A stretch of DNA of 64,000 nt from Xenococcaceae cyanobacterium MO_167.B27 (lineage in GTDB: Bacteria > Cyanobacteriota > Cyanobacteriia > Cyanobacteriales > Xenococcaceae), in contig JASJCP010000010.1 of assembly GCA_030065935.1 (NCBI GenBank), forward strand, positions 1-64,000, in the 5' to 3' direction. Numbering within the stretch: the stretch's first letter is position 1; each line of letters begins with the position of its first letter. The notes under the pieces are model-generated. The model saw only the letters and a list, made by a program, of their open reading frames with translations, searched no databases and was not told the DNA's origin. Positions 1 to 64,000 of this stretch are shown here, in pieces. Made by a program: the position numbers and the translations under genes.

Positions 1-25
1 TAACTTATCACGCTCGTTTTCATCC

Positions 26-102
26 GTGGAAAGGGGGCTTATATATACAATATTTATCCCATAAGCACCGACAACTTGACAATCAAAAAAGCCCCCTTCC
101 AC
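26..102. repeat. Long inverted repeat with about 14-bp arms
   Basis: The arm at 26-40 (GTGGAAAGGGGGCTT) is complementary to the arm at 89-102 (AAGCCCCCTTCCAC), with one bulged A. The 48-bp loop is AT-rich. No gene is seen at 1-239. Similar G-run/C-run hairpins occur in the decayed transposon spacers of this window, so this may be a mobile-element remnant. It could instead be the terminator of a gene left of the window, but no T-run follows the hairpin. Confidence 0.5.
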
Positions 103-239
103 CCCTGAACGAAGCAGGTATTCCCACTCGCACTATAATAATGAAATAATACGAGACATAGGATTCTCTTGAGCTAAATAGATATACTTATATTTAATTA
201 ACAAAACGCAATGATTTAAAATATCTATTTACTTATCCC

Positions 240-911
240 ATGCAACAAACAGGATTAAATATAATTGCGATCGCAATTTTTACCATGACTCTTTCTAGTT
301 TATTGAGTCCTATACTTAATATATCTCCTTTTATTCCTGCTGCCACTACTTTTGGTATTCTGGGCTTAGTGACCATAGACACTCTAAGTTTTAAGAATCG
401 AGGAGTTACCCTAGTACTAGACTTATTTGCTAGCACAGAACAACGTCAACGAGTCATCCACCACGAAGCAGGACATTTTTTAACTGCTTATTTTCTGGGT
501 ATTCCTATTACTGGCTATACTCTTAGCGCTTGGGAAGCTCTAAAACAAGGACATTATGGTAGAGGCGGTGTGATTTTCGATACTCAAGAAGTTACCACCA
601 CACCATTTGAGTTAGAAAAGATGCGCTTAACCTTAGATCGTCTATGTACAGTATGGATGGCTGGTATTGCAGCAGAAAAGCTAGTATATAACACCGCAGA
701 AGGAGGACAAGAAGATTTGCAACAACTTAGAATGGCACTAAATTTAGCTGGTTTATCCCCTCAATCTTACAAACAAAAAGAAAGATGGGGGCAACTCCAA
801 GCAACTAACTTGTTAGAAAGATATCAACAATCTTATGATGCTCTAGTAAAGGCAATGGAAGCGAGAAAATCTGTTAGTGAATGCTGTCGTGTTATTCAAG
901 AAAACTGTTAA
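240..911 (+). CDS. M41 (FtsH-type) zinc protease domain protein without AAA ATPase
   Basis: This 223-aa protein has two hydrophobic N-terminal segments (about residues 7-28 and 31-48) followed by a peptidase M41-like domain. The zinc-binding motif HEAGH is at residues 75-79, and Asp159 in the GGQEDL stretch is a plausible third ligand, matching the layout of the FtsH protease domain. The AAA ATPase module that normally precedes M41 is absent, so ATP-driven unfolding cannot come from this polypeptide. Membrane-anchored, ATPase-free M41 proteins occur in cyanobacteria and plastids; the substrate is unknown. The ATG at 240 is the first start, and no strong Shine-Dalgarno is seen. Confidence 0.8.
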   Translation: MQQTGLNIIAIAIFTMTLSSLLSPILNISPFIPAATTFGILGLVTIDTLSFKNRGVTLVLDLFASTEQRQRVIHHEAGHFLTAYFLGIPITGYTLSAWEALKQGHYGRGGVIFDTQEVTTTPFELEKMRLTLDRLCTVWMAGIAAEKLVYNTAEGGQEDLQQLRMALNLAGLSPQSYKQKERWGQLQATNLLERYQQSYDALVKAMEARKSVSECCRVIQENC

Positions 912-930
912 ATTTCAAGCATAAAATAAC

Positions 931-972
931 TAACTACTAACCACTAACTACTAACTACTAACCACTAACAAC
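931..972. repeat. Heptamer tandem repeat, 6 copies (TAACTAC/TAACCAC/TAACAAC)
   Basis: Six consecutive 7-bp units fill most of the spacer between the M41 and M61 genes. It belongs to a class of 7-bp-period repeats that recurs in many spacers of this window. Confidence 0.85.
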
Positions 973-992
973 TGATTTAGGGAGATAACCTA

Positions 993-2726
993 GTGACTAA
1001 AGCGACAATGTTGTATCAAGTAGCAATGCCAAAGCCCAAATCCCATTTATTTGAAGTAACTTTACAGATTAGTAATTGGGAGAAAAAAGCATTAGTTCTT
1101 AAAATGCCTGTGTGGACTCCTGGCTCTTATTTAGTGAGAGAATATGCTAGGCACGTACAAAATTTTACAGCAACATCTAGCAATAGTAATCAGTCTTTAG
1201 TTAGTCGTAAAATTTCTAAAAATCACTGGCAAGTTATCACAGAAAATCAAACAGAAGTAACTATTAAATATCGGGTATTTGCTAATGAATTGACAGTAAG
1301 AACTAATCACTTAGATGCAACTCACGGTTATTTTAATGGGGCTGCCTTGTTTATGTTTATTTCTGAGCTAATACAAGAACCTATTAAAGTACAAATTATT
1401 CCACCAAAACCCGAGTGGAAAGTTACTACTACTCTAGCAACAGTTGCTGAAGAAGATAACACTTTTATTGCTCAGGATTTTGACACTTTAGTAGATAGCC
1501 CTATAGAAATTGGAGAGCAAGATATCTATGATTTTGAAGTGTTAGGAAAACCCCATCAATATGCGATTTGGGGTAAAGGAAATGCTCAAGTTAAACAAAT
1601 TATTAAAGATACCAAAAAAATTATCGAAGTAGAAGCAGAAATATTTGAGGGCTTACCCTATGAAAAATATATATTTTTACTGCATCTTTCTGGAAGTGGT
1701 TATGGTGGTTTAGAACATAAAGAATCTTGCTCTCTCAATTACCCCCGGTTCGGATTTAAGAATAAAGACAAATATAATCGATTTCTACAACTAGTCGCCC
1801 ACGAATTTTTCCATTTATGGAATGTCAAAAGAATTCGCCCCAAAGTTTTAGAAACCTTCAATTATGAACAAGAAAATTACACTACATCTCTATGGTTTAG
1901 TGAAGGAGTAACCAGCTATTACGATATATTAATTCCTCTGCGGGCTGGTATTTATCACCGTAAGAAGTTTTTAGAAAATCTCAGTAAAGATATTACTAGG
2001 TACTTATCAATTCCAGGGCGGAATGTACAGCCTTTAGGTGAATCTAGTTTTGATGCTTGGATTAAACTCTATCGTCGAGAGGCTCATAGTGATAATAATC
2101 AGATATCTTATTATCTTAAAGGGGAATTAGTAGCATTATTACTTGATTTATTAATTAGAAATAAACACCATAATCAAAAATCTCTTGATGATGTAATGCG
2201 GTTGATGTGGGAACGTTATGGTAAAACAGAAATAGGTTTTACTCCAGAAGATTTGCAACAAGTATTTGAAGAAGTAGCCCAACAAGATTTAACCGACTTT
2301 TTCACTCGCTACCTAGAAACAACAGAAGCACTACCCTTTGATGATTATCTTGCACCTTTTGGCTTAAAAATTAAACCAATTTACGATAAAGAAGCCATCC
2401 CCTACTTGGGAATTAAGGTAAAAAGTGAAGGGGGTAAAGAAATAGTTAATTTTACGGAAGCAAATTCACCAGGTGCGATCGCAGGAATCGATCCCAATGA
2501 TGAGTTACTGGCGATCGATGGAATTCGAGTTACTGCGGATAACTTAAATGAACGTCTTAAAGATTACCACCCTGGAGATACTATTGCAATTACCATCTTT
2601 CATCAAGACGAATTACTTACCGTATCTGCGACTTTAGAGAAACCCCAACCAACTCGTTATGAAGTAGTGCTTATTGACGATGCTTCCGATATGCAACAAA
2701 AAAACCTTTCAGAATGGCTTGGTTAG
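993..2726 (+). CDS. M61 family metallopeptidase with C-terminal PDZ domain
   Basis: This 577-aa protein resembles the M61 glycyl-aminopeptidase family. It has an N-terminal beta-rich domain (about 1-180), a catalytic domain with the zinc motif HEFFH at 270-274, and a downstream glutamate (E304 in WFSEGVTSYY) as third ligand. A PDZ-like domain follows at about 470-560 (SPGAIAGIDPNDELLAIDG). Members are usually broad aminopeptidases or endopeptidases. No signal peptide is evident, so a cytoplasmic location is inferred. The start is GTG at 993, supported by GGAG at 980-983; the next ATG (1008) lies further from it. Confidence 0.88.
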   Translation: MTKATMLYQVAMPKPKSHLFEVTLQISNWEKKALVLKMPVWTPGSYLVREYARHVQNFTATSSNSNQSLVSRKISKNHWQVITENQTEVTIKYRVFANELTVRTNHLDATHGYFNGAALFMFISELIQEPIKVQIIPPKPEWKVTTTLATVAEEDNTFIAQDFDTLVDSPIEIGEQDIYDFEVLGKPHQYAIWGKGNAQVKQIIKDTKKIIEVEAEIFEGLPYEKYIFLLHLSGSGYGGLEHKESCSLNYPRFGFKNKDKYNRFLQLVAHEFFHLWNVKRIRPKVLETFNYEQENYTTSLWFSEGVTSYYDILIPLRAGIYHRKKFLENLSKDITRYLSIPGRNVQPLGESSFDAWIKLYRREAHSDNNQISYYLKGELVALLLDLLIRNKHHNQKSLDDVMRLMWERYGKTEIGFTPEDLQQVFEEVAQQDLTDFFTRYLETTEALPFDDYLAPFGLKIKPIYDKEAIPYLGIKVKSEGGKEIVNFTEANSPGAIAGIDPNDELLAIDGIRVTADNLNERLKDYHPGDTIAITIFHQDELLTVSATLEKPQPTRYEVVLIDDASDMQQKNLSEWLG

Positions 2727-3111
2727 AATCAACCAAAAAAATAAATTAACTTAATACTTATAATCATCTCCCCTGTTATATTTAAGGAATTTCTCGTATT
2801 TACTTCTTTTTAGGGAACGGTTATTGTATAAATATGTAAAATTTTACTTAAGTAATACATATTACTACTAATTATAATTCAGTATTTAAAATTAATCTTT
2901 TAGAGAGACTAATTTTAGAAAAATAGGACTTATTCATTAAGATTAGCTGTTGGAGTAAGTCAGCGTTACTCCGCCGTAAAACGACGGAGCCTGCGGGGGA
3001 AGGGGGCTTGTTAATTTTATGTTTATGAATCCGACAGTTAACTGTTTGTTCTAGCCCCATTCCCCGACCGCATTCCGCGGTCACTATCTTATGCTGTATT
3101 TTATCTAGCTT
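2727..3111. other. Intergenic spacer, no gene seen
   Basis: This 385-bp AT-rich spacer contains one GC-rich block (about 2955-3080). Within it a hairpin at 2969-2989 (CTCCG ... CGGAG around CGTAAAACG) matches the core of the hairpin at 31268-31306. Short reading frames crossing it have no recognisable product. Confidence 0.6.
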
Positions 3112-5571
3112 ATGAAATTATCTTTAAAGAATTATGGTTCAAAATATTCTTTAGGTAGCCTATTAACTCACACAACATTTTATGCAGTAGGTTGCTCAAC
3201 ACTTACTGTATTTATCTTGTTTTCTTTTGCTAGAAGCTTATTAGTAAATGAGCAAGAACATCAAGAGTATCAACAAATTATTGATAATGAAATCCAAAAA
3301 CTAATTATTTTAGAACGAGAGGTAATAAAATTAGCATATTTTTCTAACTATAATTCTCAGTCACAGGGTATTATTGCCGAGAAATATACAAATGCTCCAC
3401 AAATATTGACTAAATTACCTAAGTTTTTTGAGAGAGATAGACAAAAAATATTAGAAGACAAAATTCAAAATCATTTAACTAAAAGAGAAGAGCAAAATAA
3501 ATTAATTACAATTTTAGAAAAGGAAGAATATAAAGTAAAGACTGCATGGCGTTCTTTATCTCTCGCTAATCAAAAAATACTCAAAAATGTAGACTTACCT
3601 CCTGAGCAGAGAAAAGCCGTTATAAATTTTGAAATTTTAATCCAAAACTTACTTGCTTATCAATTAAATTCAGATGATTTTTTAATTGAAAATATTAATC
3701 ATCAAATAGAACTACTTAAAAATATCGATCCAGAAATAGTTTCTGCCACCGATCGCTTTATAATTCAACAAAGCATTACATATACTCAAAATATTATTCA
3801 AGGTCTACCTAAAATTCAAAAGTTATGGCAAGAGCTTAACTCTTTTTCAGCCTTATCAGATTTAGAGTCAATTCTAATAACTTATCAAGAATCTTATGTA
3901 GGTGAAATCAAAACAATTTATAGGTCTAGATTTAGAGCAGGCTTGGCTGTTTTAACTTTATTATTATGGACTAGTTATAAAATAATTAGCAGTTTAACAA
4001 AAACCAATCGTAGCATTGTTAAAGTTTTAGAAAATTTTACTGCTGACTTGGAAAACAAAGTAGAAGAAAGAACTGCACAATTAGAAGCCAGTGTCGAAAA
4101 AACAGAAATTGCTTTATTGAGAGCTAATGAAGCTAATGAAGCAAAAAGCAGATTTTTAGCCAATATGAGCCATGAGCTTCGGACTCCCCTTAACGCCATT
4201 TTAGGATTTACACAATTGATGTCTCGTGATGTCTCTTTAAGTTCTAACAATAAAGAAAGTTTAGAAATTATTAATCGTAGTGGAGAGCATTTATTAAAAT
4301 TAATCAACGACATTTTAGAGATGTCAAAAATTGAAGCAGGTAAAATCACTCTAGAAGAGAATGAATTTGACTTTTTTCTGCTACTTAAAAGCCTAGAGGA
4401 GATGTTTCAACTAAAAGCGAGGTGTAAAAACTTAAAATTAACCTTTATCAAAGATGTAACTGTCCCCCAGTTTATTAAAACTGATGAAGGTAAATTACGA
4501 CAAATCTTAATTAATATTTTGGGGAATGCTATCAAATTTACTGAGGAAGGACAAGTAACACTAAGAGTCAAGCTGGAAAAAAAACAACAAGAAGATTTAG
4601 ACTCATTATTTCCTGATATTTATTTTATTTGTTTTGAAGTAGAAGACACTGGTCCTGGTATTGAGGAAGAAAATCTTGATAAATTATTTACTCCCTTTGA
4701 GCAAACTAAATCGGGTCGTCTTTCTCAAGAAGGTACAGGTTTAGGACTTTCTCTTTGTCAAAAATTTGTGGAATTGATGGGAGGAGAAATCAGTGTTCAG
4801 AGTACTGTTGGAGAAGGGACGATTTTTAGTTTTGAGGTTTTAGTAACAATGGTTGCAGCCAATACTATTCAATCCAACCATTATCAAACAGTTATTAGCC
4901 TAGCTCCTAATCAACCCAGTTACCGCATTTTAGCAGTTGATGACCGTCCAGAAAGTCGTTTTTTACTAAGAACAATGCTTTCTAATGTTGGTTTTGATGT
5001 TAAAGAAGCTGGTGATGGACAAGAAGCCATCGACTTATGGAAAAGTTGGCAACCTCAGCTAATTTTTATGGATATGCGAATGCCTGTAATTGATGGTTAT
5101 GAAGCCACTAAACGGATTAAATCTTATGAACAAGGCAAAGATACGAAAATTATCGCCCTTACCGCTAGTGCTTTTGAAGAAGAAAGAATCGTAATTTTAT
5201 CAGCAGGTTGTGATGATTTTATGTGTAAACCTTTTTATGAAGGAGAACTCTTCAACAAAATAGCCCATCATCTAGGAGTTGATTTTGTTTATGAAGATCA
5301 ATCAAATCCTCAAAACCCAGACCAAGTTTTACCACAGCAGCGACAAGATAATTTAGAGCTAACACCAACGGAGATAGATAGGATGCCAGAATCGTGGCAA
5401 TTACAACTGTATCAAGCAGCAGAACAAGTAGATAATTCCAGAATTTACCAATTAATTGCCGAAATACCCACTGAATATAATTTGCTTGCGGAGAAACTGA
5501 CTAATCTAGTCAAACATTTTCGTTGTGACAAAATTATTGATTTAATTGAGCCTACTAAAATTATAAAATGA
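3112..5571 (+). CDS. Hybrid sensor histidine kinase with C-terminal receiver
   Basis: This 819-aa membrane kinase has a transmembrane helix at about 20-42, an extracytoplasmic helical sensor region, and a second helix near 270 followed by a coiled-coil linker. A HisKA domain carries the phospho-acceptor H354 in MSHELRTPLN. The HATPase shows the N box (GNAIKFT) and G boxes (DTGPGI, GTGLGL). A receiver domain follows with acceptor D654 in MDMRMP and a conserved Lys in CKPF. The last 80 residues are helical and Hpt-like in position but show no clear Hpt histidine. Its stop overlaps the start of the next gene (ATGA), so the two are translationally coupled. The sensed signal is unknown. Confidence 0.92.
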   Translation: MKLSLKNYGSKYSLGSLLTHTTFYAVGCSTLTVFILFSFARSLLVNEQEHQEYQQIIDNEIQKLIILEREVIKLAYFSNYNSQSQGIIAEKYTNAPQILTKLPKFFERDRQKILEDKIQNHLTKREEQNKLITILEKEEYKVKTAWRSLSLANQKILKNVDLPPEQRKAVINFEILIQNLLAYQLNSDDFLIENINHQIELLKNIDPEIVSATDRFIIQQSITYTQNIIQGLPKIQKLWQELNSFSALSDLESILITYQESYVGEIKTIYRSRFRAGLAVLTLLLWTSYKIISSLTKTNRSIVKVLENFTADLENKVEERTAQLEASVEKTEIALLRANEANEAKSRFLANMSHELRTPLNAILGFTQLMSRDVSLSSNNKESLEIINRSGEHLLKLINDILEMSKIEAGKITLEENEFDFFLLLKSLEEMFQLKARCKNLKLTFIKDVTVPQFIKTDEGKLRQILINILGNAIKFTEEGQVTLRVKLEKKQQEDLDSLFPDIYFICFEVEDTGPGIEEENLDKLFTPFEQTKSGRLSQEGTGLGLSLCQKFVELMGGEISVQSTVGEGTIFSFEVLVTMVAANTIQSNHYQTVISLAPNQPSYRILAVDDRPESRFLLRTMLSNVGFDVKEAGDGQEAIDLWKSWQPQLIFMDMRMPVIDGYEATKRIKSYEQGKDTKIIALTASAFEEERIVILSAGCDDFMCKPFYEGELFNKIAHHLGVDFVYEDQSNPQNPDQVLPQQRQDNLELTPTEIDRMPESWQLQLYQAAEQVDNSRIYQLIAEIPTEYNLLAEKLTNLVKHFRCDKIIDLIEPTKIIK

Positions 5572-7814
5572 GCCAACCTCCAATCCAGCAACATAAAGCA
5601 AATATTCTGGTTGTAGATGATAAACCAGAAAATCTCCATTTGCTGTCTCATACCTTGACTAGTCATGGCTATGAAGTTCGTGGAGTGGTTAATGGAATGA
5701 TGGCTTTAAGAGTAGCTATGTCCGCCCAACCCGATCTGATTTTGCTAGATATAATGATGCCAGATGTGAGTGGATTTGATATTTGTCGCAAGCTCAAAGC
5801 CAATGATAAAACCCAAGATATTCCCATAATTTTTTTGAGTGCCAATAACAACATTCAAGATAAGGTTCAAGCTTTTGCTGCTGGTGGAGTTGACTATATT
5901 AATAAACCGTTTCAAATTGATGAAGTATTAATCCGGATTAAAAATCAATTAGACCTTCAGAAAGCTCAAGTCAAAATTCGTCAACTCAATGAAGAATTAG
6001 AAATCAAGATTCAAGAGCGCACTGCTCAACTCAAAGCCACAAATCAAGAATTAGAACAAGAAATTATTGAGCGAAGACAACTAACTCAATTACTTAAAGA
6101 AAGCGAAGAAAGATTACATAGTATTCTGAACTCTCTAGAAGAAGTTGTCTGGTCGGTTGACGGACAAACTCGACGACTAAACTTTCTCAATCTTGCTGCT
6201 CATAAAGTTTATGGCAGACCAGCTACAGAATTGTTAGAAAATCCAGCACGACGGCTACAAGTGGTACACCCCGAAGACCGTCATAGAGTCAGAAAGGAAT
6301 TTGAGAGACTCGAAAAACACAAGAGTATAGATGTCGAATATAGAATCTTACAACCTGATGGTACAGTCCGTTGGTTATGGGAGCGTAGCAAGCTAATTCG
6401 TGACGAAAATGAAACTACTAGATTAGATGGAATTATTTGTGATATTACAGACCGCAAAATCTTTGAACAACAATTAAGTTATGAAGCAAGACACGATGCT
6501 TTAACTGGTCTATACAACCGTGTTTTTTTCATCGGGAAAGTCGAGGCAGTAATACAGAAAATTAAACAGGATGAAGATTATTCATTTGCTGTCTTATTCA
6601 TTGATCTAGACCGCTTTAAAATTGTCAATGACAGTTTGGGTCATATTTTAGGAGATCGATTACTAGTGGAAGTTTCCAATGTAATCCAACAATCTCTGCG
6701 TCCTCAAGATATAGTAGCTAGGTTGGGGGGAGATGAGTTTACCATCCTGATAGAAAAATTTACTGATATTGAAGATGTAACAATAATTGCTAATAGAATA
6801 CTCAACAAATTAATGTCTGCTTTTAATTTGGAAGGACATACAGTTTTTACTGGTGCAAGTATTGGTATCGTTCTTGGTAATGCTGGCTACGATAATAGTA
6901 CGGAAATTTTGAGAGATGCTGATATTGCGATGTATCGTGCCAAAGCCAACGGAAAAGGGCGTTATGAAGTTTTTAACCCAGAAATGTATGCCCATACTCT
7001 AGAATTACTCCAATTAGAAAATGATTTGCGTACTGCTATTGAACGTCAAGAATTTGTTTTGCACTATCAACCTATAGTGTCGGTACAAACTGGACAACTT
7101 GAAGGTTTTGAAGCATTGTTGCGTTGGCAACACCCTCAACGGGGTTTAATTTTTCCTGATAAATTTATTAATATTGCAGAAGAAACTGGGCTAATTGTGC
7201 CTTTGGGAGAGTGGGTTATTAGTGAAGCTTGTCGCCAACTTCATGACTGGAAACTCAGATATAGTAGTGCAGCACAATTCAGAATCAGTGTAAATCTGGC
7301 TAGTCAACAAATTATCCAACCTAATTTTGTCTCAAGATTAGTAGAAATTTTACAAGCAGTAAAATTAGAGGCAAATTACCTGAATTTAGAAATTACTGAA
7401 ACTACTCTGATGGATTATGGAGAAAATACCATTGAGATACTGAATCAAATTCGAGATAAACGAATTCAGTTGAGTATTGATGATTTTGGTACTGGTTATT
7501 CTTCTTTACGTTATTTACATCGTTTCCCTATTAACTTTTTAAAGATAGACCGCTCCTTTATCAAAGATATTACGCTCAAAAAAGAACACTTTGAGATTGT
7601 TCGTACTATTGTGACTCTAGCTCATAGTTTGGGGATTAATGTGATTGCAGAAGGAGTAGAAACACTACAGCAACTTAAAGTCTTACAACATTTCCATTGT
7701 AAATTTTGTCAGGGATATTTTTTCTCTCGTCCAGTCACCCCTAATACTGCGGAATCCCTATTTAGCAAAAATTGGCAAGTTGCTCCCGTTGTTAACCTCG
7801 TCCAGTTCGAGTAG
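5568..7814 (+). CDS. Response regulator with REC-PAS-GGDEF-EAL (cyclic-di-GMP turnover)
   Basis: This 748-aa cytoplasmic protein has a receiver domain at 11-128 (acceptor D61 in LLDIMMPD, K113), a coiled coil at about 125-180, a PAS domain with PAC at about 178-300, GGDEF at about 303-470 and EAL at about 480-735. The diguanylate cyclase motif GGDEF (387-391) is intact and preceded at the right distance by an RxxD inhibitory site (RPQD, 378-381). The phosphodiesterase motifs EALLRW (515-520) and DDFGTGYSS (638-646) are also intact. Both activities are therefore possible, and which dominates cannot be read from sequence. The 4-bp overlap with the upstream kinase makes that kinase the likely phosphodonor. 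Confidence 0.93.
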   Translation: MSQPPIQQHKANILVVDDKPENLHLLSHTLTSHGYEVRGVVNGMMALRVAMSAQPDLILLDIMMPDVSGFDICRKLKANDKTQDIPIIFLSANNNIQDKVQAFAAGGVDYINKPFQIDEVLIRIKNQLDLQKAQVKIRQLNEELEIKIQERTAQLKATNQELEQEIIERRQLTQLLKESEERLHSILNSLEEVVWSVDGQTRRLNFLNLAAHKVYGRPATELLENPARRLQVVHPEDRHRVRKEFERLEKHKSIDVEYRILQPDGTVRWLWERSKLIRDENETTRLDGIICDITDRKIFEQQLSYEARHDALTGLYNRVFFIGKVEAVIQKIKQDEDYSFAVLFIDLDRFKIVNDSLGHILGDRLLVEVSNVIQQSLRPQDIVARLGGDEFTILIEKFTDIEDVTIIANRILNKLMSAFNLEGHTVFTGASIGIVLGNAGYDNSTEILRDADIAMYRAKANGKGRYEVFNPEMYAHTLELLQLENDLRTAIERQEFVLHYQPIVSVQTGQLEGFEALLRWQHPQRGLIFPDKFINIAEETGLIVPLGEWVISEACRQLHDWKLRYSSAAQFRISVNLASQQIIQPNFVSRLVEILQAVKLEANYLNLEITETTLMDYGENTIEILNQIRDKRIQLSIDDFGTGYSSLRYLHRFPINFLKIDRSFIKDITLKKEHFEIVRTIVTLAHSLGINVIAEGVETLQQLKVLQHFHCKFCQGYFFSRPVTPNTAESLFSKNWQVAPVVNLVQFE

Positions 7815-7893
7815 GATGGTTTGGAGACTTGGGAGACTGGGGAGATTGGGGAATGGTGAATAGGGAATTACTAACTATTAGCATACTAATGTG

Positions 7894-9069
7894 TTACTGG
7901 AGATATACTCGTGGTAGTCGGTGTTTGAAGCCACAGAGAATTTCCCAAGAAATAGTATTGAGAGTTTTTGACCAATCATCAGCACTAATAGTATAGCGAT
8001 CGCAACTGCCAATTAGAGTTACAATTTCTCCTGGTTGAATATTAGAAAATTGACTCACATCCAGAATTAACTGATCCATAGTAATAGCACCAATTTGGGA
8101 TACTAACTCATCTCTAACAATTACCTTCAGACGGTTAGAAAGGTTACGGGGTACTCCATCAGCATAACCAATCCCCACAATAGCTATTTTGGTATCGCGA
8201 TCTGCAATAAATTTATGTCCATAACTAACCCCTGTACCAGCTTTAATAGTTTTGACTTGAGTAATTCTGGCTTTAACTTGCAAAATGGGCTGTAAAGGAA
8301 TAGTCTCACTTAGATGGGCTGAAGGATAAAGACCATAAATAGCTAATCCGACTCTTACTAGATCATAATGTAAACTGCGATCGCATAAAGTAGCAGCAGA
8401 GTTAGCAATATGTTTTCGAGGTGGTGTAATATTCCATTGTTTAAGTTGCTCAATTGCTTGCTGAAAGCGTTGGTGTTGTAGATTCATAAAAGTGCGATCG
8501 CTTTCGTCTGCCGTCGCTAGGTGAGAATAGATACTCGCCAGTTGAAGCTGAGGCAATTTTTGCACAAATTTGACAAATTCTACCGCATTTTCCCAGTTAG
8601 TACCCAAACGAGACATCCCTGTATCCAGCTTGAGATGCACTGGTAAAGAAGTTTTGAGAGTAGTTAAAATATCAGAAAAATTTAAAGCCTGTTGAGAATT
8701 ACCAATTGTTGGCTCTAATTGCCAATATGCTACTGCTTTTATTTCTTCAGGAGAGTTAATTGCACCCAAAATTAGGATCGGTGCTTCAATTTCTGCTTGA
8801 CGTAATTGTATCCCTTCCGAGAGAGTAGCTACAGCTAACCAGCTTGCACCATGTGTTAGAGCAGTTTGAGCAATTTCCACTGCACCATGACCATAAGCGT
8901 CGGCTTTGACTACCGCCATTAATTCTGTGTGAGGTGACAAAATACTTTTAATCTGACGTATATTGTAAGCCAACTTATTAAGATCAATCTCAATCCAGGC
9001 ACGTTGGCAATGGGTTAAATTATCGCAGCAAGATGAAACTGTTTTAGTCTGTTTTTGCCAGCTAATCAT
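7894..9069 (-). CDS. alr: Alanine racemase
   Basis: This 391-aa PLP enzyme interconverts L- and D-alanine for peptidoglycan precursors. The N-terminal TIM-barrel domain carries the PLP lysine K55 in VVKADAYGHG. The C-terminal beta domain contains the second catalytic tyrosine region (GVSYGHKF) and the GIGYADG motif. Length is typical of bacterial Alr (about 360-390), with a short N-terminal extension. It is transcribed alone, convergent with the signalling gene at 5568. A G-rich low-complexity stretch (about 7815-7860) separates the two. Confidence 0.95.
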   Translation of the reverse strand: MISWQKQTKTVSSCCDNLTHCQRAWIEIDLNKLAYNIRQIKSILSPHTELMAVVKADAYGHGAVEIAQTALTHGASWLAVATLSEGIQLRQAEIEAPILILGAINSPEEIKAVAYWQLEPTIGNSQQALNFSDILTTLKTSLPVHLKLDTGMSRLGTNWENAVEFVKFVQKLPQLQLASIYSHLATADESDRTFMNLQHQRFQQAIEQLKQWNITPPRKHIANSAATLCDRSLHYDLVRVGLAIYGLYPSAHLSETIPLQPILQVKARITQVKTIKAGTGVSYGHKFIADRDTKIAIVGIGYADGVPRNLSNRLKVIVRDELVSQIGAITMDQLILDVSQFSNIQPGEIVTLIGSCDRYTISADDWSKTLNTISWEILCGFKHRLPRVYLQ

Positions 9070-9482
9070 CTAATTCTCACCTTTAACATTTAAGTAGTTA
9101 TGCAAAATTAATTAGATAGTTGAGATAGGGAATAGGGATGAGGGATTGGGGGGATTGGGAGACTGGGGAATTGGGGCGGGAAGGAGACTTCATTACAAAG
9201 TCGATCTGCTTTGGCTTCAATACCTAGATCTATTAAGTCTCCTCCCGGGGGGAAATAAGGCTGATTACTTATTCATCCGCAAATCTTTCATCCCTCACTG
9301 ATGAGTGATAACTGATAACTGATAATTGATTGATCCTTCCTCCTTCATCCTTTTGCACCTTGTTTGGTTCATCTTAAACTATTTATTTTTTGTTTGATGT
9401 GGATTCACCTATTAATCGATACATAAAAAAAATCTGACTACTGTAGTAGCCAGACTCTTGATATAAGGTGATTGTTGCTTAG
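9070..9482. other. Intergenic spacer between alr and ndhD with repeats
   Basis: No gene is seen. The spacer holds a G-rich low-complexity tract (about 9126-9180, repeated GGGGAATTGGG-like words) and a heptamer tandem repeat at 9306-9333 (TGATAAC, TGATAAC, TGATAAT, TGATTGA). The ndhD terminator lies at its right end. Confidence 0.7.
9425..9453 (-). terminator. Rho-independent terminator of ndhD
   Basis: Read on the minus strand, CTGGCTAC (9453-9446), loop TACA and GTAGTCAG (9441-9434) form an 8-bp stem with one G-U pair. A run of T (complement of the A-run at 9425-9432) follows. It lies about 30 bp after the ndhD stop codon. Confidence 0.75.
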
Positions 9483-11084
9483 TTATTTAATTTTAGGTGC
9501 GATCAAACCTGGAGATTGCCATGTAGAAAGTAAGCTGGCGTTGAGATTGTTCTCTTGCTTTTCTACGATCACAGGGAAAACAGAGCGCATCTTTTCTGCT
9601 ACTTGGATAGTTTTAACATCATAGGTGTTGGTTGCCACTTTAGGATACAAACCGATACCAATAATAGGAATCAACAAACAAGCAGTGATAAAAATTTCAC
9701 GGGGTTGAGCATCTATTCCGAAACCCTCTAGTTTCAATTTTGTATTAGCTTCGCCGTAGAAAACTTCCCGTAACATTGATAGTAGATAGATGGGAGTCAA
9801 GATTAGACCTACAGATGTTAAGAAGATGATTCCGACTTTGAAAGTTTGACTATAGACATCGCTAGTAGCAATACCGAGGAAGATACTCAACTCTCCTACA
9901 AAGCCACTCATACCAGGTAAAGCTAAAGAAGCCATAGATCCTGCGGTAAACAAAGCGAAGGTTTTGGGCATTTTCTGTGCCATACCACCCATTTCGTCCA
10001 TCATTAGGGTATGAGTACGGTCATATGCAGTACCAGACAAGAAGAATAGAGCAGCAGCGATTAAACCGTGAGAAATCATCTGTAAAACTGCACCATTCAT
10101 ACCTAAGTCAGTGAAAGAGGCGATACCGATGAGAACAAATCCCATGTGAGAGATGGAAGAAGATGCTAGTCTGCGCTTGAGATTAGTTTGTCCGAAGGCG
10201 GTAAATGCACCATAAATAATATTGATTACTCCCAAAGCAACTAGTAGAGGGGCAAATTTAATATGAGCATGGGGTAAAGTTTCGATATTGAAACGAATTA
10301 GAGCATAACCACCCATTTTTAAGAGTACTCCTGCCAAAATCATCGAAATAGGAGCAGAAGCCTGACTGTGAGCGTCAGGAAGCCAAGTATGTAAAGGGAA
10401 GATGGGTAATTTGACTCCAAAAGCAATGAGGAATCCTACATAAGCTAGTAGCTCTAGAGCAAGGGGATAATCTTTCATTCCCAACTCAGCAATGTTGAAA
10501 GTGAAGTTATCACCGTAAAAAGCTAAGGCTAATCCTGAAACGAGAATAAATATAGAAGCTAAGGCTGTATAAAGAATAAATTTAGTTGCTGCATAAAGAC
10601 GTTTTTTACCACCCCAGATAGAAATGAGTAGATAGACTGGTACTAACTCAATTTCCCACATCAAGAAGAATAGTAAAATGTCTTGGGCTGCGAAAACCCC
10701 AATTTGTGCGCTGTATAAAACTAATACTAAAAAATAATATAGTCGTGGTTTATGATTTACTTTCCAAGAAGCTAGAATTGCCAGAGTCGTAATCAGTCCT
10801 GATAAGAAGATTAAAGGCATTGATAAACCATCAACCCCCAGTGACCAACTTAATCCTAGTTGAGGCATCCAAGAATAAGTTTCTGCGAGTTGAAACTGAT
10901 GACTTTTGACGCTGTAGTTTTCCCAAAAGCCATAGACCATCAGAGCTAAGTCTGCTAGAGCTACATATAGGGCATACCATCTAACGGTTTTGCCTTCTTT
11001 GTCCGGAATGATGGGAATAGGCAAAGCAGCTAATAAGGGTAAAAGGGTTATGGCGGTTAGCCAGGGAATTTGCACACTTTCCAT
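9483..11084 (-). CDS. ndhD: NAD(P)H-quinone oxidoreductase subunit 4 (NdhD)
   Basis: This 533-aa protein is a proton-pumping antiporter-like subunit of the NDH-1 complex in thylakoid or plasma membrane. It has about 14 hydrophobic segments. The conserved [18 protein letters not shown] region carries the key glutamate of the proton channel, and [14 protein letters not shown] and SSISHMGFV are hallmark NuoM/NdhD motifs. Cyanobacteria usually have several ndhD paralogs; this one resembles the respiratory NdhD1/D2 type rather than the CO2-uptake NdhD3/D4, but that split is not certain from sequence alone. It stands alone and has its own terminator. Confidence 0.95.
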
Positions 11085-11258
11085 TTTGATTAAGTACTTA
11101 TACTTATTTAATCTTGCTTACCATTGTATTAAGTTTTGTTAAGAAAAGACAAGTCCTAAAATCTTAAAGTTTTGTAAAGTTTGGTATTACTGAGATCTTG
11201 CTTGTAAGTAATTCAGACCGTTATACTTTCAGGGACTTGAATCAAGTATTTCCTTCCC

Positions 11259-13412
11259 ATGTTTATGTTGCTCAGTCTAGTTCCGAAACCTGTTTGTGTT
11301 GCTCCATCAGCCAGGGAAATTGTGGTAGAACAAAAGGAAAATTCTGCCTTGAAGTTGTTGGAGGACAATCCGATTCCAGAACAGCAAATTTGCGATCTTC
11401 AGGAAGTCAAGGAAGGCTCTAACTCGACTCAAAATCTCTATTTCATCACTCAGCAACGGGAAGGGGAAAGAAGAACTTTTGAAATACCCATCCTTGAAGA
11501 AACTACCCCAGAAGCTACTCCTGTACCGATAGAGACGATAGATACAGTAGAAGTCATTGCGGATAGTCAGCAATATGACGCTCAAAGACAGGTGATCACC
11601 GCAGAAGGAAATATTGTGATGCGTTTTTCTCAGGCTTTATTAATCAGCGATCGCCTACAAGTTAATTTAGCAGACCGTATTGCAGTAGCAGAAGGAAATG
11701 TTGTATTACAAAGAGGGGAACAAGTAATAGCAGGAGACAGATTTGAATATTATCTAGTGCAAGACCGAGGTGTTGTTACTAATGCTAGAGGACAGATTGA
11801 TCGTTCTACCTTAAACCAAGATTTATCCCAACAGTTACCAGAAGACCGCACTATTCCCGATCGCCTTTTGAGCGATCGCCTAGAATCCGATCAACCTATT
11901 ACTGATGTTACTTTGCAGAGTGAATTAGGAGTTGAGATCGGAAGCAGTAGAGATTTTGGTATCTTACGAGGTGGTAACAATGTTCAACAAGGAGATATTA
12001 ATCGAGTCAGATTTGAAGCAGAGCAAATGGAGTTTGAGACAGATAATTGGCAAGCTAAGAATCTAAGACTTACTAATGACCCCTTTTCCCCACCAGAATT
12101 AGAAATAAGAGCGGATACGGCTAATTTTCAACAAATAGAGCCTTTAGTTAGTAAATTAACCACCACCAATTCCCGTCTTGTTTTTGATAACAGTCTCTCG
12201 ATACCCTTAATAAGAAACTCCTTAGTCTTCGATAATCGTCCCCGTCGCCCAGGATTATTTAGTATTGGCTTTGATGGAGAAGAAAGAGGTGGTTTATATA
12301 TAGAAAGAACATGGGAAATTATTGAGGGAGAAAATATTAATTGGACAATTACCCCTCAATACTTTATCCAAAGAGCTTTAATCCCCACTACTTTTGGTTT
12401 TAGTGATGAAGAAGAGGGAGGGGTCTTTGATTCTTCTGTATTGGGATTAAGAAGTAAATTTAATACAGTGTTTTCTCCTCGCACTGGTTTAGAAGGTAGA
12501 ATTGCTGTGACTAGCTTTGATGTCAATGATTTAGAAGATAATCTACGAGCTAGACTAGGAGTTACTCAATTAGTTGGCAGTATAAGTAATCCTCATAGTT
12601 TAAGTTTAGAATATAACTTCCGCGAACGTTTATTTAATGGTTCTTTAGGTTTTCAGACTGTCCATAGTAGTTTTGGTGGAATTGTTACCTCTCCTGTAAT
12701 TTTCCTAGGACAAACAGGGATTAGCCTACAATATCAAGCCTCAATTCAAAACATTAGCGCAGACACAGATATTCCTGAATTGTTAGATAATAACAGTGAT
12801 AATGACCGTACTAATCTGACTCGTTACCAAGGAGCAGCATTTTTAGGAAGAAGCTTTCGTTTATGGCAAGGGAAACCACTTCCTCCTACCAAAGATCAAG
12901 GTTTACGCTACACTCCTGTACCTGTAGTTCCCTATCTACAATTTAATACCAATATTGCTGGAGTTACTAATTTCTACAGTAATGGAGATGGTCAACATTC
13001 CCTGCGCGGAAGTGTTGGACTTCAAGGACAATTTGGTAAATTTGCCCGTCCTTTCTTCGATTACACGGGATTTAATGTAACTTATTCTGTCGGACTAAAT
13101 GCGGACGAATCTCCCTTTCTGTTTGATCGAGACGTAGATCAACAAACCCTAGCATTAGGAATTACGCAACAATTATATGGTCCAATTCGATTAGGAGTAC
13201 AAACCTCTTTTAATCTCGATGATGGAAATGATATTAGCACCGATTATGTTTTAGAGTATAGTCGGCGTACTTATAATATTTCTTTGCGCTATAATCCTGT
13301 GTTAGAAATTGGTGCTTTTAGTTTTCGGATTAACGATTTTAATTGGCGTGGCGATCCTGAACCTTTTAACAGGAATGATATCAGTCCAGTAATTCAGGGA
13401 GTAGATCGGTAA
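11259..13412 (+). CDS. DUF3769 / OstA-like outer-membrane protein
   Basis: This 717-aa protein has an LptA/OstA-like region at about 95-180, with repeated strands such as YDAQRQVITAEGNIVM, QVNLADRIAVAEGN and GEQVIAGDRFEYY. A long beta-strand-rich C-terminal part (about 300-700) follows, consistent with an outer-membrane barrel. In cyanobacteria this DUF3769 type is regarded as an LptD-like lipopolysaccharide assembly candidate. The ATG at 11259 is the first in-frame start after a TGA at 11238, yet it gives a poor signal peptide for an exported protein. The N-terminus may therefore be misplaced or frameshifted against the other reading frame at 11198-11422. Confidence 0.75.
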   Translation: MFMLLSLVPKPVCVAPSAREIVVEQKENSALKLLEDNPIPEQQICDLQEVKEGSNSTQNLYFITQQREGERRTFEIPILEETTPEATPVPIETIDTVEVIADSQQYDAQRQVITAEGNIVMRFSQALLISDRLQVNLADRIAVAEGNVVLQRGEQVIAGDRFEYYLVQDRGVVTNARGQIDRSTLNQDLSQQLPEDRTIPDRLLSDRLESDQPITDVTLQSELGVEIGSSRDFGILRGGNNVQQGDINRVRFEAEQMEFETDNWQAKNLRLTNDPFSPPELEIRADTANFQQIEPLVSKLTTTNSRLVFDNSLSIPLIRNSLVFDNRPRRPGLFSIGFDGEERGGLYIERTWEIIEGENINWTITPQYFIQRALIPTTFGFSDEEEGGVFDSSVLGLRSKFNTVFSPRTGLEGRIAVTSFDVNDLEDNLRARLGVTQLVGSISNPHSLSLEYNFRERLFNGSLGFQTVHSSFGGIVTSPVIFLGQTGISLQYQASIQNISADTDIPELLDNNSDNDRTNLTRYQGAAFLGRSFRLWQGKPLPPTKDQGLRYTPVPVVPYLQFNTNIAGVTNFYSNGDGQHSLRGSVGLQGQFGKFARPFFDYTGFNVTYSVGLNADESPFLFDRDVDQQTLALGITQQLYGPIRLGVQTSFNLDDGNDISTDYVLEYSRRTYNISLRYNPVLEIGAFSFRINDFNWRGDPEPFNRNDISPVIQGVDR

Positions 13413-13446
13413 ACTACCCACCACCTATTAACTCACCTTCGGTTCG

Positions 13447-13602
13447 TCAAGCTCGGTGGGGGCTTTCAGTAGCCCTAGAATTAATCGGACAAGCCAATAA
13501 TTCTGAACCTCCAGGCTGGCTTACACTCAGCCCTACCAACGCAATCATCTCAGCACCATTTCGATCTGCATCTCCCACCCAACCGCATCTAGATTGCTGC
13601 AC
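13447..13602 (-). pseudogene. C-terminal remnant of a TnpB transposon nuclease
   Basis: On the minus strand a 51-codon stretch reads CGWVGDADRNGAEMIALVGL and on to a stop at 13447-13449. This fits the last zinc-ribbon half and the third RuvC aspartate (DADRNGA) of an IS200/IS605-family TnpB. Immediately upstream, in another frame, KSFKCSN would supply the expected preceding CxxC residues, so the gene is frameshifted and truncated. The 308-bp spacer holding it (13413-13720) has no other gene. Confidence 0.5.
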
Positions 13603-13720
13603 TTAAAAGACTTATTACTTCTCAGCCCCAAATAAAGACAACAGTGGCTCCTTGGTTAGTACAAGACTCAAACTATAAACTGTCTAGTTGTCAGCCCGCC
13701 TGGAGGTTTAAGGATGGGGA

Positions 13721-14560
13721 TTATTGTTTGGAATTGTGAACAGAGCCATTAGGCAAAATTGTTCCTGTTAACTTTGCACCAGTTAATTTCACCATAATTC
13801 TATTTCCAGCACCGATTTTTGCTCCAGTTAAATCAGCACCACTAAGGTCAGCACCACTAAGGTCAGCACCAATTAAATTACTCCCTTTTAAGTTGGCATT
13901 TCTAAGATTTGCTTGTAGCAAATTGGCGCGAAATAAATTTGCTCCTTGTAGGTTGGCTTCTTCTAGAATGACTTTATGTAAAAAACTATCACTTAAATCT
14001 GCATCTTGTAGATTGGCTTGTTGTAAATTTCTTCCTGAAAGGTCTTTTTCTTTAAGATCTGCTCGACTTAGATCGACTCCCCTCATGTCTTTGTAGTAAG
14101 GTCTGTAGGAGTTAGAGTAGCTACTAGTATTGTAAGTGGAGTTATTACTAGTATGAGATTGGGTATGAGAGTGATAGGAACGCTGTTGTGAGTAAGAATG
14201 ATAGGATCTTCTTTGGGTATGAGAGTGATAGGATCGTTGTTGGGAATGGGAACTAGCCGATCGCTGTTGGTAGTTAGAGCTATTCCTATGGTGATAATGA
14301 GTCTGGGAAGCTTTGGGTTTGGGCTGAGGGGATGCTTGAGATACGGTTTGACGAGAGTGGAAAGAACGCAGTAAATCGCGAGCGTGGTTGATTTCTTTGA
14401 GTTTTTCAGCAGATTTTTCCAATAATCTCTGATTTTCTTGAGGAAGACGGTCGGGATGCCAAATAAATACCAAGTCTTTATAGGCTTGGTTTACTTCTTC
14501 TAGGGATGCTCCAACTTCTAATCCCAGTACCTTATAGTATTGCTCCAGATCATTAATCAC
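13721..14560 (-). CDS. J-domain protein with Ser/His-rich linker and pentapeptide repeats
   Basis: This 279-aa protein has three parts. Residues 6-65 form a DnaJ J-domain with the HPD motif at 35-37, which should stimulate an Hsp70 (DnaK) ATPase. Residues about 72-155 are a low-complexity linker rich in Ser, His, Gln, Tyr and Arg, with imperfect repeats of SYHSHTQ/SQQR. Residues about 160-270 are pentapeptide repeats (ADLSGADLSGADLTGA), predicted to fold as a right-handed quadrilateral beta helix. No membrane segment or signal is present. The fusion suggests a co-chaperone recruited through the beta helix; the client is unknown. Confidence 0.88.
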   Translation of the reverse strand: MINDLEQYYKVLGLEVGASLEEVNQAYKDLVFIWHPDRLPQENQRLLEKSAEKLKEINHARDLLRSFHSRQTVSQASPQPKPKASQTHYHHRNSSNYQQRSASSHSQQRSYHSHTQRRSYHSYSQQRSYHSHTQSHTSNNSTYNTSSYSNSYRPYYKDMRGVDLSRADLKEKDLSGRNLQQANLQDADLSDSFLHKVILEEANLQGANLFRANLLQANLRNANLKGSNLIGADLSGADLSGADLTGAKIGAGNRIMVKLTGAKLTGTILPNGSVHNSKQ

Positions 14561-14703
14561 AATAGTGGTGTTTCCTAAACGATTGTTTAAGTTTTATTTT
14601 GTAATGATGTTGATTATTTGCTTTATCTCTCAAGATAGTTATTGCTAGAGGTATGGCAATCTAAACATTAGAAAAATTATTATTTCTTATTTTATCTTCC
14701 AAT

Positions 14704-15219
14704 ATGAAACAGGGGTTTTCTGGGAAAAGAATTGTAGGTGTTATGGGGAAAGGCGATCGCGCTACGGGTTTAGAAATCTGTCAAGCTTATCAACTGGGAA
14801 AGTTAATTGCAGAAAATGGCTGGGTTTTATTGACTGGGGGGAGAAAGGTGGGGGTAATGGATGCTGCGAATAGAGGTGCAAAGTCAGCAGGGGGTTTAAC
14901 TATCGGAATTTTACCAGGTAAAGATAAGAAGCAAGTTTCTGAAGCTGTTGATATTGCTATTGTCACGGATTTAGGTCATGCTAGAAACAATATTAATGTT
15001 CTGTCTTCCGATGTGATTATTGCTTGTGGAATTGGGACAGGAACAGCCTCAGAAATAGCTTTAGCTCTCAAAAATAATCAGAAAGTTATTTTACTGACAG
15101 CCGATCAAGTAACGATTGATTTTTTTTCCAGTTTAGCTCCCGAGCAGATTTTTATTGTTCGTCATCCCCAACAGGCGATCGCTTTAGTTAAGCAATTCCT
15201 GGGAAACGTCGATATTTGA
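14704..15219 (+). CDS. TIGR00725-type SLOG (lysine-decarboxylase-like fold) protein
   Basis: This 171-aa Rossmann-like protein opens with RIVGVMGKG and contains the glycine-rich LLTGGRKVGVMDAANRGA and the C-terminal CGIGTGTASEIALAL. This is the pattern of the TIGR00725/SLOG family related to LOG cytokinin-activating and DprA-like nucleotide-binding proteins. The strict LOG motif PGGxGTxxE appears here as CGIGTGTASE, so phosphoribohydrolase activity is not assured. The molecular role of the family is unsettled. Its 3' end overlaps the convergent DUF3153 gene by 32 bp. Confidence 0.8.
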   Translation: MKQGFSGKRIVGVMGKGDRATGLEICQAYQLGKLIAENGWVLLTGGRKVGVMDAANRGAKSAGGLTIGILPGKDKKQVSEAVDIAIVTDLGHARNNINVLSSDVIIACGIGTGTASEIALALKNNQKVILLTADQVTIDFFSSLAPEQIFIVRHPQQAIALVKQFLGNVDI

Positions 15220-15925
15220 TGACAAATCCCCCAATCATTAACAGGATAATAATACCTGCACCAATACCAACGGGACTGGGTAGCCAAAATATGGCTTTAA
15301 TATGATTAATTTTACCTGGTTCAAGTTCCCAAACTAATCCTTGAGGTATTTTAGTGGCTTTAAGGTTATCCTTCCCTGAGACACTGCGAGCGAATGATGG
15401 TGTATCCAGATGAAATTCTAAATCTACTAGAGATTCAGGATCCATCGCGACTTTGCCTTGATGAGATAAGCTTTCTAACCCTCGTAAATCAATGGTTAGG
15501 TCAAGACTATTTCGCTCTACAAAAATAAGATTGCTTTGCTTAAGAGCTATTTGGGAATCTAACTGACCTAATTTACTATTGTTGGCGGAAGTATCAGAAT
15601 AGTTACTGTAAGCTTTATTGTAAAAAAACTGATTAAACTTACTAACCAATTCTGTACCACTGTTAAAAGGAATAGTCACCAGAAGCTCCTGAGAACTAAT
15701 TTTTTTGACTTTTCCTTGCAGTAGTTGCGATCGCGTCTCGATACTTTGCAACCATTGTTTTGTCTCTTTTGGACTAAGATTAGCTAGCTGTTTTTCCACA
15801 GCGATGTGCTGTACGATTGTCCCATTTTGTGGATTTTGGAAGTTAATCCCCACATCATAGCGAACACAACCTGTAAGCATTGTCACCAGAGACAGAATTA
15901 GAGACAGTAACAGTTTTTTATTCAT
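15188..15925 (-). CDS. DUF3153 lipoprotein
   Basis: This 245-aa protein has a lipoprotein signal peptide (lipobox LTGC, lipidated Cys20) and a soluble beta-rich domain of the cyanobacterial DUF3153 type. A C-terminal transmembrane helix (about 218-238, GAGIIILLMIGGFVI) is followed by a short basic tail. Anchoring at both ends would place the domain on the periplasmic or lumenal side. Function is unknown. It lies 38 bp downstream of the TldD/PmbA-like gene on the same strand, so co-transcription is possible. Confidence 0.75.
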   Translation of the reverse strand: MNKKLLLSLILSLVTMLTGCVRYDVGINFQNPQNGTIVQHIAVEKQLANLSPKETKQWLQSIETRSQLLQGKVKKISSQELLVTIPFNSGTELVSKFNQFFYNKAYSNYSDTSANNSKLGQLDSQIALKQSNLIFVERNSLDLTIDLRGLESLSHQGKVAMDPESLVDLEFHLDTPSFARSVSGKDNLKATKIPQGLVWELEPGKINHIKAIFWLPSPVGIGAGIIILLMIGGFVIKYRRFPGIA

Positions 15926-15953
15926 GTTGTTAGTGGTTAGTTGTTAGTTGCTA
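15926..15953. repeat. Heptamer tandem repeat, 4 copies (GTTGTTA/GTGGTTA/GTTGCTA)
   Basis: Four 7-bp units fill most of the 38-bp gap between the DUF3153 and TldD/PmbA genes. Confidence 0.8.
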
Positions 15954-15963
15954 CTTAAAAGAT

Positions 15964-17265
15964 TTATTCCCTAGAGGCTACTCCCAATTCTGCAAAGAGA
16001 ATATGAGGGAAATAGGAGCTACTACCAACCCAGTCAGCGCGATCGCTAAAATCAATAATTTTATTAAAGGCTTCAAAGATATTGCCAGCAACCATGGTAT
16101 TTTTCACCCGCCCGACAATTTTGCCTTTTTCTATTTTGTAACCCAAGTCTAGATTCACAGAAAACTCTCCTGCTAGTTGATTAGATTGTCCTGCGCCTAG
16201 TACTTGGTCAATGATAATCCCTTCTTCGATGTTGGCAATTAAATCTTCTACAGAAGTTGTACCAGGATTCATACAGAGATTCACTAATCTAGTACTAGGA
16301 CGAGACAGACCACCACGAAAACCATTTCCTGTAGATGTTGTACCACCCCGAGCAGCCCAAAGCCTATCCCAGTAAAATTGCTTAACAGTTCCAGCTTCAA
16401 TTAATACTTTTTTACTGGTAGGAGTTCCTTCATCGTCAAAGGCGCAAGCGGAAGCACCAAACTCAGGGTCTTCTAGAAGAGTAAGTCTAGAGTCAAATAG
16501 TTTTTCCCCCATTTTATCGGCGAGGGGAGATGATTTTTGAACTATAGCTTGACCAGAAAGAATGGTTTTAAATAAACTTCCGATCGCCCATGCTGTTGCT
16601 GCTGGAGTGAATAATACTGGATAAGTACCACTACTGATAGTGGTGTTTTGTTCTGCTTTTTGATATTTGTTAATTAAGTCATTTACTAGGCGATCATAAT
16701 CAGGTTCTTCGTCTCTAGTGACTTGGTAGCTATAAGCTCCTAAAAAGTCTTCTCCTCGGACTAAATTCCCTGAGATACTAGCACTGATGGTATTGTCACC
16801 TTGTTCTGCATAGGTATTAGTGGTAGTAGCAAGTTGTACTTGGCTTGTACCTGTATCAAAACCCACATCTACTAAGATATCAGGATTATATTCATGAACT
16901 TTCTGAATCAGTTTTTCCCCCACTGTAACTAAATTTTCCGTAGCGGGTAATTGATAGTTACTATCAGAGACTTTAAGTTGTACATCCTCAGCAAAATCAA
17001 ATTCTACAGGGTCGCCGATCGCTGCTGTAGCGATCGCAGCATCTAATAATTCTGAGACACGGGTAAGATCGCTAGAACTAGCAAACCCTAAACGTCCCTG
17101 ATCAATAACTCTTAAGGCTACTCCCTCTACTGCTTTAGTTTGCAGAGATTTGAGTCTGTTATTAGCAAATTCGATGGGGGTATCTTGACTAGCTACATAA
17201 TAAGCCTCAGCTGCCACACCCTTTTGCTTGGCCAGATCGATGATTTGTTCGAGAATTTTATTCAT
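15964..17265 (-). CDS. TldD/PmbA family protein (TldE-like)
   Basis: This 433-aa protein matches the TldD/PmbA (TldE) family. TldD and TldE form a heterodimeric metalloprotease that trims modified peptides; TldE lacks the zinc-binding HExxxH of TldD. No HExxxH is seen here, so this is the PmbA/TldE-type partner or a cyanobacterial equivalent. Typical family segments include RVIDQGRLGFASSSD near the N-terminus and AGEFSVNLDLGYKIEKGKIV near the C-terminus. A TldD partner is not in the window. ATG start at 17263-17265. Confidence 0.85.
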   Translation of the reverse strand: MNKILEQIIDLAKQKGVAAEAYYVASQDTPIEFANNRLKSLQTKAVEGVALRVIDQGRLGFASSSDLTRVSELLDAAIATAAIGDPVEFDFAEDVQLKVSDSNYQLPATENLVTVGEKLIQKVHEYNPDILVDVGFDTGTSQVQLATTTNTYAEQGDNTISASISGNLVRGEDFLGAYSYQVTRDEEPDYDRLVNDLINKYQKAEQNTTISSGTYPVLFTPAATAWAIGSLFKTILSGQAIVQKSSPLADKMGEKLFDSRLTLLEDPEFGASACAFDDEGTPTSKKVLIEAGTVKQFYWDRLWAARGGTTSTGNGFRGGLSRPSTRLVNLCMNPGTTSVEDLIANIEEGIIIDQVLGAGQSNQLAGEFSVNLDLGYKIEKGKIVGRVKNTMVAGNIFEAFNKIIDFSDRADWVGSSSYFPHILFAELGVASRE

Positions 17266-18492
17266 TTTCTGTCGCTTTTTAAGTTTTCTCCCCAGTAAAG
17301 TTTATCTGATTATCATTAAAACTTTATCAAAATTTTAAATAAATCTCTAAATCTCTGTTTATTTATCAATATTCTATCTATCTGCACTAAGCTTTTTTGT
17401 CTCATCAAAAAACTATCTAATTGTAAGTCTTTCAACAATAAAAGTCTCAATTATTTTTATGATTTCTACTAGTATAGAAAGTTGATTTTAGAGCAAGTTA
17501 TGAATAATCAAATGAAAGTCTAGAAATTGAGTGGTAATCAGGGATACTATATGAAAAATATTATGAGAGTTTTTTGAAAGCAATAGAGGATTTTCCTTTG
17601 ACTATCTCTCTGCTAGAAATAGATGCTGATTTTTATATATTTATGACCACCAAAAAAACTCTCTTTAATCTAATTATAGGTAGGCTCATATCCCAGGGTT
17701 AATTTTCATTCTGTGGAGCAAAATTTTATAGCAGCCCATTTATTTACCCATGAGTAATATTCTTTAAATCAACTTTTATTAGAAAATACTTTACGCAATT
17801 GGAAACAAAAAATCCGCAAAATCAATGAATTCGAGAATTGGTATAATTAATTCACATCTATAGCCTTTCTCAAGTTGGTGAGATCCATCCCTCGATATCT
17901 AACAACTACTGACCATCAACAATCAACTTTCAACAATCAACTTTCAACCAGGGTCTTAACTCTACCTCATTAAAATGAGAACCGCTATATTTATTCTTTG
18001 CTGTTAATCAAAGCAACAGGGATTTTTTTTTAAATCTAAAATATCTTATTAAGCAACTAAAATTCTGAACTAAGTTTTTTTGTCAATCAGCAATTATACT
18101 TATTCAATAAAGGATTATTGACTTTTATTAAGTGAAAGGTAATTTAACAAGAAATTAAGTAGCTAAAATCTATACAGGAAAAGTATTGGAGAGTTTTTTA
18201 AGAAAAGTAAATTTAGCTGAATTAATTACAATTAACCCAAGATAACAAATCAATTGTAGCTTAGTTGTTCAACAAAAATACCGGAGTCTGGAATATTTAT
18301 AAAATCGTTTGCTGTTCTCAATAATGGCTTAATATTTATTTACCTTAATAAAATTAAATAATGGCTGAAACTATTATTTTTACATACAAAATTGGTAACG
18401 AAATATAAACCCGCAGTGTTAATTGAACGGGGTGTGATTTTGGATAAAAGGCGATCGCTAATTGGCTGGCTTTTTGATCAAAATAAATATAA
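17266..18492. other. Long AT-rich spacer with repeats and a decayed reading frame
   Basis: No intact gene is supported over 1.2 kb. A heptamer tandem repeat occupies 17913-17947 (CATCAAC, AATCAAC, TTTCAAC, AATCAAC, TTTCAAC). At 17680-17850 (plus) a frame reads through VEQNFIAAHLFTHE, one TAA (17755-17757) and LLLENTLRNWKQKIRK before its stop, which looks like a decayed gene tail of unknown origin. The word TCGAGAATTGGTAT (17831-17844) recurs at 50032-50045. Confidence 0.55.
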
Positions 18493-19881
18493 TTATCCTA
18501 ATTGGGCAACAGAGCTAATAATTTTTCTTAAAAAACCAGGCAAGGCACTATTAAACTCCTGTTTTGTTCTTGGTTCTAAACTAGCAATGATACGCTGATA
18601 GGTAATAGTGTGGTGCAATGCACATAAAGGCTTGGCTATATTCCAGGCTTCAAGCAAACGCTCCGATGATTCATACTGTATCCATTGACTTAAGTATCGA
18701 TCGCGTAAATGCTCTTGAGATTTTCGCTGCCATAAACTCCTTAAACCCTCTAAAAACCATGGACGATTTCTTGCAAAAAACAACTCAAATAAATCGAAAA
18801 AAGGGTGAGAGATACAGCTATCTGTCCAATCAAAAAAGAGATAATTATTCTTAGATAAAGCAACATTACCTAAATGTAAATCCCCGTGTACCAATGTCGC
18901 TGGTATTTTATAACTAGCCAGTTGAGAGCATAAGTTTTTGAGAGTGGGAACTATACTATGTAATCGCTCAATTTCTGGGATTGATAATTCAGATAAGGCA
19001 TCATCATCGTTAATTAGAGGATCGATTTGAGACTGTAAGATATCTAAGCGTCGATCCAAACATCCTACAGTTAATAAGCGATCGCCGTGTTGAACTGACT
19101 GAATTTGAATTTGAGCGAATAAAAGATAAATATCTTGCTGCGCCTTGAGGGAGACATTACCACCAATTGGTTTACCGAAATCAGCTAATAACATCCAATG
19201 ACGCTCTTTGTCGATACTAATAACAGTGGGAATATGGTTAGGAAATAAATTAGCTAATTCTCTGGTAACAACAGGTTCATCACAAAAAAGAGGCAATGTG
19301 GAAGCTTCTTTTAAATAAAGAGTACCTGCTGAAGTTTGTACCTTTAAAATACAAGATATTGACCAACTTTTCACATATTCTATAGGAGTAAGTTGTTCAT
19401 ATTCTAATTTATCTAATTGCTCTTTAATCCAAGTAGAAGCTTCGTTAAACCAACCAGACCGCGCCCAAGGTGGACGAAGTTTGGGAATATTGCTATTTTC
19501 ATGCTCAATTAAATATTGTTCAATGATCGATTGCTCTTCTGGATTAGTAAAAGATAGAGTTTCTAAAGTTTCGCGGTTACACCAAACGCCGACTTTGATT
19601 GCTTCAATGGGGTTATGCTGTTCTAAAACATATACACCTTGAATTTGACGTTGCTTTTTGTTGACTTGATAACTGACATAATATAGAACATTTACTGCAA
19701 TGTTTAGTTCTTGCTCCATTGCATCTTTAATGACTTGAACATTACTAAGCCAAATTCCTTGATTGATTTTAATACGAGGTAAAAAATAATTATTATTGTG
19801 CGATCGGATCAACACTTTGGCTTCAGTGGGATGGAGCAACAAAGCATAAAAGTATGATTGCCAAGACTTAAAGAACGTCAT
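18493..19881 (-). CDS. APH-like phosphotransferase with N-terminal NUDIX-like region
   Basis: This 462-aa protein ends in a kinase-fold phosphotransferase domain (about 170-420). It has the Brenner motif HGDLHLGNV (332-340), whose aspartate is the catalytic base, and D351 in FFDWTDS as metal ligand. This fits the aminoglycoside/choline kinase superfamily. Residues 1-130 resemble a degenerate NUDIX-type domain (YALLLHPTEAKVLIRS, then an acidic helix) without a clear NUDIX box. The substrate is probably a small metabolite; antibiotic resistance is not implied. It is flanked on both sides by long repeat-rich spacers and stands alone. Confidence 0.75.
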   Translation of the reverse strand: MTFFKSWQSYFYALLLHPTEAKVLIRSHNNNYFLPRIKINQGIWLSNVQVIKDAMEQELNIAVNVLYYVSYQVNKKQRQIQGVYVLEQHNPIEAIKVGVWCNRETLETLSFTNPEEQSIIEQYLIEHENSNIPKLRPPWARSGWFNEASTWIKEQLDKLEYEQLTPIEYVKSWSISCILKVQTSAGTLYLKEASTLPLFCDEPVVTRELANLFPNHIPTVISIDKERHWMLLADFGKPIGGNVSLKAQQDIYLLFAQIQIQSVQHGDRLLTVGCLDRRLDILQSQIDPLINDDDALSELSIPEIERLHSIVPTLKNLCSQLASYKIPATLVHGDLHLGNVALSKNNYLFFDWTDSCISHPFFDLFELFFARNRPWFLEGLRSLWQRKSQEHLRDRYLSQWIQYESSERLLEAWNIAKPLCALHHTITYQRIIASLEPRTKQEFNSALPGFLRKIISSVAQLG

Positions 19882-19978
19882 CTTAATAGATATCCAAACT
19901 TATTTACAACTATTCAAAGGGAGTAGGGAATAGTAAGATGTACCCCATACTCATATCTTGCACCTAGATACCAAATCG

Positions 19979-20069
19979 CCTGAAACTGAAGTTTCAGGCT
20001 AATATAATAAGTCTATTAAAATAGACTATAACTGTTATTAAAACTACATAAGAGTCCTCTTGAGAGGAC
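19979..20069. repeat. Cluster of three successive palindromes
   Basis: Three perfect hairpins follow one another: CCTGAAACT/AGTTTCAGG (19979-19998, 9-bp arms), AGTCTAT/ATAGACT (20010-20027, 7-bp arms) and AGTCCTCT/AGAGGACT (20052-20069, 8-bp arms). The third is followed by TTTC, so it may end a transcript. No gene lies within about 100 bp, which favours a small repetitive element over a single terminator. The spacer 19882-20707 has no CDS. Confidence 0.7.
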
Positions 20070-20228
20070 TTTTCTGTAAAGCGCCAAGAAATTGATTTAA
20101 GGCGTGAAAATCTTAGATGGGTTTTGCTATTGCTCTACCCATCTTATTAGATAATTAAAATGCGATCGGGAATTCCCGTCCCGTTTAGGGAACGCGGAGC
20201 GACCCGCACCTTCGGTGAGAGAGCGAGG

Positions 20229-20285
20229 GGGACAACTTATCGGTCATAGGTTTACAATTTTGATACAGAATCTTTATATAGCAAG
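20229..20285 (-). repeat. Interspersed repeat, copy A (CTTGCTATATAAAG family)
   Basis: On the minus strand this reads CTTGCTATATAAAGATTCTG and continues TATCAAAATTGTAAACC, TATGACCGATAA. Two further copies lie at 42308-42366 and 42955-43014 (plus). Just beyond, at about 20200-20228, is the block CTCACCGAAGGTGCG, which also follows the copy at 42955. Confidence 0.75.
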
Positions 20286-20521
20286 GGGCGGAAGTCCGCT
20301 TTATACTTAATTTTTCGGCTTGTATCTCAGCTTTTAGCTTATTGAAGCCCCCTTCGCACAAGGGTTGTATAATAACTTTGTACGTAAAATCTAGCTAAAA
20401 TTGCGCTCTTTCTCGTACAAAGCAACGCACCTTGACAACTTGCAAATGGGTTCCGCACAGGAAATACGTTGTGTCGGTAAAATTGCAAACGTAATAAGGA
20501 GTATGAGTATTCCAAATACGT

Positions 20522-20685
20522 TAGTACCGAAGGACTTTCGGGGAAAGTAAATTGACTGTCAAATTGTCGTACTGTCGGGGGTGCATGGTAGCTGCTGTGT
20601 ATCTAGATAAGTGGCGCTCCCGCAGTAAGATTCTCAATCGCGAGTTTGAGAAGCCCGTATGCGTTTACGCTACGGGAGAAGTCAC
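20522..20685 (+). pseudogene. Relic of a tnpB 3' end / omega-RNA (no intact tnpB)
   Basis: TAGTACC at 20522-20528 and GTACTGTCGGGG at 20569-20580 align with CAGTACC (36217) and GTACTGTCGGGG (36261) at the 3' end of the full-length tnpB. The terminal hairpin GAAGCCCGTA...TACGGGAGAAGTCAC (about 20649-20685) corresponds to GAAGCCCGC...GTCGGGAG..CGTCAC at 36330-36374. Stops interrupt every frame, so only a non-coding right-end/guide-RNA-like remnant is left. Confidence 0.65.
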
Positions 20686-20707
20686 GTCTTAGAACTTGCT
20701 AGCAAGT

Positions 20708-22963
20708 TTATTCCTCTTCCCAATTACCGTTACTGAGGGCAAATCCTTCATTTTGAGTTACCAGATCGATTTGTTGTCGGTAATAGTCAACGCTTTTTAC
20801 TTCTACTTCCACACGATCGCCTAAACGATAAGCAGTGCGATTTTTTCTTCCTACTAAACAACTGTGACGGGAACGATATTCATACCAGTCATCTTTAAGG
20901 GAACTGACGTGAACTAAACCTTCTACTAACAAGTCTTCAATCTGCACAAAGAAGCCATAAGATTGTACTCCTACTATCAGACCTTCAAACACTTTACCAG
21001 TACGTTCTTTCATTTTTTCGGCTTTTTTCAAACCTTCCAAATCACTTTCCGCATCTTCTGCGACTTTTTCGCGATCATTAAGGCGAGGTAAGATGGCGTG
21101 AAGTTCGATATCAAGTTGTTCTTGCATCGCAGGGGGTAAAACATTCCAGTTAATTTCCCCATAGCAGCTACTACTACCCAAATCTACTCCATTTTTAGCA
21201 CGACTGTGACGGCGATCGCGTCCGAATTCAAAAACGGTTTTCAGAATGCGCTGTACCATCAAGTCAATGTATCGTTGTCCTGGGGAAATACAGTGGGTAT
21301 AACCATCACTATATGCTAATCCGAAGTGTTTTCCTGGTTTGGTAACGTACTTGACGGGTTTTAGGGTATCTTGCAGTAAATAGTTTAGCACCATTGTTTC
21401 TGACGAAGTGGCGAACTGCTGAGTTAGTAATTGATAATCGTGGGGTGTAATGTCTCCTTCTGGGTCTAACTCTAATTCCAATCCCAGATTAGTGCTAAGT
21501 TTGAGTAAATCTTCTAATTCATCTACATCTGGTTCAGGTTGCACACAATAAATACCTGGAACACCCCAAGCTTGTAAGCTCTCAGCAAGTACTTTCCCTG
21601 CTAGGAGCATTAATTCTGTCAGTAAGGAGCTAACGGGAAGATTAGAAGGGGATAAAATTACTCCCAAGCGACCTTCATCTTGAAATAAACTATTAGATTC
21701 TGGTATGGTAATTTCAAAACCGCCTCGTTGTAATCTTTGAGCTTTTACCAAAGGACTTAAAGTTAAAAACAGATCATTAAGTACCTTTGCAGTGGGAGCT
21801 AACTTGTCACTGACTTGATCTGGCTCTTGTAGGAGATTTTGTACTTCTTGGGGAGTTAAATAGTTGTCAACAGAAACTACAGAGGGTCTAATTTCCGATT
21901 CTAAAATTTCACCTTGGTCGTTAATCGTAATTAGAATTGAAATAGTAAGACGATTTTTTCCTGGTTCTAGAGAACAAATTTTATTGACTTTAGGAGGAAA
22001 GAGGGGGATGATTTTCTTCTGTAAATTAATTGCTGTGCCTCGTTTCCTGGCAACTCTGTCTAAAGTAGTATCTTGTTCAATGTAGTGAGCTACATCTGCA
22101 ATATGAATTCCTAATTGCCAATTTCCTTCAGAAGTTTGCTCTAGTGTCAGAGCATTTTCAATACAAGAGTTTTCGGTTAACTCCGCTTCTGAGCCAATAG
22201 CTATGGTGAGTTTGTCTCTTAAATCTAGTCTGCGTTTAATTTCTGCTGCTGCTACTCTTGATGGTAAAGAGGATGAGGATTCGATTTCGTTGGGTTTAAA
22301 CTCATGGGGTAGATCGTGTTTACAAGAGACAATATCTACATCGCTTGCTTCTTCTGCATCACTTCCCAGAATTTTGGTAACTTTTCCTAGAGGCGGTTTT
22401 TGTGCGATAGGATAGCGTGCGACAGAAACATGAACTAAATGTTCTACTGCATCTGCTAGATTTGTACCATTTTCTAGTAAATCCAGTTCAAATAATAAGC
22501 GATCGTCGAGGGGAATTGCACGATAACCATTGTCAGTATTACTTACTGTGGCTAGTAAAGAGGGGTTGGCTCTTTCTAAAATTAACTTGACTTCTCCTTC
22601 AGGAGAGCGACGACGACTACCTTCTTTGATGGTTTTCACTAAAACGCGATCGCCATTCCAAGCATTACTGAGATGAGTTTCTCTGATATAGATATCGTCT
22701 GCATTTTCTTCGTCTTGAATGGCAAAACAAAAGCCTTTACTGGAGCAGCGTAATTTAGCTTCTACTACATCTTCTTCATAAAGTCGACGATATTTACCCC
22801 TTTCTTTATCCAAAACCGAGATTTTTTCCAAAGCATCTAGTATAATTTCTAGCTTTTGGATACTTTCTTCGTCTTCACAGCCTAGTTTTTTCTCCAGATT
22901 TTTTTTTGCGACTAATTTGTCTTCCACAAATTGAGATAATAGTGTGGCGATTGAAAATTCCAT
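20708..22963 (-). CDS. RNB-domain ribonuclease (RNase II/R family) with altered catalytic aspartates
   Basis: This 751-aa protein has N-terminal cold-shock-like regions (about 55-200), an RNB domain (about 235-570) and a C-terminal S1 domain (about 650-740, GKVFEGLIVGVQSYGFFVQI). The family degrades RNA 3' to 5'. The segment HIADVAHYIEQD...LD..ARKRGT after the active site is well conserved. The segment normally reading TID...A.D.DDA instead reads IGSEAELTENSCIENAL, so the metal-binding aspartates appear replaced by C, E and N. Activity may be lost or changed. I start it at ATG 22963 (MEFSIATLLS) rather than the TTG six bases upstream. Confidence 0.85.
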   Translation of the reverse strand: MEFSIATLLSQFVEDKLVAKKNLEKKLGCEDEESIQKLEIILDALEKISVLDKERGKYRRLYEEDVVEAKLRCSSKGFCFAIQDEENADDIYIRETHLSNAWNGDRVLVKTIKEGSRRRSPEGEVKLILERANPSLLATVSNTDNGYRAIPLDDRLLFELDLLENGTNLADAVEHLVHVSVARYPIAQKPPLGKVTKILGSDAEEASDVDIVSCKHDLPHEFKPNEIESSSSLPSRVAAAEIKRRLDLRDKLTIAIGSEAELTENSCIENALTLEQTSEGNWQLGIHIADVAHYIEQDTTLDRVARKRGTAINLQKKIIPLFPPKVNKICSLEPGKNRLTISILITINDQGEILESEIRPSVVSVDNYLTPQEVQNLLQEPDQVSDKLAPTAKVLNDLFLTLSPLVKAQRLQRGGFEITIPESNSLFQDEGRLGVILSPSNLPVSSLLTELMLLAGKVLAESLQAWGVPGIYCVQPEPDVDELEDLLKLSTNLGLELELDPEGDITPHDYQLLTQQFATSSETMVLNYLLQDTLKPVKYVTKPGKHFGLAYSDGYTHCISPGQRYIDLMVQRILKTVFEFGRDRRHSRAKNGVDLGSSSCYGEINWNVLPPAMQEQLDIELHAILPRLNDREKVAEDAESDLEGLKKAEKMKERTGKVFEGLIVGVQSYGFFVQIEDLLVEGLVHVSSLKDDWYEYRSRHSCLVGRKNRTAYRLGDRVEVEVKSVDYYRQQIDLVTQNEGFALSNGNWEEE

Positions 22964-23517
22964 TAACAATAATCCTTTTCTGTATATGTATAGGTGAACA
23001 TCACACGATAATGTAAAGAAAAATGCGTGGTGAGGTTATAGACTAACAAAACTACGCTAGCCTAACAGGAAAGCTGAGGCTCAACAATCAAACAATGATA
23101 ATCTCGCAGTTAGTAGTTTCCGATGGGAATCACCGAAAGTTATGGTATTACCCTATTCGAGAGCAAGAGGTTATTAAGCAATAATAAACCATCTGAGGTT
23201 AGTAGTACGAGAGTGTAAATTTTGTACTTCTGTTGAGCCGTAGGATATGTTTCGCAGCTAATCTTTCAGAAGTTGTTTTTACTCTCGGTATAGGGGAGTA
23301 TCACCAACCTGATTTTGTTGTTTCTTGTTGCTATTGAACTTACTGTTACTTTAGAAAACAATTGAGTTATCGAGGATGTTTTAAGCTAAAGATTGAGAGT
23401 AAGTTAACAGCTATCCTGTATATTATTGTAATTTCTCTAGAGCTATTGGCAAATTTCTTTGGGTTTTTCCCGTAAACTAGTAAATTGGTATTGATTATAA
23501 ACAGTACAATCGCTCTT
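22964..23517. other. Divergent spacer upstream of the RNB gene
   Basis: No CDS is seen. The spacer contains the candidate structured RNA at 23052-23243. The remainder (to 23517) is AT-rich and holds the upstream regions of the two divergent genes. Confidence 0.6.
23052..23243 (+). ncRNA. Candidate structured RNA, possibly 6S-like
   Basis: A perfect 9-bp long-range helix joins GGCTCAACA (23078-23086) and TGTTGAGCC (23231-23239). CTACG (23052-23056) can pair with CGTAG (23239-23243) outside it. Inside, GATGG (23122-23126) pairs with CCATC (23189-23193) and TTATTA (23171-23176) with TAATAA (23182-23187). A rod-like RNA of about 190 nt with internal bubbles is the general shape of 6S RNA, but I cannot confirm family membership. 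The strand is uncertain: a structured 5' leader of the RNB gene on the minus strand is the alternative. Confidence 0.35.
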
Positions 23518-24228
23518 ATGTTGACCCAATTTCGTCATTACTACCCCCAAGGTAGTTTAATTAGTGAATTAATTAATATTGATCGCGGATTATATTTAGT
23601 TAGAGTTTCCATTGAAACAGAAGGAGTTACCCTCGCTACTGGTTTGGCTGGTGCTGATACTATTGAATTAGCAGAAGACCGCGCCAGAGAAAGAGCGATC
23701 GCAGCTTTAGGTTTAGACAAATCCCCTGTTAAGCCTTCTCCAACAGTAACAAGTCCCAAAATAATTCAACCATCTGCTGTTACTGCGGTTAAACATCAGG
23801 AAGTAAGTAACTCAACCCCAGAACTTAAAACACCACAACCGATTCCCTCTCCTGTAGAATTAGAGAATCATCAACCAAACTTTACTAGCAATTCTTCTAG
23901 GGAAATCATTACAGAATCTAAGACTGAAAAACCCTCTCAAGAAACTCAAGAGTATCAGAGAAATATTTTCGATCAACCAATAGTAGAAAATTCAGCGTCT
24001 CCCGAGTCTATATCTGCTCCTGAAACAGAAGTTTCTTACCCTCCAGTAGAATATGATTATTCCGAAATCGCACATAAAATCGATTTGGAAATGAAGCGGT
24101 TAAACTGGACAAAAGACCAAGGAAGAGACTATCTCTTGAGTACCTATGGTAAGCGATCGCGTCTCCATCTTAAAAATAATGAGTTGTTAGAATTTCTTGA
24201 CTATCTAGAAACTTTACCAAGTTCTTAA
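23518..24228 (+). CDS. Conserved cyanobacterial hypothetical protein
   Basis: This 236-aa protein has a structured N-terminal domain of about 65 residues (QFRHYYPQGSLISELINID, then RDRAR-like helix RARERAIAALGL). A long low-complexity Pro/Ser/Thr/Glu linker (about 70-175) follows, and then a C-terminal helical domain of about 55 residues (DLEMKRLNWTKDQGRDYLLS). The N-terminal beta-beta-beta-alpha pattern resembles small RNA-binding or dsRBD-like folds, which is only a suggestion. ATG at 23518 is preferred over the TTG at 23485, because the first 11 residues from TTG look unstructured. Function unknown. Confidence 0.7.
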   Translation: MLTQFRHYYPQGSLISELINIDRGLYLVRVSIETEGVTLATGLAGADTIELAEDRARERAIAALGLDKSPVKPSPTVTSPKIIQPSAVTAVKHQEVSNSTPELKTPQPIPSPVELENHQPNFTSNSSREIITESKTEKPSQETQEYQRNIFDQPIVENSASPESISAPETEVSYPPVEYDYSEIAHKIDLEMKRLNWTKDQGRDYLLSTYGKRSRLHLKNNELLEFLDYLETLPSS

Positions 24229-25173
24229 TTTACCTTTGTTTAAATTAATCTCCCCTGTCTTTGTATCTCCTAGTATCCCAGTCCTGAAGGGGGGATAACC
24301 TTTATAATCCATATATGACAAGGGGTAAGCTTTGCGACGTAACCCAATAAAAATAAAGTGTAAAATTGACTCAATATCCTAATCGCAGAACAAGATTTTC
24401 TCTACGCTTTAATTTAATCGCTGGTATTTACAATTATCATGCTCTCTTTAATTCAAAATAGTTAGCGGTGCTATCAGCAACTGCAGAGCGATCGCAACTT
24501 TCGCAAGAGGTCTAATACTAAATCCGATTCTCAAAACCCACTGTTGAGGTTGACGGAAAGACGCGGTGACACGGTGACACGGAGAATTATTGAAGGGTTA
24601 GATATAAGTAGGGTATGTCAACAGGATTTAGTATAATATTCAATAGTAAAATGAGCGAAAATCAGCCAATATCTTATATTATTCTGATTATTTTTGACTA
24701 TAACAGTAAGGTTTGACAGTGATACAACGCATACAGAATATACTCTAGCGAGGTCATATCCCCCTCCACCCCCCCTTCAGAATCACGCCGTGGAATTGAG
24801 ATGATGTGATTACCTATCCCACACTTATTTGATGCACTACCAGTGCCTTAAATTCCATCAATTGTCAAAAACTTACACGACAAGAGTTTCAGATACTGTT
24901 GTCAGTAAATCAAAACCGTCAATATGAACAAGTCTTCAGTATTTAAACGGAGAAATTTATTAAATAGTTTAAAATATCTAAGTAATTTTTCTATAGTAAA
25001 ATCATCTTTTTTTAAGCTAATTTTGGTTTTGTTTAAATAACAAAACTAAAATGGCAAATTTTAGAACCTCTCATTGTTACAAAACACATTTGGGAAAAGT
25101 ATTAGGAAAGAGAACAGTGCGGAGTAAAGCTTCTGCTAATTTAGACTTCATTTCATTATGGAGGAGCAGAATA
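24229..25173. other. Long spacer with MITE, no gene seen
   Basis: Over 900 bp without a supported CDS. It includes the MITE at 24515-24634 and AT-rich sequence on both sides. A frame from 25051 runs in phase into the gene starting at 25174, but those 41 codons look like leader, not protein. Confidence 0.6.
24515..24634. mobile_element. MITE-like element with 11-bp terminal inverted repeats
   Basis: ATACTAAATCC (24515-24525) and GGATTTAGTAT (24624-24634) are perfect inverted repeats bounding 120 bp without coding capacity. If the ends are CTAAATCC...GGATTTAG, each is flanked by TA, the target duplication of IS630/Tc1-mariner-type elements. Inside is the short tandem CGGTGACACGGTGACACGG. Confidence 0.65.
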
Positions 25174-25722
25174 ATGAATCAGTATCCTAATTGCTGGCTT
25201 ACTTTACTGCTTGCTTTTATACTTCTACCGCCATTTGCTTTGAAAACTCTCAGCGAGCGTCTTGAACCTTACCCTGCGATAATTTTACCTTCAGGAGCAG
25301 GAAAGATAGATGTAAGCGTAAGGGAAGTTAGTTTTAATAGGACTAGCCTTTGGGGTAAGCATGAAAAAAATAATACCTGGACAAGGATCAGTCTAGAAAC
25401 TTTCTGGCCACCTATCCCTAGACAGTACTTTCAACCAATAGTAAGAAATTCATTGAGTTTAAAGTTAGAGAATCAGAAAATTATCAGTCCACCTAAAGAA
25501 GTTAAAGAAAGAGTTAAAGAAATCATGAATAAGATGTTGAGTAATAAGGTAACTTCTAGTGAAGTAGATAATACCAAGTACTGGTGGTGCCAGAAATTAG
25601 TTCAGTCTGGATATGCTTCAGATGAAATAATGATTGTCTCTGAGGAAGTAAAATTTGACATTGAAACTGGCAAAATTATCACCATTAAGAGAAGCCATGA
25701 AGAAATTTTTCGATTGGATTGA
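25174..25722 (+). CDS. Hypothetical membrane-anchored protein, partner of HTTM gene
   Basis: This 182-aa protein begins with one hydrophobic helix (about 7-24, CWLTLLLAFILLPPFAL) followed by an extracytoplasmic-type soluble domain with no recognised family. I choose ATG at 25174 because GGAGGAG lies at 25160-25166, at ideal distance; the frame is open further upstream to 25051 without a good start signal. Its last 26 bp overlap the start of the HTTM gene, so the two are probably translated together. Function unknown; by context it may serve the neighbouring membrane enzyme. Confidence 0.65.
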   Translation: MNQYPNCWLTLLLAFILLPPFALKTLSERLEPYPAIILPSGAGKIDVSVREVSFNRTSLWGKHEKNNTWTRISLETFWPPIPRQYFQPIVRNSLSLKLENQKIISPPKEVKERVKEIMNKMLSNKVTSSEVDNTKYWWCQKLVQSGYASDEIMIVSEEVKFDIETGKIITIKRSHEEIFRLD

Positions 25723-26833
25723 AGCTAAACTTGAATTTTTATGGCGAAAAGCCGAAGATGCATCTGAAAATGATGATCGGAGTCTCTCACTGCTACGAAT
25801 CTTATATGGACTTTTTATTGCATTATTCGCAACTCCTAGCTTTTCTTGGATTGGAACAGTTCCTCAAGGTTTATTTCTTCCTCCTTTCTTTAGCTTAGGC
25901 AACTTCTTTGATGACTTTCCCAGTTATCCTTGGTTATTAGCGATTGATATTTCGCTGATTATTTTCACAATTTGTCTTTTGCTTGGTGTAAAAACAAGGT
26001 ATGCAGGTATCCTTTTTTCTTTTTTCTACATCATAGGCTGTTCATTTCAATTTTCTTTCGGGAAAATTGATCACGGGATTATGTTTCCCGTTTTTATCTT
26101 TGGATTGTCTTTTACAAACTGGGGTGTGAGTTATGCTGTGATTCCAGATCAGAGAGTCTCTAAGCAGGTGCAAAGAAGAGTACTTGCTATTCTTGCTGTG
26201 TTACTTTGTTTTGGAATGTTTACCGCTGGTGCTGAAAAAATGCTAAGTTGGATTGACTTGGACTTGGAAAAGGGAGGATTTCTGAGTTGGTTTTATTCAG
26301 GCTTTTTTAACCTTGAAAGAAAATACTTACTCGCCCCTTTTGTACTGGTAGTTCCTCCTCAAACATTTGAAATATTTGATTATTTTGCTGTTGTATTTGA
26401 ACTCTCACCCATGATTGCTCTTCTTGCTGGTAGACGATGGTGGCAATTATGGCTTTTCATAGCATGTCTATTTCATTTAGGCAATACAACATTGCTTAAT
26501 ATACCCTTTAGCATTCATGCTCCCGTTTATCTAAGTTTCATTCCTGTAAGCTCTTTTCTAAAAATTGCTCAAATACAGTGGAGTAAAGCACAAATTGCTC
26601 TTTTTGCATCCACGATGACGGGTGTAATTGCTATTCATCACCTGTTCCATTTCTCTAGCAGTAATTCAATTGAATCCCCAGTAGTGTATGCACTTCCTCT
26701 TGTTGAGAACAAAGTAGAATTGGAACTATATGTGGGCTTGTTAGTGTGGATACCAACTACTTTCTTGATTGGATTGGCAGTTACAAAGGCATTTAATAAC
26801 CCTTCTCCTAAGAAGCAAAACCAATTATCATAA
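25697..26833 (+). CDS. HTTM-domain multi-pass membrane protein
   Basis: This 378-aa protein has about 8 hydrophobic segments and the layout of HTTM (horizontally transferred transmembrane) proteins, related to vitamin K-dependent gamma-carboxylase. Fitting stretches are RILYGLFIALFATPSFSWIG, GVKTRYAGILFSFFYIIGCS, and FQFSFGKIDHGIMFPVFIFG with its conserved histidine. Related proteins include SdpB of the SdpABC toxin system, which acts with a short membrane-anchored partner (SdpA). The upstream 182-aa gene fits that position but I cannot confirm homology, and no toxin precursor is seen. Start at ATG 25697. Confidence 0.65.
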   Translation: MKKFFDWIEAKLEFLWRKAEDASENDDRSLSLLRILYGLFIALFATPSFSWIGTVPQGLFLPPFFSLGNFFDDFPSYPWLLAIDISLIIFTICLLLGVKTRYAGILFSFFYIIGCSFQFSFGKIDHGIMFPVFIFGLSFTNWGVSYAVIPDQRVSKQVQRRVLAILAVLLCFGMFTAGAEKMLSWIDLDLEKGGFLSWFYSGFFNLERKYLLAPFVLVVPPQTFEIFDYFAVVFELSPMIALLAGRRWWQLWLFIACLFHLGNTTLLNIPFSIHAPVYLSFIPVSSFLKIAQIQWSKAQIALFASTMTGVIAIHHLFHFSSSNSIESPVVYALPLVENKVELELYVGLLVWIPTTFLIGLAVTKAFNNPSPKKQNQLS

Positions 26834-27138
26834 CAGAGCCAGATATAGAGTGCTAGAAGTATCGGGGCGAGCATGGAAATACTTGCTAGTAGTAGCCACC
26901 GAACCATGAGGGAGCAATCAGAAAAAGTTGGTTTAGCATCCAAGCGATCCCCTATACTGCAAGCTGTTTAGTAGGTTTAAAAAATGGATATATGTTGGTA
27001 GTGGTTGAAAAAATTAATGGTAACTACTATTAATAAGCTGCCATTTTATCAAGGGGGTTTGAGGGATATGAAACTTATACAGAGCAAGCTTTAGGTAAGT
27101 TGTCACCCCGTCAGATACAAGTCAGTAACAACAGTTTT
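26834..27138. other. Convergent spacer between HTTM gene and folP
   Basis: Nothing definite is seen in these 305 bp. A minus-strand frame overlapping the HTTM gene end has no recognisable product. Confidence 0.6.
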
Positions 27139-27993
27139 TTAACGCCAGAGAGCATCTGCGACTCTGATCACATCAGACATCTGAGGGACATCGTGAACTC
27201 GGAGAATATTCGCTCCGCCAGCGATCGCACTACAGCAAGTAGCAGCAGTACCCCAAACTCGCTCTTTGGGGTCAGTTTTATGTAAAATATGACCAATAAA
27301 ACTCTTACGAGATGCTCCTACTAATATTGGTAAATTGAAACTTTGAAACTCTGATAATCTTCTGAGCAATTTGATACTTTGAGCAGCATCTTTAGCAAAA
27401 CCAATACCAGGGTCAATGATAATATTTTCTCTAGCTACACCACAGGCTACTGCTTTATTTATTTGAGTTGTAAAAAAGTTACGTATCTCTCCTATCAAGT
27501 CTTGATAATCAGTCATTTGTTGCATGGTTTTTGGTGTACCGCGAATGTGCATCAGGATTATTGGGACTCCTAATTTGGCTGCGGTAGGTAACATCTCTCT
27601 GTCAAAAGTACCTCCAGAAATATCATTGATAATATCTGCTCCAGCTTCTATAGCTATTGCTGCTACTTTGGCTCTGGTTGTATCAACAGAAATAGCAATA
27701 GAATAATGTTTTCTAATGGTTTTTATAACTGTAATAACCCGATTTATCTCTGTTTCTAAATCTATTTGCTCTGCACCTGGTCTAGTAGATTGACCCCCAA
27801 CATCAATTATATCTGAGCCATTTTCTATCATATATTTTGCTTGTGCTATGGCAGATTCAATATTATTAAATTTTCCTCCATCACTAAAGCTATCGGGAGT
27901 TATATTAAGAATACCCATTATATAGGTTTTTTCTGACCAATTAAAATTAAAATTGTTTTTTTTTAAAACTAGAGATTTTAATTCTTGCTTCAT
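27139..27993 (-). CDS. folP: Dihydropteroate synthase
   Basis: This 284-aa TIM-barrel enzyme joins p-aminobenzoate to 6-hydroxymethyl-dihydropterin diphosphate in folate synthesis. Signature motifs are MGILNITPDSFSDGG near residue 26, DVGGQSTRPGA, and the C-terminal GASRKSFIG with the substrate-binding Lys/Ser. Length fits the family (about 270-285). It lies 77 bp downstream of proS on the same strand, with a palindrome between them. Confidence 0.95.
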   Translation of the reverse strand: MKQELKSLVLKKNNFNFNWSEKTYIMGILNITPDSFSDGGKFNNIESAIAQAKYMIENGSDIIDVGGQSTRPGAEQIDLETEINRVITVIKTIRKHYSIAISVDTTRAKVAAIAIEAGADIINDISGGTFDREMLPTAAKLGVPIILMHIRGTPKTMQQMTDYQDLIGEIRNFFTTQINKAVACGVARENIIIDPGIGFAKDAAQSIKLLRRLSEFQSFNLPILVGASRKSFIGHILHKTDPKERVWGTAATCCSAIAGGANILRVHDVPQMSDVIRVADALWR

Positions 27994-28021
27994 AAAACTA
28001 AAATAGTAGATTAATTTCTTG

Positions 28022-28050
28022 TAGTAGGGTAGTCAATACCCACCCTACTA
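28022..28050. repeat. Palindrome TAGTAGGGT/ACCCTACTA
   Basis: Nine-bp arms at 28022-28030 and 28042-28050 lie in the folP-proS gap. The minus strand has no T-run after it, so it is more likely a dispersed repeat than a terminator. A similar element lies at 49992-50020. Confidence 0.6.
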
Positions 28051-28070
28051 TGACTATTACCTATTCCCAA

Positions 28071-29870
28071 TTAACAATTACCAACCCAATTCTTAATAGT
28101 AGAAACAACTTCTTCCAAAGGAATATCTTGAGACTCTTTAGTTTTTCTGGTGACGACTTCTACTTTCCCTTCAGAAAGCGATCGCCCTACTGTAATACGA
28201 TAGGGAATACCAATCAAATCGCTGTCTTTAAATTTAACTCCTGCTCTTTCTTTACGGTCATCTAAAAGAGTTTCAACTCCGACAGCATTTAATTCTTGAT
28301 AGAGTTTCTCGGCGACTTGTACTTTTTCAGAGTCGTTGATGTTGGGAATAATGACAATAGCGTGATACGGTGCGATCGCGACAGGCCAGATAATACCATC
28401 TTCATCATAAGATTGTTCTACTGCTGCTTGTGCCAGACGAGATACCCCAATACCATAACAACCCATCCAGATTGGCTCATTTTTGCCTTGTTCATTAGTA
28501 TAGGTTGCACCCATTGCTTGAGAATATTTTGTCCCTAACTGAAAAATATGTCCTGCTTCAATACCTCTAGCAGACTGAAGAGTTTGAGTAGGGTCATGGA
28601 AAGCGCGATCGCCTTTTTGAGCAATTCTGACATCTACTACCAACTTGGGTAAAGCAAAATTATCCCTCCAATTAGCACCGACCAGGTGATAACCAGACTC
28701 GTTTGCACCAGTAACAAAGTTGGTTAAGTCTGTTGCTGTTTTATCCACCATACGGAGGAATTGAGGAGCGATATTTTCTTTCTTGCTAATGTAGCTATCT
28801 TCTATATCTGGAGCAATATAACCAAGGGGTAAAGGTTGAGATGACCATTTTTGTTGTGCATCTGCATCTGGTACGCTCAAAGCAATAATTGTACTAGCAT
28901 CATAATCAGCAGCCAGTTTCACTAATTCATTTTGTAACTTCACTTCATTAACATCTTCATCTCCCCGAATACTGATTAAAACTAAAACAGTAATTCCGTT
29001 GTCATAGATAGTTTCATAAAGGACATTTTTCACAACTGCGGTAGGAGAGCATTTAAGAGTGTCGCACAACTTAGCAATAGTAGCGGTATCTGGTGTAGCT
29101 AGCTTCTGATAGCTACTAAAAGGGGAAGTTACCACATCTGCTGGAAGAGAAACCGCTTTTTCCACATTGGCTGCATATTTCCCATCTTTGGTATAGAGAA
29201 TCTCATCTTCTCCTGCTTCTGCGAGGATCATAAACTCTTGAGAGCCAGAGCCACCGATCGCCCCTGAGTCTGCTTCTACAGCGCGAAATTCTAAACCACA
29301 ACGGCTTAAGATATTGCGATAGGCTACATCCATATCCTTATAGGTTTTTTTGAGACTCTCTTCATCGGTGTGAAAAGAATAAGCATCTTTCATGATAAAT
29401 TCTCGTCCCCGCATCAAGCCAAAACGAGGGCGGATTTCATCGCGAAATTTACTTTGAATTTGATAGAGGTTGAGGGGTAGCTGACGATAAGAGCGAATCA
29501 AATCTCTGGCGATCGCTGTAATTACTTCTTCATGAGTAGGACCTAAACCTAACTGACGCTCTTGTCGATCTATCAGAGAAAACATAATCCCTTCTGCTTT
29601 GGTGTAGGTATCCCAACGTCCAGATTCTTGCCACAATTCTGATGGTTGAAGTTGTGGTAATAAAGATTCTTGTGCGCCAGTAGCATCCATTTCTTCGCGG
29701 ACAATCTGAGAAACTTTTTGCAAAACCCGCCACATTAGGGGTAAATAGGCATAAATCCCACTCCCAATTCTTCTGATATATCCCGCACGGACTAGGAGTT
29801 TATGACTAGGAATCTCCGCCTCTGCTGGATCTTCCCGTAAAGTCACCAAAAGCATTTGAGATAATCGCAT
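28071..29870 (-). CDS. proS: Prolyl-tRNA synthetase (bacterial type)
   Basis: This 599-aa class II synthetase charges tRNA-Pro. Motif 1 ([22 protein letters not shown]) lies near residue 27. Motif 2 includes [26 protein letters not shown], and motif 3 ends in [10 protein letters not shown]. Between motifs 2 and 3 (about 235-390) is the YbaK-type insertion domain that edits mischarged Ala-tRNA, typical of bacterial ProS. A C-terminal anticodon-binding domain follows (about 490-599). Full length for the family. Confidence 0.96.
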
Positions 29871-29890
29871 TTTTCTGTTTCCTATAACAA

Positions 29891-30141
29891 CTTGACGACT
29901 CCCACCGCTAAATTTCTCGTTCGTCTGAACGACTCTCTCAAAATTTTAGCGGGGGATTCTCTAGATCGCTCTTAGAGATTCCTGCTTCTAACCCTCTTAT
30001 CTAGCCCACTTTGGTTCAAGCGAAATGTTAATTTCTCCCACTGGTACTGACCCCGACAGAACGGTCGTCACGAGTGCCTGGGGTTTCCCCAGGCAACGCG
30101 ACCTCACGAATCCACAGGCAGTTTGTTTTACTTCCACGATG
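29891..30141 (-). pseudogene. Relic of a tnpB 3' end / omega-RNA
   Basis: On the minus strand this contains GTGGAAGTAAAACAAACTGC, then CTGTCGGGGTCAGT (matching 36264-36277), and ends in GAATCCCCCGCTAAA...TTTAGCGGTGGGAGTCGTCA. This is the same hairpin-plus-GGGAG.CGTCA ending as the full-length tnpB at 36330-36374. No frame stays open. The spacer 29871-30728 has no CDS; a frame at 30074-30271 on the plus strand lies across this relic and is not a gene. Confidence 0.6.
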
Positions 30142-30485
30142 CGCCCCACCGCAGAAGGGTTTAAAGACTTATTTGGTTTTGCTTTTCCTTTTAGTTAGCT
30201 GCACGCGCCACCATTTGATTTCTAGGGTGGTATTTCCCGCGACGTGCCTAATACTGGGTGGAACTTCCTGAAATATTTATATGGGCTTTACCGCTATCTC
30301 AATTGTACAACAAGCAAATACCTTTATTTATGAAGATTTTGAAGCTAAATTTTAATCTATCGCTGTTCGATCTCATCTCCCGCTCTTTATCTCGCCTAGG
30401 CTCGATTTTATAATTGGATTACTCTCGCTCACGGAAATAGATATTGAGGACTCCAGTCGCTTGGCGATGGTTGATTGAAAAACAC

Positions 30486-30506
30486 CTCATCCCTCATCCC
30501 TCATCC
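30486..30506. repeat. Heptamer tandem repeat, 3 copies (CTCATCC)
   Basis: Three perfect 7-bp units in the spacer before the ComFB-family gene. Confidence 0.75.
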
Positions 30507-30728
30507 CTAAGTAAAAACTTCTAGATAAATATATATTTTAAGGCTTCAATAAAGTTTGATTCTTTTCTGAATGCTCTTAATTGAATTTTCAATGAATTAC
30601 TGCTTTTTTGATAGTTAAATTGTAGTCATTAACCCAGAATTTGGGTATATATAGAATATAAGCCAGGCAACAGTTCTAGTTTTATTTACATAGGAAGGTA
30701 AGTTTTATTCTAAGACAATAAAAAAATT

Positions 30729-31217
30729 ATGGAAAACTCACAAGGCAAACATATTAGTACAAATGTAATGGAAGAGTTAGTAGCAGAAGAAATAGAAAAA
30801 CAACTCAAACGTTACCCTAAAAATACTGTTAAATTAATTAATCACGTTGAAGTAGCAACTTATGCTCTCAACCGATTACCACCTCTTTATGCTTCATCTT
30901 ACAAGGGGTTGAATCAACAAAAATTTAAAGGAAAATCTCAATTCAATCTCAAAATTACTCAAGTAGTTCGAGAGGCTATTACAATAGTACAGCAAGATTT
31001 ATTGAGGGACTCATCTCCTCTAACAATAGAGCTAGATCAAGTTGGGCAAGAATTACAAGAAGCAGAAAACGCCCTGCGTGAACTAGGGGATTTTTTACCC
31101 AATAAAGAAATTTCTTGGAAAAACTTAGTGAGAACAGTTAAACCTATTTTGATTAAGTTACATCAGAAAAAATATCAAAATAAAGATGTTTGGCAAAAGT
31201 CTGTTTATCAAAGATAA
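30729..31217 (+). CDS. ComFB-family protein (putative cyclic-dinucleotide receptor)
   Basis: This 162-aa cytoplasmic protein matches the late-competence ComFB family: NVMEELVAEEIEKQL, then NHVEVATYALNRLPPLYASS, the family's signature region. Many Bacillus-type members carry a CxC..C cluster before this segment; it is absent here. ComFB-like proteins have been reported as cyclic-dinucleotide receptors in cyanobacteria, so it could respond to c-di-GMP or c-di-AMP. That is inference for this protein. It stands alone between repeat-rich spacers. Confidence 0.75.
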   Translation: MENSQGKHISTNVMEELVAEEIEKQLKRYPKNTVKLINHVEVATYALNRLPPLYASSYKGLNQQKFKGKSQFNLKITQVVREAITIVQQDLLRDSSPLTIELDQVGQELQEAENALRELGDFLPNKEISWKNLVRTVKPILIKLHQKKYQNKDVWQKSVYQR

Positions 31218-31267
31218 ATCTTTATATCTTGTCCGTGAAGCGAAAACTGGAGTTGTACTGGAATAGT

Positions 31268-31306
31268 CGAAGCAGTATACGGCGTAAAACGACGGATACT
31301 GCTTCG
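31268..31306. repeat. Hairpin element CGAAGCAGTAT/ATACTGCTTCG
   Basis: Perfect 11-bp arms (31268-31278 and 31296-31306) enclose ACGGCGTAAAACGACGG. The core CGTAAAACGACGGA is shared with the hairpin at 2969-2989. It lies in the convergent gap between the ComFB and MCE genes and has no T-run, so it is probably a dispersed palindromic repeat. Confidence 0.65.
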
Positions 31307-31370
31307 AATTGGTGAATTTATATAGTAATTCTGCCTCCTTATGAGGCACAGTTTTTAATTCTAGTTTTTG

Positions 31371-32564
31371 TTAGTCGGGCTTATTTTTAATAGATTTAAG
31401 ACTAATATTAGAATTTACTTCTTGCTCTAATTGTTCGGTGGAAGATACTAAGTTACTGAGTCCATTAATTAAGTTTCGTACATTATTTAGAAAATTGGGG
31501 TCCCCTGTTATGGATTCTAAATCAGAAGTAATTTTCTGAGCATTAGCGAAGGTAACTCTGGCAGAATCTAAAGTTTGTTGTAGGGTGATTAAACTAGTGT
31601 CATTACTAAAAGTTGCCGAAACATCTTTTAAATTAGCAGCAGCAGCAGCAGCATCAGTGCTGAGAGTTTCTAAATTTGCCATCAGCTTTTGAGTGTCTGT
31701 ACTTGCTATAGTAGTATCTAGTTTAGCTACCAGAACTTGCAGACTTTCACTAGTACGACGAATATTGTCGAGAGTAATCACTAAATTGGTTCTGTTTTCT
31801 GCAACTAATTCGTTAGCATTACTAGCCAATAGGGTTAATTGTTCTGCTGTGTCTTGATATTTTTGAGAGGTTGTTTCAATTTGATCAGCAGCAGTATCCG
31901 CTACTCTAGTTATGGCTTGGGCTGTGTCAGAAAAATCATCTAATTTTTGCTCTACATTACCTATTAAGAGGGAGACATCTTTGGTTAATTTGCTAATTTC
32001 TTGAGCAGCAATGGAAGCATTTTTGGCTGCTGCGCTGACATTCTCGAATAGTTCAGGATTTTCTGAAGCAGTTAAAGTTAACTCGTACATCAAAGGAAAA
32101 AGATCATCGAGGGTTACTCCTGAAATCCCATCAACGCGATCGCCATTACAAAAGATTTCTTCGGGTTTACATTGTTTACCCACAGCACTAAGATTTTCTG
32201 ATTGAGCAATCCAAGGGTCATCAGGAGGTTGAATATCAATAAAAGTTTCTCCAATTAATCCTGAACTACTAGCTTGAATGCTGGCTGTTTTGGGAATTAG
32301 AAGTTTGGTAGAGTCTATCTCCATCGTTACGTCAACTCCGTTTATTCCAGGTCTAATCCGCCTAACTCTGCCCACTTTTAGCCCCCGATATCTAACGGAA
32401 TCTCCGATTTGGATGCCATTAACATCAGAAAATTCTGCAATAATGTTATAGCTATTTGCCCCAAATTTAATGCCTCTTATCCAAAGGGCGAATCCCCCAA
32501 ATAAAGCTATTCCTCCCAGAATTAATAATCCTACTGAACCTTCCCGAATAGTACGCGATCGCAT
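31371..32564 (-). CDS. MlaD/MCE family lipid-transport substrate-binding protein
   Basis: This 397-aa protein has an N-terminal membrane anchor (about 12-31, LLILGGIALFGGFALWI), an MCE domain (about 38-115, DVNGIQIGDSVRYRGLKVGRV) and a long helical/coiled-coil tail (about 170-390). MCE proteins form hexamers that carry phospholipid between membranes; the cyanobacterial and plastid counterpart is TGD2. It lies 18 bp downstream of an ATPase gene on the same strand, giving a Mla/TGD-type pair. The permease (MlaE/TGD1) is not in the window. Confidence 0.88.
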   Translation of the reverse strand: MRSRTIREGSVGLLILGGIALFGGFALWIRGIKFGANSYNIIAEFSDVNGIQIGDSVRYRGLKVGRVRRIRPGINGVDVTMEIDSTKLLIPKTASIQASSSGLIGETFIDIQPPDDPWIAQSENLSAVGKQCKPEEIFCNGDRVDGISGVTLDDLFPLMYELTLTASENPELFENVSAAAKNASIAAQEISKLTKDVSLLIGNVEQKLDDFSDTAQAITRVADTAADQIETTSQKYQDTAEQLTLLASNANELVAENRTNLVITLDNIRRTSESLQVLVAKLDTTIASTDTQKLMANLETLSTDAAAAAANLKDVSATFSNDTSLITLQQTLDSARVTFANAQKITSDLESITGDPNFLNNVRNLINGLSNLVSSTEQLEQEVNSNISLKSIKNKPD

Positions 32565-32582
32565 TTATTTCTCTCCTGCTCT

Positions 32583-33413
32583 TTAAATTGGATCAATCAC
32601 TCTAATTGGCCCTTCGGTGCTAGCGTTGAAAAACTGTCTGACTAAAGGATTATCTGTAGTATCAATTTCCTCAATATTTCCTTCCCATTGAATGTTGCCA
32701 CCATAAAGAAAGATAACACGGTCAGCAGTACGACGAATGGTGCTGTCTTGGTGAGACACCATAATATACGTACCACAACCTTGAGGAGTACATTGTAATT
32801 GTCGAACTAAATCTTCGATAACAGTAGAAGCGATGGGGTCTAAACCTGCTGTAGGCTCATCGTAAAGGATGACTTCTGGCTTACTATCAATATCTTTAGG
32901 ATTGGAAATGACAGCGCGAGCAAAACTGACTCTTTTTCGCATCCCTCCTGATAATTCCGCCGGATAGCGATCGCAAGTATTGGCTAATCCGACCATTTCA
33001 AGTTTAGCTGCTACTAGTTGTTGGATTTCTTCCCGTGATAAATCTGAGTGCTGATATAGGGAGAAAGCAACATTTTCCCCCACAGTGAGAGAATCAAAGA
33101 GGGCTGCTTGTTGAAACACCATACTAATCCCGATGGGGTCATCACCATCTTCAATCAAACCTGTGCGTTTTTGTCCTTTGATATAGATTTCTCCTGTATC
33201 TGGTGGTAATAATCCCGCAATAATCCGTAAAATAGTCGATTTTCCCGTACCAGAAGGACCAATAATAACTAGAGCATCTCCTTGGTAAATATTCAAATCT
33301 ACCTTGTCTAAAATGACATTATTGCCAAAAGCTTTAGATACTCCTTTTAATTGGATTAAAAGCTCTCTTTGATTGTAATTGCTCCTACATTTTTCTAGTT
33401 CACAGTTGTTCAT
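32583..33413 (-). CDS. Mla/TGD-type ABC transporter ATP-binding protein
   Basis: This 276-aa ATPase has Walker A GPSGTGKST (52-60), a Q-loop (VFQQAALFDSLTVGENV), ABC signature LSGGMRKR, Walker B VILYDEPTAGLDP and an H-loop (MVSHQ). The SGGMRKR signature and AALFDSLTV segment are characteristic of the MlaF/TGD3 subfamily, and the adjacent MCE gene supports the lipid-transport role. It probably sits on the cytoplasmic face bound to an MlaE-type permease encoded elsewhere. Confidence 0.9.
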   Translation of the reverse strand: MNNCELEKCRSNYNQRELLIQLKGVSKAFGNNVILDKVDLNIYQGDALVIIGPSGTGKSTILRIIAGLLPPDTGEIYIKGQKRTGLIEDGDDPIGISMVFQQAALFDSLTVGENVAFSLYQHSDLSREEIQQLVAAKLEMVGLANTCDRYPAELSGGMRKRVSFARAVISNPKDIDSKPEVILYDEPTAGLDPIASTVIEDLVRQLQCTPQGCGTYIMVSHQDSTIRRTADRVIFLYGGNIQWEGNIEEIDTTDNPLVRQFFNASTEGPIRVIDPI

Positions 33414-33820
33414 AATTTCCCAAATGAATAAGTATATCCCTCTTTACGATAAATAGGAATCCTATGATTTCTTGATACAAAAGCTACAGTCTTATCTGCA
33501 AAACTAACGTCATCGCTTAAATTAATAATTGACGAAGTCTAAGGGGGCTTCCGCCTATCATTGGCGGAGTACCTGGGACTCAGCTTCCGCACCTTTTGGC
33601 TGGTGGGATAAGAATTATGAGGATTTAGGATAAGGATACAAGGCGAGGTTTCAAGCCTTCTTCCACACCATACCTCATCCTTTATCCTTTATCCTTTAAA
33701 CCTCTTTTGACAATTGATAACTATCTGCAAATCAGTAATTAATTCTTAATTATCAACTATCAATTATAGAACGTAAGTCAGAATACCTAGATCATTTTAG
33801 GGGTAGAATGTCTGGGTGTG
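33414..33820. other. Spacer with palindromic element and heptamer repeat
   Basis: No gene is seen in 407 bp. An element at about 33531-33590 (GACGAAGTCTAAGG ... CCGCC/GGCGG ... AGTACCTGGGACT) matches the palindrome at 56833-56876. A heptamer tandem repeat ATCCTTT x3 lies at 33677-33697. Confidence 0.65.
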
Positions 33821-34894
33821 TCACTCTTCTGTCTCTAAACCAAAGACGCGAGCGACGGATTTTTCAACTTTATATCCTGAGTCAATGGATTCTAGGGGGT
33901 CTTTTCGCAGACGGTGACGCAGAGACAATACGATTACGCGACGAATGTCATCTACAGTAACTTCGGTGCGTCCTTCAAAAGCTGCGATCGCTTTAGCTGC
34001 GCGATTGGTAACTATATCACCCCGTAAACCATCTACATCTAATTCAGAACAGATTTCCGAAATTTTGATGCGTAGCTCATAATCAAGAGTCACTTGAGGA
34101 AGTAATTGCTGTGCTTTAACAATTTTTTGTTGGAGTTCTTCTTGCTTTTGGCGGTATTTTTCGCAATATTCTAGGGGATTAGCATCAAATTCTGCTCTTT
34201 GCTCCACAATTTGCACTCTTAAGTTTGGTTCTTTAACCGTATGAATTTCTGCGTGCATTCCAAAACGGTCTAGGAGTTGAGGACGTAATTCCCCTTCTTC
34301 GGGGTTTCCTGAGCCTACCATGACAAATTGAGCAGGGTGACGAATCGAAATACCTTCTCTTTCTACAGTGTTCCAACCACCAGCAGCCGAGTCTAACAGT
34401 ACATCTACTAAGTGGTCATCCAGTAAGTTTACCTCATCTACATAGAGGATACCGCGATTAGCTTTTGCCAGTAATCCTGGTTCAAAGGCTTTAACCCCTT
34501 CAGAGAGAGCTTTTTCAATATCAATTGTGCCACAAACCCTATCTTCTGTTGCGCCTAGGGGTAAGTCCACCATTTGCACTTTCTTTTTGACAATTTCAAG
34601 AGGTATTTGCTGTTGGAGCTTTTCTTTGACCTGATCGCTCATTAGATCGGGGTCTTGAGGATCGCTGTTAAAAGGATCCCCAGCTACTACGTCAATTTCG
34701 GGTAATAAATCTGCTAGAGCGCGGATGGTGGTTGATTTTCCGGTACCGCGATCGCCCATAATCATCACGCCACCAATTTTAGGATCGATGACATTGAGAA
34801 TTAGAGACAGTTTCATTTCTTCCTGACCCACAATAGCGGTAAATGGAAATACTACTCGTTGAGTTTTCGGAGGTGCTTGGAGTGTTGCTGTCAT
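33821..34894 (-). CDS. chlI: Magnesium chelatase subunit I
   Basis: This 357-aa AAA+ ATPase is part of the ChlH-ChlD-ChlI complex that inserts Mg2+ into protoporphyrin IX, the first committed step of chlorophyll synthesis. Walker A is GDRGTGKST (47-55), Walker B is [14 protein letters not shown], and the sensor region [19 protein letters not shown] is typical of ChlI/BchI. Length is normal for cyanobacterial ChlI. ChlD and ChlH are not in the window. Single transcription unit. Confidence 0.96.
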
Positions 34895-35036
34895 ATCAGT
34901 TTTTACTTATCTAACTTTATAATTGTTTCACTATTAATCAACTATTAAAGATTTTTTTAGCTTTCTCTGCGAGAAGCCGCGCTCTAGCGATAATCGGTGA
35001 GCGTCAGTATGAAAGCAGGGGCAGCAGTTATTGGGC

Positions 35037-35070
35037 AATTCTAGCGTATTTATGAAAGCGTGCTAGAATT
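35037..35070. repeat. Hairpin at the left end of the tnpB element
   Basis: AATTCTAGC (35037-35045) and GCTAGAATT (35062-35070) are perfect 9-bp inverted arms with a 16-bp loop, directly upstream of the tnpB start. Subterminal hairpins like this form the left end of IS200/IS605-family elements and are recognised by TnpA when present. The exact element boundary is not determined. Confidence 0.6.
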
Positions 35071-35075
35071 TGAGT

Positions 35076-36323
35076 ATGCTAACCATGAACATGACATACC
35101 GAATTTACCCAGACGCTGACCAAGAAGCGATGATGCTTCAATGGTTGGAGACTTGCAGACAATTATACAACCATTGTTTGCGAGACTTAAAAGACTGGTT
35201 AAATAGCAGGAAATGTCCTATTGATAGATGTTCATTGTATAAAGAATATATTGTGCCAGTTAACATACTGTTCCCTGGATACCTTGAGCACAAACGCCAG
35301 TTAACCCAATGGAAAAAAGACAATCCTTGGTTAAAAGATGTTCACTCTCAAGTAACCCAAGACGTGGTTAAAAGAATGCACAATACTTGGGAAGCTTTCA
35401 AAAAACGTGGCTTCGGTTTTCCAAGATTTAAAAAATATGGACAGTTCCGTTCATTTTTATTCCCTCAATTCAAAGACAATCCGTTAACTGGATATCAATT
35501 AAAACTCCCTAAAATTGGGTCGGTTTTAATTGAGCTACATCGTCCTATTCCTGAAGGATTTGTAATCAAACAAGTTCGAGTTTTATCTAGAGCTAGAGGA
35601 ACAAAATGGTATGTGGTAATTACAGTTCAATGTGATATTGCAGTACCAGAACCCATGCCTAGAGGTAGAGGCATTGGTGTCGATGTGGGATTGGAAAAAT
35701 TTTTGACAACTAGCGATAATTTCACAGTTAAGCCAGCCAAGTTTTTTCGAGACTTACAAAGTCGGCTGAAAGAGCTACAACGTAAACTATCTCGAAAAAA
35801 GAAGCACTCTAAGAACTGGGAAAGAGCATCGGTTAAAATCGCTCTTCTTCATCACAGAATAGCCAATTCTCGTAAGAATTTTCATTTTCAGGTTGCCCAT
35901 CAATTGTGCGACCAAGCTGAGATGATCTTTGTCGAAGATATTGACTTTAGAGTAGCAGCTAAAGGCTTTCTCAGTAAGTCAATGTTGGATGGTGGTTTTG
36001 GACAATTCAGAACAATATTACAATGGGTTTGTTGGAAGCGAGATAAATATTTCGCCAAAGTTGACCACAAATATAGTTCACAAATTTGTCCTAATTGTGG
36101 AACTCATACAGGTAAAAAGCCATTATCTCAACGTCAACATATCTGTCCTGAATGTGGATACTCTACCACCCGCGATCATGCAGCAGCAGAAATATTGCTA
36201 CAAAGAGGATTGGCATCAGTACCCTCGGACGGAGGGGAAAGGAAACTGCCTGATAATGGCGTACTGTCGGGGTCAGTCAGAGACTGGCTAGGTAAGTGCC
36301 GATACAGGAATGCACTATCGTGA
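35076..36323 (+). CDS. tnpB: TnpB RNA-guided endonuclease (IS200/IS605 family), apparently intact
   Basis: This 415-aa protein has all catalytic features of TnpB, the ancestor of Cas12. The N-terminal helix-turn-helix region (YRIYPDADQEAMMLQWLETCRQLYN) is present. RuvC-I D203 lies in GVDVGLEKF, RuvC-II E287 in MIFVEDIDF and RuvC-III D367 in TTRDHAAAEIL. The zinc ribbon is CPNC (338/341) and CPEC (357/360). No tnpA is next to it, so the element is IS1341-like and depends on outside TnpA to move. The start at ATG 35076 is preferred over the TTG at 35070, which lies inside the left hairpin. The 3' end overlaps the probable omega-RNA. Confidence 0.92.
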   Translation: MLTMNMTYRIYPDADQEAMMLQWLETCRQLYNHCLRDLKDWLNSRKCPIDRCSLYKEYIVPVNILFPGYLEHKRQLTQWKKDNPWLKDVHSQVTQDVVKRMHNTWEAFKKRGFGFPRFKKYGQFRSFLFPQFKDNPLTGYQLKLPKIGSVLIELHRPIPEGFVIKQVRVLSRARGTKWYVVITVQCDIAVPEPMPRGRGIGVDVGLEKFLTTSDNFTVKPAKFFRDLQSRLKELQRKLSRKKKHSKNWERASVKIALLHHRIANSRKNFHFQVAHQLCDQAEMIFVEDIDFRVAAKGFLSKSMLDGGFGQFRTILQWVCWKRDKYFAKVDHKYSSQICPNCGTHTGKKPLSQRQHICPECGYSTTRDHAAAEILLQRGLASVPSDGGERKLPDNGVLSGSVRDWLGKCRYRNALS

Positions 36324-36374
36324 GGTAGTGAAGCCCGCGCTGTGCCTACTGGCTCAGCGTCGGGAGAACGTCAC
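36217..36374 (+). ncRNA. Probable omega-RNA (reRNA) / right end of the tnpB element
   Basis: In IS200/IS605 elements the guide RNA overlaps the 3' end of tnpB and ends at the element's right end. Here the region from CAGTACC (36217) through GTACTGTCGGGG (36261-36272) to the terminal hairpin (36330-36374, CCCGCGCTG pairing with CAGCG/TCGGG, then GGGAGAACGTCAC) recurs without intact tnpB at 20522, 29891, 41972 and 42735. That shows it is the conserved non-coding end. The guide would be the sequence beyond about 36374; the exact boundary is inferred. Confidence 0.6.
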
Positions 36375-36452
36375 AAACGTCTCTCATTGTGCCATGTTGC
36401 ATCTCTTGCACCGAATCACCGAGTCAGTTATCACTCATTAGCAAGAGCCCAA

Positions 36453-36480
36453 TTAGCCATTAACCATTAGCCATTAGCTT
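36453..36480. repeat. Heptamer tandem repeat, 4 copies (TTAGCCA/TTAACCA)
   Basis: TTAGCCA, TTAACCA, TTAGCCA, TTAGCTT abut the stop codon of the convergent peptide-binding protein gene. Confidence 0.75.
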
Positions 36481-36481
36481 T

Positions 36482-38272
36482 TCACTCATCAGTAATTTTC
36501 AACTCTTCCAAATTCCAAAAAGCTCCTCCAAGAGCGGAATATTCAATAGTTTGAATCTTATTTCTTACTGCTCCTAGAGCCAAAGGATTGACTAAATAAA
36601 TAAACGGTAAATTTTCTGATACTATTTCTTGTACTTCTACATAAATTGCTTTGCGTTTTTCGATATCCAATTCTCTTGCAGCTTCAATAAATAATTGACC
36701 AATTTTCACTTCCCAATCAGCAACTTTTCTTCCTTCAATTGGTTCTTGTCCTGGTTTTGCCCCCTGATTAAAAAAGTGTAAACTACCATTAGGATCCCAG
36801 AGATTAGCACTATTATTAGGCTCATTACCTCCAGTGAATCCTAACAAGACACATTCCCAATCTAACGAGTTATCCAGTTGATTTGTTAAGGTATTAAAAT
36901 TAATCGGCTCAAAATCTACTTTGATTCCTATTTTCCCTAAGTCACTTTGAATTTGTGACCCCATCGCTTCTCTGATTTTATTTCCTGAATTGGTTATAAG
37001 AGAAAATGTTACGCGATTTCCTTTACTATCAAATAATTCTCCTTGTTTATTGTAAGTAAAACCAGCTTCTGTTAGTAATTGTTTAGCTTTTTCTAGATTA
37101 TATTCGTATCCTTTTAAATTCTCATCATAAAAGGGAGATTGAATAGAAATGGGAGAATTTTGTAGTTCTCCTAAGCCCCGATAGATATTGTTATTAATTC
37201 TTTGACGGTCAATAGCGTAAGCTACTGCTTGTCGAAATTTCACATTATTGAACCACTGGGATTTAATAGGCTCCACAAAAGGTTTACCATTTCTCTGACC
37301 TTGATTCAAATTAAAAGTAATATAAGTTGTCCCGTAACTTGCGCCACCATTATAGACAGTAAAATTTCCTCGCTTTTCTTCTTTCTTCAGTAGAGAAAAA
37401 TATTCAGGAGATACAGTAATAGAATCTAAACTACCAGAACGAAATTGTAATAAAAATGTGTCTTGAGATTCAACAATTTGCCAGACTATTTTTTTGATAC
37501 GAGGTAAAGTCTCGCCATTTTCGCTTTTTTTCCAGTAGTAAGGATTAGCTTCAAAGATAATTCTTTGACTATTTACATACTCTTTTAATTTATAAGCACT
37601 GTTAACTACAAATTCATCAGGAGGTGTATCTACTGTCCAAGTAGAAAGAAATAACAAATTACCGTCTTTATCTTTGGTTTCTACAGTTTTCTTTAATATA
37701 TGTTCTGGAAAAATCGCCTGTCCAATGATGCTAACAAAAGGGGCAAAAGGTTCGGCTAAAACAAATTCAATTTCTAAGTCGTTTAGCTTTCTAACTTTTG
37801 GTAATTCTTGACTTTGACCTACTCTTAAAATGTCTCTTGTACCCGTGGGAATATCAGTATTAAAATACAGATCATTAAAAGTAAAAACTACATCTTCGGC
37901 GGTTAGAGGATGACCATCAGACCACTTTAATCCTTTTTTGAGTTTAACAATAATTTTTAATTTATCTTCTGAAACTGACCAAGATTCCGCTAACGCTGTT
38001 TCAATTTCTCCTGTAATAGGATTTTGGGTAACTAACCCCTCAAACATCATGTTCCCCACACTACTGCTACCTCTATCTTGAGAAATCACAAGATTAAAAG
38101 TTTTAGGATCGCTTAATACTGCTTGAACCAATTGGGTTACTTGGCTAGCATTAGATTCTAACAGTGCAGAATTACAACCGTTTAAGGTAATCGTATTCAG
38201 AATAATTATCCCAATTAATAATAGTTTTGTGGGGAAGATACGCCACAATTTAGACCCTAGTAAAGTTTTCAT
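36482..38272 (-). CDS. ABC transporter substrate-binding lipoprotein (peptide type, SBP_bac_5)
   Basis: This 596-aa protein has a signal peptide ending in lipobox LNGC (lipidated Cys33), then a family-5 extracellular solute-binding domain of the DppA/OppA type. Recognisable segments are GLVTQNPITGEIETALAESW near the N-terminus, LKWSDGHPLTAEDVVFTFND, and FRQAVAYAIDRQRINNNI. It would capture oligopeptides or similar solutes in the periplasm for a permease; no permease or ATPase genes are adjacent, as is common in cyanobacteria. Single gene with ATG start at 38270-38272. Confidence 0.9.
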   Translation of the reverse strand: MKTLLGSKLWRIFPTKLLLIGIIILNTITLNGCNSALLESNASQVTQLVQAVLSDPKTFNLVISQDRGSSSVGNMMFEGLVTQNPITGEIETALAESWSVSEDKLKIIVKLKKGLKWSDGHPLTAEDVVFTFNDLYFNTDIPTGTRDILRVGQSQELPKVRKLNDLEIEFVLAEPFAPFVSIIGQAIFPEHILKKTVETKDKDGNLLFLSTWTVDTPPDEFVVNSAYKLKEYVNSQRIIFEANPYYWKKSENGETLPRIKKIVWQIVESQDTFLLQFRSGSLDSITVSPEYFSLLKKEEKRGNFTVYNGGASYGTTYITFNLNQGQRNGKPFVEPIKSQWFNNVKFRQAVAYAIDRQRINNNIYRGLGELQNSPISIQSPFYDENLKGYEYNLEKAKQLLTEAGFTYNKQGELFDSKGNRVTFSLITNSGNKIREAMGSQIQSDLGKIGIKVDFEPINFNTLTNQLDNSLDWECVLLGFTGGNEPNNSANLWDPNGSLHFFNQGAKPGQEPIEGRKVADWEVKIGQLFIEAARELDIEKRKAIYVEVQEIVSENLPFIYLVNPLALGAVRNKIQTIEYSALGGAFWNLEELKITDE

Positions 38273-38343
38273 CTAAGATATTAATTGTTGATGGTTGATG
38301 CTTAATTGCTAAAAAGTTACTAACTACGCTCCTACGCTCCTAC

Positions 38344-38712
38344 TTAATCTTGACGACCTAAAGCATAGACTCCAGAGATTATACAAGTCATTATGCCTAA
38401 ACTAATCGACCAGCTAATACCCAAGCTGAAAGAAATACCCCAATTACAAACAGCACCTAAGATCAGAAACGGAATAATACTCATAACTGAAGCATAAAAA
38501 GCGTTTTGCGATTCTCTTACAGGGCGAGTTTCTTCGTATTCTTCTATAGTATAAAGCGATCGCTCGGCAAAATTAAACCACCGTGATAACTGTTCTGTAA
38601 TCCAATCTTTCACAGAAGTAAGACTAATATAGAATACTAGTGACCACAAACAACTACCAGCGATCGCAGTTTGATTGATCGGAAATAAAAAAGGAAAAAA
38701 ATCTTGTAACAT
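38344..38712 (-). CDS. Small multi-pass membrane protein, unknown
   Basis: This 122-aa protein has about four hydrophobic segments: a first near 10-34 (FPINQTAIAGSCLWSLVFYI) and others in the C-terminal half (VMSIIPFLILGAVCNWGISF and following). A hydrophilic acidic stretch (TIEEYEETRPVRESQN) lies between. I do not recognise the family. It is 71 bp upstream of the peptide-binding gene on the same strand, so co-transcription is possible. Confidence 0.65.
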   Translation of the reverse strand: MLQDFFPFLFPINQTAIAGSCLWSLVFYISLTSVKDWITEQLSRWFNFAERSLYTIEEYEETRPVRESQNAFYASVMSIIPFLILGAVCNWGISFSLGISWSISLGIMTCIISGVYALGRQD

Positions 38713-38898
38713 AGTGAATTTAAAATTTCTTGCTCATAATAAGGCGATTATTGTGGGATTATAGCCAATATCCTTTTACTTCAAAGGTTTGAATCTTAAG
38801 TAATTATACCGATTCTATTATTGCGGTAACAGTTAATAGGTAGTATATTGGGTAGATATGTTTACAAACCACCCAAAAATTTACTTTGTAATGTAGTA

Positions 38899-38927
38899 TT
38901 GACTATTTGTCATAAATAGTATATACA
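38899..38927 (+). promoter_or_regulatory. Sigma70-type promoter for the M23 peptidase gene
   Basis: TTGACT (38899-38904), a 17-bp spacer and TATACA (38922-38927) match the housekeeping consensus closely, about 87 bp upstream of the ATG at 39014. The spacer 38713-39013 has no gene. Confidence 0.65.
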
Positions 38928-39013
38928 CCTTCTCACAAAGAAAGAATAAATTTATAGTTTCGTCCCTAGATTGAAGAGTAGTTGTTAATTATCCAGTAGG
39001 AAATCCGAGAGCT

Positions 39014-39634
39014 ATGAGTGTTAAGGCAAAATTGTATCGCCTAGTGCTAATAATGGTGGCGACTTTGTTAATTACTCTAGGACTAGCATCAGAAAAGCTA
39101 GGGAAAGTTAAAGCATCTAATATATTAGAACCACAAGAGAATCTAGAATCAACAGAAATAGCTGGCACTTTGTGGACACATGGTTCTTTTCCTGTAGAGA
39201 ATTTTCAAGCTTACACTTCTCCTTTCGGCTATCGTCGCTCTCCTATAGATGGTGAAGTGCAGTTTCATAACGGCTTAGATATGGCTGCACCCCTAGGTAG
39301 TTATGTTCGTAGTTGGTGGACAGGAACAGTAAGTAAAGTCTCTAGTGATAGTAGATGTGGAACTTCTGTCACCATAACATCGGGAGAATGGGAACACGCC
39401 TATTGCCATTTAAAGGGTAATATCAAAACATCAGATAAAGGAAGCTATCTCATAGACGATAACGGAAGACTTCAAATTTGGCAAGGTCAAGAAGTTGCCG
39501 TAGGTGCTAGAATCGGTCGAGTTGGTATGACTGGTAGAACCACTGGTCCTCATCTTCACTGGGTTTTAAGACATAATGGAACTTATGTTGACCCCGCTCG
39601 TGTTCTTAAAGAGATGTATAAGCGTCGAGCCTAG
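39014..39634 (+). CDS. M23 (LytM-type) metallopeptidase
   Basis: This 206-aa protein has a signal peptide (about 1-25) and a C-terminal M23 domain. Zinc ligands H85 and D89 lie in HNGLDMAAPLG, and the HxH motif is H180/H182 in GPHLHW. H132 in YCHLKG is a further active-site residue. This set is that of active LytM-type endopeptidases that cut peptidoglycan cross-links, acting in the periplasm during wall growth or cell division. It has a strong predicted promoter upstream and no operon partners. Confidence 0.9.
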   Translation: MSVKAKLYRLVLIMVATLLITLGLASEKLGKVKASNILEPQENLESTEIAGTLWTHGSFPVENFQAYTSPFGYRRSPIDGEVQFHNGLDMAAPLGSYVRSWWTGTVSKVSSDSRCGTSVTITSGEWEHAYCHLKGNIKTSDKGSYLIDDNGRLQIWQGQEVAVGARIGRVGMTGRTTGPHLHWVLRHNGTYVDPARVLKEMYKRRA

Positions 39635-39699
39635 AAACAAAAGGGAGTAGGGAATAGGTATTTATCGTTTCTGCTTCATCTTTATGTGAGGGATGAATT

Positions 39700-39765
39700 A
39701 TGATGGGTCGCTAGACTTCGTCGCCCTTCACCGAACGCGCACCTTCGGTGAGAGTAGTAAGGAAA
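39700..39765. repeat. GC-rich interspersed repeat (CACCTTCGGTGAGAG block)
   Basis: The block GCGCACCTTCGGTGAGAG near 39740 also occurs as CCGCACCTTCGGTGAGAG near 20206 and, reversed, as CTCACCGAAGGTGCGCGG at 43021-43038. CTCACCGAAGGTG is itself near-palindromic. Confidence 0.55.
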
Positions 39766-39860
39766 CTAGGTCAGCACCCCTTGATTATTTCTTGCTCCTT
39801 GATGCCTAAATAGTTACTAAAAATATAGTCAAATATGACATTGACTATGTTTTAGCTTAA

Positions 39861-39935
39861 CCAGGCGTAACCCTGATAGGACGAACTACTACGCCACGGC
39901 AGTCGCTTCAAGTCGGGGAACCCGCCCAACGCGCT
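39861..39935 (-). ncRNA. Possible omega-RNA/right end of the second tnpB
   Basis: The stretch following the second tnpB on the minus strand is GC-rich in an AT-rich setting and contains small hairpins (e.g. CAGG GTTACG CCTG). It is where the guide RNA of this element would lie, but its sequence is unlike the family at 36217, and the call rests on position. Confidence 0.35.
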
Positions 39936-41176
39936 GCCTTCTCTATCCCTTGGCTAAAAGCTGTTGGGACTACTTCTTGATGAAGTTGCTCATGGGGGAA
40001 ACCCCCAAGACCGCACTTCATCGCTTTTCTTAAAATGTTAAGACTCCCGTTAATATCTGCATTAATTCTCGTTTTTTCCCCTTTGATTTTATACATTCCC
40101 CTGGATTCACGATAACCACTAAATTTAATTTCTTTAGCATTCTCATCACCGTAGTTAGGGATTACATCTAGGTTTAAAAAACTAGCACGGGATGTATAAC
40201 TTTCTTCACTTGTTTCTATGTTAATTCCTTTTAATTCTCCTTTATAACGTAACATTTCAATAAATCTACTATGGGGAATACTTACAAAATTTTGATTGTT
40301 TTTCCTGCCATTATTTATCTCCTGTTTCCATAGAGGATTTTTTCCAATAATCAATTGGCTAATCCCTTGCTTATCTAAATAATTAATTATCCATCTAGAA
40401 GCTTGATGTAGATAAGTTTCTATTCGATTATTGCGATTAGCTGTGATTCTTTGAATTTGTTTTGATGTGAGGCTATCTTTTGCCAGTAATGAGCACAAGA
40501 TAGCTTTTCTCTTATTATAGAATTGGTTAAGACTTTTTAGCGGTCTCCCGTTAACCAGAATTGGTATAAATCCTTTTTGGTTTGATGTTAGAGTGGCTAA
40601 ATTATTTACTCCAATATCTATAGCAGCAATAGCAAGAGGGTTAGAGACCGTATCTTCTTCAGTTTTTTCATATACTATTTCAATTATATATTGTCCTACT
40701 TTGGGAATAATTCTAGCTTGAACTATATTTTTGACCCTAGTAGGAACAATTATATTTGTAAGAGATAATTTAACTCTCTCCTTTTTAAGCCAACGTTTAC
40801 TGATAGCATCAAGGGGATAAGTAACTAAATTTCTTCCTTGAGTTTTGTGTTTATACTTAGGTAGAGATGGTCTTCCTGTAAAGAATTTTGGTGTTTGGTT
40901 ATAGGCTTGATTAGCCTTAAAAAAAGATTGCCAGTTTTGAGCTAGTGTCCTTAATACTTGCTGAGAAACTTTGGCTGGTAATGCTTGATAATCCCCACTA
41001 TTTTTCACCAAATGATAAACTTGATTAAATCCTAAATAAATAGAATCAAAGATAAAGGCTTGGCGAATTATATAGTTAGCATAGTTATAAAGATTTTTAG
41101 ACAAGAAACAAAGGCGATCTATTTCTTGCCAAAATGGGTTATTTGGTTGAACTATATGTCTCTCAACCTGCCTCAT
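39908..41176 (-). CDS. TnpB-family nuclease with relocated RuvC-II glutamate
   Basis: This 422-aa TnpB-family protein is from a different branch than the one at 35076. RuvC-I D187 (AIDIGVNNLAT) and RuvC-III D374 (INADINGSLNIL) are present. Where other TnpBs have the RuvC-II glutamate (VED), this one reads LIIGKNPLWKQ (G278). A glutamate 47 residues later, E325 in SEESYTSRASF, is in the place reported for the rearranged active site of Fanzor-like TnpBs. The zinc-ribbon cysteines are also missing from this segment. It may therefore be active despite lacking the classic triad. No tnpA adjoins. ATG start at 41174-41176. Confidence 0.8.
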   Translation of the reverse strand: MRQVERHIVQPNNPFWQEIDRLCFLSKNLYNYANYIIRQAFIFDSIYLGFNQVYHLVKNSGDYQALPAKVSQQVLRTLAQNWQSFFKANQAYNQTPKFFTGRPSLPKYKHKTQGRNLVTYPLDAISKRWLKKERVKLSLTNIIVPTRVKNIVQARIIPKVGQYIIEIVYEKTEEDTVSNPLAIAAIDIGVNNLATLTSNQKGFIPILVNGRPLKSLNQFYNKRKAILCSLLAKDSLTSKQIQRITANRNNRIETYLHQASRWIINYLDKQGISQLIIGKNPLWKQEINNGRKNNQNFVSIPHSRFIEMLRYKGELKGINIETSEESYTSRASFLNLDVIPNYGDENAKEIKFSGYRESRGMYKIKGEKTRINADINGSLNILRKAMKCGLGGFPHEQLHQEVVPTAFSQGIEKAARWAGSPT

Positions 41177-41628
41177 TGCTCAAATTTAATGACCAGATAT
41201 ATTATCCCATAAGATAACCATAATTAATTTTAATATTTGACTAAATTTGGCAATATTTTACTATATTTTCGTTAAATGTTTATAATACTGATTACTGATT
41301 ACTGAATATTGATTACTGATGTCCTTGATCCTTGGGAAACGGGAATAGGGAATAGGGAATAGGGAATAGCGAAATTATGCTCTTACTAGGTACCCTATTG
41401 ACTTACCCATATAGAAATTAGTAATTATTATAGGGAAGAGGGAAGAGAAAAGATCGATCGCAGATCAGTGATTATTAACATATTGGGATGCTCAAAGTTG
41501 ATTTGGAGAAACTTCAGACATAATAGAAGCGGGTTATACATCTAGGGTCTAATGCCTCTAAAAGTCGGCAATCCACTCTACCAGTAGTGTATGATATATC
41601 TTTGTCTTAAGTAGATATTTTTATTGTT
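41177..41628. other. Spacer with two heptamer tandem repeats
   Basis: No gene is seen in 452 bp. Five heptamers lie at 41284-41318 (AATACTG, ATTACTG, ATTACTG, AATATTG, ATTACTG) and four GGGAATA units at 41341-41368. Confidence 0.75.
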
Positions 41629-41847
41629 ATGAGTACTCAAACAATCCCACAAACCGAACAAACCAAAGAACTGTTACTCACTCAGTTAAGAAAACATCAA
41701 GCACCAATGAGCCTTCAAGAGCTAGAAGCAAAGATTGCTACAGACAAAAGTCTATCTCATCGTAGTTTTAAAGAAGCTGCTTGGAAACTAGTAGAAGAGG
41801 GTAAAGCTCACTTCAATCATAGTTGGGACTTAGAAATTAGTAGTTAA
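41629..41847 (+). CDS. Small conserved hypothetical protein, winged-helix-like
   Basis: This 72-aa protein after a polar N-terminus reads LLLTQLRKHQAPMSLQELEA, then SFKEAAWKLVEEGKAHFNHSW. The helix-turn-helix-strand order resembles a minimal winged-helix domain. I do not recognise a named family. The ATG at 41629 is the only reasonable start. A regulatory or DNA-binding role is a guess from predicted fold. Confidence 0.6.
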   Translation: MSTQTIPQTEQTKELLLTQLRKHQAPMSLQELEAKIATDKSLSHRSFKEAAWKLVEEGKAHFNHSWDLEISS

Positions 41848-41971
41848 AAATAGTAAGTTACCCTTGTGAACATGGGTTCAAGCGGGAGCCATGGGCGGGC
41901 GACCCCAAGTCTATCTTAATTTAACAGAGGGTGAATCAATATCCTGCAAAAAGGATAGAGAAAGATTAATA

Positions 41972-42092
41972 GTGACGCAACCCGACGCTGACCGCTTGCG
42001 GTACATCGCGGGCTTCTGCACATCCTAGAATTCTAGGAGACAGACTTCCTTCGCAATACTCCTATTGTTTCCTGCTACGGCAGTTTTACTTC
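41972..42092 (-). pseudogene. Relic of a tnpB 3' end / omega-RNA
   Basis: On the minus strand, AAGTAAAACTGCCGTAGCAG leads to the terminal hairpin GAAGCCCGCGATGTACCGC..GCGGTCAGCGTCGGG followed by TTGCGTCAC. This closely matches the ending of the full-length element (GAAGCCCGCGCTGTGCC...CAGCGTCGGGAG..CGTCAC). The reading frame (TAVAGNNRSIAKEV) is short and closed by stops. Confidence 0.7.
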
Positions 42093-42307
42093 AGGTACAC
42101 GCCCAGCCCGAAGAGGTGTTAAGAGCTTATCACCCTTGAAAAACCTAGAACCCACGTTCCTTAAAGATTTTACTCCCATGAGGCAGTAACTTATTTCTGG
42201 TTACACTACCATGCAAAACCCGTGTTTCTTTAGTTGTCGAGGTACTGATATTCGATGAGGCTATTATCGCCGATGTCGAATAATAGTATTTTACAACGCT
42301 TTGAAGC

Positions 42308-42366
42308 CTTGCTATATAAAGATTCTGTTTCTATTTTGTAAACCTATGACCGACAAACCCTGCCCG
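42308..42366 (+). repeat. Interspersed repeat, copy B (CTTGCTATATAAAG family)
   Basis: CTTGCTATATAAAGATTCTG, then TTTCTATTTTGTAAACC and TATGACCGACAAACC: nearly the same as copy A (20229-20285) in opposite orientation. Confidence 0.75.
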
Positions 42367-42568
42367 CCTTTTCATCCCGAGGTTCGCTTTCGTGCCTCAC
42401 GCGGGGCTTCCCAGGCGGAAGCTAAAGTGACCTCTCCCGACATCGAATCAAAGATTACGATGCGGGCTTCCCTAACCTTACGATTAGGTTTTCGGCGGTT
42501 ATTTCCACCTCTCCCTAACCCTCTCCAATAAAAAAAATCTTCCTTACTCATCCCCCCACCCCCTATAA

Positions 42569-42680
42569 GTCCCCCTTTAGGGGGACATCAGTCGAGCCTC
42601 TCCTTTCAGGAGAGGTTTGGAGAGGTGGGGGAATGAGGGGGGTGGAGAGGGAACGGATGGTCTCCCCCTACAGGGGGGTG
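42569..42680. repeat. Cluster of GC-rich palindromes
   Basis: GTCCCCC/GGGGGAC (42569-42586), CCTCTCC/GGAGAGG (42597-42615) and CCCCC/GGGGG (42664-42677) follow one another in the gene-free region. Each forms a short hairpin with a 4-5-nt loop. Confidence 0.65.
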
Positions 42681-42734
42681 TGGTCGGGGGTGGTTTTGCA
42701 CCCACCATCTAGATGAATAATACAAGTACTACAC

Positions 42735-42792
42735 ACCCCCGACGCTCTGATTGCCCAGGCAGTTTCCGTTTCCGACAGTCCATCGGTACAGC
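42735..42792 (-). pseudogene. Relic of a tnpB 3' end / omega-RNA
   Basis: On the minus strand GTACCGATGGACTGTCGGAA, GGAAACTGCCTG and GAGCGTCGGGGGT correspond in order to GTACCCTCGGACGG, GGAAACTGCCTGATAATGG and GTACTGTCGGGGT at 36219-36273. Everything else of the element is lost. Confidence 0.55.
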
Positions 42793-42954
42793 TTTCAAAT
42801 TGTTTTGACTCTATGTTCCTATTCCTCCCCGCGTCACCGTTACATTTTCTTGGGTGATATTTTTCAAGGGCGTACAGATAGACAGGGTTAGATTATCCCT
42901 TGACAACTTACTGCGGGCGAACCCGTATGAATAGATCATACAAGACTCAAAAGC

Positions 42955-43014
42955 TTTGCTATATAAAGATTTCGTTTCAAAACTGTAAAGCGCGCGACCA
43001 ATAAACCTTGCCCC
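42955..43014 (+). repeat. Interspersed repeat, copy C (CTTGCTATATAAAG family)
   Basis: TTTGCTATATAAAGATTTCG, TTTCAAAACTGTAAA and GCGACCAATAAACCTTGCCCC match copies A and B. It is followed at 43021 by CTCACCGAAGGTGCGCGG, a block also found next to copy A. Confidence 0.7.
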
Positions 43015-43183
43015 TGCTTTCTCACCGAAGGTGCGCGGAGCGACCCCGACGTTCGCCTGTCAGCAGAACGCTCCGCTTCCCCCAGGGAAGCTAAAATATT
43101 TGCTACAGATCGAACCTGTGTTGAGGGTTGGTAATGCTAAACCTTTACAAGATATCTGTTGCATTTTTTTTATGGTGTATTTT

Positions 43184-44545
43184 ATGTCAGGAAAGGACGA
43201 AAGACAATATAATCCCTTTGCAGGAAAAGGAAATAAACCAGGCGATCGCCGTAATTCTTTCCAAGTAGATCGCGATCGCATAGTGTATTCTTCTGCTTTC
43301 CGCAGATTAGCACAAGTAACCCAGGTAGTGACGGCTCAAGAAGGTCACGTCTTTCACAACCGTCTGACTCATTCTCTAAAAGTAGCTCAGGTGGCGAGGA
43401 GACTTGCAGAAAGTTTAATAGCTCAACAACCAGAAATAGCCGAAAAATTAGGGGGAATTGAGCCAGATGTAGTAGAAGCAGCAGCTTTAGCTCACGATTT
43501 GGGTCATCCTCCTTTTGGACATAGTGCAGAAGAAGAATTAGATGAGTGTGCGGTCAAACACGGTTTGAATGATGGCTTTGAAGGAAATGCACAATCTTTT
43601 CGTATTCTGACGAAATTGGCAATTCACCGTATAGATTATTGTGGTTTAAATTTAACTAGAGCTACTCTTAATGCTGTTCTGAAATACCCTTGGTTACGCG
43701 ATCGCTCTTTGCCTCAATCCAAAAGGTATCGCAAATACTCTGTTTACGATCTTGACTATGAAGCATTTTTGTTTGTGAGAAATCCTCAAGATCAGAGTCA
43801 AACCATAGAAGCTAGTATCATGGATTTTGCTGATGATATTACCTACAGTGTCCATGATTTAGAGGATTTTTATTTAGCTGGTTTAATTCCTTTAGAATTA
43901 CTTGCTACTGACCGCGACGAGTTAAACCGCTTTGTGGAAGAATGGCTACGGGAAAAGCCTAATGATCCCGTAGCTAAGGTGGTACAAGCTCATCCTTATC
44001 GGTTTCAAAACTTTCTTGATGCGACTTACAACTTAAGAGGACAATATCGTCCAGGGTCTTTTGAACAAAAAGCGCAGATCAAAAGGGTTAGTTCTCAGCT
44101 AATTCAAACTTATATTAGTTCTGTACAACTGATTCTCACTTATGGCGATCGCGCTGCTGGTGAGGGGTATAGCGATCGCGGTTATCTGCAATACGACCCA
44201 GCTAAGGAAGAGGAGCTTCAATTTCTGCAACGTATTGTTTGGAGTTATGTCATCTCTAATCCTCGTCTTGCTACTCAAAGATATGGACAAAAAAAGATTA
44301 TCAAAAGTTTATTTGAAATGTATCTCGAAGTTATCCAAAAAGGAGACTTAAGCTTGATTCCTGTTCGGTTTATTAAAGACTATTTAGAATTAGATGAACG
44401 AGCTAAACAAGGAGAAAATGTTGACCAGGAAAAAACCCGTATGGCTATAGATACTGTTGCTAGTTTAAGTGAAGCAGAAGCCGTACTCAAATTTCGCCGT
44501 CTTACAGGGGTTAGCCAAGGTTCTTTCCTAGATTATTGGGAATAA
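43184..44545 (+). CDS. dgt: Deoxyguanosinetriphosphate triphosphohydrolase (dGTPase), HD family
   Basis: This protein of about 453 aa hydrolyses dNTPs to nucleoside and triphosphate. Its HD-domain motifs are in order: HNRLTHSLKVAQVARRLA, ALAHDLGHPPFGHSAEEEL (the HD pair) and SIMDFADDITYSVHDLEDF. The N-terminal DRDRIVYSSAFRRLAQVTQV is the typical dGTPase opening. The frame is open back to 43031, but that part is repeat sequence; ATG 43184 (MSGKDERQYNPF) or ATG 43172 is the likely start. The role is dNTP-pool control. Stands alone. Confidence 0.9.
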   Translation: MSGKDERQYNPFAGKGNKPGDRRNSFQVDRDRIVYSSAFRRLAQVTQVVTAQEGHVFHNRLTHSLKVAQVARRLAESLIAQQPEIAEKLGGIEPDVVEAAALAHDLGHPPFGHSAEEELDECAVKHGLNDGFEGNAQSFRILTKLAIHRIDYCGLNLTRATLNAVLKYPWLRDRSLPQSKRYRKYSVYDLDYEAFLFVRNPQDQSQTIEASIMDFADDITYSVHDLEDFYLAGLIPLELLATDRDELNRFVEEWLREKPNDPVAKVVQAHPYRFQNFLDATYNLRGQYRPGSFEQKAQIKRVSSQLIQTYISSVQLILTYGDRAAGEGYSDRGYLQYDPAKEEELQFLQRIVWSYVISNPRLATQRYGQKKIIKSLFEMYLEVIQKGDLSLIPVRFIKDYLELDERAKQGENVDQEKTRMAIDTVASLSEAEAVLKFRRLTGVSQGSFLDYWE

Positions 44546-44564
44546 TCTTGATAATTAATTACTC

Positions 44565-44720
44565 CTAAAAAGGTCCCATTAAAATTAGTAGGGTAAATCC
44601 ACAAAATATTGCCATTACTACAGCAATAATTAGTTCATAAGGTGCATGATTAGTTTTTTCTAAATATTGATTAACTTTTTGATCCTTCTCTTCAGGATGC
44701 CAAATCATTCCGCCTTTCAT
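44565..44720 (-). CDS. Small single-pass membrane protein (51 aa)
   Basis: A short frame starts at ATG 44718-44720 with GGAGG nine bases upstream. The protein begins MKGGMIWHPEEKDQKVNQYL and ends with a transmembrane helix (about 29-50, ELIIAVVMAIFCGFTLLILM). The good ribosome-binding site, lack of rare features and hydrophilic-then-hydrophobic plan support a real gene. It resembles in size the small subunits of thylakoid complexes, but I recognise no family. It is convergent with dgt, in the gap 44546-44903. Confidence 0.6.
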   Translation of the reverse strand: MKGGMIWHPEEKDQKVNQYLEKTNHAPYELIIAVVMAIFCGFTLLILMGPF

Positions 44721-44903
44721 AAGGTTTTTCCTCCAAAACTCTAAGTCCTTATTTAAGTCCTTATGAGATCAATACTAATCACAAATTAGTAAACAGATGG
44801 CAAAAAATTAGAGAATGAAATCATCTGAAAAATAAATTAAGGAAAGTTTATTTATCGTTACTGTTACTTAAAATAGTTTAATTAAAAATTGTGATCCCCA
44901 ACT

Positions 44904-45236
44904 CTATTTAAAAGATACTTTGCTTTCGAGCCAGTTAGTCACTAAAATCGGTAGATTCTTTTTTGCCCATCGTAATGCGACAATTCTTAAGACGGGTTTC
45001 GACAGACTAGCGATCGCCTTTAAAAATCGGTTTAGAGGTTGATTGCTAAATTTCTTGTTAATAATATTAATTGAGCCAACATCATAAAGACTATCAATAA
45101 TTAACTTTAAAGTAATTTCTTCTCGTTCTACCAATTGTTCTAAGAGTAATAAAACATCTCGGATTCGCTCTTGTTTTTTGCGCTCTTCTTCCGAAATTTT
45201 GGAGATTTTTAGAGATTTATCTTGGTATGTCAGCAT
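44904..45236 (-). CDS. Hypothetical protein
   Basis: This 110-aa basic, mostly helical protein has an N-terminal charged helix (SEEERKKQERIRDVLLLLEQ), a middle section DSLYDVGSINIINKKF and an amphipathic basic C-terminal part (LRIVALRWAKKNLPILVTNW) that could lie on a membrane. No transmembrane helix, metal motif or known family is recognised. Single gene. Confidence 0.55.
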   Translation of the reverse strand: MLTYQDKSLKISKISEEERKKQERIRDVLLLLEQLVEREEITLKLIIDSLYDVGSINIINKKFSNQPLNRFLKAIASLSKPVLRIVALRWAKKNLPILVTNWLESKVSFK

Positions 45237-45321
45237 TAAACTCCAACTTGTGTTGAACTATCTCTAACCATCTTATTCCCCTTTGCAAAAAGAAAATGTT
45301 ATCAAAGTCAGAAATTTCTCC

Positions 45322-45921
45322 CTATTTCCAAAACTGTTGCCAGAGTTGGGCAGATAATTCCGTATAATCTGCTAAATTCTCCAAGGTTTCATTAGCTTTC
45401 TTGTTTATACTAATCAAAGACTCTCCATCTACATACACTTGTTTTGTAGGATAGTTACGCCATAACTCTAGGAGAGAAACTCGCCCATCGTCCTGACTAG
45501 AAGCAATTAAAGCTCCTCTAAGAGCCTGTATATCTCCTCTTGGCGAGCTTGAATGAACTATATTACTACTTTGACTCAAAGCATACTCCCCTACTATAGT
45601 ATTAAGTAGGTAGGACGCGATCGCTGTATTAGTAGGAAACTCGCCCCTCAGTAACCAACGAACTACATCAGGATTTTGTCCGCTAAAATCAAGCAGGAAA
45701 TCTATGGAAGGGGAAACTTCTCCTGTGGTGGCGAAAGCTTCTAATTCTTCTAGGGAAACTGACACAGATGCTAAACCATAGGTAAAGGTTACTTTTTCTG
45801 CTGCTAATGTGGGCTTGAGACTGGTCAATAAAACCATAGCTACTCCCAATGCTAACAAGGGCTTATGCCATAAATGCTTGTTCCTTCTTCCTGGTTTCTT
45901 CTTCCTTTTATGACCTAACAT
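45322..45921 (-). CDS. DUF1400 secreted protein
   Basis: This 199-aa protein has a basic N-terminus (LGHKRKKKPGRRNK), a hydrophobic core (PLLALGVAMVLLTSLKPTLA) and a likely signal-peptidase site at TLA-AE. After this comes the DUF1400 domain (KVTFTYGLASVSVSLEELEAF). DUF1400 is often fused to an alpha/beta hydrolase in cyanobacteria; here it occurs alone. The ATG at 45919-45921 is chosen because the signal peptide starts there; the frame extends upstream without purpose. Function unknown; location periplasmic. Confidence 0.75.
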   Translation of the reverse strand: MLGHKRKKKPGRRNKHLWHKPLLALGVAMVLLTSLKPTLAAEKVTFTYGLASVSVSLEELEAFATTGEVSPSIDFLLDFSGQNPDVVRWLLRGEFPTNTAIASYLLNTIVGEYALSQSSNIVHSSSPRGDIQALRGALIASSQDDGRVSLLELWRNYPTKQVYVDGESLISINKKANETLENLADYTELSAQLWQQFWK

Positions 45922-46059
45922 AATTGTTTCTCTAGCTGTTGTTGTAATCCTCTCTCTGGAGTTGAATAGGAAACAACAGTTTAAATAATGCAAATTGCAA
46001 ATTCTTGGTGATTGGTTTACAATTATTGTTGAATAAAAAATCAAATTTCAGAGAGAGCC

Positions 46060-46362
46060 ATGAACCAGCATTATATCCTGAGTATCAATCCTCAAGCGGA
46101 TTATGAGTGGGAACGTTGTGTATTGCGCAATCCCATTACAGGAGAACATCCCGATCTGTTAAGAGCGATCGCAGAATCCATTGGGAAACAGCCAGGCTCT
46201 CATCTAATTAAGGTTAGTATCAATGTGGAAATTTTAGAAACTGTACCATACCTTCCTGAATCTACAGTTAATTCTTCCCTTCATTCGGTATCACAACTGC
46301 CAACTGCAACAAACTTGTTAGATAAGCTCGATAAATCTCAGAAAGCGTCAATTAATAGGTAA
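46060..46362 (+). CDS. Hypothetical protein
   Basis: This 100-aa protein has a compact N-terminal part (YILSINPQADYEWERCVLRN, then HPDLLRAIAESIGKQPGSHL) and a Ser/Thr-rich tail. It begins at an ATG preceded by GAGAGAG. No family recognised. It is divergent from the DUF1400 gene and 141 bp upstream of ccmP; the intervening spacer argues against tight coupling. Confidence 0.55.
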   Translation: MNQHYILSINPQADYEWERCVLRNPITGEHPDLLRAIAESIGKQPGSHLIKVSINVEILETVPYLPESTVNSSLHSVSQLPTATNLLDKLDKSQKASINR

Positions 46363-46503
46363 TAAGTAATAAGTAATCACTATTCAGGAGACAGTAGTAT
46401 TACTCGCCCTATTACCTCACCCTTATAAAAGCTTTACAATTGCCCCTATCCTTGATTAGCTGGAATATGTCACATCAGTCCATTGCTGAAGGGGAAAGAG
46501 ATT

Positions 46504-47145
46504 TTGGGTGTAGAATTGCGTAGTTATGTTTATTTAGACCGCTTACAACCACAACACGCTGCTTATATTGGTACAGTGGCTTTAGGATTTTTACCATTAC
46601 CAGGGGATGCTTCCTTGTGGATTGAAATATCTCCTGGGATTGAAATTAATCGCATTACTGATGTCGCGCTCAAATCTGCTGTAGTTCGTCCTGGGGTGCA
46701 ATTTGTAGAAAGATTATATGGTTTATTAGAAATCCATTCTAACAAGCAAGGAGAAGTCAGAGCAGCAGGGAAAGCTATTTTACAAGCTTTAGGAGTAGAT
46801 CAAAGAGATTCTCTCAAACCGAAAGTCGTTTCTTCTCAGGTAATTCGTAATATTGACGCATATCAAGCTCAATTGATTAATCGTAACCGTAGAGGACAGT
46901 TGTTACTAGAGGGACAAACTCTATACGTTTTAGAAGTACAACCAGCAGCTTATGCTGCTTTAGCTGCTAATGAAGCGGAAAAGGCTGCTTTAATTAATAT
47001 ACTCCAAGTAGGAGCAGTAGGAAGTTTTGGGCGATTATATTTAGGAGGAGAAGAAAGAGATATTATGGCTGGGTCGGCTGCTGCTTTAGCTGCGATAGAA
47101 AATGTTGCGGGAAGAGATGTATCTTTTGGCGGGAAAAAAGAATAG
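46504..47145 (+). CDS. ccmP: Carboxysome shell protein CcmP (tandem BMC domains)
   Basis: This 213-aa protein has two BMC domains and closely follows CcmP in length and sequence ([11 protein letters not shown] at the start, [55 protein letters not shown]). CcmP forms pseudo-hexameric trimers that stack into double-layered shell tiles with a large gated central pore, thought to pass sugar phosphates such as RuBP or 3-PGA. The start is taken as TTG 46504 (MGVELRS), preceded by GGGGAAAGAG. It lies outside the ccm operon, as usual for ccmP. Confidence 0.92.
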
Positions 47146-47212
47146 AAATTCATAGGAAATAATAAACTAAAGAAAAGGTTAAATAACAGTTGCAAGATGG
47201 AGGTATGGGTTG

Positions 47213-48109
47213 ATGGCAAATGTAGAACATCTTACTAAACTTAAACAAGGGGGGGATAAATGGAGTAAGTGGCGTAATAGTAACGGTAGTTTGCCACCAG
47301 ATTTACAATCAGCTAATCTTAGTGGAACTAATTTAGCCAAAACTGATTTAGTGAAAGCAGATTTAGGGGGTGCTAATCTCTGTTATGCAGAATTAAGTGG
47401 AGTTAATTTAGCTACTGCTAATTTAGAAAAAGCGGAATTAATTGAAGCTTGTCTATTAGAAGCGAATTTGAGTAATGCTAATCTCCGTCAGGCATATTTA
47501 ATTAATGCTAACTTACAAAGAGCCAATCTAATTGGGGCGGATTTACGAGAAGCACAAGGGAATAACGTAAACTTAAGCGAAGCTAATTTAATTGGTACTT
47601 CGATGCGAAATATTAATTTGTACCAAGCTAATTTAGTAGCCACAAAATTGCATCGGACTAATCTTAGTGAGTCGAATCTGCTCCAGGCAAATTTAAACGA
47701 AGCCGACCTTAGTTATGGCAATGTTTATCGAGCAGAATTATCGGGAGTATCTGCTTACAAAACTAATTTTTATCGAACAAAAGCTATAGGAAGTTATTTT
47801 AATAAAGCCTATATCTTTGGGGCTAATTTATTAGAAGCTGATTTGATGGCGAGTAATTTAAGTTGGGCTACTCTTAGTTATAGTAATTTGAGAAATATTA
47901 ATCTTACAAAAGCTATCCTCAGAGGAGCTAATTTAAGTCATACAGATTTGAAACAAGCTAATCTTAGTCAAGCTAATCTACGGGGTGCAAATCTGACAAA
48001 AGCCGATCTACGTGGTGCTAATTTGCGTAATGCTAATATTCAAGAAGCTATCTTTAAAAGTACAATGCTCCAGGGCGCAATTATGCCTGATGGAACAAGA
48101 CATTATTAA
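47213..48109 (+). CDS. Pentapeptide-repeat protein
   Basis: This 298-aa protein is almost wholly made of A(D/N)LxX pentapeptide repeats from about residue 30 to 290 (ANLSGTNLAKTDLVKADLGG and so on), after a short N-terminal helix (VEHLTKLKQGGDKWSKWRN). It should form a long right-handed quadrilateral beta helix. No signal peptide or membrane helix is present. Ligand or partner unknown. ATG 47213 follows GGAGG (47199-47203). It shares pentapeptides, but not architecture, with the J-domain protein at 13721. Confidence 0.88.
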   Translation: MANVEHLTKLKQGGDKWSKWRNSNGSLPPDLQSANLSGTNLAKTDLVKADLGGANLCYAELSGVNLATANLEKAELIEACLLEANLSNANLRQAYLINANLQRANLIGADLREAQGNNVNLSEANLIGTSMRNINLYQANLVATKLHRTNLSESNLLQANLNEADLSYGNVYRAELSGVSAYKTNFYRTKAIGSYFNKAYIFGANLLEADLMASNLSWATLSYSNLRNINLTKAILRGANLSHTDLKQANLSQANLRGANLTKADLRGANLRNANIQEAIFKSTMLQGAIMPDGTRHY

Positions 48110-48129
48110 TTTTTAATTATTAATTGTTT

Positions 48130-49116
48130 ATGGTTAAAGTCAGTGTTTGCATTCCTACCTACAATCGTTCTCATTATCTTCAATATGCAGTTAATAGTGT
48201 TCTGAATCAAACTTATACTGATTATGAACTTATTATTTGTGATGATGCTTCCCCTGATGACACTGCGACAGTAGTTAGTCAATATCAAGACAGTAGAATT
48301 CGCTATATTCAACATCCTCAAAATATTGGACGAAGTAAGAATATGCGTTCGGGTTTTAGTTCCGCTACAGGAGAGTATTTTATCAAATTTGATGACGATG
48401 ATGCGATCGCGCCTGAGTTTTTAGCTAAAACAGTAGAGATACTAGACACTCAGAAAGAAGCAGATTTTGTCTGTACCGATCATTGGATTATTAATGCTGA
48501 TAGTGTTAGAGAAGAGTCTGCAACTAGAGAAAATTCGGCAAAATGGGGTAAAGATAAGCTTGAACCAGGAATAATACCTAATTTAATTGAAGAAACTTTT
48601 ATTAAACAGAGTTTACAGGTAGGTTCGTCCCTATTTCGTCGTCAATGTCTGGCAGAAATTGACTATATGCGCCCCCAAGCTGACGGTTGCGAAGATTTCG
48701 ATTTATTAGTTAGACTAGCGATCGCAGGATATAAAGGTTATTTTCTTCCTGAATTACTCATGGAATACCGTTTTCATGGAGGACAAACCAGCCTTAAACA
48801 AGATATTCATTTTCTCTCTGCGAAAACTTTTTGTATTGATAGTTATCATTTTACAGAGCCAAAATTAGAAAAACTAAGATTAAAAAAATTAGCTATAACT
48901 CAACAGGGTTTAGGAATAAGGTTAATTGAAAAAGGTGAACCCACTAAAGGAAGAGAGTTGTTACAGAAATCATCTCAGACTCTTGGTAAATCATCCCGTT
49001 TCTACTTTGGTATTGTCTTATCCTATCTACCTGCTAGCCTCAGAAAGATTTTACTAGATACCGTCCGCAACCTGAAACAGAAAGACTATTCTGAGCAAGT
49101 TAGGAATAAGGAGTGA
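48130..49116 (+). CDS. Family 2 glycosyltransferase
   Basis: This 328-aa GT-A enzyme begins VKVSVCIPTYNRSHYLQYAV and continues with the nucleotide-binding ICDDASPDDT, the metal-binding KFDDDD in place of DxD, and a later CEDFDLLVRLA (acceptor/catalytic region). It transfers a sugar from an NDP donor, probably for cell-surface polysaccharide. A C-terminal helical tail (about 230-328) resembles O-antigen glycosyltransferases of this group. The substrate is unknown. It starts 20 bp after the pentapeptide gene and may share its transcript. Confidence 0.88.
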   Translation: MVKVSVCIPTYNRSHYLQYAVNSVLNQTYTDYELIICDDASPDDTATVVSQYQDSRIRYIQHPQNIGRSKNMRSGFSSATGEYFIKFDDDDAIAPEFLAKTVEILDTQKEADFVCTDHWIINADSVREESATRENSAKWGKDKLEPGIIPNLIEETFIKQSLQVGSSLFRRQCLAEIDYMRPQADGCEDFDLLVRLAIAGYKGYFLPELLMEYRFHGGQTSLKQDIHFLSAKTFCIDSYHFTEPKLEKLRLKKLAITQQGLGIRLIEKGEPTKGRELLQKSSQTLGKSSRFYFGIVLSYLPASLRKILLDTVRNLKQKDYSEQVRNKE

Positions 49117-49265
49117 GGAGTAAGGATTGAGGGATGAGGAATAGGTCTTCGGATCAGGGGTATTTATCCTTCATCCTTTATCTATTGCTGTACTTATATT
49201 AATATCAGAGGTGACAAATAAAGATTAAAATCAATAGAAGGCAATCTTATCATACTCAGAAGACT

Positions 49266-49979
49266 ATGGATTTATCTAACTCCAACACTGCGAAAAATTT
49301 GTCAGAAGCCTTTGCTGGAGAATCAATGGCGAATCGTAAATACCTATTTTTTGCTGACGTAGCGCGAAAACTAGGGATGTCTGAATTAGCCAAGCTCTTT
49401 AGAGAAACTGCTAATCAAGAAACAGAACACGCTTTTGCTCATTTCCGACTCATACACCCAGAATTAGTAGTAGAAGACCCAGAGTCATTAAGTGAATCAG
49501 AAAAAAAAGCGATCGCATCTCGTTGTCTAGAGTTAGCAATTGAAGGTGAAACCTATGAATACACTACTATGTATCCTGAATTTGCCAAAGCAGCGTCAGA
49601 AGACAGAGATAATGACGCAGTAGCGGAATTTCAATCTCAAGAGGAAGAATCTCGACAACACGCCACAAACTTCCGCAAAGCAGCCCATAATTTTGGTTTG
49701 CTTACTCATATTGAAAATCATCACGCTAATCAATATACAGAAGCACTCCAAGTTCTCGATGGTGGAGAGCCAGTTACTAAAGTAGCAGACTCGAACCCTA
49801 CCACTCAAAAATGGATTTGTCGTCAATGTTCCATGATTTATGACCCTGTTGTGGGCGACCCTGATTCTGGAATTGCTCCTGGTACTCCCTTTGCAGACAT
49901 TCCTGATGATTGGTGCTGTCCTATTTGTGGTGCAACAAAAAATAAGTTTGAACCTTACAAAGAGTCAATTGCTGCTTAG
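49266..49979 (+). CDS. rbr: Rubrerythrin
   Basis: This 237-aa protein combines a ferritin-like diiron domain (about 1-145, with [20 protein letters not shown] and [15 protein letters not shown] carrying Glu/His ligands) with a C-terminal rubredoxin domain (about 175-228). The rubredoxin holds CRQC and CPIC as the four Fe ligands. Rubrerythrins reduce hydrogen peroxide using electrons passed through the rubredoxin centre and protect against oxidative stress. Full-length for the family. Single gene. Confidence 0.93.
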
Positions 49980-49991
49980 AGTTTTATAAAA

Positions 49992-50020
49992 AGTAGGGTG
50001 GGCGGTGCATCGCCCTACTA
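49992..50020. repeat. Palindrome AGTAGGG/CCCTACT
   Basis: Arms at 49992-49998 and 50013-50019 enclose TGGGCGGTGCATCG. It lies directly after the rubrerythrin stop. It is a variant of the element at 28022-28050. No T-run follows. Confidence 0.55.
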
Positions 50021-50043
50021 TCTATAATTTTCGAGAATTGGTA

Positions 50044-50652
50044 TTAGCCAAGAATTTTATATTCAGCATAAAAATCTAGTAGAATTTTCCCTGCTTCTTC
50101 TAAATCCTTCCCAAAAGTAATAATTCCTTCCTTGTGTCCACTCATAACAATAATTTGTTGGTTTTTTACTTCTGTCTCTTGACACAATCTAATAATTTCT
50201 CTCGCCATTTCTGGTGTTCCGTAAGCACAATTCCTATTAGTAGTAGTAACTTTATCCATCAATTTTTGCCAAAGTGGTAAATGATGCACATGAATTACCC
50301 CATTAACTTCTGGGTCAGCAGTATATATAGCACCATGAGTTAAAGTTTCCGAAGAAGCTTGAACCTCACCTACACAAGTAACAGTGTTTTTCTCCCAATC
50401 AAAATCAGTTACTCTCGTGTAATGCTGCGCTGTTAAATTACTAATTACTCCAGTTTGAGTCCCAGAAATAATTATTGTGTTGTTGTGGCGAATACTGATA
50501 TTACCAAAACCAACACCATTGGGATATATCCCAATCAAGCCTAACTTATAGAGTCGCTCCCTCCAGAAGTTTAATTGTTTAACTTCTTCACTAGAAACTG
50601 ATGGCTGATTAGTCCAATAGCATTGATACTTGATATACCCTTCATCTATCAT
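50044..50652 (-). CDS. Class II aldolase/adducin family protein
   Basis: This 202-aa protein has the fold and zinc ligands of the class II aldolase/adducin family: HVHHLPLW supplies the His pair and MSGHKEGI the third His, and PNGVGFGNISIR is the phosphate-binding start. Members include fuculose-phosphate aldolase, ribulose-5-phosphate 4-epimerase and MtnB (methylthioribulose-phosphate dehydratase). The usual catalytic Glu/Tyr pattern is insufficient to choose. No pathway neighbours are present. Convergent with rubrerythrin. Confidence 0.8.
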   Translation of the reverse strand: MIDEGYIKYQCYWTNQPSVSSEEVKQLNFWRERLYKLGLIGIYPNGVGFGNISIRHNNTIIISGTQTGVISNLTAQHYTRVTDFDWEKNTVTCVGEVQASSETLTHGAIYTADPEVNGVIHVHHLPLWQKLMDKVTTTNRNCAYGTPEMAREIIRLCQETEVKNQQIIVMSGHKEGIITFGKDLEEAGKILLDFYAEYKILG

Positions 50653-50852
50653 TCTTGTTTTTTAACTCATAGCTATACAAATTTAGGTTATGACATAGTC
50701 TGTGTAGGGGTAATTCATCAATTACCCGAACTCGTGTTCAATATGATGTTCTAATCCAAAAGCGTAGTGCTATATAGCTGCAATTTTAGTTAGATGATTC
50801 TCTTAATAATTTGTAATACTATTTGAGAGACTTTAAAGAAAAATTTTACATC

Positions 50853-51518
50853 ATGTTACTCAGACCAGAACACCGTAACAAGTTAGACGAAACAGACGAT
50901 ACAGATTTTTACTCTATTCCTCGTTTTGTCACCCATGTAGATGAAGGGTTCATCGATCAATTGACTCAATTATATCGAGAAGAACTCACCCCTAATACTC
51001 GTATTTTAGACTTGATGAGTAGTTGGGTTTCTCACTTACCCGATGACATGGAATTTGACCATGTACAAGGTCACGGGATGAACCATGAAGAACTAGCCAA
51101 AAATCCGCAATTAGATGGCTATTTTCTCCAGAATCTCAATAAAAATCCCCAATTACCTTTAAAAGAAAACGATTTTGATGCAGTTTTAATTACTGTTTCC
51201 GTACAGTATTTACAGTATCCAGAAGCAGTATTTGCGGAAATATATCGTATCCTCAAGCCAGGAGGAAAGGTTATTGTCAGTTTTTCTAACCGAATGTTTT
51301 ACCAAAAAGCGATCGCACTTTGGCGGGATAACAGCGAAACTGGTCGAGTAGAATTAGTGAAAAAGTATTTTCAGGCTCTTCCTGGCTTTAGTACTCCTAA
51401 AATAGTGGCTCATCAATCTTCTGTCCCTGAATTTCTCCAAATGTTAGGATTAGCAGGAGCAGACCCTTTTTATGCTGTTATCGCGGAAAAAATGGTAGTT
51501 TTAACCACTAACTCATAA
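50853..51518 (+). CDS. Class I SAM-dependent methyltransferase
   Basis: This 221-aa protein has a methyltransferase core. Motif I is degenerate (TRILDLMSSWVSHLP in place of the usual GxGxG), followed by DFDAVLITVSVQYLQYPEAV (motif IV) and YRILKPGGKVIVSFSNRMFY (post-IV motif). It resembles UbiE/type-11 methyltransferases. Because motif I lacks glycines, SAM binding is not certain. ATG 50853 (MLLRPEH) is preferred over a TTG ten codons earlier. The 3' end overlaps the convergent parA by 11 bp. Confidence 0.75.
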   Translation: MLLRPEHRNKLDETDDTDFYSIPRFVTHVDEGFIDQLTQLYREELTPNTRILDLMSSWVSHLPDDMEFDHVQGHGMNHEELAKNPQLDGYFLQNLNKNPQLPLKENDFDAVLITVSVQYLQYPEAVFAEIYRILKPGGKVIVSFSNRMFYQKAIALWRDNSETGRVELVKKYFQALPGFSTPKIVAHQSSVPEFLQMLGLAGADPFYAVIAEKMVVLTTNS

Positions 51519-52095
51519 TTTCTTTCCCTACCGACTGATATCTTGACCACCCTATATGCGATCGCGGATCGGGATAGTCTTTAACAATTACTCCCTTGGC
51601 TGGCGATCGCTGAAATGCTACTAAAAGAGGAATATCAACTTTAAATAGAGGTAATTTGGCTTCTTCGAGGAATTTTCTCGCGGATCGACCATTGGTAGTA
51701 CGAGAATCTACCTTAGTTAGCAATACTTTATAGTTAGCTTTGAGTGGTTGTAGTAACTCCGCAGCTTTTATCGTAGTATCTAAATCCAGAGGATTAGGCG
51801 TAGTTGGTAAAATTAGCAAGTCGCTACCTTCTGCTAACTCCGCCAAATCTTCTGGTTCTGGTCTAGCTTGAGTGTCAATAATAATATGGGTAAACTTTTT
51901 AATTAATGCAGGAGAACCAGCCTGAGAAGCAACGTAAAAGGGCAATTTGTCTTCTTTCGACCAGACCAAAGCGGAACGATTTTTGTCAGCATCAATTAAT
52001 AAAGTGGGAGAAAAGCTTTGTAAATAAGCAGCCAAGTGAACTGCCGTTGTGGTTTTACCCACTCCTCCCTTCAAAGCCGTAATCGCAATAATCAT
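51508..52095 (-). CDS. ParA-family ATPase
   Basis: This 195-aa protein has the deviant Walker A KGGVGKTT (9-16) near the N-terminus, switch I LLIDADKNRSAL, and the Walker B-type THIIIDTQARPEPED. It matches small orphan ParA/MinD-like ATPases, which position cargo such as carboxysomes (McdA) or plasmids. No parB, mcdB or similar partner adjoins, so its cargo is unknown. ATG start at 52093-52095. Confidence 0.85.
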   Translation of the reverse strand: MIIAITALKGGVGKTTTAVHLAAYLQSFSPTLLIDADKNRSALVWSKEDKLPFYVASQAGSPALIKKFTHIIIDTQARPEPEDLAELAEGSDLLILPTTPNPLDLDTTIKAAELLQPLKANYKVLLTKVDSRTTNGRSARKFLEEAKLPLFKVDIPLLVAFQRSPAKGVIVKDYPDPRSHIGWSRYQSVGKEIMS

Positions 52096-52250
52096 GGGAT
52101 ACTCACGTCAATAACAAGGTAGTAGTAGTTTACCGAGAAGAAAGGGATTTAACTTGCAATGGATCACAAAATATTGTAGGTTTGTCAAAATTTTGTTACT
52201 TTATTTAATATAAATTTACATAATAAGCTCTAGAAAACTCTAAGTCTGGC

Positions 52251-52279
52251 TTATTGCTAAATTTGTCTGCTGTTACTAT
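52251..52279 (+). promoter_or_regulatory. Promoter of the candidate sRNA
   Basis: TTATTG (52251-52256), a 17-bp spacer and TACTAT (52274-52279) form a good sigma70-type promoter about 10 bp before the first hairpin of the candidate sRNA. Confidence 0.55.
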
Positions 52280-52285
52280 GGCAGT

Positions 52286-52356
52286 AGTATCAATGTTTCG
52301 CGTCAACATTGATTTCTCCTGAATCTTAGCCTCGGTATTACCGAGGTGTTTTTTTT
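52286..52356 (+). ncRNA. Candidate small RNA with two hairpins and intrinsic terminator
   Basis: A perfect 8-bp hairpin (TCAATGTT 52290-52297, AACATTGA 52305-52312) is followed by an unpaired CU-rich linker (TTTCTCCTGAATCTTAG). A terminator hairpin CCTCGG TATTA CCGAGG (52330-52346) then ends in eight T (52349-52356). The plan (two stem-loops around a CUCC-containing single-stranded stretch) is that of Yfr1, the cyanobacterial antisense-type sRNA, but the usual Yfr1 core ACUCCUCACAC is not present. The start is inferred from the promoter. No coding frame fits. Confidence 0.55.
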
Positions 52357-52385
52357 GCTTGGATGATAAAGTGATCGATATCTAA

Positions 52386-53624
52386 ATGGGAATTAGCTTA
52401 CCAAAATTTAAGTCTGAAATCTGGATTCTTGCTGGAGGAAGACTGTTGTCAGAGATCGGTACAGGATTTACTCTATTTTATGCGCCGATCTTTTTTGTGA
52501 ATCAGATTGGCATATCCTCAACCTTAGTAGGGTTGGCTTTGGGTAGTGGTTCAGTTTCGGGGGTTGTAGGGCGGTTTCTGGGGGGACAATGGGCTGATTC
52601 TCCTTCTTGGGGAAGAAGAAAAACCTTATTAATCTCTGCTGCTATTTCCGCCTTTGCTGATGTGTTTCTAGTTATGGCGGATAATTTTCCCCTATTAGTT
52701 GTGGGAAATATTTTGATGGGTTTGGGTGTAGGCTTTTATTGGCCAGCAACCGAAGCTGCTATTATTGACTTGACTAATCCCGAACAGCGCAATGAAGCCT
52801 TTGCCGTGACAAGATTGGCAGATAGTTTAGGATTAAGCTTGGGTGTGGTCTTGGGAGGGGCATTAATCGCGAATTTTGGCAATTATCGCGCTTTATTTGC
52901 CATAGACGGCGTTTCTTTTCTAATTTTCTTTGCCATTATCTATTTTGCGATCGCAGAAACTTATGAATTTTCATCTCAGTCAACAGCAGCTTCTAGTGGT
53001 TGGTTATTAGCATTCAGCGATCGCACCTTAATGATTTATGTTGTAGTAAATATTCTCTTTACCACCTATCTTTCCCAAGTACAAAGTACTCTACCTCTGT
53101 ATCTCAAAAACTTTGCAGGAGAAACCTCACAAGGATTATCAGAAAAAGTCATCAGTGGCTTATTTAGTTGGCATATTACCTTTGCTGCTATTTGTCAGTT
53201 ACCTATCGCCCGTTGGTTAAATAGTTTTAGTCGTATGCAAGCTTTAACTATTGCTTTGATTTTCTGGGGTGTAGGATTCTTCTGTGTTTGGCTAATTGGA
53301 ACATCATCTTATCCCCTAGTTTGGGCTATACTCGCCCTAGGGATTATGGCATTAGGAATGGTTGCTTATACTCCTTCTGCTTCCGCTTTTATTGCGGATA
53401 TCGCCCCAGAATCATTACGAGGAGTTTATTTATCGATTAATTCCCAGTGTTGGGCGATTGGTTATTTTATTGGACCAACCCTTGGAGGCTATGCTTTAGA
53501 CCAGTCCCCTAATGTTGTTAAAGGGTTTTGGTTGGGTTGCATGGCTTCAATTTTTTTAGGGATACTTATCTTACGCTATTTATCAAAAGTAGTTAAATCA
53601 GACATCCAAGATAATTTAAGCTAA
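52386..53624 (+). CDS. MFS transporter
   Basis: This 412-aa protein has about 12 hydrophobic segments and the MFS motif A (GGQWADSPSWGRRKTLL) between helices 2 and 3. A second, weaker copy lies between helices 8 and 9 (ARWLNSFSRMQALTIAL). The ATG follows the sRNA terminator by about 30 bp, so it is not part of that transcript. It probably exports a small hydrophobic compound; no specific substrate can be inferred. Confidence 0.88.
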   Translation: MGISLPKFKSEIWILAGGRLLSEIGTGFTLFYAPIFFVNQIGISSTLVGLALGSGSVSGVVGRFLGGQWADSPSWGRRKTLLISAAISAFADVFLVMADNFPLLVVGNILMGLGVGFYWPATEAAIIDLTNPEQRNEAFAVTRLADSLGLSLGVVLGGALIANFGNYRALFAIDGVSFLIFFAIIYFAIAETYEFSSQSTAASSGWLLAFSDRTLMIYVVVNILFTTYLSQVQSTLPLYLKNFAGETSQGLSEKVISGLFSWHITFAAICQLPIARWLNSFSRMQALTIALIFWGVGFFCVWLIGTSSYPLVWAILALGIMALGMVAYTPSASAFIADIAPESLRGVYLSINSQCWAIGYFIGPTLGGYALDQSPNVVKGFWLGCMASIFLGILILRYLSKVVKSDIQDNLS

Positions 53625-53668
53625 TAGCTAAAGGGTCAAAACTGGTTCAAATTTTAGAGAAAGCTATT

Positions 53669-54640
53669 ATGGAAAAAGAACATTATCAAAAAGGTATCCA
53701 TAAAGCCAAAATTGGCAATTACACTGAAGCAATCAAGGAATTTACCGAAGCCATTGAAATTAATCCTAAGTTTGCCGATGCTTACTATCGTCGTGGATTA
53801 GCTTATTCTGAAATAGAACAATTTGACAAAGCGATCGCAGATTATAATTCCAGTCTCAATCTTAACACTCGACAAATAGAAGTATATTTTAGCCGTGCTT
53901 CCGCTTTACTAGCTGCTGACAATATTCAAGGAAGCATTATGGATATTCAGGCAATTCTCACCCTGGATTCTAATTATGTTCGGGCATATAAATTATGGGC
54001 TAAAATCTGTATTCGTCTCCAAGAATTCGATCGCGCCATCGAACATTATAAAACTGCAGGTGAAATCTATTTAGACCGCAAAGATAAAGAAGGTTGTAGT
54101 TTCTGTATTGCTAAAATCCGCCATATAGAACAACAAAAAATAGCAGCCCAAGGTGGAGTTACTAATGACGCTTTTCTCAAACAAGTTAAGCAAAAAATTC
54201 AGCAAGGCAGATTTACAGAAGCATTTGCAGATTGTAACTGGCTTCTGCAACTAGATAGCTACGATGCTCAAGCATATTATTATCGGGGAAATATTAGCAT
54301 TCGCTTAGGAGCATACGAACAAGCAAAGACTGATTTGCGTAAAGCTTCCCAGTATTTTCGCAGTCAGGGAAAAATTGCCGAATCAGAAAAAATGGAGCGG
54401 ATTTGTGTAGAATTGCAACTAAAAGATGCTTATTCTGAAACTACTGCTAACAAATCAACTCGTTCATTTACCCGCACTCGTTCCCCTCAAAATGCCCTAC
54501 AGTACAGACTTTATCGCTTAGTTGATAATTGGAATATCGCTCAAGGATTAGTGGAAGGATTAAAGTTGTCTCATCCAGGGATGTCAGAAAATTGGTACTG
54601 GGAAAAAGCCATTTATGAAATTGAGCGCGATCGCTTGTAA
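53669..54640 (+). CDS. TPR-repeat protein
   Basis: This 323-aa soluble protein has at least five tetratricopeptide units in the N-terminal two-thirds (HYQKGIHKAKIGNYTEAIKE, ADAYYRRGLAYSEIEQFDKA and others at about 3-140, again at 165-230). A C-terminal region of about 60 residues (LVEGLKLSHPGMSENWYWEK) looks like a conserved cyanobacterial tail. TPRs mediate protein-protein contacts; partner unknown. It lies 44 bp after the MFS gene on the same strand. Confidence 0.88.
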   Translation: MEKEHYQKGIHKAKIGNYTEAIKEFTEAIEINPKFADAYYRRGLAYSEIEQFDKAIADYNSSLNLNTRQIEVYFSRASALLAADNIQGSIMDIQAILTLDSNYVRAYKLWAKICIRLQEFDRAIEHYKTAGEIYLDRKDKEGCSFCIAKIRHIEQQKIAAQGGVTNDAFLKQVKQKIQQGRFTEAFADCNWLLQLDSYDAQAYYYRGNISIRLGAYEQAKTDLRKASQYFRSQGKIAESEKMERICVELQLKDAYSETTANKSTRSFTRTRSPQNALQYRLYRLVDNWNIAQGLVEGLKLSHPGMSENWYWEKAIYEIERDRL

Positions 54641-55041
54641 TACCGTTTTTATTTAAGTTTGGCTGACTGGGGAGAGTCGGGATAAAGATTTGTAGCAAAT
54701 ATGAGCGCAATTTGATGTAAGTATGCTTTTTGTTAAAAGATTAGGACATATAAATGAGAAAATAAAGGATAAGGAATAAGGAAATATAAGCGGTAACTAA
54801 TTTCCTCCCTCCTCATCCCTCAACGGGTCGATTGGATATGGTGAGCAGGGCGTACAAGGTTTCAAGGTTTCCTCGAAACACAGCCTAACCCTATGAAGGT
54901 CAAAACCCATCAATATAGTACTTAGGTACTTACTTATTGCAGAACCACCCCCCCTTTAGTTGGGGGGATTCCGATTAACTAGGAATTGCTCCGTTTTACC
55001 GACTACTGAGCCTTAATGATTTAATGATGATGCAAGCCCTA
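54641..55041. other. Convergent spacer between TPR gene and gnd
   Basis: No gene is seen in 401 bp. A G-run/C-run stem near 54949-54969 (CCCCCC ... GGGGGG, from accccccctttagttgg to ggggggatt) could act as a terminator in this convergent gap, though it lacks a T-run. Confidence 0.5.
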
Positions 55042-56463
55042 TTACTTAGCTGTCCATTCAGTGTGGACAAACTCACCTCTGGGTTTGTCGATTCTTTCAT
55101 AGGTATGTGCGCCAAAATAATCCCGTTGTGCTTGAGTGAGATTTTGGGGTAGGCGATCACGTCTATAACTATCAAAGTAATCGAGAGACGCACTAAAAGC
55201 AGGAACAGCAATACCTAAACTGTTAGAAGTTGCTAACACTTCGCGCCAAGCTTCCTGACGGTCTAGAATACTTTGTTTGAACTCTGGAGCGAGTAACAAA
55301 TTAGGCAGACTAGGATTATCAATAAACGCTGATTGAATCTTACCTAAGAATCCAGCGCGAATAATACATCCACCCTTCCAAATACGAGCGCATTCACTTA
55401 AATTCAAGTCATAGTTAAACTCTAATGATGCCTTACTCAACAGAGCCATTCCTTGAGCATAGGAACACATTTTGGAGCAATAGAGAGCATCTCTAACTTT
55501 ATTAATGAAGGCTGCTTTATCTCCCTCATATTTGCCTGTAGGACCAGTTAGATCCTTGGCTGCTGCTACCCGTTCATCTTTGTAAGCAGACATAACACGA
55601 GCATTAACGGCAGCATAGATAGTGGGAATTGGTACACCCAATTCCAGAGAACTTACTACAGTCCAACGCCCTGTGCCTTTTTGTCCAGCAGCATCAAGAA
55701 TTAAATCTACCAAGGGTGAATCAGTTGTTGGATCGATGTAGTTAAAAATATCTGCTGTAATTTCAATCAAAAAGGAATTCAACTCATCAGTAGTATTCCA
55801 CTCAGCAAATACTTCATGTAACTCTTGATGATTTAACCCTAAGCCATTTTTAAGTATATCGTAAGCTTCGGCAATAAGCTGCATATCGCCATACTCAATA
55901 CCATTGTGAACCATCTTGACATAATGTCCAGCACCACGAGGACCGATATAGGTAACACAAGCACCATCATCTACTTGAGCAGCAATTTGGGTCAAAATTG
56001 GCTCTAATTCCTTATAAGCTGCCTCTGTACCTCCTGGCATGAGACTAGGACCATTTAACGCCCCTTCTTCGCCACCACTGACTCCCATACCTACAAAACC
56101 AAGTCCTGTAGCTTCTAGATCTTTGGTGCGTCGCTCCGTATCATCATAAAGAGAGTTACCGCCATCAATAATCATATCCCCTTCATCTAATAAGGGTTTT
56201 AGTTGTTCGATGACTTTATCTACAGGGCCCCCTGCTTTAACCATCACTAAAATTTTACGGGGACGTTCTAAAACCTGGACAAATTCTTCCAGAGAGTAAG
56301 CAGGAACAACATCTTTACCAGTTGCTCTCTGAGTCATAAAAGCCTCAGTTTTAGCAGCAGTACGATTATATACGGCAATAGGAAAACCTCTACTCTCTAC
56401 GTTGAGAGCTAAGTTTTCTCCCATTACGGCTAAACCAATTACACCAAAAGTTCTCTTTGTCAT
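55042..56463 (-). CDS. gnd: 6-phosphogluconate dehydrogenase (decarboxylating)
   Basis: This 473-aa enzyme oxidises 6-phosphogluconate to ribulose 5-phosphate with NADP+ in the oxidative pentose phosphate pathway. The N-terminal Rossmann fold opens FGVIGLAVMGENLALN with NADP-binding residues in YNRTAAKTE. The substrate loop is IIDGGNSLYDDTERR, and HYVKMVHNGIEYGDMQLI contains the catalytic lysine. The C-terminal helical domain and YFGAHTYER tail are complete; length fits (about 470). Usual companions such as zwf and opcA are not in the window. Confidence 0.96.
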   Translation of the reverse strand: MTKRTFGVIGLAVMGENLALNVESRGFPIAVYNRTAAKTEAFMTQRATGKDVVPAYSLEEFVQVLERPRKILVMVKAGGPVDKVIEQLKPLLDEGDMIIDGGNSLYDDTERRTKDLEATGLGFVGMGVSGGEEGALNGPSLMPGGTEAAYKELEPILTQIAAQVDDGACVTYIGPRGAGHYVKMVHNGIEYGDMQLIAEAYDILKNGLGLNHQELHEVFAEWNTTDELNSFLIEITADIFNYIDPTTDSPLVDLILDAAGQKGTGRWTVVSSLELGVPIPTIYAAVNARVMSAYKDERVAAAKDLTGPTGKYEGDKAAFINKVRDALYCSKMCSYAQGMALLSKASLEFNYDLNLSECARIWKGGCIIRAGFLGKIQSAFIDNPSLPNLLLAPEFKQSILDRQEAWREVLATSNSLGIAVPAFSASLDYFDSYRRDRLPQNLTQAQRDYFGAHTYERIDKPRGEFVHTEWTAK

Positions 56464-57114
56464 AAAACAATAAATCTATGTTGAAGATTGTCTTGATTTT
56501 CAGGCTAGCGCGACCCACTAACAAGATGCTGTAAAAAAGGTATTAAGACTATATTGACTATAATTTTTGGAGAAGGGGACGTGGGAAATCGGCGTTGGGT
56601 ATAGGGTGTAGGGTGTAGGGGTTGGAGATTGGAGGAAGTAATACTTGTTACTTGTTAATTTTGAATGGAGGAATGGGGAATGGGGAAAAGCTAGAGTGTT
56701 CCTAATCTCTAATCTTGTGGTAAACCTTCATGTGGTGGGAAGTTGATCAGGTTGCACTAAAGAAAAAAAGATATAGCATTAATGGTGACATCGAAAAAAC
56801 TTGAATTATGTAAATATGGTTTATCTTTGACGAAGTCCAAGGTACTCCGCCTTCTGAAGGCGGAGTACCTTAGACTCCTCTAAAAATCAAAATTCTCTGA
56901 CTAAAATGCTATTTTAGAAGTCTTCAGTAACCAGTAAACAGCAATTGCCCTTGAAGGGTTGAATTTTCTGCTTCACTTTATTCAATGAAGAGTCTCCAAC
57001 TTATAGTGATCAATCCTACTAATATATATTGAACTGATTACTGATTTAGATGACGCTACTGCTGTTCCAGGATTTAGTTAAGAAGTTGACTAATTATTGA
57101 CGATACTTAGAATT
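56464..57114. other. Spacer with long palindrome and heptamer repeat
   Basis: No gene is seen over 650 bp. Three 7-bp units lie at 56600-56620 (TATAGGG, TGTAGGG, TGTAGGG). The near-perfect palindrome at 56834-56876 is the main feature. Confidence 0.65.
56834..56876. repeat. 33-bp near-perfect palindrome with outer arms
   Basis: AAGGTACTCCGCCTTC (56839-56854) and GAAGGCGGAGTACCTT (56856-56871) are perfect 16-bp arms around one T. Outer AGTC/GACT arms (56834-56837 and 56873-56876) extend the stem across one mismatch. A related element, including the leading GACGAAGTC, lies at 33531-33590. Confidence 0.8.
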
Positions 57115-58569
57115 ATGTTTAAATCTAAACCAAAAGAACGTTATTTGTTCACCACTCGCAGACCCAAACGGAGATTCCCTTTAATATGGTTTGTCGTTTC
57201 TGCTGTTTTGTCCCTACTGGTTGTAGAATTGATTACTCGCATCATTGTAGATGTTACAGGAAACAGAGAGGAATTTGCTCAAGCTACCGAAACAGCAGAT
57301 ATTAGCCAAAACTATGAGCTTAAGTATGTGAACCAACAGGGGGAAATATTGCCTACTTCTCCCGAGGATGGAGTTTTGGCGATAAAACCTAGTTTATCAG
57401 TGGGTTATCAATTGGTTAGTAACCAAGAAAATCCCTATTGGAAAATTAATGAGCAAGGATTTCGCGATACAGAAAATGTTTCTTTGACAAAAGCGAAAGA
57501 TGAAATCAGAATTTTCCTTCTGGGGGGTTCAACTGCTTTTGGTTATGGAAGCTCTAGTAATGAATCTGCGATCGCCGAAAAACTTGAATTACGCTTACAA
57601 CAACGTATTCAGCAACAGCGTCAAAGTCCTAGTTTCTATAAACCAGACGTATTACCTTTAGATGAAGCCAAACGGAAACAAGCCCTCGCCAAACCCTCTA
57701 AAATTAAATCAGGAAACTATCGTGTTATTAATGCAGCCGTCCCTGGTTATGCTTCTGGTAATGGGTTAGCTCAGTTAGCTTTACAAATTTTAAGTTATAA
57801 GCCTGATCTGGTGATTGTCTTAGATGGTTATCAAGATTTGATGCTAGATAGCAAGGAATCTGCTGTACAAATACCCCTAAAAAAAGTCGAGCTAGATGAT
57901 GCACCTAGTTATATGCGAGCTTCTGTAGGGAAGTTATTGCAACCTTTAGAAGATAAAAGCTATCTAGTCAAAATCTTGCAAGATTCGGTACTTACACCTC
58001 AAGTATCTAACCAAGAAAAAGCTATTTTATTTAATGAACCAGGAAATTACCTCACAGCTTATGCACCCCACGATCAAGCGGAATTACAACGGCGAGTAGA
58101 TCGCTACTTCAAAAATCACAAACAAATGGTAAATTTAGCTGCTGGTGCTGGTATTCCCGTGATTATGGCAACTCAGCCCGAAATTACAGGACGTAACCCC
58201 GCTAAATTAACCCCCACAGAAGGGGAGATTACCACTCAGTTAGGAAGAGAGTATATTAATACCATTAAGGAAAATTATCCCCGTTTTGTCGCTGTAAATC
58301 AGTATCTGGCAAAAATATTCCCGCAAAATGTTACAGCAATCAATCTCTACAATCTTAATGATAAATATCCTTCCCCTAGTTTTATTGATGCTATTCACCT
58401 AACAGATAACGCTAATACGATGGTGGCAGAACAGCTTTATTATGCAATCGCCTCCTTACCCAAGATGCAAATTGTCCCTCGCATTCCCCCTAAACCTGTT
58501 AAACCGACCGTAGAAAAAAAGGTAGAACAAAATCAAAAACAGAATCAAGAACAGAATCAAGAATCATGA
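57115..58569 (+). CDS. Membrane-anchored SGNH/GDSL-type hydrolase domain protein
   Basis: This 484-aa protein has a basic N-terminus, one transmembrane helix (about 23-44, PLIWFVVSAVLSLLVVELIT) and an SGNH-hydrolase-like domain outside. Candidate catalytic residues are S139 in FLLGGSTAFGYG and the Asp/His of SFIDAIHLTDNAN near the C-terminus; NAAVPGYASGNG and VLDGYQDLML fit the other SGNH blocks. It ends in a Gln/Asn/Lys/Glu-rich tail. Such proteins often act on cell-surface polysaccharide acyl groups; substrate unknown. The ATG at 57115 is used rather than TTG 57097. Confidence 0.75.
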   Translation: MFKSKPKERYLFTTRRPKRRFPLIWFVVSAVLSLLVVELITRIIVDVTGNREEFAQATETADISQNYELKYVNQQGEILPTSPEDGVLAIKPSLSVGYQLVSNQENPYWKINEQGFRDTENVSLTKAKDEIRIFLLGGSTAFGYGSSSNESAIAEKLELRLQQRIQQQRQSPSFYKPDVLPLDEAKRKQALAKPSKIKSGNYRVINAAVPGYASGNGLAQLALQILSYKPDLVIVLDGYQDLMLDSKESAVQIPLKKVELDDAPSYMRASVGKLLQPLEDKSYLVKILQDSVLTPQVSNQEKAILFNEPGNYLTAYAPHDQAELQRRVDRYFKNHKQMVNLAAGAGIPVIMATQPEITGRNPAKLTPTEGEITTQLGREYINTIKENYPRFVAVNQYLAKIFPQNVTAINLYNLNDKYPSPSFIDAIHLTDNANTMVAEQLYYAIASLPKMQIVPRIPPKPVKPTVEKKVEQNQKQNQEQNQES

Positions 58570-58616
58570 TTGGTTTAGATAAGGTTTTGGGGGACTAGTA
58601 ATTGGTAAAGCTGTGA

Positions 58617-58637
58617 TTGTTAGTTGTTAGTTGTTAG
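58617..58637. repeat. Heptamer tandem repeat, 3 copies (TTGTTAG)
   Basis: Three perfect 7-bp units lie between the convergent SGNH and stpA genes. The same kind of heptamer is at 15926-15953. Confidence 0.75.
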
Positions 58638-58682
58638 TTGCGTCTCATTGCTACTTGCTACTTCATCCTTACTCCTCATCCC

Positions 58683-59972
58683 TTATACCTCATCCTTTCT
58701 TTTGCTTGCTGCTATCTGAAAGCAACTGGTGTATTCTTGGTAGCCACCAGGAAACACTACATTAAGAGTAAGGGGGTCTTCTTGATCTTGGCTATCACCA
58801 GGACCCGACCTAACTCGCCATACTTCTTGCTGATTCTCAATGAGTTTCTCTAGCTTTAGGGGTTTACGGTTTTTGACTTCTCCATCACTACTGTCAACAT
58901 AAACTACAATATTGCCTGTCTGAAACTCTTGACCAATTTCTTGAATTAATTGTAAGAAACCGCGATCGCTTCCACCGCGCTTAAATTGAATTTTTCCGTC
59001 TATTTCTTGAGCTTTACTAGTAACAGTATCTCCCACACCTACCATTTTGGGCATAATAGCAGGGTCAAAGTGAGTTTTAATCATATCTAGTAGTTGTTCA
59101 TGTTTTTGCGGTGCTTGTCTAGCATTAAATTCTTCCCCCAAAGGATAACTACCAGTCTTTTGATAATAGTAACGATTGAGAATTACCAATACTCCCACTT
59201 CTTTTATTGCCCCTCTCAACATAAACTGAAAGTCAGTAGTACCAGAGTCTTTTCCTTGAGCTAGTTGGACAATTTCTCTACCGTCTAAATCTCTACCCAA
59301 GTTAGGAGCATAATGGACAAAAAAAGCATCTTCTAGCCCTTTTTGATGGGCTTCTTCTAACAATTGCTCCATCAAACTCTGCATTTTACGCTGTAGCTCA
59401 AGATAGCCATTACTACTCTCTGAAAGAGCTTCATGAAACACATTCAAGTTGGCTGTAGGAGATACCTTATTATCCAGTACTGTAGCTGCAATACACTTTT
59501 TAATCTGTTTTGGGTCTAGTCCATAATTTTCTTGTTCAAATAATTCTTCTAAATAAGCAGTAATTTTATGAGGGACTTGCTCTAAAAAAGTTAATTCTGC
59601 TTCACTAACTCCTAAGTGGGAAACATTCCCATAACAATCTTGCCATTGTACCCCACCAGCAGCTAACCCTGATAAGTAAAGACCTTTTTGTCTAACTATA
59701 TTTGGCTCATCAAAAGCCTTTTCGATAATTCTATTAATCCCTCTTGTGCCAATATGTTCTCCATTAGTCAAAACATAAAAGTGTCCTGTAAAAGATTTTA
59801 CCGCTTCTAAATATTCTGGTGCGATCGCTCTAGTCAGAGGGTCTTTCACCAAACCCATACATACACCATCAAGGTCTTGGATAATCAGGATATTTTCGGT
59901 TTTAGCTAATAAACTAATTAAACTTTGATGGTCTAGAGATAAAGAACACTGATGTAGTGGGGTAATAGACAT
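58683..59972 (-). CDS. stpA: Glucosylglycerol 3-phosphatase (salt-tolerance protein StpA/GgpP)
   Basis: This 429-aa protein dephosphorylates glucosylglycerol 3-phosphate to the compatible solute glucosylglycerol during salt acclimation. Its N-terminus (after MSITPLHQCS) carries the HAD-like nucleophile motif IIQDLDGVCMGLVKD and YVLTNGEHIGTRGINRI, and its length matches the cyanobacterial StpA family (about 420). The start is taken as ATG 59970-59972; the frame continues 33 codons upstream without family similarity. The synthase gene ggpS is not in the window. It implies that the organism faces saline conditions. Confidence 0.92.
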   Translation of the reverse strand: MSITPLHQCSLSLDHQSLISLLAKTENILIIQDLDGVCMGLVKDPLTRAIAPEYLEAVKSFTGHFYVLTNGEHIGTRGINRIIEKAFDEPNIVRQKGLYLSGLAAGGVQWQDCYGNVSHLGVSEAELTFLEQVPHKITAYLEELFEQENYGLDPKQIKKCIAATVLDNKVSPTANLNVFHEALSESSNGYLELQRKMQSLMEQLLEEAHQKGLEDAFFVHYAPNLGRDLDGREIVQLAQGKDSGTTDFQFMLRGAIKEVGVLVILNRYYYQKTGSYPLGEEFNARQAPQKHEQLLDMIKTHFDPAIMPKMVGVGDTVTSKAQEIDGKIQFKRGGSDRGFLQLIQEIGQEFQTGNIVVYVDSSDGEVKNRKPLKLEKLIENQQEVWRVRSGPGDSQDQEDPLTLNVVFPGGYQEYTSCFQIAASKRKDEV

Positions 59973-60145
59973 GAAACTAGTTTTTCTAAACTCAATACAA
60001 TATTGTCCCTTCAGCAGATAGTTTATCATTAGTTTTTTCCAGATAAATCTTACTTTCTGAAGATGAGCCAAAAATATTTTTTTGAGTAATTTATTTGGTA
60101 AATCTTGCTAGTAATCTTCCTCAATGATGTTTCCACGTATATTGT

Positions 60146-60919
60146 TTAAAACTGATCCTTCATCCCTCTTATACGCCCAAACACTCTAGCTGGTTCTTGC
60201 ATTTTAGTCACTTCTTGCAAAGACGGACTATCCCAGCGTAAAAAAGGATTAGTTTTCTTTTCAATTCCCAAGATAGAAGGAACAGTTGCTTTGCCAAAAG
60301 CGCGATCGCTCTTTACAGATTCGTATCGGTTTTGTAAATCAGCATTATATCTATCTACAGTAAGAGCAAACTTTAAATTATTGAGAGTATATTCATGGGC
60401 GCACCACACCAAAGTATTATCAGGTAAAGCTCGAAACTTACTCAAAGAATCTACCATTTGAGCAGGAGTCCCCTCAAATAAGCGACCACATCCCCCCGCA
60501 AATAAAGTATCCCCACAAAACAAATTTCCTGTATCTTCTCCCTGAGTTGGAGGAAAGTAATAGGCAATATGGGCGCGAGTGTGCCCAGGAACAAAGAACA
60601 CTTGTCCTGTTTCTCCTGCAAATTCTACTGTATCCCCTTCTTGTAAAAATACTTGTTGTCCAGGAATTCTTCCTCGATCTTCTGCACCTCCATATACACA
60701 AAGCTCCGGAAAGTGCTTGATTAACTTGCGATTTCCCCCCACATGATCCGAATGATGATGGGTATTAAAAATAGTAACTAAATTTAGCTCTAGTTCCTCT
60801 AATCTCTGTAATACTGGTTCTGCTACAGCAGGATCGACTACTGCTGCGGTACGAGTTTTGAGATCGTATAGTAAAAAGATATAGTTATCTGACAATACGG
60901 GTATGCGCTCAATCTTCAC
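60146..60919 (-). CDS. gloB: Hydroxyacylglutathione hydrolase (glyoxalase II)
   Basis: This 257-aa metallo-beta-lactamase-fold enzyme hydrolyses S-lactoylglutathione to lactate and glutathione, completing methylglyoxal detoxification. The binuclear metal motif is [11 protein letters not shown] ([10 protein letters not shown]), with further ligands in [13 protein letters not shown] and [14 protein letters not shown], and a C-terminal [10 protein letters not shown]. The start is set to GTG 60917-60919 ([15 protein letters not shown]), preceded by GAGGAA; this gives the usual family length. A longer frame exists but its N-terminus has no family match. Confidence 0.92.
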
Positions 60920-60993
60920 TTGATAATTCCTCAATACTACACAGTTGGTGGCTGGAAAATGGAAAAAGTAATGCACCAAAGATTCTTAACTAA

Positions 60994-61365
60994 CATCTTT
61001 GCCAGTATTGGTTATATTCTTCAATGGAAGTTAAAACTGTACAACAAATGGATGTAGGCTTGATGCCTTTACCAGATAATGAATGGACTAAAGGCAAATG
61101 TAGCTTTAAAATGTTGCAATACATGGCTTGTTAAGTACCTGTAGTTGTCTCCCCAGTTAGTATGAATGCTGATATTTTGGCAATGGGGAAAGTGGGAGTA
61201 GGTGCAGTTAAAGAATCTGATTGGTATGATGCCTTAGTAATCTTATATCAAAATCATCAACTTGCTGGTAAATATGGTAAGGAGGGAAGAAGAATTGTTG
61301 AACAATATTTCAGTCAAACAATAGTAGCCAAAAAAATTGCCGAAATATTCCAAGAATTGATTTAA
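60994..61365 (+). pseudogene. Glycosyltransferase (GT4-type) pseudogene, C-terminal fragment
   Basis: The frame reads VQQMDVGLMPLPDNEWTKG and CSFKMLQYMAC, then TAA, then VPVVVSPVSMNADILA and on to a stop at 61363-61365. In intact GT4 enzymes this region is QYMACGVPVVxSPVGxN, so the TAA stands at the conserved glycine and a second glycine is a serine. The N-terminal nucleotide-binding half is missing (the frame closes at about 60991). It is a broken copy, and the part from 61162 with its own ATG (67 codons) is not a complete enzyme. Confidence 0.85.
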
Positions 61366-61486
61366 CTCAAAAACTTGGCAAAAATTAAGTTAATCATCCA
61401 TTTGCCTGGGTTCAATTTTGAGTCAATCTTCAACAGTATTGTAGATAGGTGAGCTTACTAGACGATTGTGAGGAATATACTTCATT

Positions 61487-62725
61487 ATGTTAGAAGAAAT
61501 ATCGACCCTAGAAGTAAATTTGTCAAAGCTCAAAATTTCTATTATAGTCAGCGATCTATCTAGCAGTGGTGCTGGTAGATGGGGAGGAGGGGTGCGTCCT
61601 TTTCTGCTCGCACAAACTCTTCGTAAGCTTAATTATTCTGTGGAAATGTTGGGGGTAGCTTTCGGCGAAGTCTCGCCTTCAATCCAAAATTCTGATATCC
61701 CCATAGTAGCTCTTCCCTGCCAATATCATTCAGGGTTTTTGCGAGCTACCTACAAACTAATTAATCGGATAGATGGTGATATTATCTACCCAGTCAAACT
61801 AAAACCCAGTAGCTTTGGGATTGCTTTGGTTAAAAAATTGTTGAGTCGTCGTTCTCTGATTTTGGATATTGATGACTGGGAAATGAGTTGGCATGGTGGC
61901 GATCGCTTTAAATATTCTCCCACCCCTAAACAACTGCTTCGAGATATTTTAAAACCACAAGGAGCGTTGCGATATCCCGATCACCCTCTGTACCTGCAAC
62001 AAATAGAAAAACTATCCCATTATGCAGATGCTATCACGATTCATAACCAATTTTTACAGCAACGTTTCGGCGGGATTTATATTCCTAATGGTAAAGACAC
62101 AGAACTTTTTGACCCTGCAAAATACGACCCTGAAGCTAGTCGCATCAAATACGGTTTAGAGGATTATAAGATTCTGATGTTTCCGGGCGCACCTAGACCT
62201 TATAAAGGAGTAGAAGATGTGCTGATTGCTTTAGATCAATTAAACAGACCAGACTTAAAACTGGCGATTGTGGGAGGAAGTCCTTATGATAATTACGACC
62301 AAGAATTACAAGAAAAATGGGGTAAATGGATTATTTCTCTCCCACGCTCTCCCATAAAGGAAATGCCAGCGATCGTGGCTGCTGCTCATATAATTGTAGT
62401 ACCTCAAAGAAATACTCCTGCTGCACAAGCTCAATTTCCCCTCAAGCTTACAGACGGAATGGCAATGGCAAAACCAATTATTGCTACTAATATAGGAGAT
62501 ATACCTAATATACTTGGAGATACAGGCTATCTAGTTGAGTCTAATTCTCCAGAACAGATCGGGAAAATGATTCAATATATTTTTAATAATTTAGACGAAG
62601 CTGAAGCTAAAGGAATAGCTGCTAGAAAACGCTGCTTAATGCACTATAGTCTTGATTCTATGGCAAAAATTATGCAACCAATTATTAATAAGCTCAAGGT
62701 TAATACTATTAATAAATCTATTTAA
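61487..62725 (+). CDS. Family 4 glycosyltransferase
   Basis: This 412-aa GT-B enzyme has the N-terminal glycine-rich loop SSSGAGRWGGGVRPFLLA, the linker IYIPNGKDTELFDPAKYDPE, and the C-terminal donor-binding region (LKLTDGMAMAKPIIATNIGD followed by LVESNSPEQIGKMI, the ExxE-type motif). It retains sugar configuration and uses an NDP-sugar donor, probably for extracellular or surface polysaccharide. It follows a GT4 pseudogene and is followed after 1 bp by an ABC exporter gene, so the two intact genes form an operon. Acceptor unknown. Confidence 0.88.
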   Translation: MLEEISTLEVNLSKLKISIIVSDLSSSGAGRWGGGVRPFLLAQTLRKLNYSVEMLGVAFGEVSPSIQNSDIPIVALPCQYHSGFLRATYKLINRIDGDIIYPVKLKPSSFGIALVKKLLSRRSLILDIDDWEMSWHGGDRFKYSPTPKQLLRDILKPQGALRYPDHPLYLQQIEKLSHYADAITIHNQFLQQRFGGIYIPNGKDTELFDPAKYDPEASRIKYGLEDYKILMFPGAPRPYKGVEDVLIALDQLNRPDLKLAIVGGSPYDNYDQELQEKWGKWIISLPRSPIKEMPAIVAAAHIIVVPQRNTPAAQAQFPLKLTDGMAMAKPIIATNIGDIPNILGDTGYLVESNSPEQIGKMIQYIFNNLDEAEAKGIAARKRCLMHYSLDSMAKIMQPIINKLKVNTINKSI

Positions 62726-62726
62726 C

Positions 62727-64000
62727 ATGATATCCAAAAAATTCTTTCTCAAAATCGCTCTTGAAAGACCTTGGTTCATTGTTGGTACTTTGGTCTTCAA
62801 TTGGAGTGGGGCAATTTTTAATGGCTTGGGTGCTGCTATATTAATACCCTTTTTGGTGGTTTTATTCGGAGCAGATCAAGATAACATTATTCCACCGGAT
62901 CAACCTATCCTCAAACGTCTTTTTTCTTTGTTTGATGGATTTGAGGGAGAGCAAAAAATCCTTGTCATGTTGTCATCTATAGTTTTAGTTATTTTCCTCA
63001 AAAATGTTACCAACTACTGTGGCGGATTACTAGCAAGTTATTACACAAAGTATTTAGTCAAGCGCATCAAACTGGAAGGTATGAAAATACTACTTGAAGT
63101 GAGTATGGAATTCTATACAAAAAATAAACTAGGAGACATTCTAGCTACGATTAATCGAGAAGTCAATAGATCTGCTGCTTCCATTAAAGGCGTTATTACG
63201 ATGTTTATTACTTGCATAAATATACTAACTTTTATCTATTTTTTATTGTTACTTTCTTGGCAACTCACTATAGTTACTACCTTGTTACTGGGCTTTGTAA
63301 GTATTCTGAATCAATACATAATCAAAAAATCTAAGGAATTTGGTCGCAGGTTATCCGAGCAATCTAGACAATATTCCCGTAAAATGTTAGAAATTTTGAC
63401 GGGAATCCGTTTAATTAAGTTAGTAGCCAACGAAGATAAAGAGTATAAAAGTATTACAGAGTTAATTGAAAAAAATGAAAAAGTCCAGTTGCAAAGTCAA
63501 GAAATAACGAGCTTAGTTGGCCCAATCAATGAAATGTCTGGCATTATTACTATCATAGCTTTAGTATTTATTTGCCGTTATCTATTTAGTACTAATATTC
63601 AAGAATTTGCTCCTATCTTATTAACTTATTTACTTGTATTATTTCGTCTATTACCATTAATTGGTAAACTAAACACTTCTCGGACACAACTTGCTAACAC
63701 TCTGGTTAGTGTCAACATTATTCTTGACTTTCTAGATCGAAAAAATAAACTTTTTTTAAACTCGGGAACATTAGAACTCAAGAAAATTACCGAAGGCGTT
63801 ACTTTTAATCAAGTTAGCTTTTCCTATCCTAATAGTAAGGATTTAGTACTTCAAAATATTAACTTAGAAATTCCTAAAGGTAAAACTGTTGCTTTGGTAG
63901 GAGCTTCAGGGGCAGGAAAATCTACGATCGCCGATCTTGTACCAAGATTTTATGACCCGATAAAAGGGGAAATTCTTATTGATGGGATTGATCTTAGAGA
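62727..64000 (+). CDS. ABC exporter, fused transmembrane and ATPase domains (cut by window end)
   Basis: This gene starts at ATG 62727 and runs open for 424 codons to the window end. Residues about 20-320 are the six-helix exporter domain (WFIVGTLVFNWSGAIFNGLG first). The ATPase begins near 350 (VTFNQVSFSYPNSKDLVLQN) and shows Walker A VGASGAGKST. The signature motif and Walker B lie beyond the window. The layout is that of MsbA/HlyB-type homodimeric exporters, often flippases for lipid-linked sugars; adjacency to a GT4 gene favours a polysaccharide role. Confidence 0.92.
   Translation, partial: MISKKFFLKIALERPWFIVGTLVFNWSGAIFNGLGAAILIPFLVVLFGADQDNIIPPDQPILKRLFSLFDGFEGEQKILVMLSSIVLVIFLKNVTNYCGGLLASYYTKYLVKRIKLEGMKILLEVSMEFYTKNKLGDILATINREVNRSAASIKGVITMFITCINILTFIYFLLLLSWQLTIVTTLLLGFVSILNQYIIKKSKEFGRRLSEQSRQYSRKMLEILTGIRLIKLVANEDKEYKSITELIEKNEKVQLQSQEITSLVGPINEMSGIITIIALVFICRYLFSTNIQEFAPILLTYLLVLFRLLPLIGKLNTSRTQLANTLVSVNIILDFLDRKNKLFLNSGTLELKKITEGVTFNQVSFSYPNSKDLVLQNINLEIPKGKTVALVGASGAGKSTIADLVPRFYDPIKGEILIDGIDLR

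Follow-up and report, generated by a model that had tools for sequence, protein, structure and literature searches.

Yfr1 and PsrR1 are the described small RNAs closest to the locus studied here. Yfr1 (RF01116) is about 65 nt long and consists of a hairpin, an unpaired CU-rich stretch and a terminator. It acts on ribosome-binding sites, and sbtA is a named target. PsrR1 (also SyR1; RF02701) is known from Synechocystis sp. PCC 6803 and Synechococcus elongatus, where its length is given as 131 nt (PMC6202907, PMC6091082). Its core, ACAUUGA-UU-CUCCU, is antisense to a Shine-Dalgarno sequence with the start codon, and the terminator stands close behind the core. The psrR1 gene is assigned to the RpaB regulon, in which an HLR1 box over the start site means repression (PMC13421787), and in Synechocystis RpaB permits its induction in high light (PMC12850537). 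The pairing of PsrR1 with psaL is described as 22 nt with two mismatches and covers the ribosome-binding site and the start codon; upon pairing, RNase E cuts 7 nt into psaL (PMC10989914).

The locus lies in a stretch of 64,000 nucleotides from Xenococcaceae cyanobacterium MO_167.B27, the whole of which is called the window. The family match, the homologous loci, the HLR1 boxes of the relatives and the complementarity to targets are all read directly from sequence. They make it very probable that the locus is a standalone psrR1 gene, which would be controlled by RpaB and would give a high-light RNA blocking photosystem I, phycobilisome and other photosynthesis mRNAs. The features are as follows.

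51508-52095, minus strand: divergent gene of a ParA-like ATPase (PF01656), the conserved neighbour
52174-52202, plus strand: alternative promoter, TTGTAG (52174-52179), 17-bp spacer and TACTTT (52197-52202), read by eye and in register with the relatives
52182-52211, plus strand: likely core promoter, TTGTCA, 18-bp spacer and TAATAT, called by the scan (9 of 12)
52195-52222, plus strand: HLR1-like array (RpaB box), GTTACTTT, TTAATATA and TTTACATA in 10-bp steps; the best 18-mer has 2 mismatches
52218-52356, plus strand: psrR1-like small RNA gene, likely transcript; the 3' end is the T-run, and the 5' end would lie at 52209-52218
52289-52313, plus strand: 5' hairpin of 9 bp in the predicted fold, 52289-52297 paired with 52305-52313
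52298-52304, plus strand: loop of the 5' hairpin, UCGCGUC; the hairpin is lineage-specific
52302-52324, plus strand: conserved core GTCAACATTGATTTCTCCTGAAT, antisense to Shine-Dalgarno sequence and start codon
52329-52356, plus strand: intrinsic terminator by scan and fold, with an 8-bp stem within 52329-52347 and eight T at 52349-52356
52386-53624, plus strand: downstream gene of an MFS transporter (PF07690), a neighbour only within the genus

The 9-bp hairpin, the CU-rich linker and the intrinsic terminator occupy 52286-52356 of the plus strand. The folding energy of this segment is -19.3 kcal/mol vs -9.2 kcal/mol for shuffled sequences (z -4.35), and none of 200 shuffles equals it. On its own the terminator is at the chance level (1 found in the scan vs 1.5 expected). 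The first-pass annotation had described a self-contained small RNA gene between divergent genes, and this is supported. Its CU-rich linker with CUCC is present (UUCUCCUGAAUCUUA), so is the terminator with an eight-T run, and the flanking genes are indeed divergent (ParA-like on the minus strand, MFS on the plus strand). The hairpin is perfect as described, but it has 9 bp rather than the 8 bp given.

No Rfam match at the gathering score was found in the whole window. Under permissive settings (E up to 10) the region 52100-52450 gave four matches, the best of which is PsrR1, at 52272-52351 over the full length of the model (35.2 bits, E 4.2e-5). The others are at the chance level and were rejected: Freshwater-2 on the minus strand (14.5 bits vs a cut-off of 49.9), Spot 42 (13.3 vs 80) and MIR8562 (12.4 vs 211). 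The window copy stays under the curated RF02701 cut-off (35.2 vs 42 bits). It is nevertheless filed as PsrR1, because homologues score over the cut-off and because the features of core, terminator and psaL pairing are found: ACAUUGA..UUCUCCU is followed by an intrinsic terminator, as in PsrR1, and the core GUCAACAUUGAUUUCUCCUGAAU is the antisense of a Shine-Dalgarno sequence plus start codon. By these sequence features the window RNA is a diverged PsrR1 copy below the Rfam cut-off, and a member of the family by descent. Apart from its score, it differs from the described RNA in having UU where the Rfam consensus has GU in the core and GAAU after it. Its gene stands beside ParA, not between fabF and hoxH as published (PMC2662882).

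A further difference is the 9-bp hairpin over half of the core, which occurs in some genera only. According to the fold, half of the core is hidden in the hairpin, while UUCUCCU stays unpaired. Among the 15 standalone loci of the family that were folded, six have it (the window, G002, G003, G008, G009 and G013; by eye, G-U pairs occur in G008 and G009). Since it is absent from the other nine, the hairpin is not defining for the RNA, and we rejected it as a defining, functional part.

The homologous loci were collected by a DNA search with the 121-bp element; at E up to 0.1 it found matches in 30 of 60 genomes, one of them that of the window. The matched stretches come from Xenococcus sp. PCC 7305, Pleurocapsa sp. 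CCALA 161, Waterburya agarophytonicola, Pleurocapsales LEGE 06147 and Xenococcaceae MAGs, among others; 9 of the 23 named ones are non-cyanobacterial by name, and about 4 chance matches are expected by arithmetic. Twelve of the 30 loci fetched were scanned with RF02701, and seven are over the cut-off (G004, G005, G011, G012, G013, G022 and L014, the last being a psb34-linked sister copy in G001). G004, G005 and G022 are over the cut-off and also beside ParA as in the window. GTCAACATTGATTTCTCCTGAAT is identical in 9 aligned loci, except that one A is missing in G009. A 15-nt core pattern is found in 20 of 27 family genomes vs 3 of 27 for the reversed control. This tally is not used as a number of PsrR1 genes, because some matches resemble ordinary start regions of the opposite strand or are without a terminator (doubtful examples are G006, G016 C7:2700391 and G026 C130). 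Two side observations were made on these loci. L025 (G014 C236) carries two tandem PsrR1-like elements about 200 bp apart, each with a core and a terminator-like stem. In G012, a HEARO RNA (L009:463-677, 150.1 bits) is located a few hundred bases from PsrR1.

The promoter given in the first-pass annotation, TTATTG-17-TACTAT, was not upheld: judged by eye, TTATTG agrees with TTGACA at only 2 of 6 positions, and it was not called in the promoter scan. These boxes are nearly unchanged in the same-genus genomes G002 and G003, where an insertion moves them about 50 and about 100 bp further from the core. Compared with G002 (L066), G003 (L067) has an extra insertion of about 50 bp between the boxes and the RNA, which resembles a small mobile repeat. 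A better promoter probably lies about 70 bp further upstream, within the imperfect HLR1, and the annotated one is probably internal to the transcript. The scan found 4 promoter-like sites vs 4.3 expected by chance; the weight of TTGTCA-18-TAATAT thus rests on the relatives. This promoter lies 9 bp past the register of TTGTAG-17-TACTTT.

The relatives were compared by scanning 260 bp upstream of the core in the 15 standalone loci with the HLR1 consensus KTTACAWW-N2-KTTACAWW (PMC13421787). An exact 18-bp HLR1 is found in seven loci (G004, G005, G011, G012, G017, G018 and G020). Among the others, G022 and G023 show one mismatch, the window and G009 show two, G008 shows three, and G002, G003 and G013 show four; the last four loci are at the shuffle level. 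The two mismatches of the window are equalled by 22 of 1000 mononucleotide shuffles. In eight loci (G004, G005, G011, G012, G017, G018, G022 and G023) the first half-site of HLR1, GTTACATT, holds the -10 box TACATT, with TTGnnn 17 bp upstream. The distance from HLR1 to the core is 199-254 bp in G017, G020, G022 and G023, so the RNAs of these four loci would be longer or have another start. In the loci of G061 and G101 the published SyR1 primer (PMC2662882) can be recognised by eye immediately after TTGACA-17-TACTAT, which supports the promoter register. As judged from the promoters of the relatives and from the length of PsrR1, the window transcript would be about 138-147 nt with its 5' end at 52209-52218. 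The window RNA and PsrR1 would then be alike in length (about 131-147 nt), and alike in having a promoter with an RpaB box, which in the window is an imperfect candidate. If the upstream promoter is right, the gene is not contained in 52251-52356 as annotated, and about 33-42 nt of its 5' end lie outside.

The first-pass annotation had also suggested targeting of ribosome-binding sites, and the CU-rich linker is suited to pair with them. The reverse complement of the core contains AGGAGAAATCAATG, i.e. a Shine-Dalgarno sequence with a start codon. With up to one mismatch this 14-mer has 22 sites in the 7.02-Mb genome, and the three exact ones are PsrR1 copies. Three of the other 19 are the start regions of psaL, petD and psaK. 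Three more precede ORFs of at least 100 aa that are unconnected with photosynthesis (L114 and the ABC-type L110 and L113), and the rest have short ORFs or none after them. Allowing up to two mismatches gives 226 sites vs 83 for the reversed pattern, a number to which ordinary Shine-Dalgarno sites contribute. The psaL gene was identified by PF02605 over its cut-off, although it is under the cut-offs of NCBIfam's own PsaL models; petD and psaK were identified by TIGR01156 and TIGR03049. The names cpcA, cpeA, apcB, apcD-like and psbB are our reading of the sequences within the PF00502 and PF00421 hits.

Duplex energies were calculated between 52299-52328 and start regions, with 308 start regions of the same genome as controls. 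No control is as good as cpeB (-29.3 kcal/mol), psaL (-28.0 kcal/mol) or psaK (-27.3 kcal/mol, with an assumed TTG start). For cpcB (-24.5 kcal/mol) one control is as good or better, and for petD (-22.9 kcal/mol) and psbB (-21.7 kcal/mol) two are. The ranks of psaK and petD are not independent tests, since it was a scan for the core's antisense that led to both genes. A second psaL (-18.7 kcal/mol) is matched or exceeded by 7 controls, the start regions of apcA, cpeA and apcB by 10-11, and that of the apcD-like gene by 206. The known targets psaJ, chlN and cpcA are unremarkable as partners (89, 42 and 124 of the 308 controls are as good or better). They were set aside as window targets, for which the energy ranks give no support, and this is a difference from PsrR1. 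Shuffles that keep TTCTCCT reach the psaL score in 0 of 150 cases and the score of the phycobilisome set in 0 of 150, and reach that of the literature set (psaL, psaJ, chlN, cpcA and psbB) in 10 of 150. Codons 2-3 of psaL, GACGCG, also pair with the loop letters CGCGUC. When the full 139-nt RNA is used and opening costs are counted, the order is kept, and the values are -20.3 kcal/mol for psaK, -16.2 for psaL and cpeB, -14.1 for petD and -10.5 for cpcB, and the weaker partners are apcA (-9.0), psaJ (-7.3) and chlN (-7.1). The predicted targets are thus psaL, psaK, cpeB, cpcB, petD and psbB. As for PsrR1, psaL, psbB and phycobilisome genes are among the best predicted partners.

The psaL pairing was followed through the family with 222 controls, which come from possibly overlapping loci, so that a few may count twice. 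Of 49 psaL matches, 30 had loci, and four PsaL fusions without a readable signature were removed, leaving 26 genes. Of the 26, 18 are in the best 5% of the controls if the ATG closest to the conserved motif is taken as the start; under a cruder rule, which takes upstream ATGs in some genes, 14 are. The pairing is absent in G004, G005, G009, G011 and G025 and intermediate in G007, G012 and G019.

These predictions bear on the possibility that the window gene is a PsrR1 relative with lost or altered function, either a decaying paralogue or an RNA with a narrower target set. Such a state could account for the sub-threshold score of 35.2 bits, the HLR1 that is imperfect in the genus and the hairpin over half of the core, and the genome does hold four other core-bearing copies, two of them over the cut-off. 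Against it stand the intact core, nearly identical among relatives, and the retention of the locus beside ParA across genera. ParA is divergent beside the element in 7 of the 11 standalone loci compared (the window, G002, G003, G004, G005, G018 and G022); in G012 it is further off, with one ORF inserted before the element, and beside the elements of G008, G009 and G013 it was not seen. Moreover, psaL, psaK, cpeB and cpcB fit the window core, though the sister copies share most of that core. We regard loss or change of function as very improbable.

The same comparison of 11 standalone loci bears on the downstream side. The MFS gene starts 30 bp past the terminator, and a terminator just ahead of its ATG at 52386 on the same strand would suit a cis-acting leader or attenuator of this gene. 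The MFS gene follows the element only in the window, G002 and G003. The next ORF is on the opposite strand in G004, G005, G009 and G013, a different gene is next in G008, G018 and G022, and the contig ends in G012. Conservation is highest in the core, which is antisense to the start regions of other genes and is not an anti-terminator. On this comparison of neighbours a leader of the MFS gene is very unlikely, and it was rejected.

The remaining suggestion, made in the first-pass annotation together with that of a separate small RNA, was a divergent Yfr1, i.e. a short two-hairpin RNA whose unpaired, CU-rich core acts on ribosome-binding sites; the plan of hairpin, CU-rich stretch with CUCC and terminator is indeed shared, but the core differs, no Yfr1 match appears in the window at the gathering score or in 52100-52450 up to E 10, where PsrR1 is found instead, the 5' hairpin is missing from 9 of the 15 family standalone loci, and the genome has its own intact Yfr1 (C18:18117-18180, 54.1 bits vs a cut-off of 38), so that with the PsrR1 homologues in hand this identity is scarcely credible and was rejected.

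A standalone psrR1 gene is thus the preferred reading. In low light, RpaB on the HLR1 boxes over the promoter and start site would block psrR1. In high light RpaB would leave, which would allow synthesis of an RNA of about 140 nt with its 3' end at the intrinsic terminator. In mRNAs for photosystem I, the phycobilisome and other parts of photosynthesis, the core of this RNA would pair with the Shine-Dalgarno sequence and the start codon. The pairing would stop translation and may open the message to cleavage by RNase E, which has been reported for psaL in Synechocystis. For the window locus, we infer transcription, RpaB binding and repression in this manner.

The genome of the window differs from those of the described PsrR1 in that sister copies follow psb34 and pgr5. 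RF02701 matches at least five places in it at E up to 0.1. The copies on C265 (43.6 bits) and C148 (43.4 bits) score above the window copy (35.2 bits), and the C101 copy is lower (31.9 bits). The match at C79:2986-3064 (25.3 bits) has no core and was discarded as a probable false hit. The element on C201 has the core, lacks the terminator and gives no RF02701 match, and the C101 element is not reported under stricter settings. The sister copies behind genes are the following.

C265:16470-16699: sister copy L061, directly behind psb34 (NF033486)
C148:32529-32800: sister copy L062, directly behind psb34 (NF033486)
C201:2565-3064: sister copy L065, behind psb34 and pgr5 (NF049860)

The C101 element (C101:33151-33230, L063) is a second standalone PsrR1-like element, with an HLR1 of one mismatch 58 bp before its core. 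The psb34 match of L061 has an in-frame TAA, whereas the PsrR1 element that follows scores over the Rfam cut-off, so the RNA may outlive the protein gene.

The arrangement is not confined to this genome. The 27 family genomes hold 95 psb34 genes that exceed the cut-off. At least 37 of them are followed on the same strand by an RF02701 hit (E up to 0.1), and these hits are drawn from at least 87 family hits. The distance from psb34 to the element is within 90 bp in at least 26 cases, 257-363 bp in at least 10 and 602 bp in at least one. By arithmetic, about 0.08 psb34-linked hits are expected by chance in the 3000 bp searched. At least 14 of the 27 genomes have psb34-linked elements, and 13 have none among the matches listed. 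Of the 14 control genomes, one (that of Escherichia coli) was also hit at E up to 0.1, with a score under the cut-off. The pgr5 gene stands between psb34 and the element in C201 and L039. Outside the family, 35 loci were compared, taking the best one or few per genome. In 10 of them psb34 is directly upstream:

L040, L044, L046, L175, L176, L179, L181, L186, L190 and L192: psb34-upstream loci outside the family

Short PGR5-like ends are upstream in 5 of the 35 (L037, L041, L178, L185 and L188), and 20 have neither psb34 nor a PGR5-like end. In a sample of the phylum under stricter filters, 51 of 386 genomes were hit at E 0.001, 47 of them over the cut-off, with up to five per genome. Under these settings none of the 14 control genomes was hit.

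Among 12 loci that were read, an exact HLR1 is located at most 60 bp before the psb34 start in L065 (C201), L198, L202, L205 and L222. It occurs both with and without a core behind the gene. Between psb34 genes with the element and without it no difference was found, in a comparison of 12 of 34 loci in which two genes stand twice and the elements of L198 and L222 were missed. In Synechocystis, pgr5 is described as an RpaB target that rises in high light like psrR1 (PMC12850537). In the open-licence literature, as far as its accessible text goes, no description of psb34- or pgr5-linked PsrR1 copies was found, and PsrR1 and psb34 were not found together there. As an analogy for the sister copies only, drawn without sequence comparison, ApcZ is a cyanobacterial small RNA derived from a 3' end (PMC8136909); the sister copies likewise sit in the 3' ends of photosynthesis-related genes. 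We lean slightly towards the view that PsrR1 is a dispersed module, consisting of a standalone RpaB-controlled gene and of elements in the 3' ends of psb34 and psb34-pgr5 mRNAs. One high-light transcript would then give a photoprotection protein and also release an RNA that silences photosystem I and antenna genes.

PsrR1 itself is a known cyanobacterial small RNA, and the window gene adds to it a diverged member missed by the Rfam cut-off. It also brings a testable set of predicted targets, with psaK, petD and cpeB beside psaL, psbB and cpcB. The arrangement of the sister copies matters more than the window gene. If the 3' elements are released as working RNAs, the making of protection proteins and the shutdown of antenna and photosystem I would be coupled on a single transcript. 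PsrR1, known in Synechocystis as a single small RNA gene, would then prove to be a small RNA that has settled in mRNA 3' ends.
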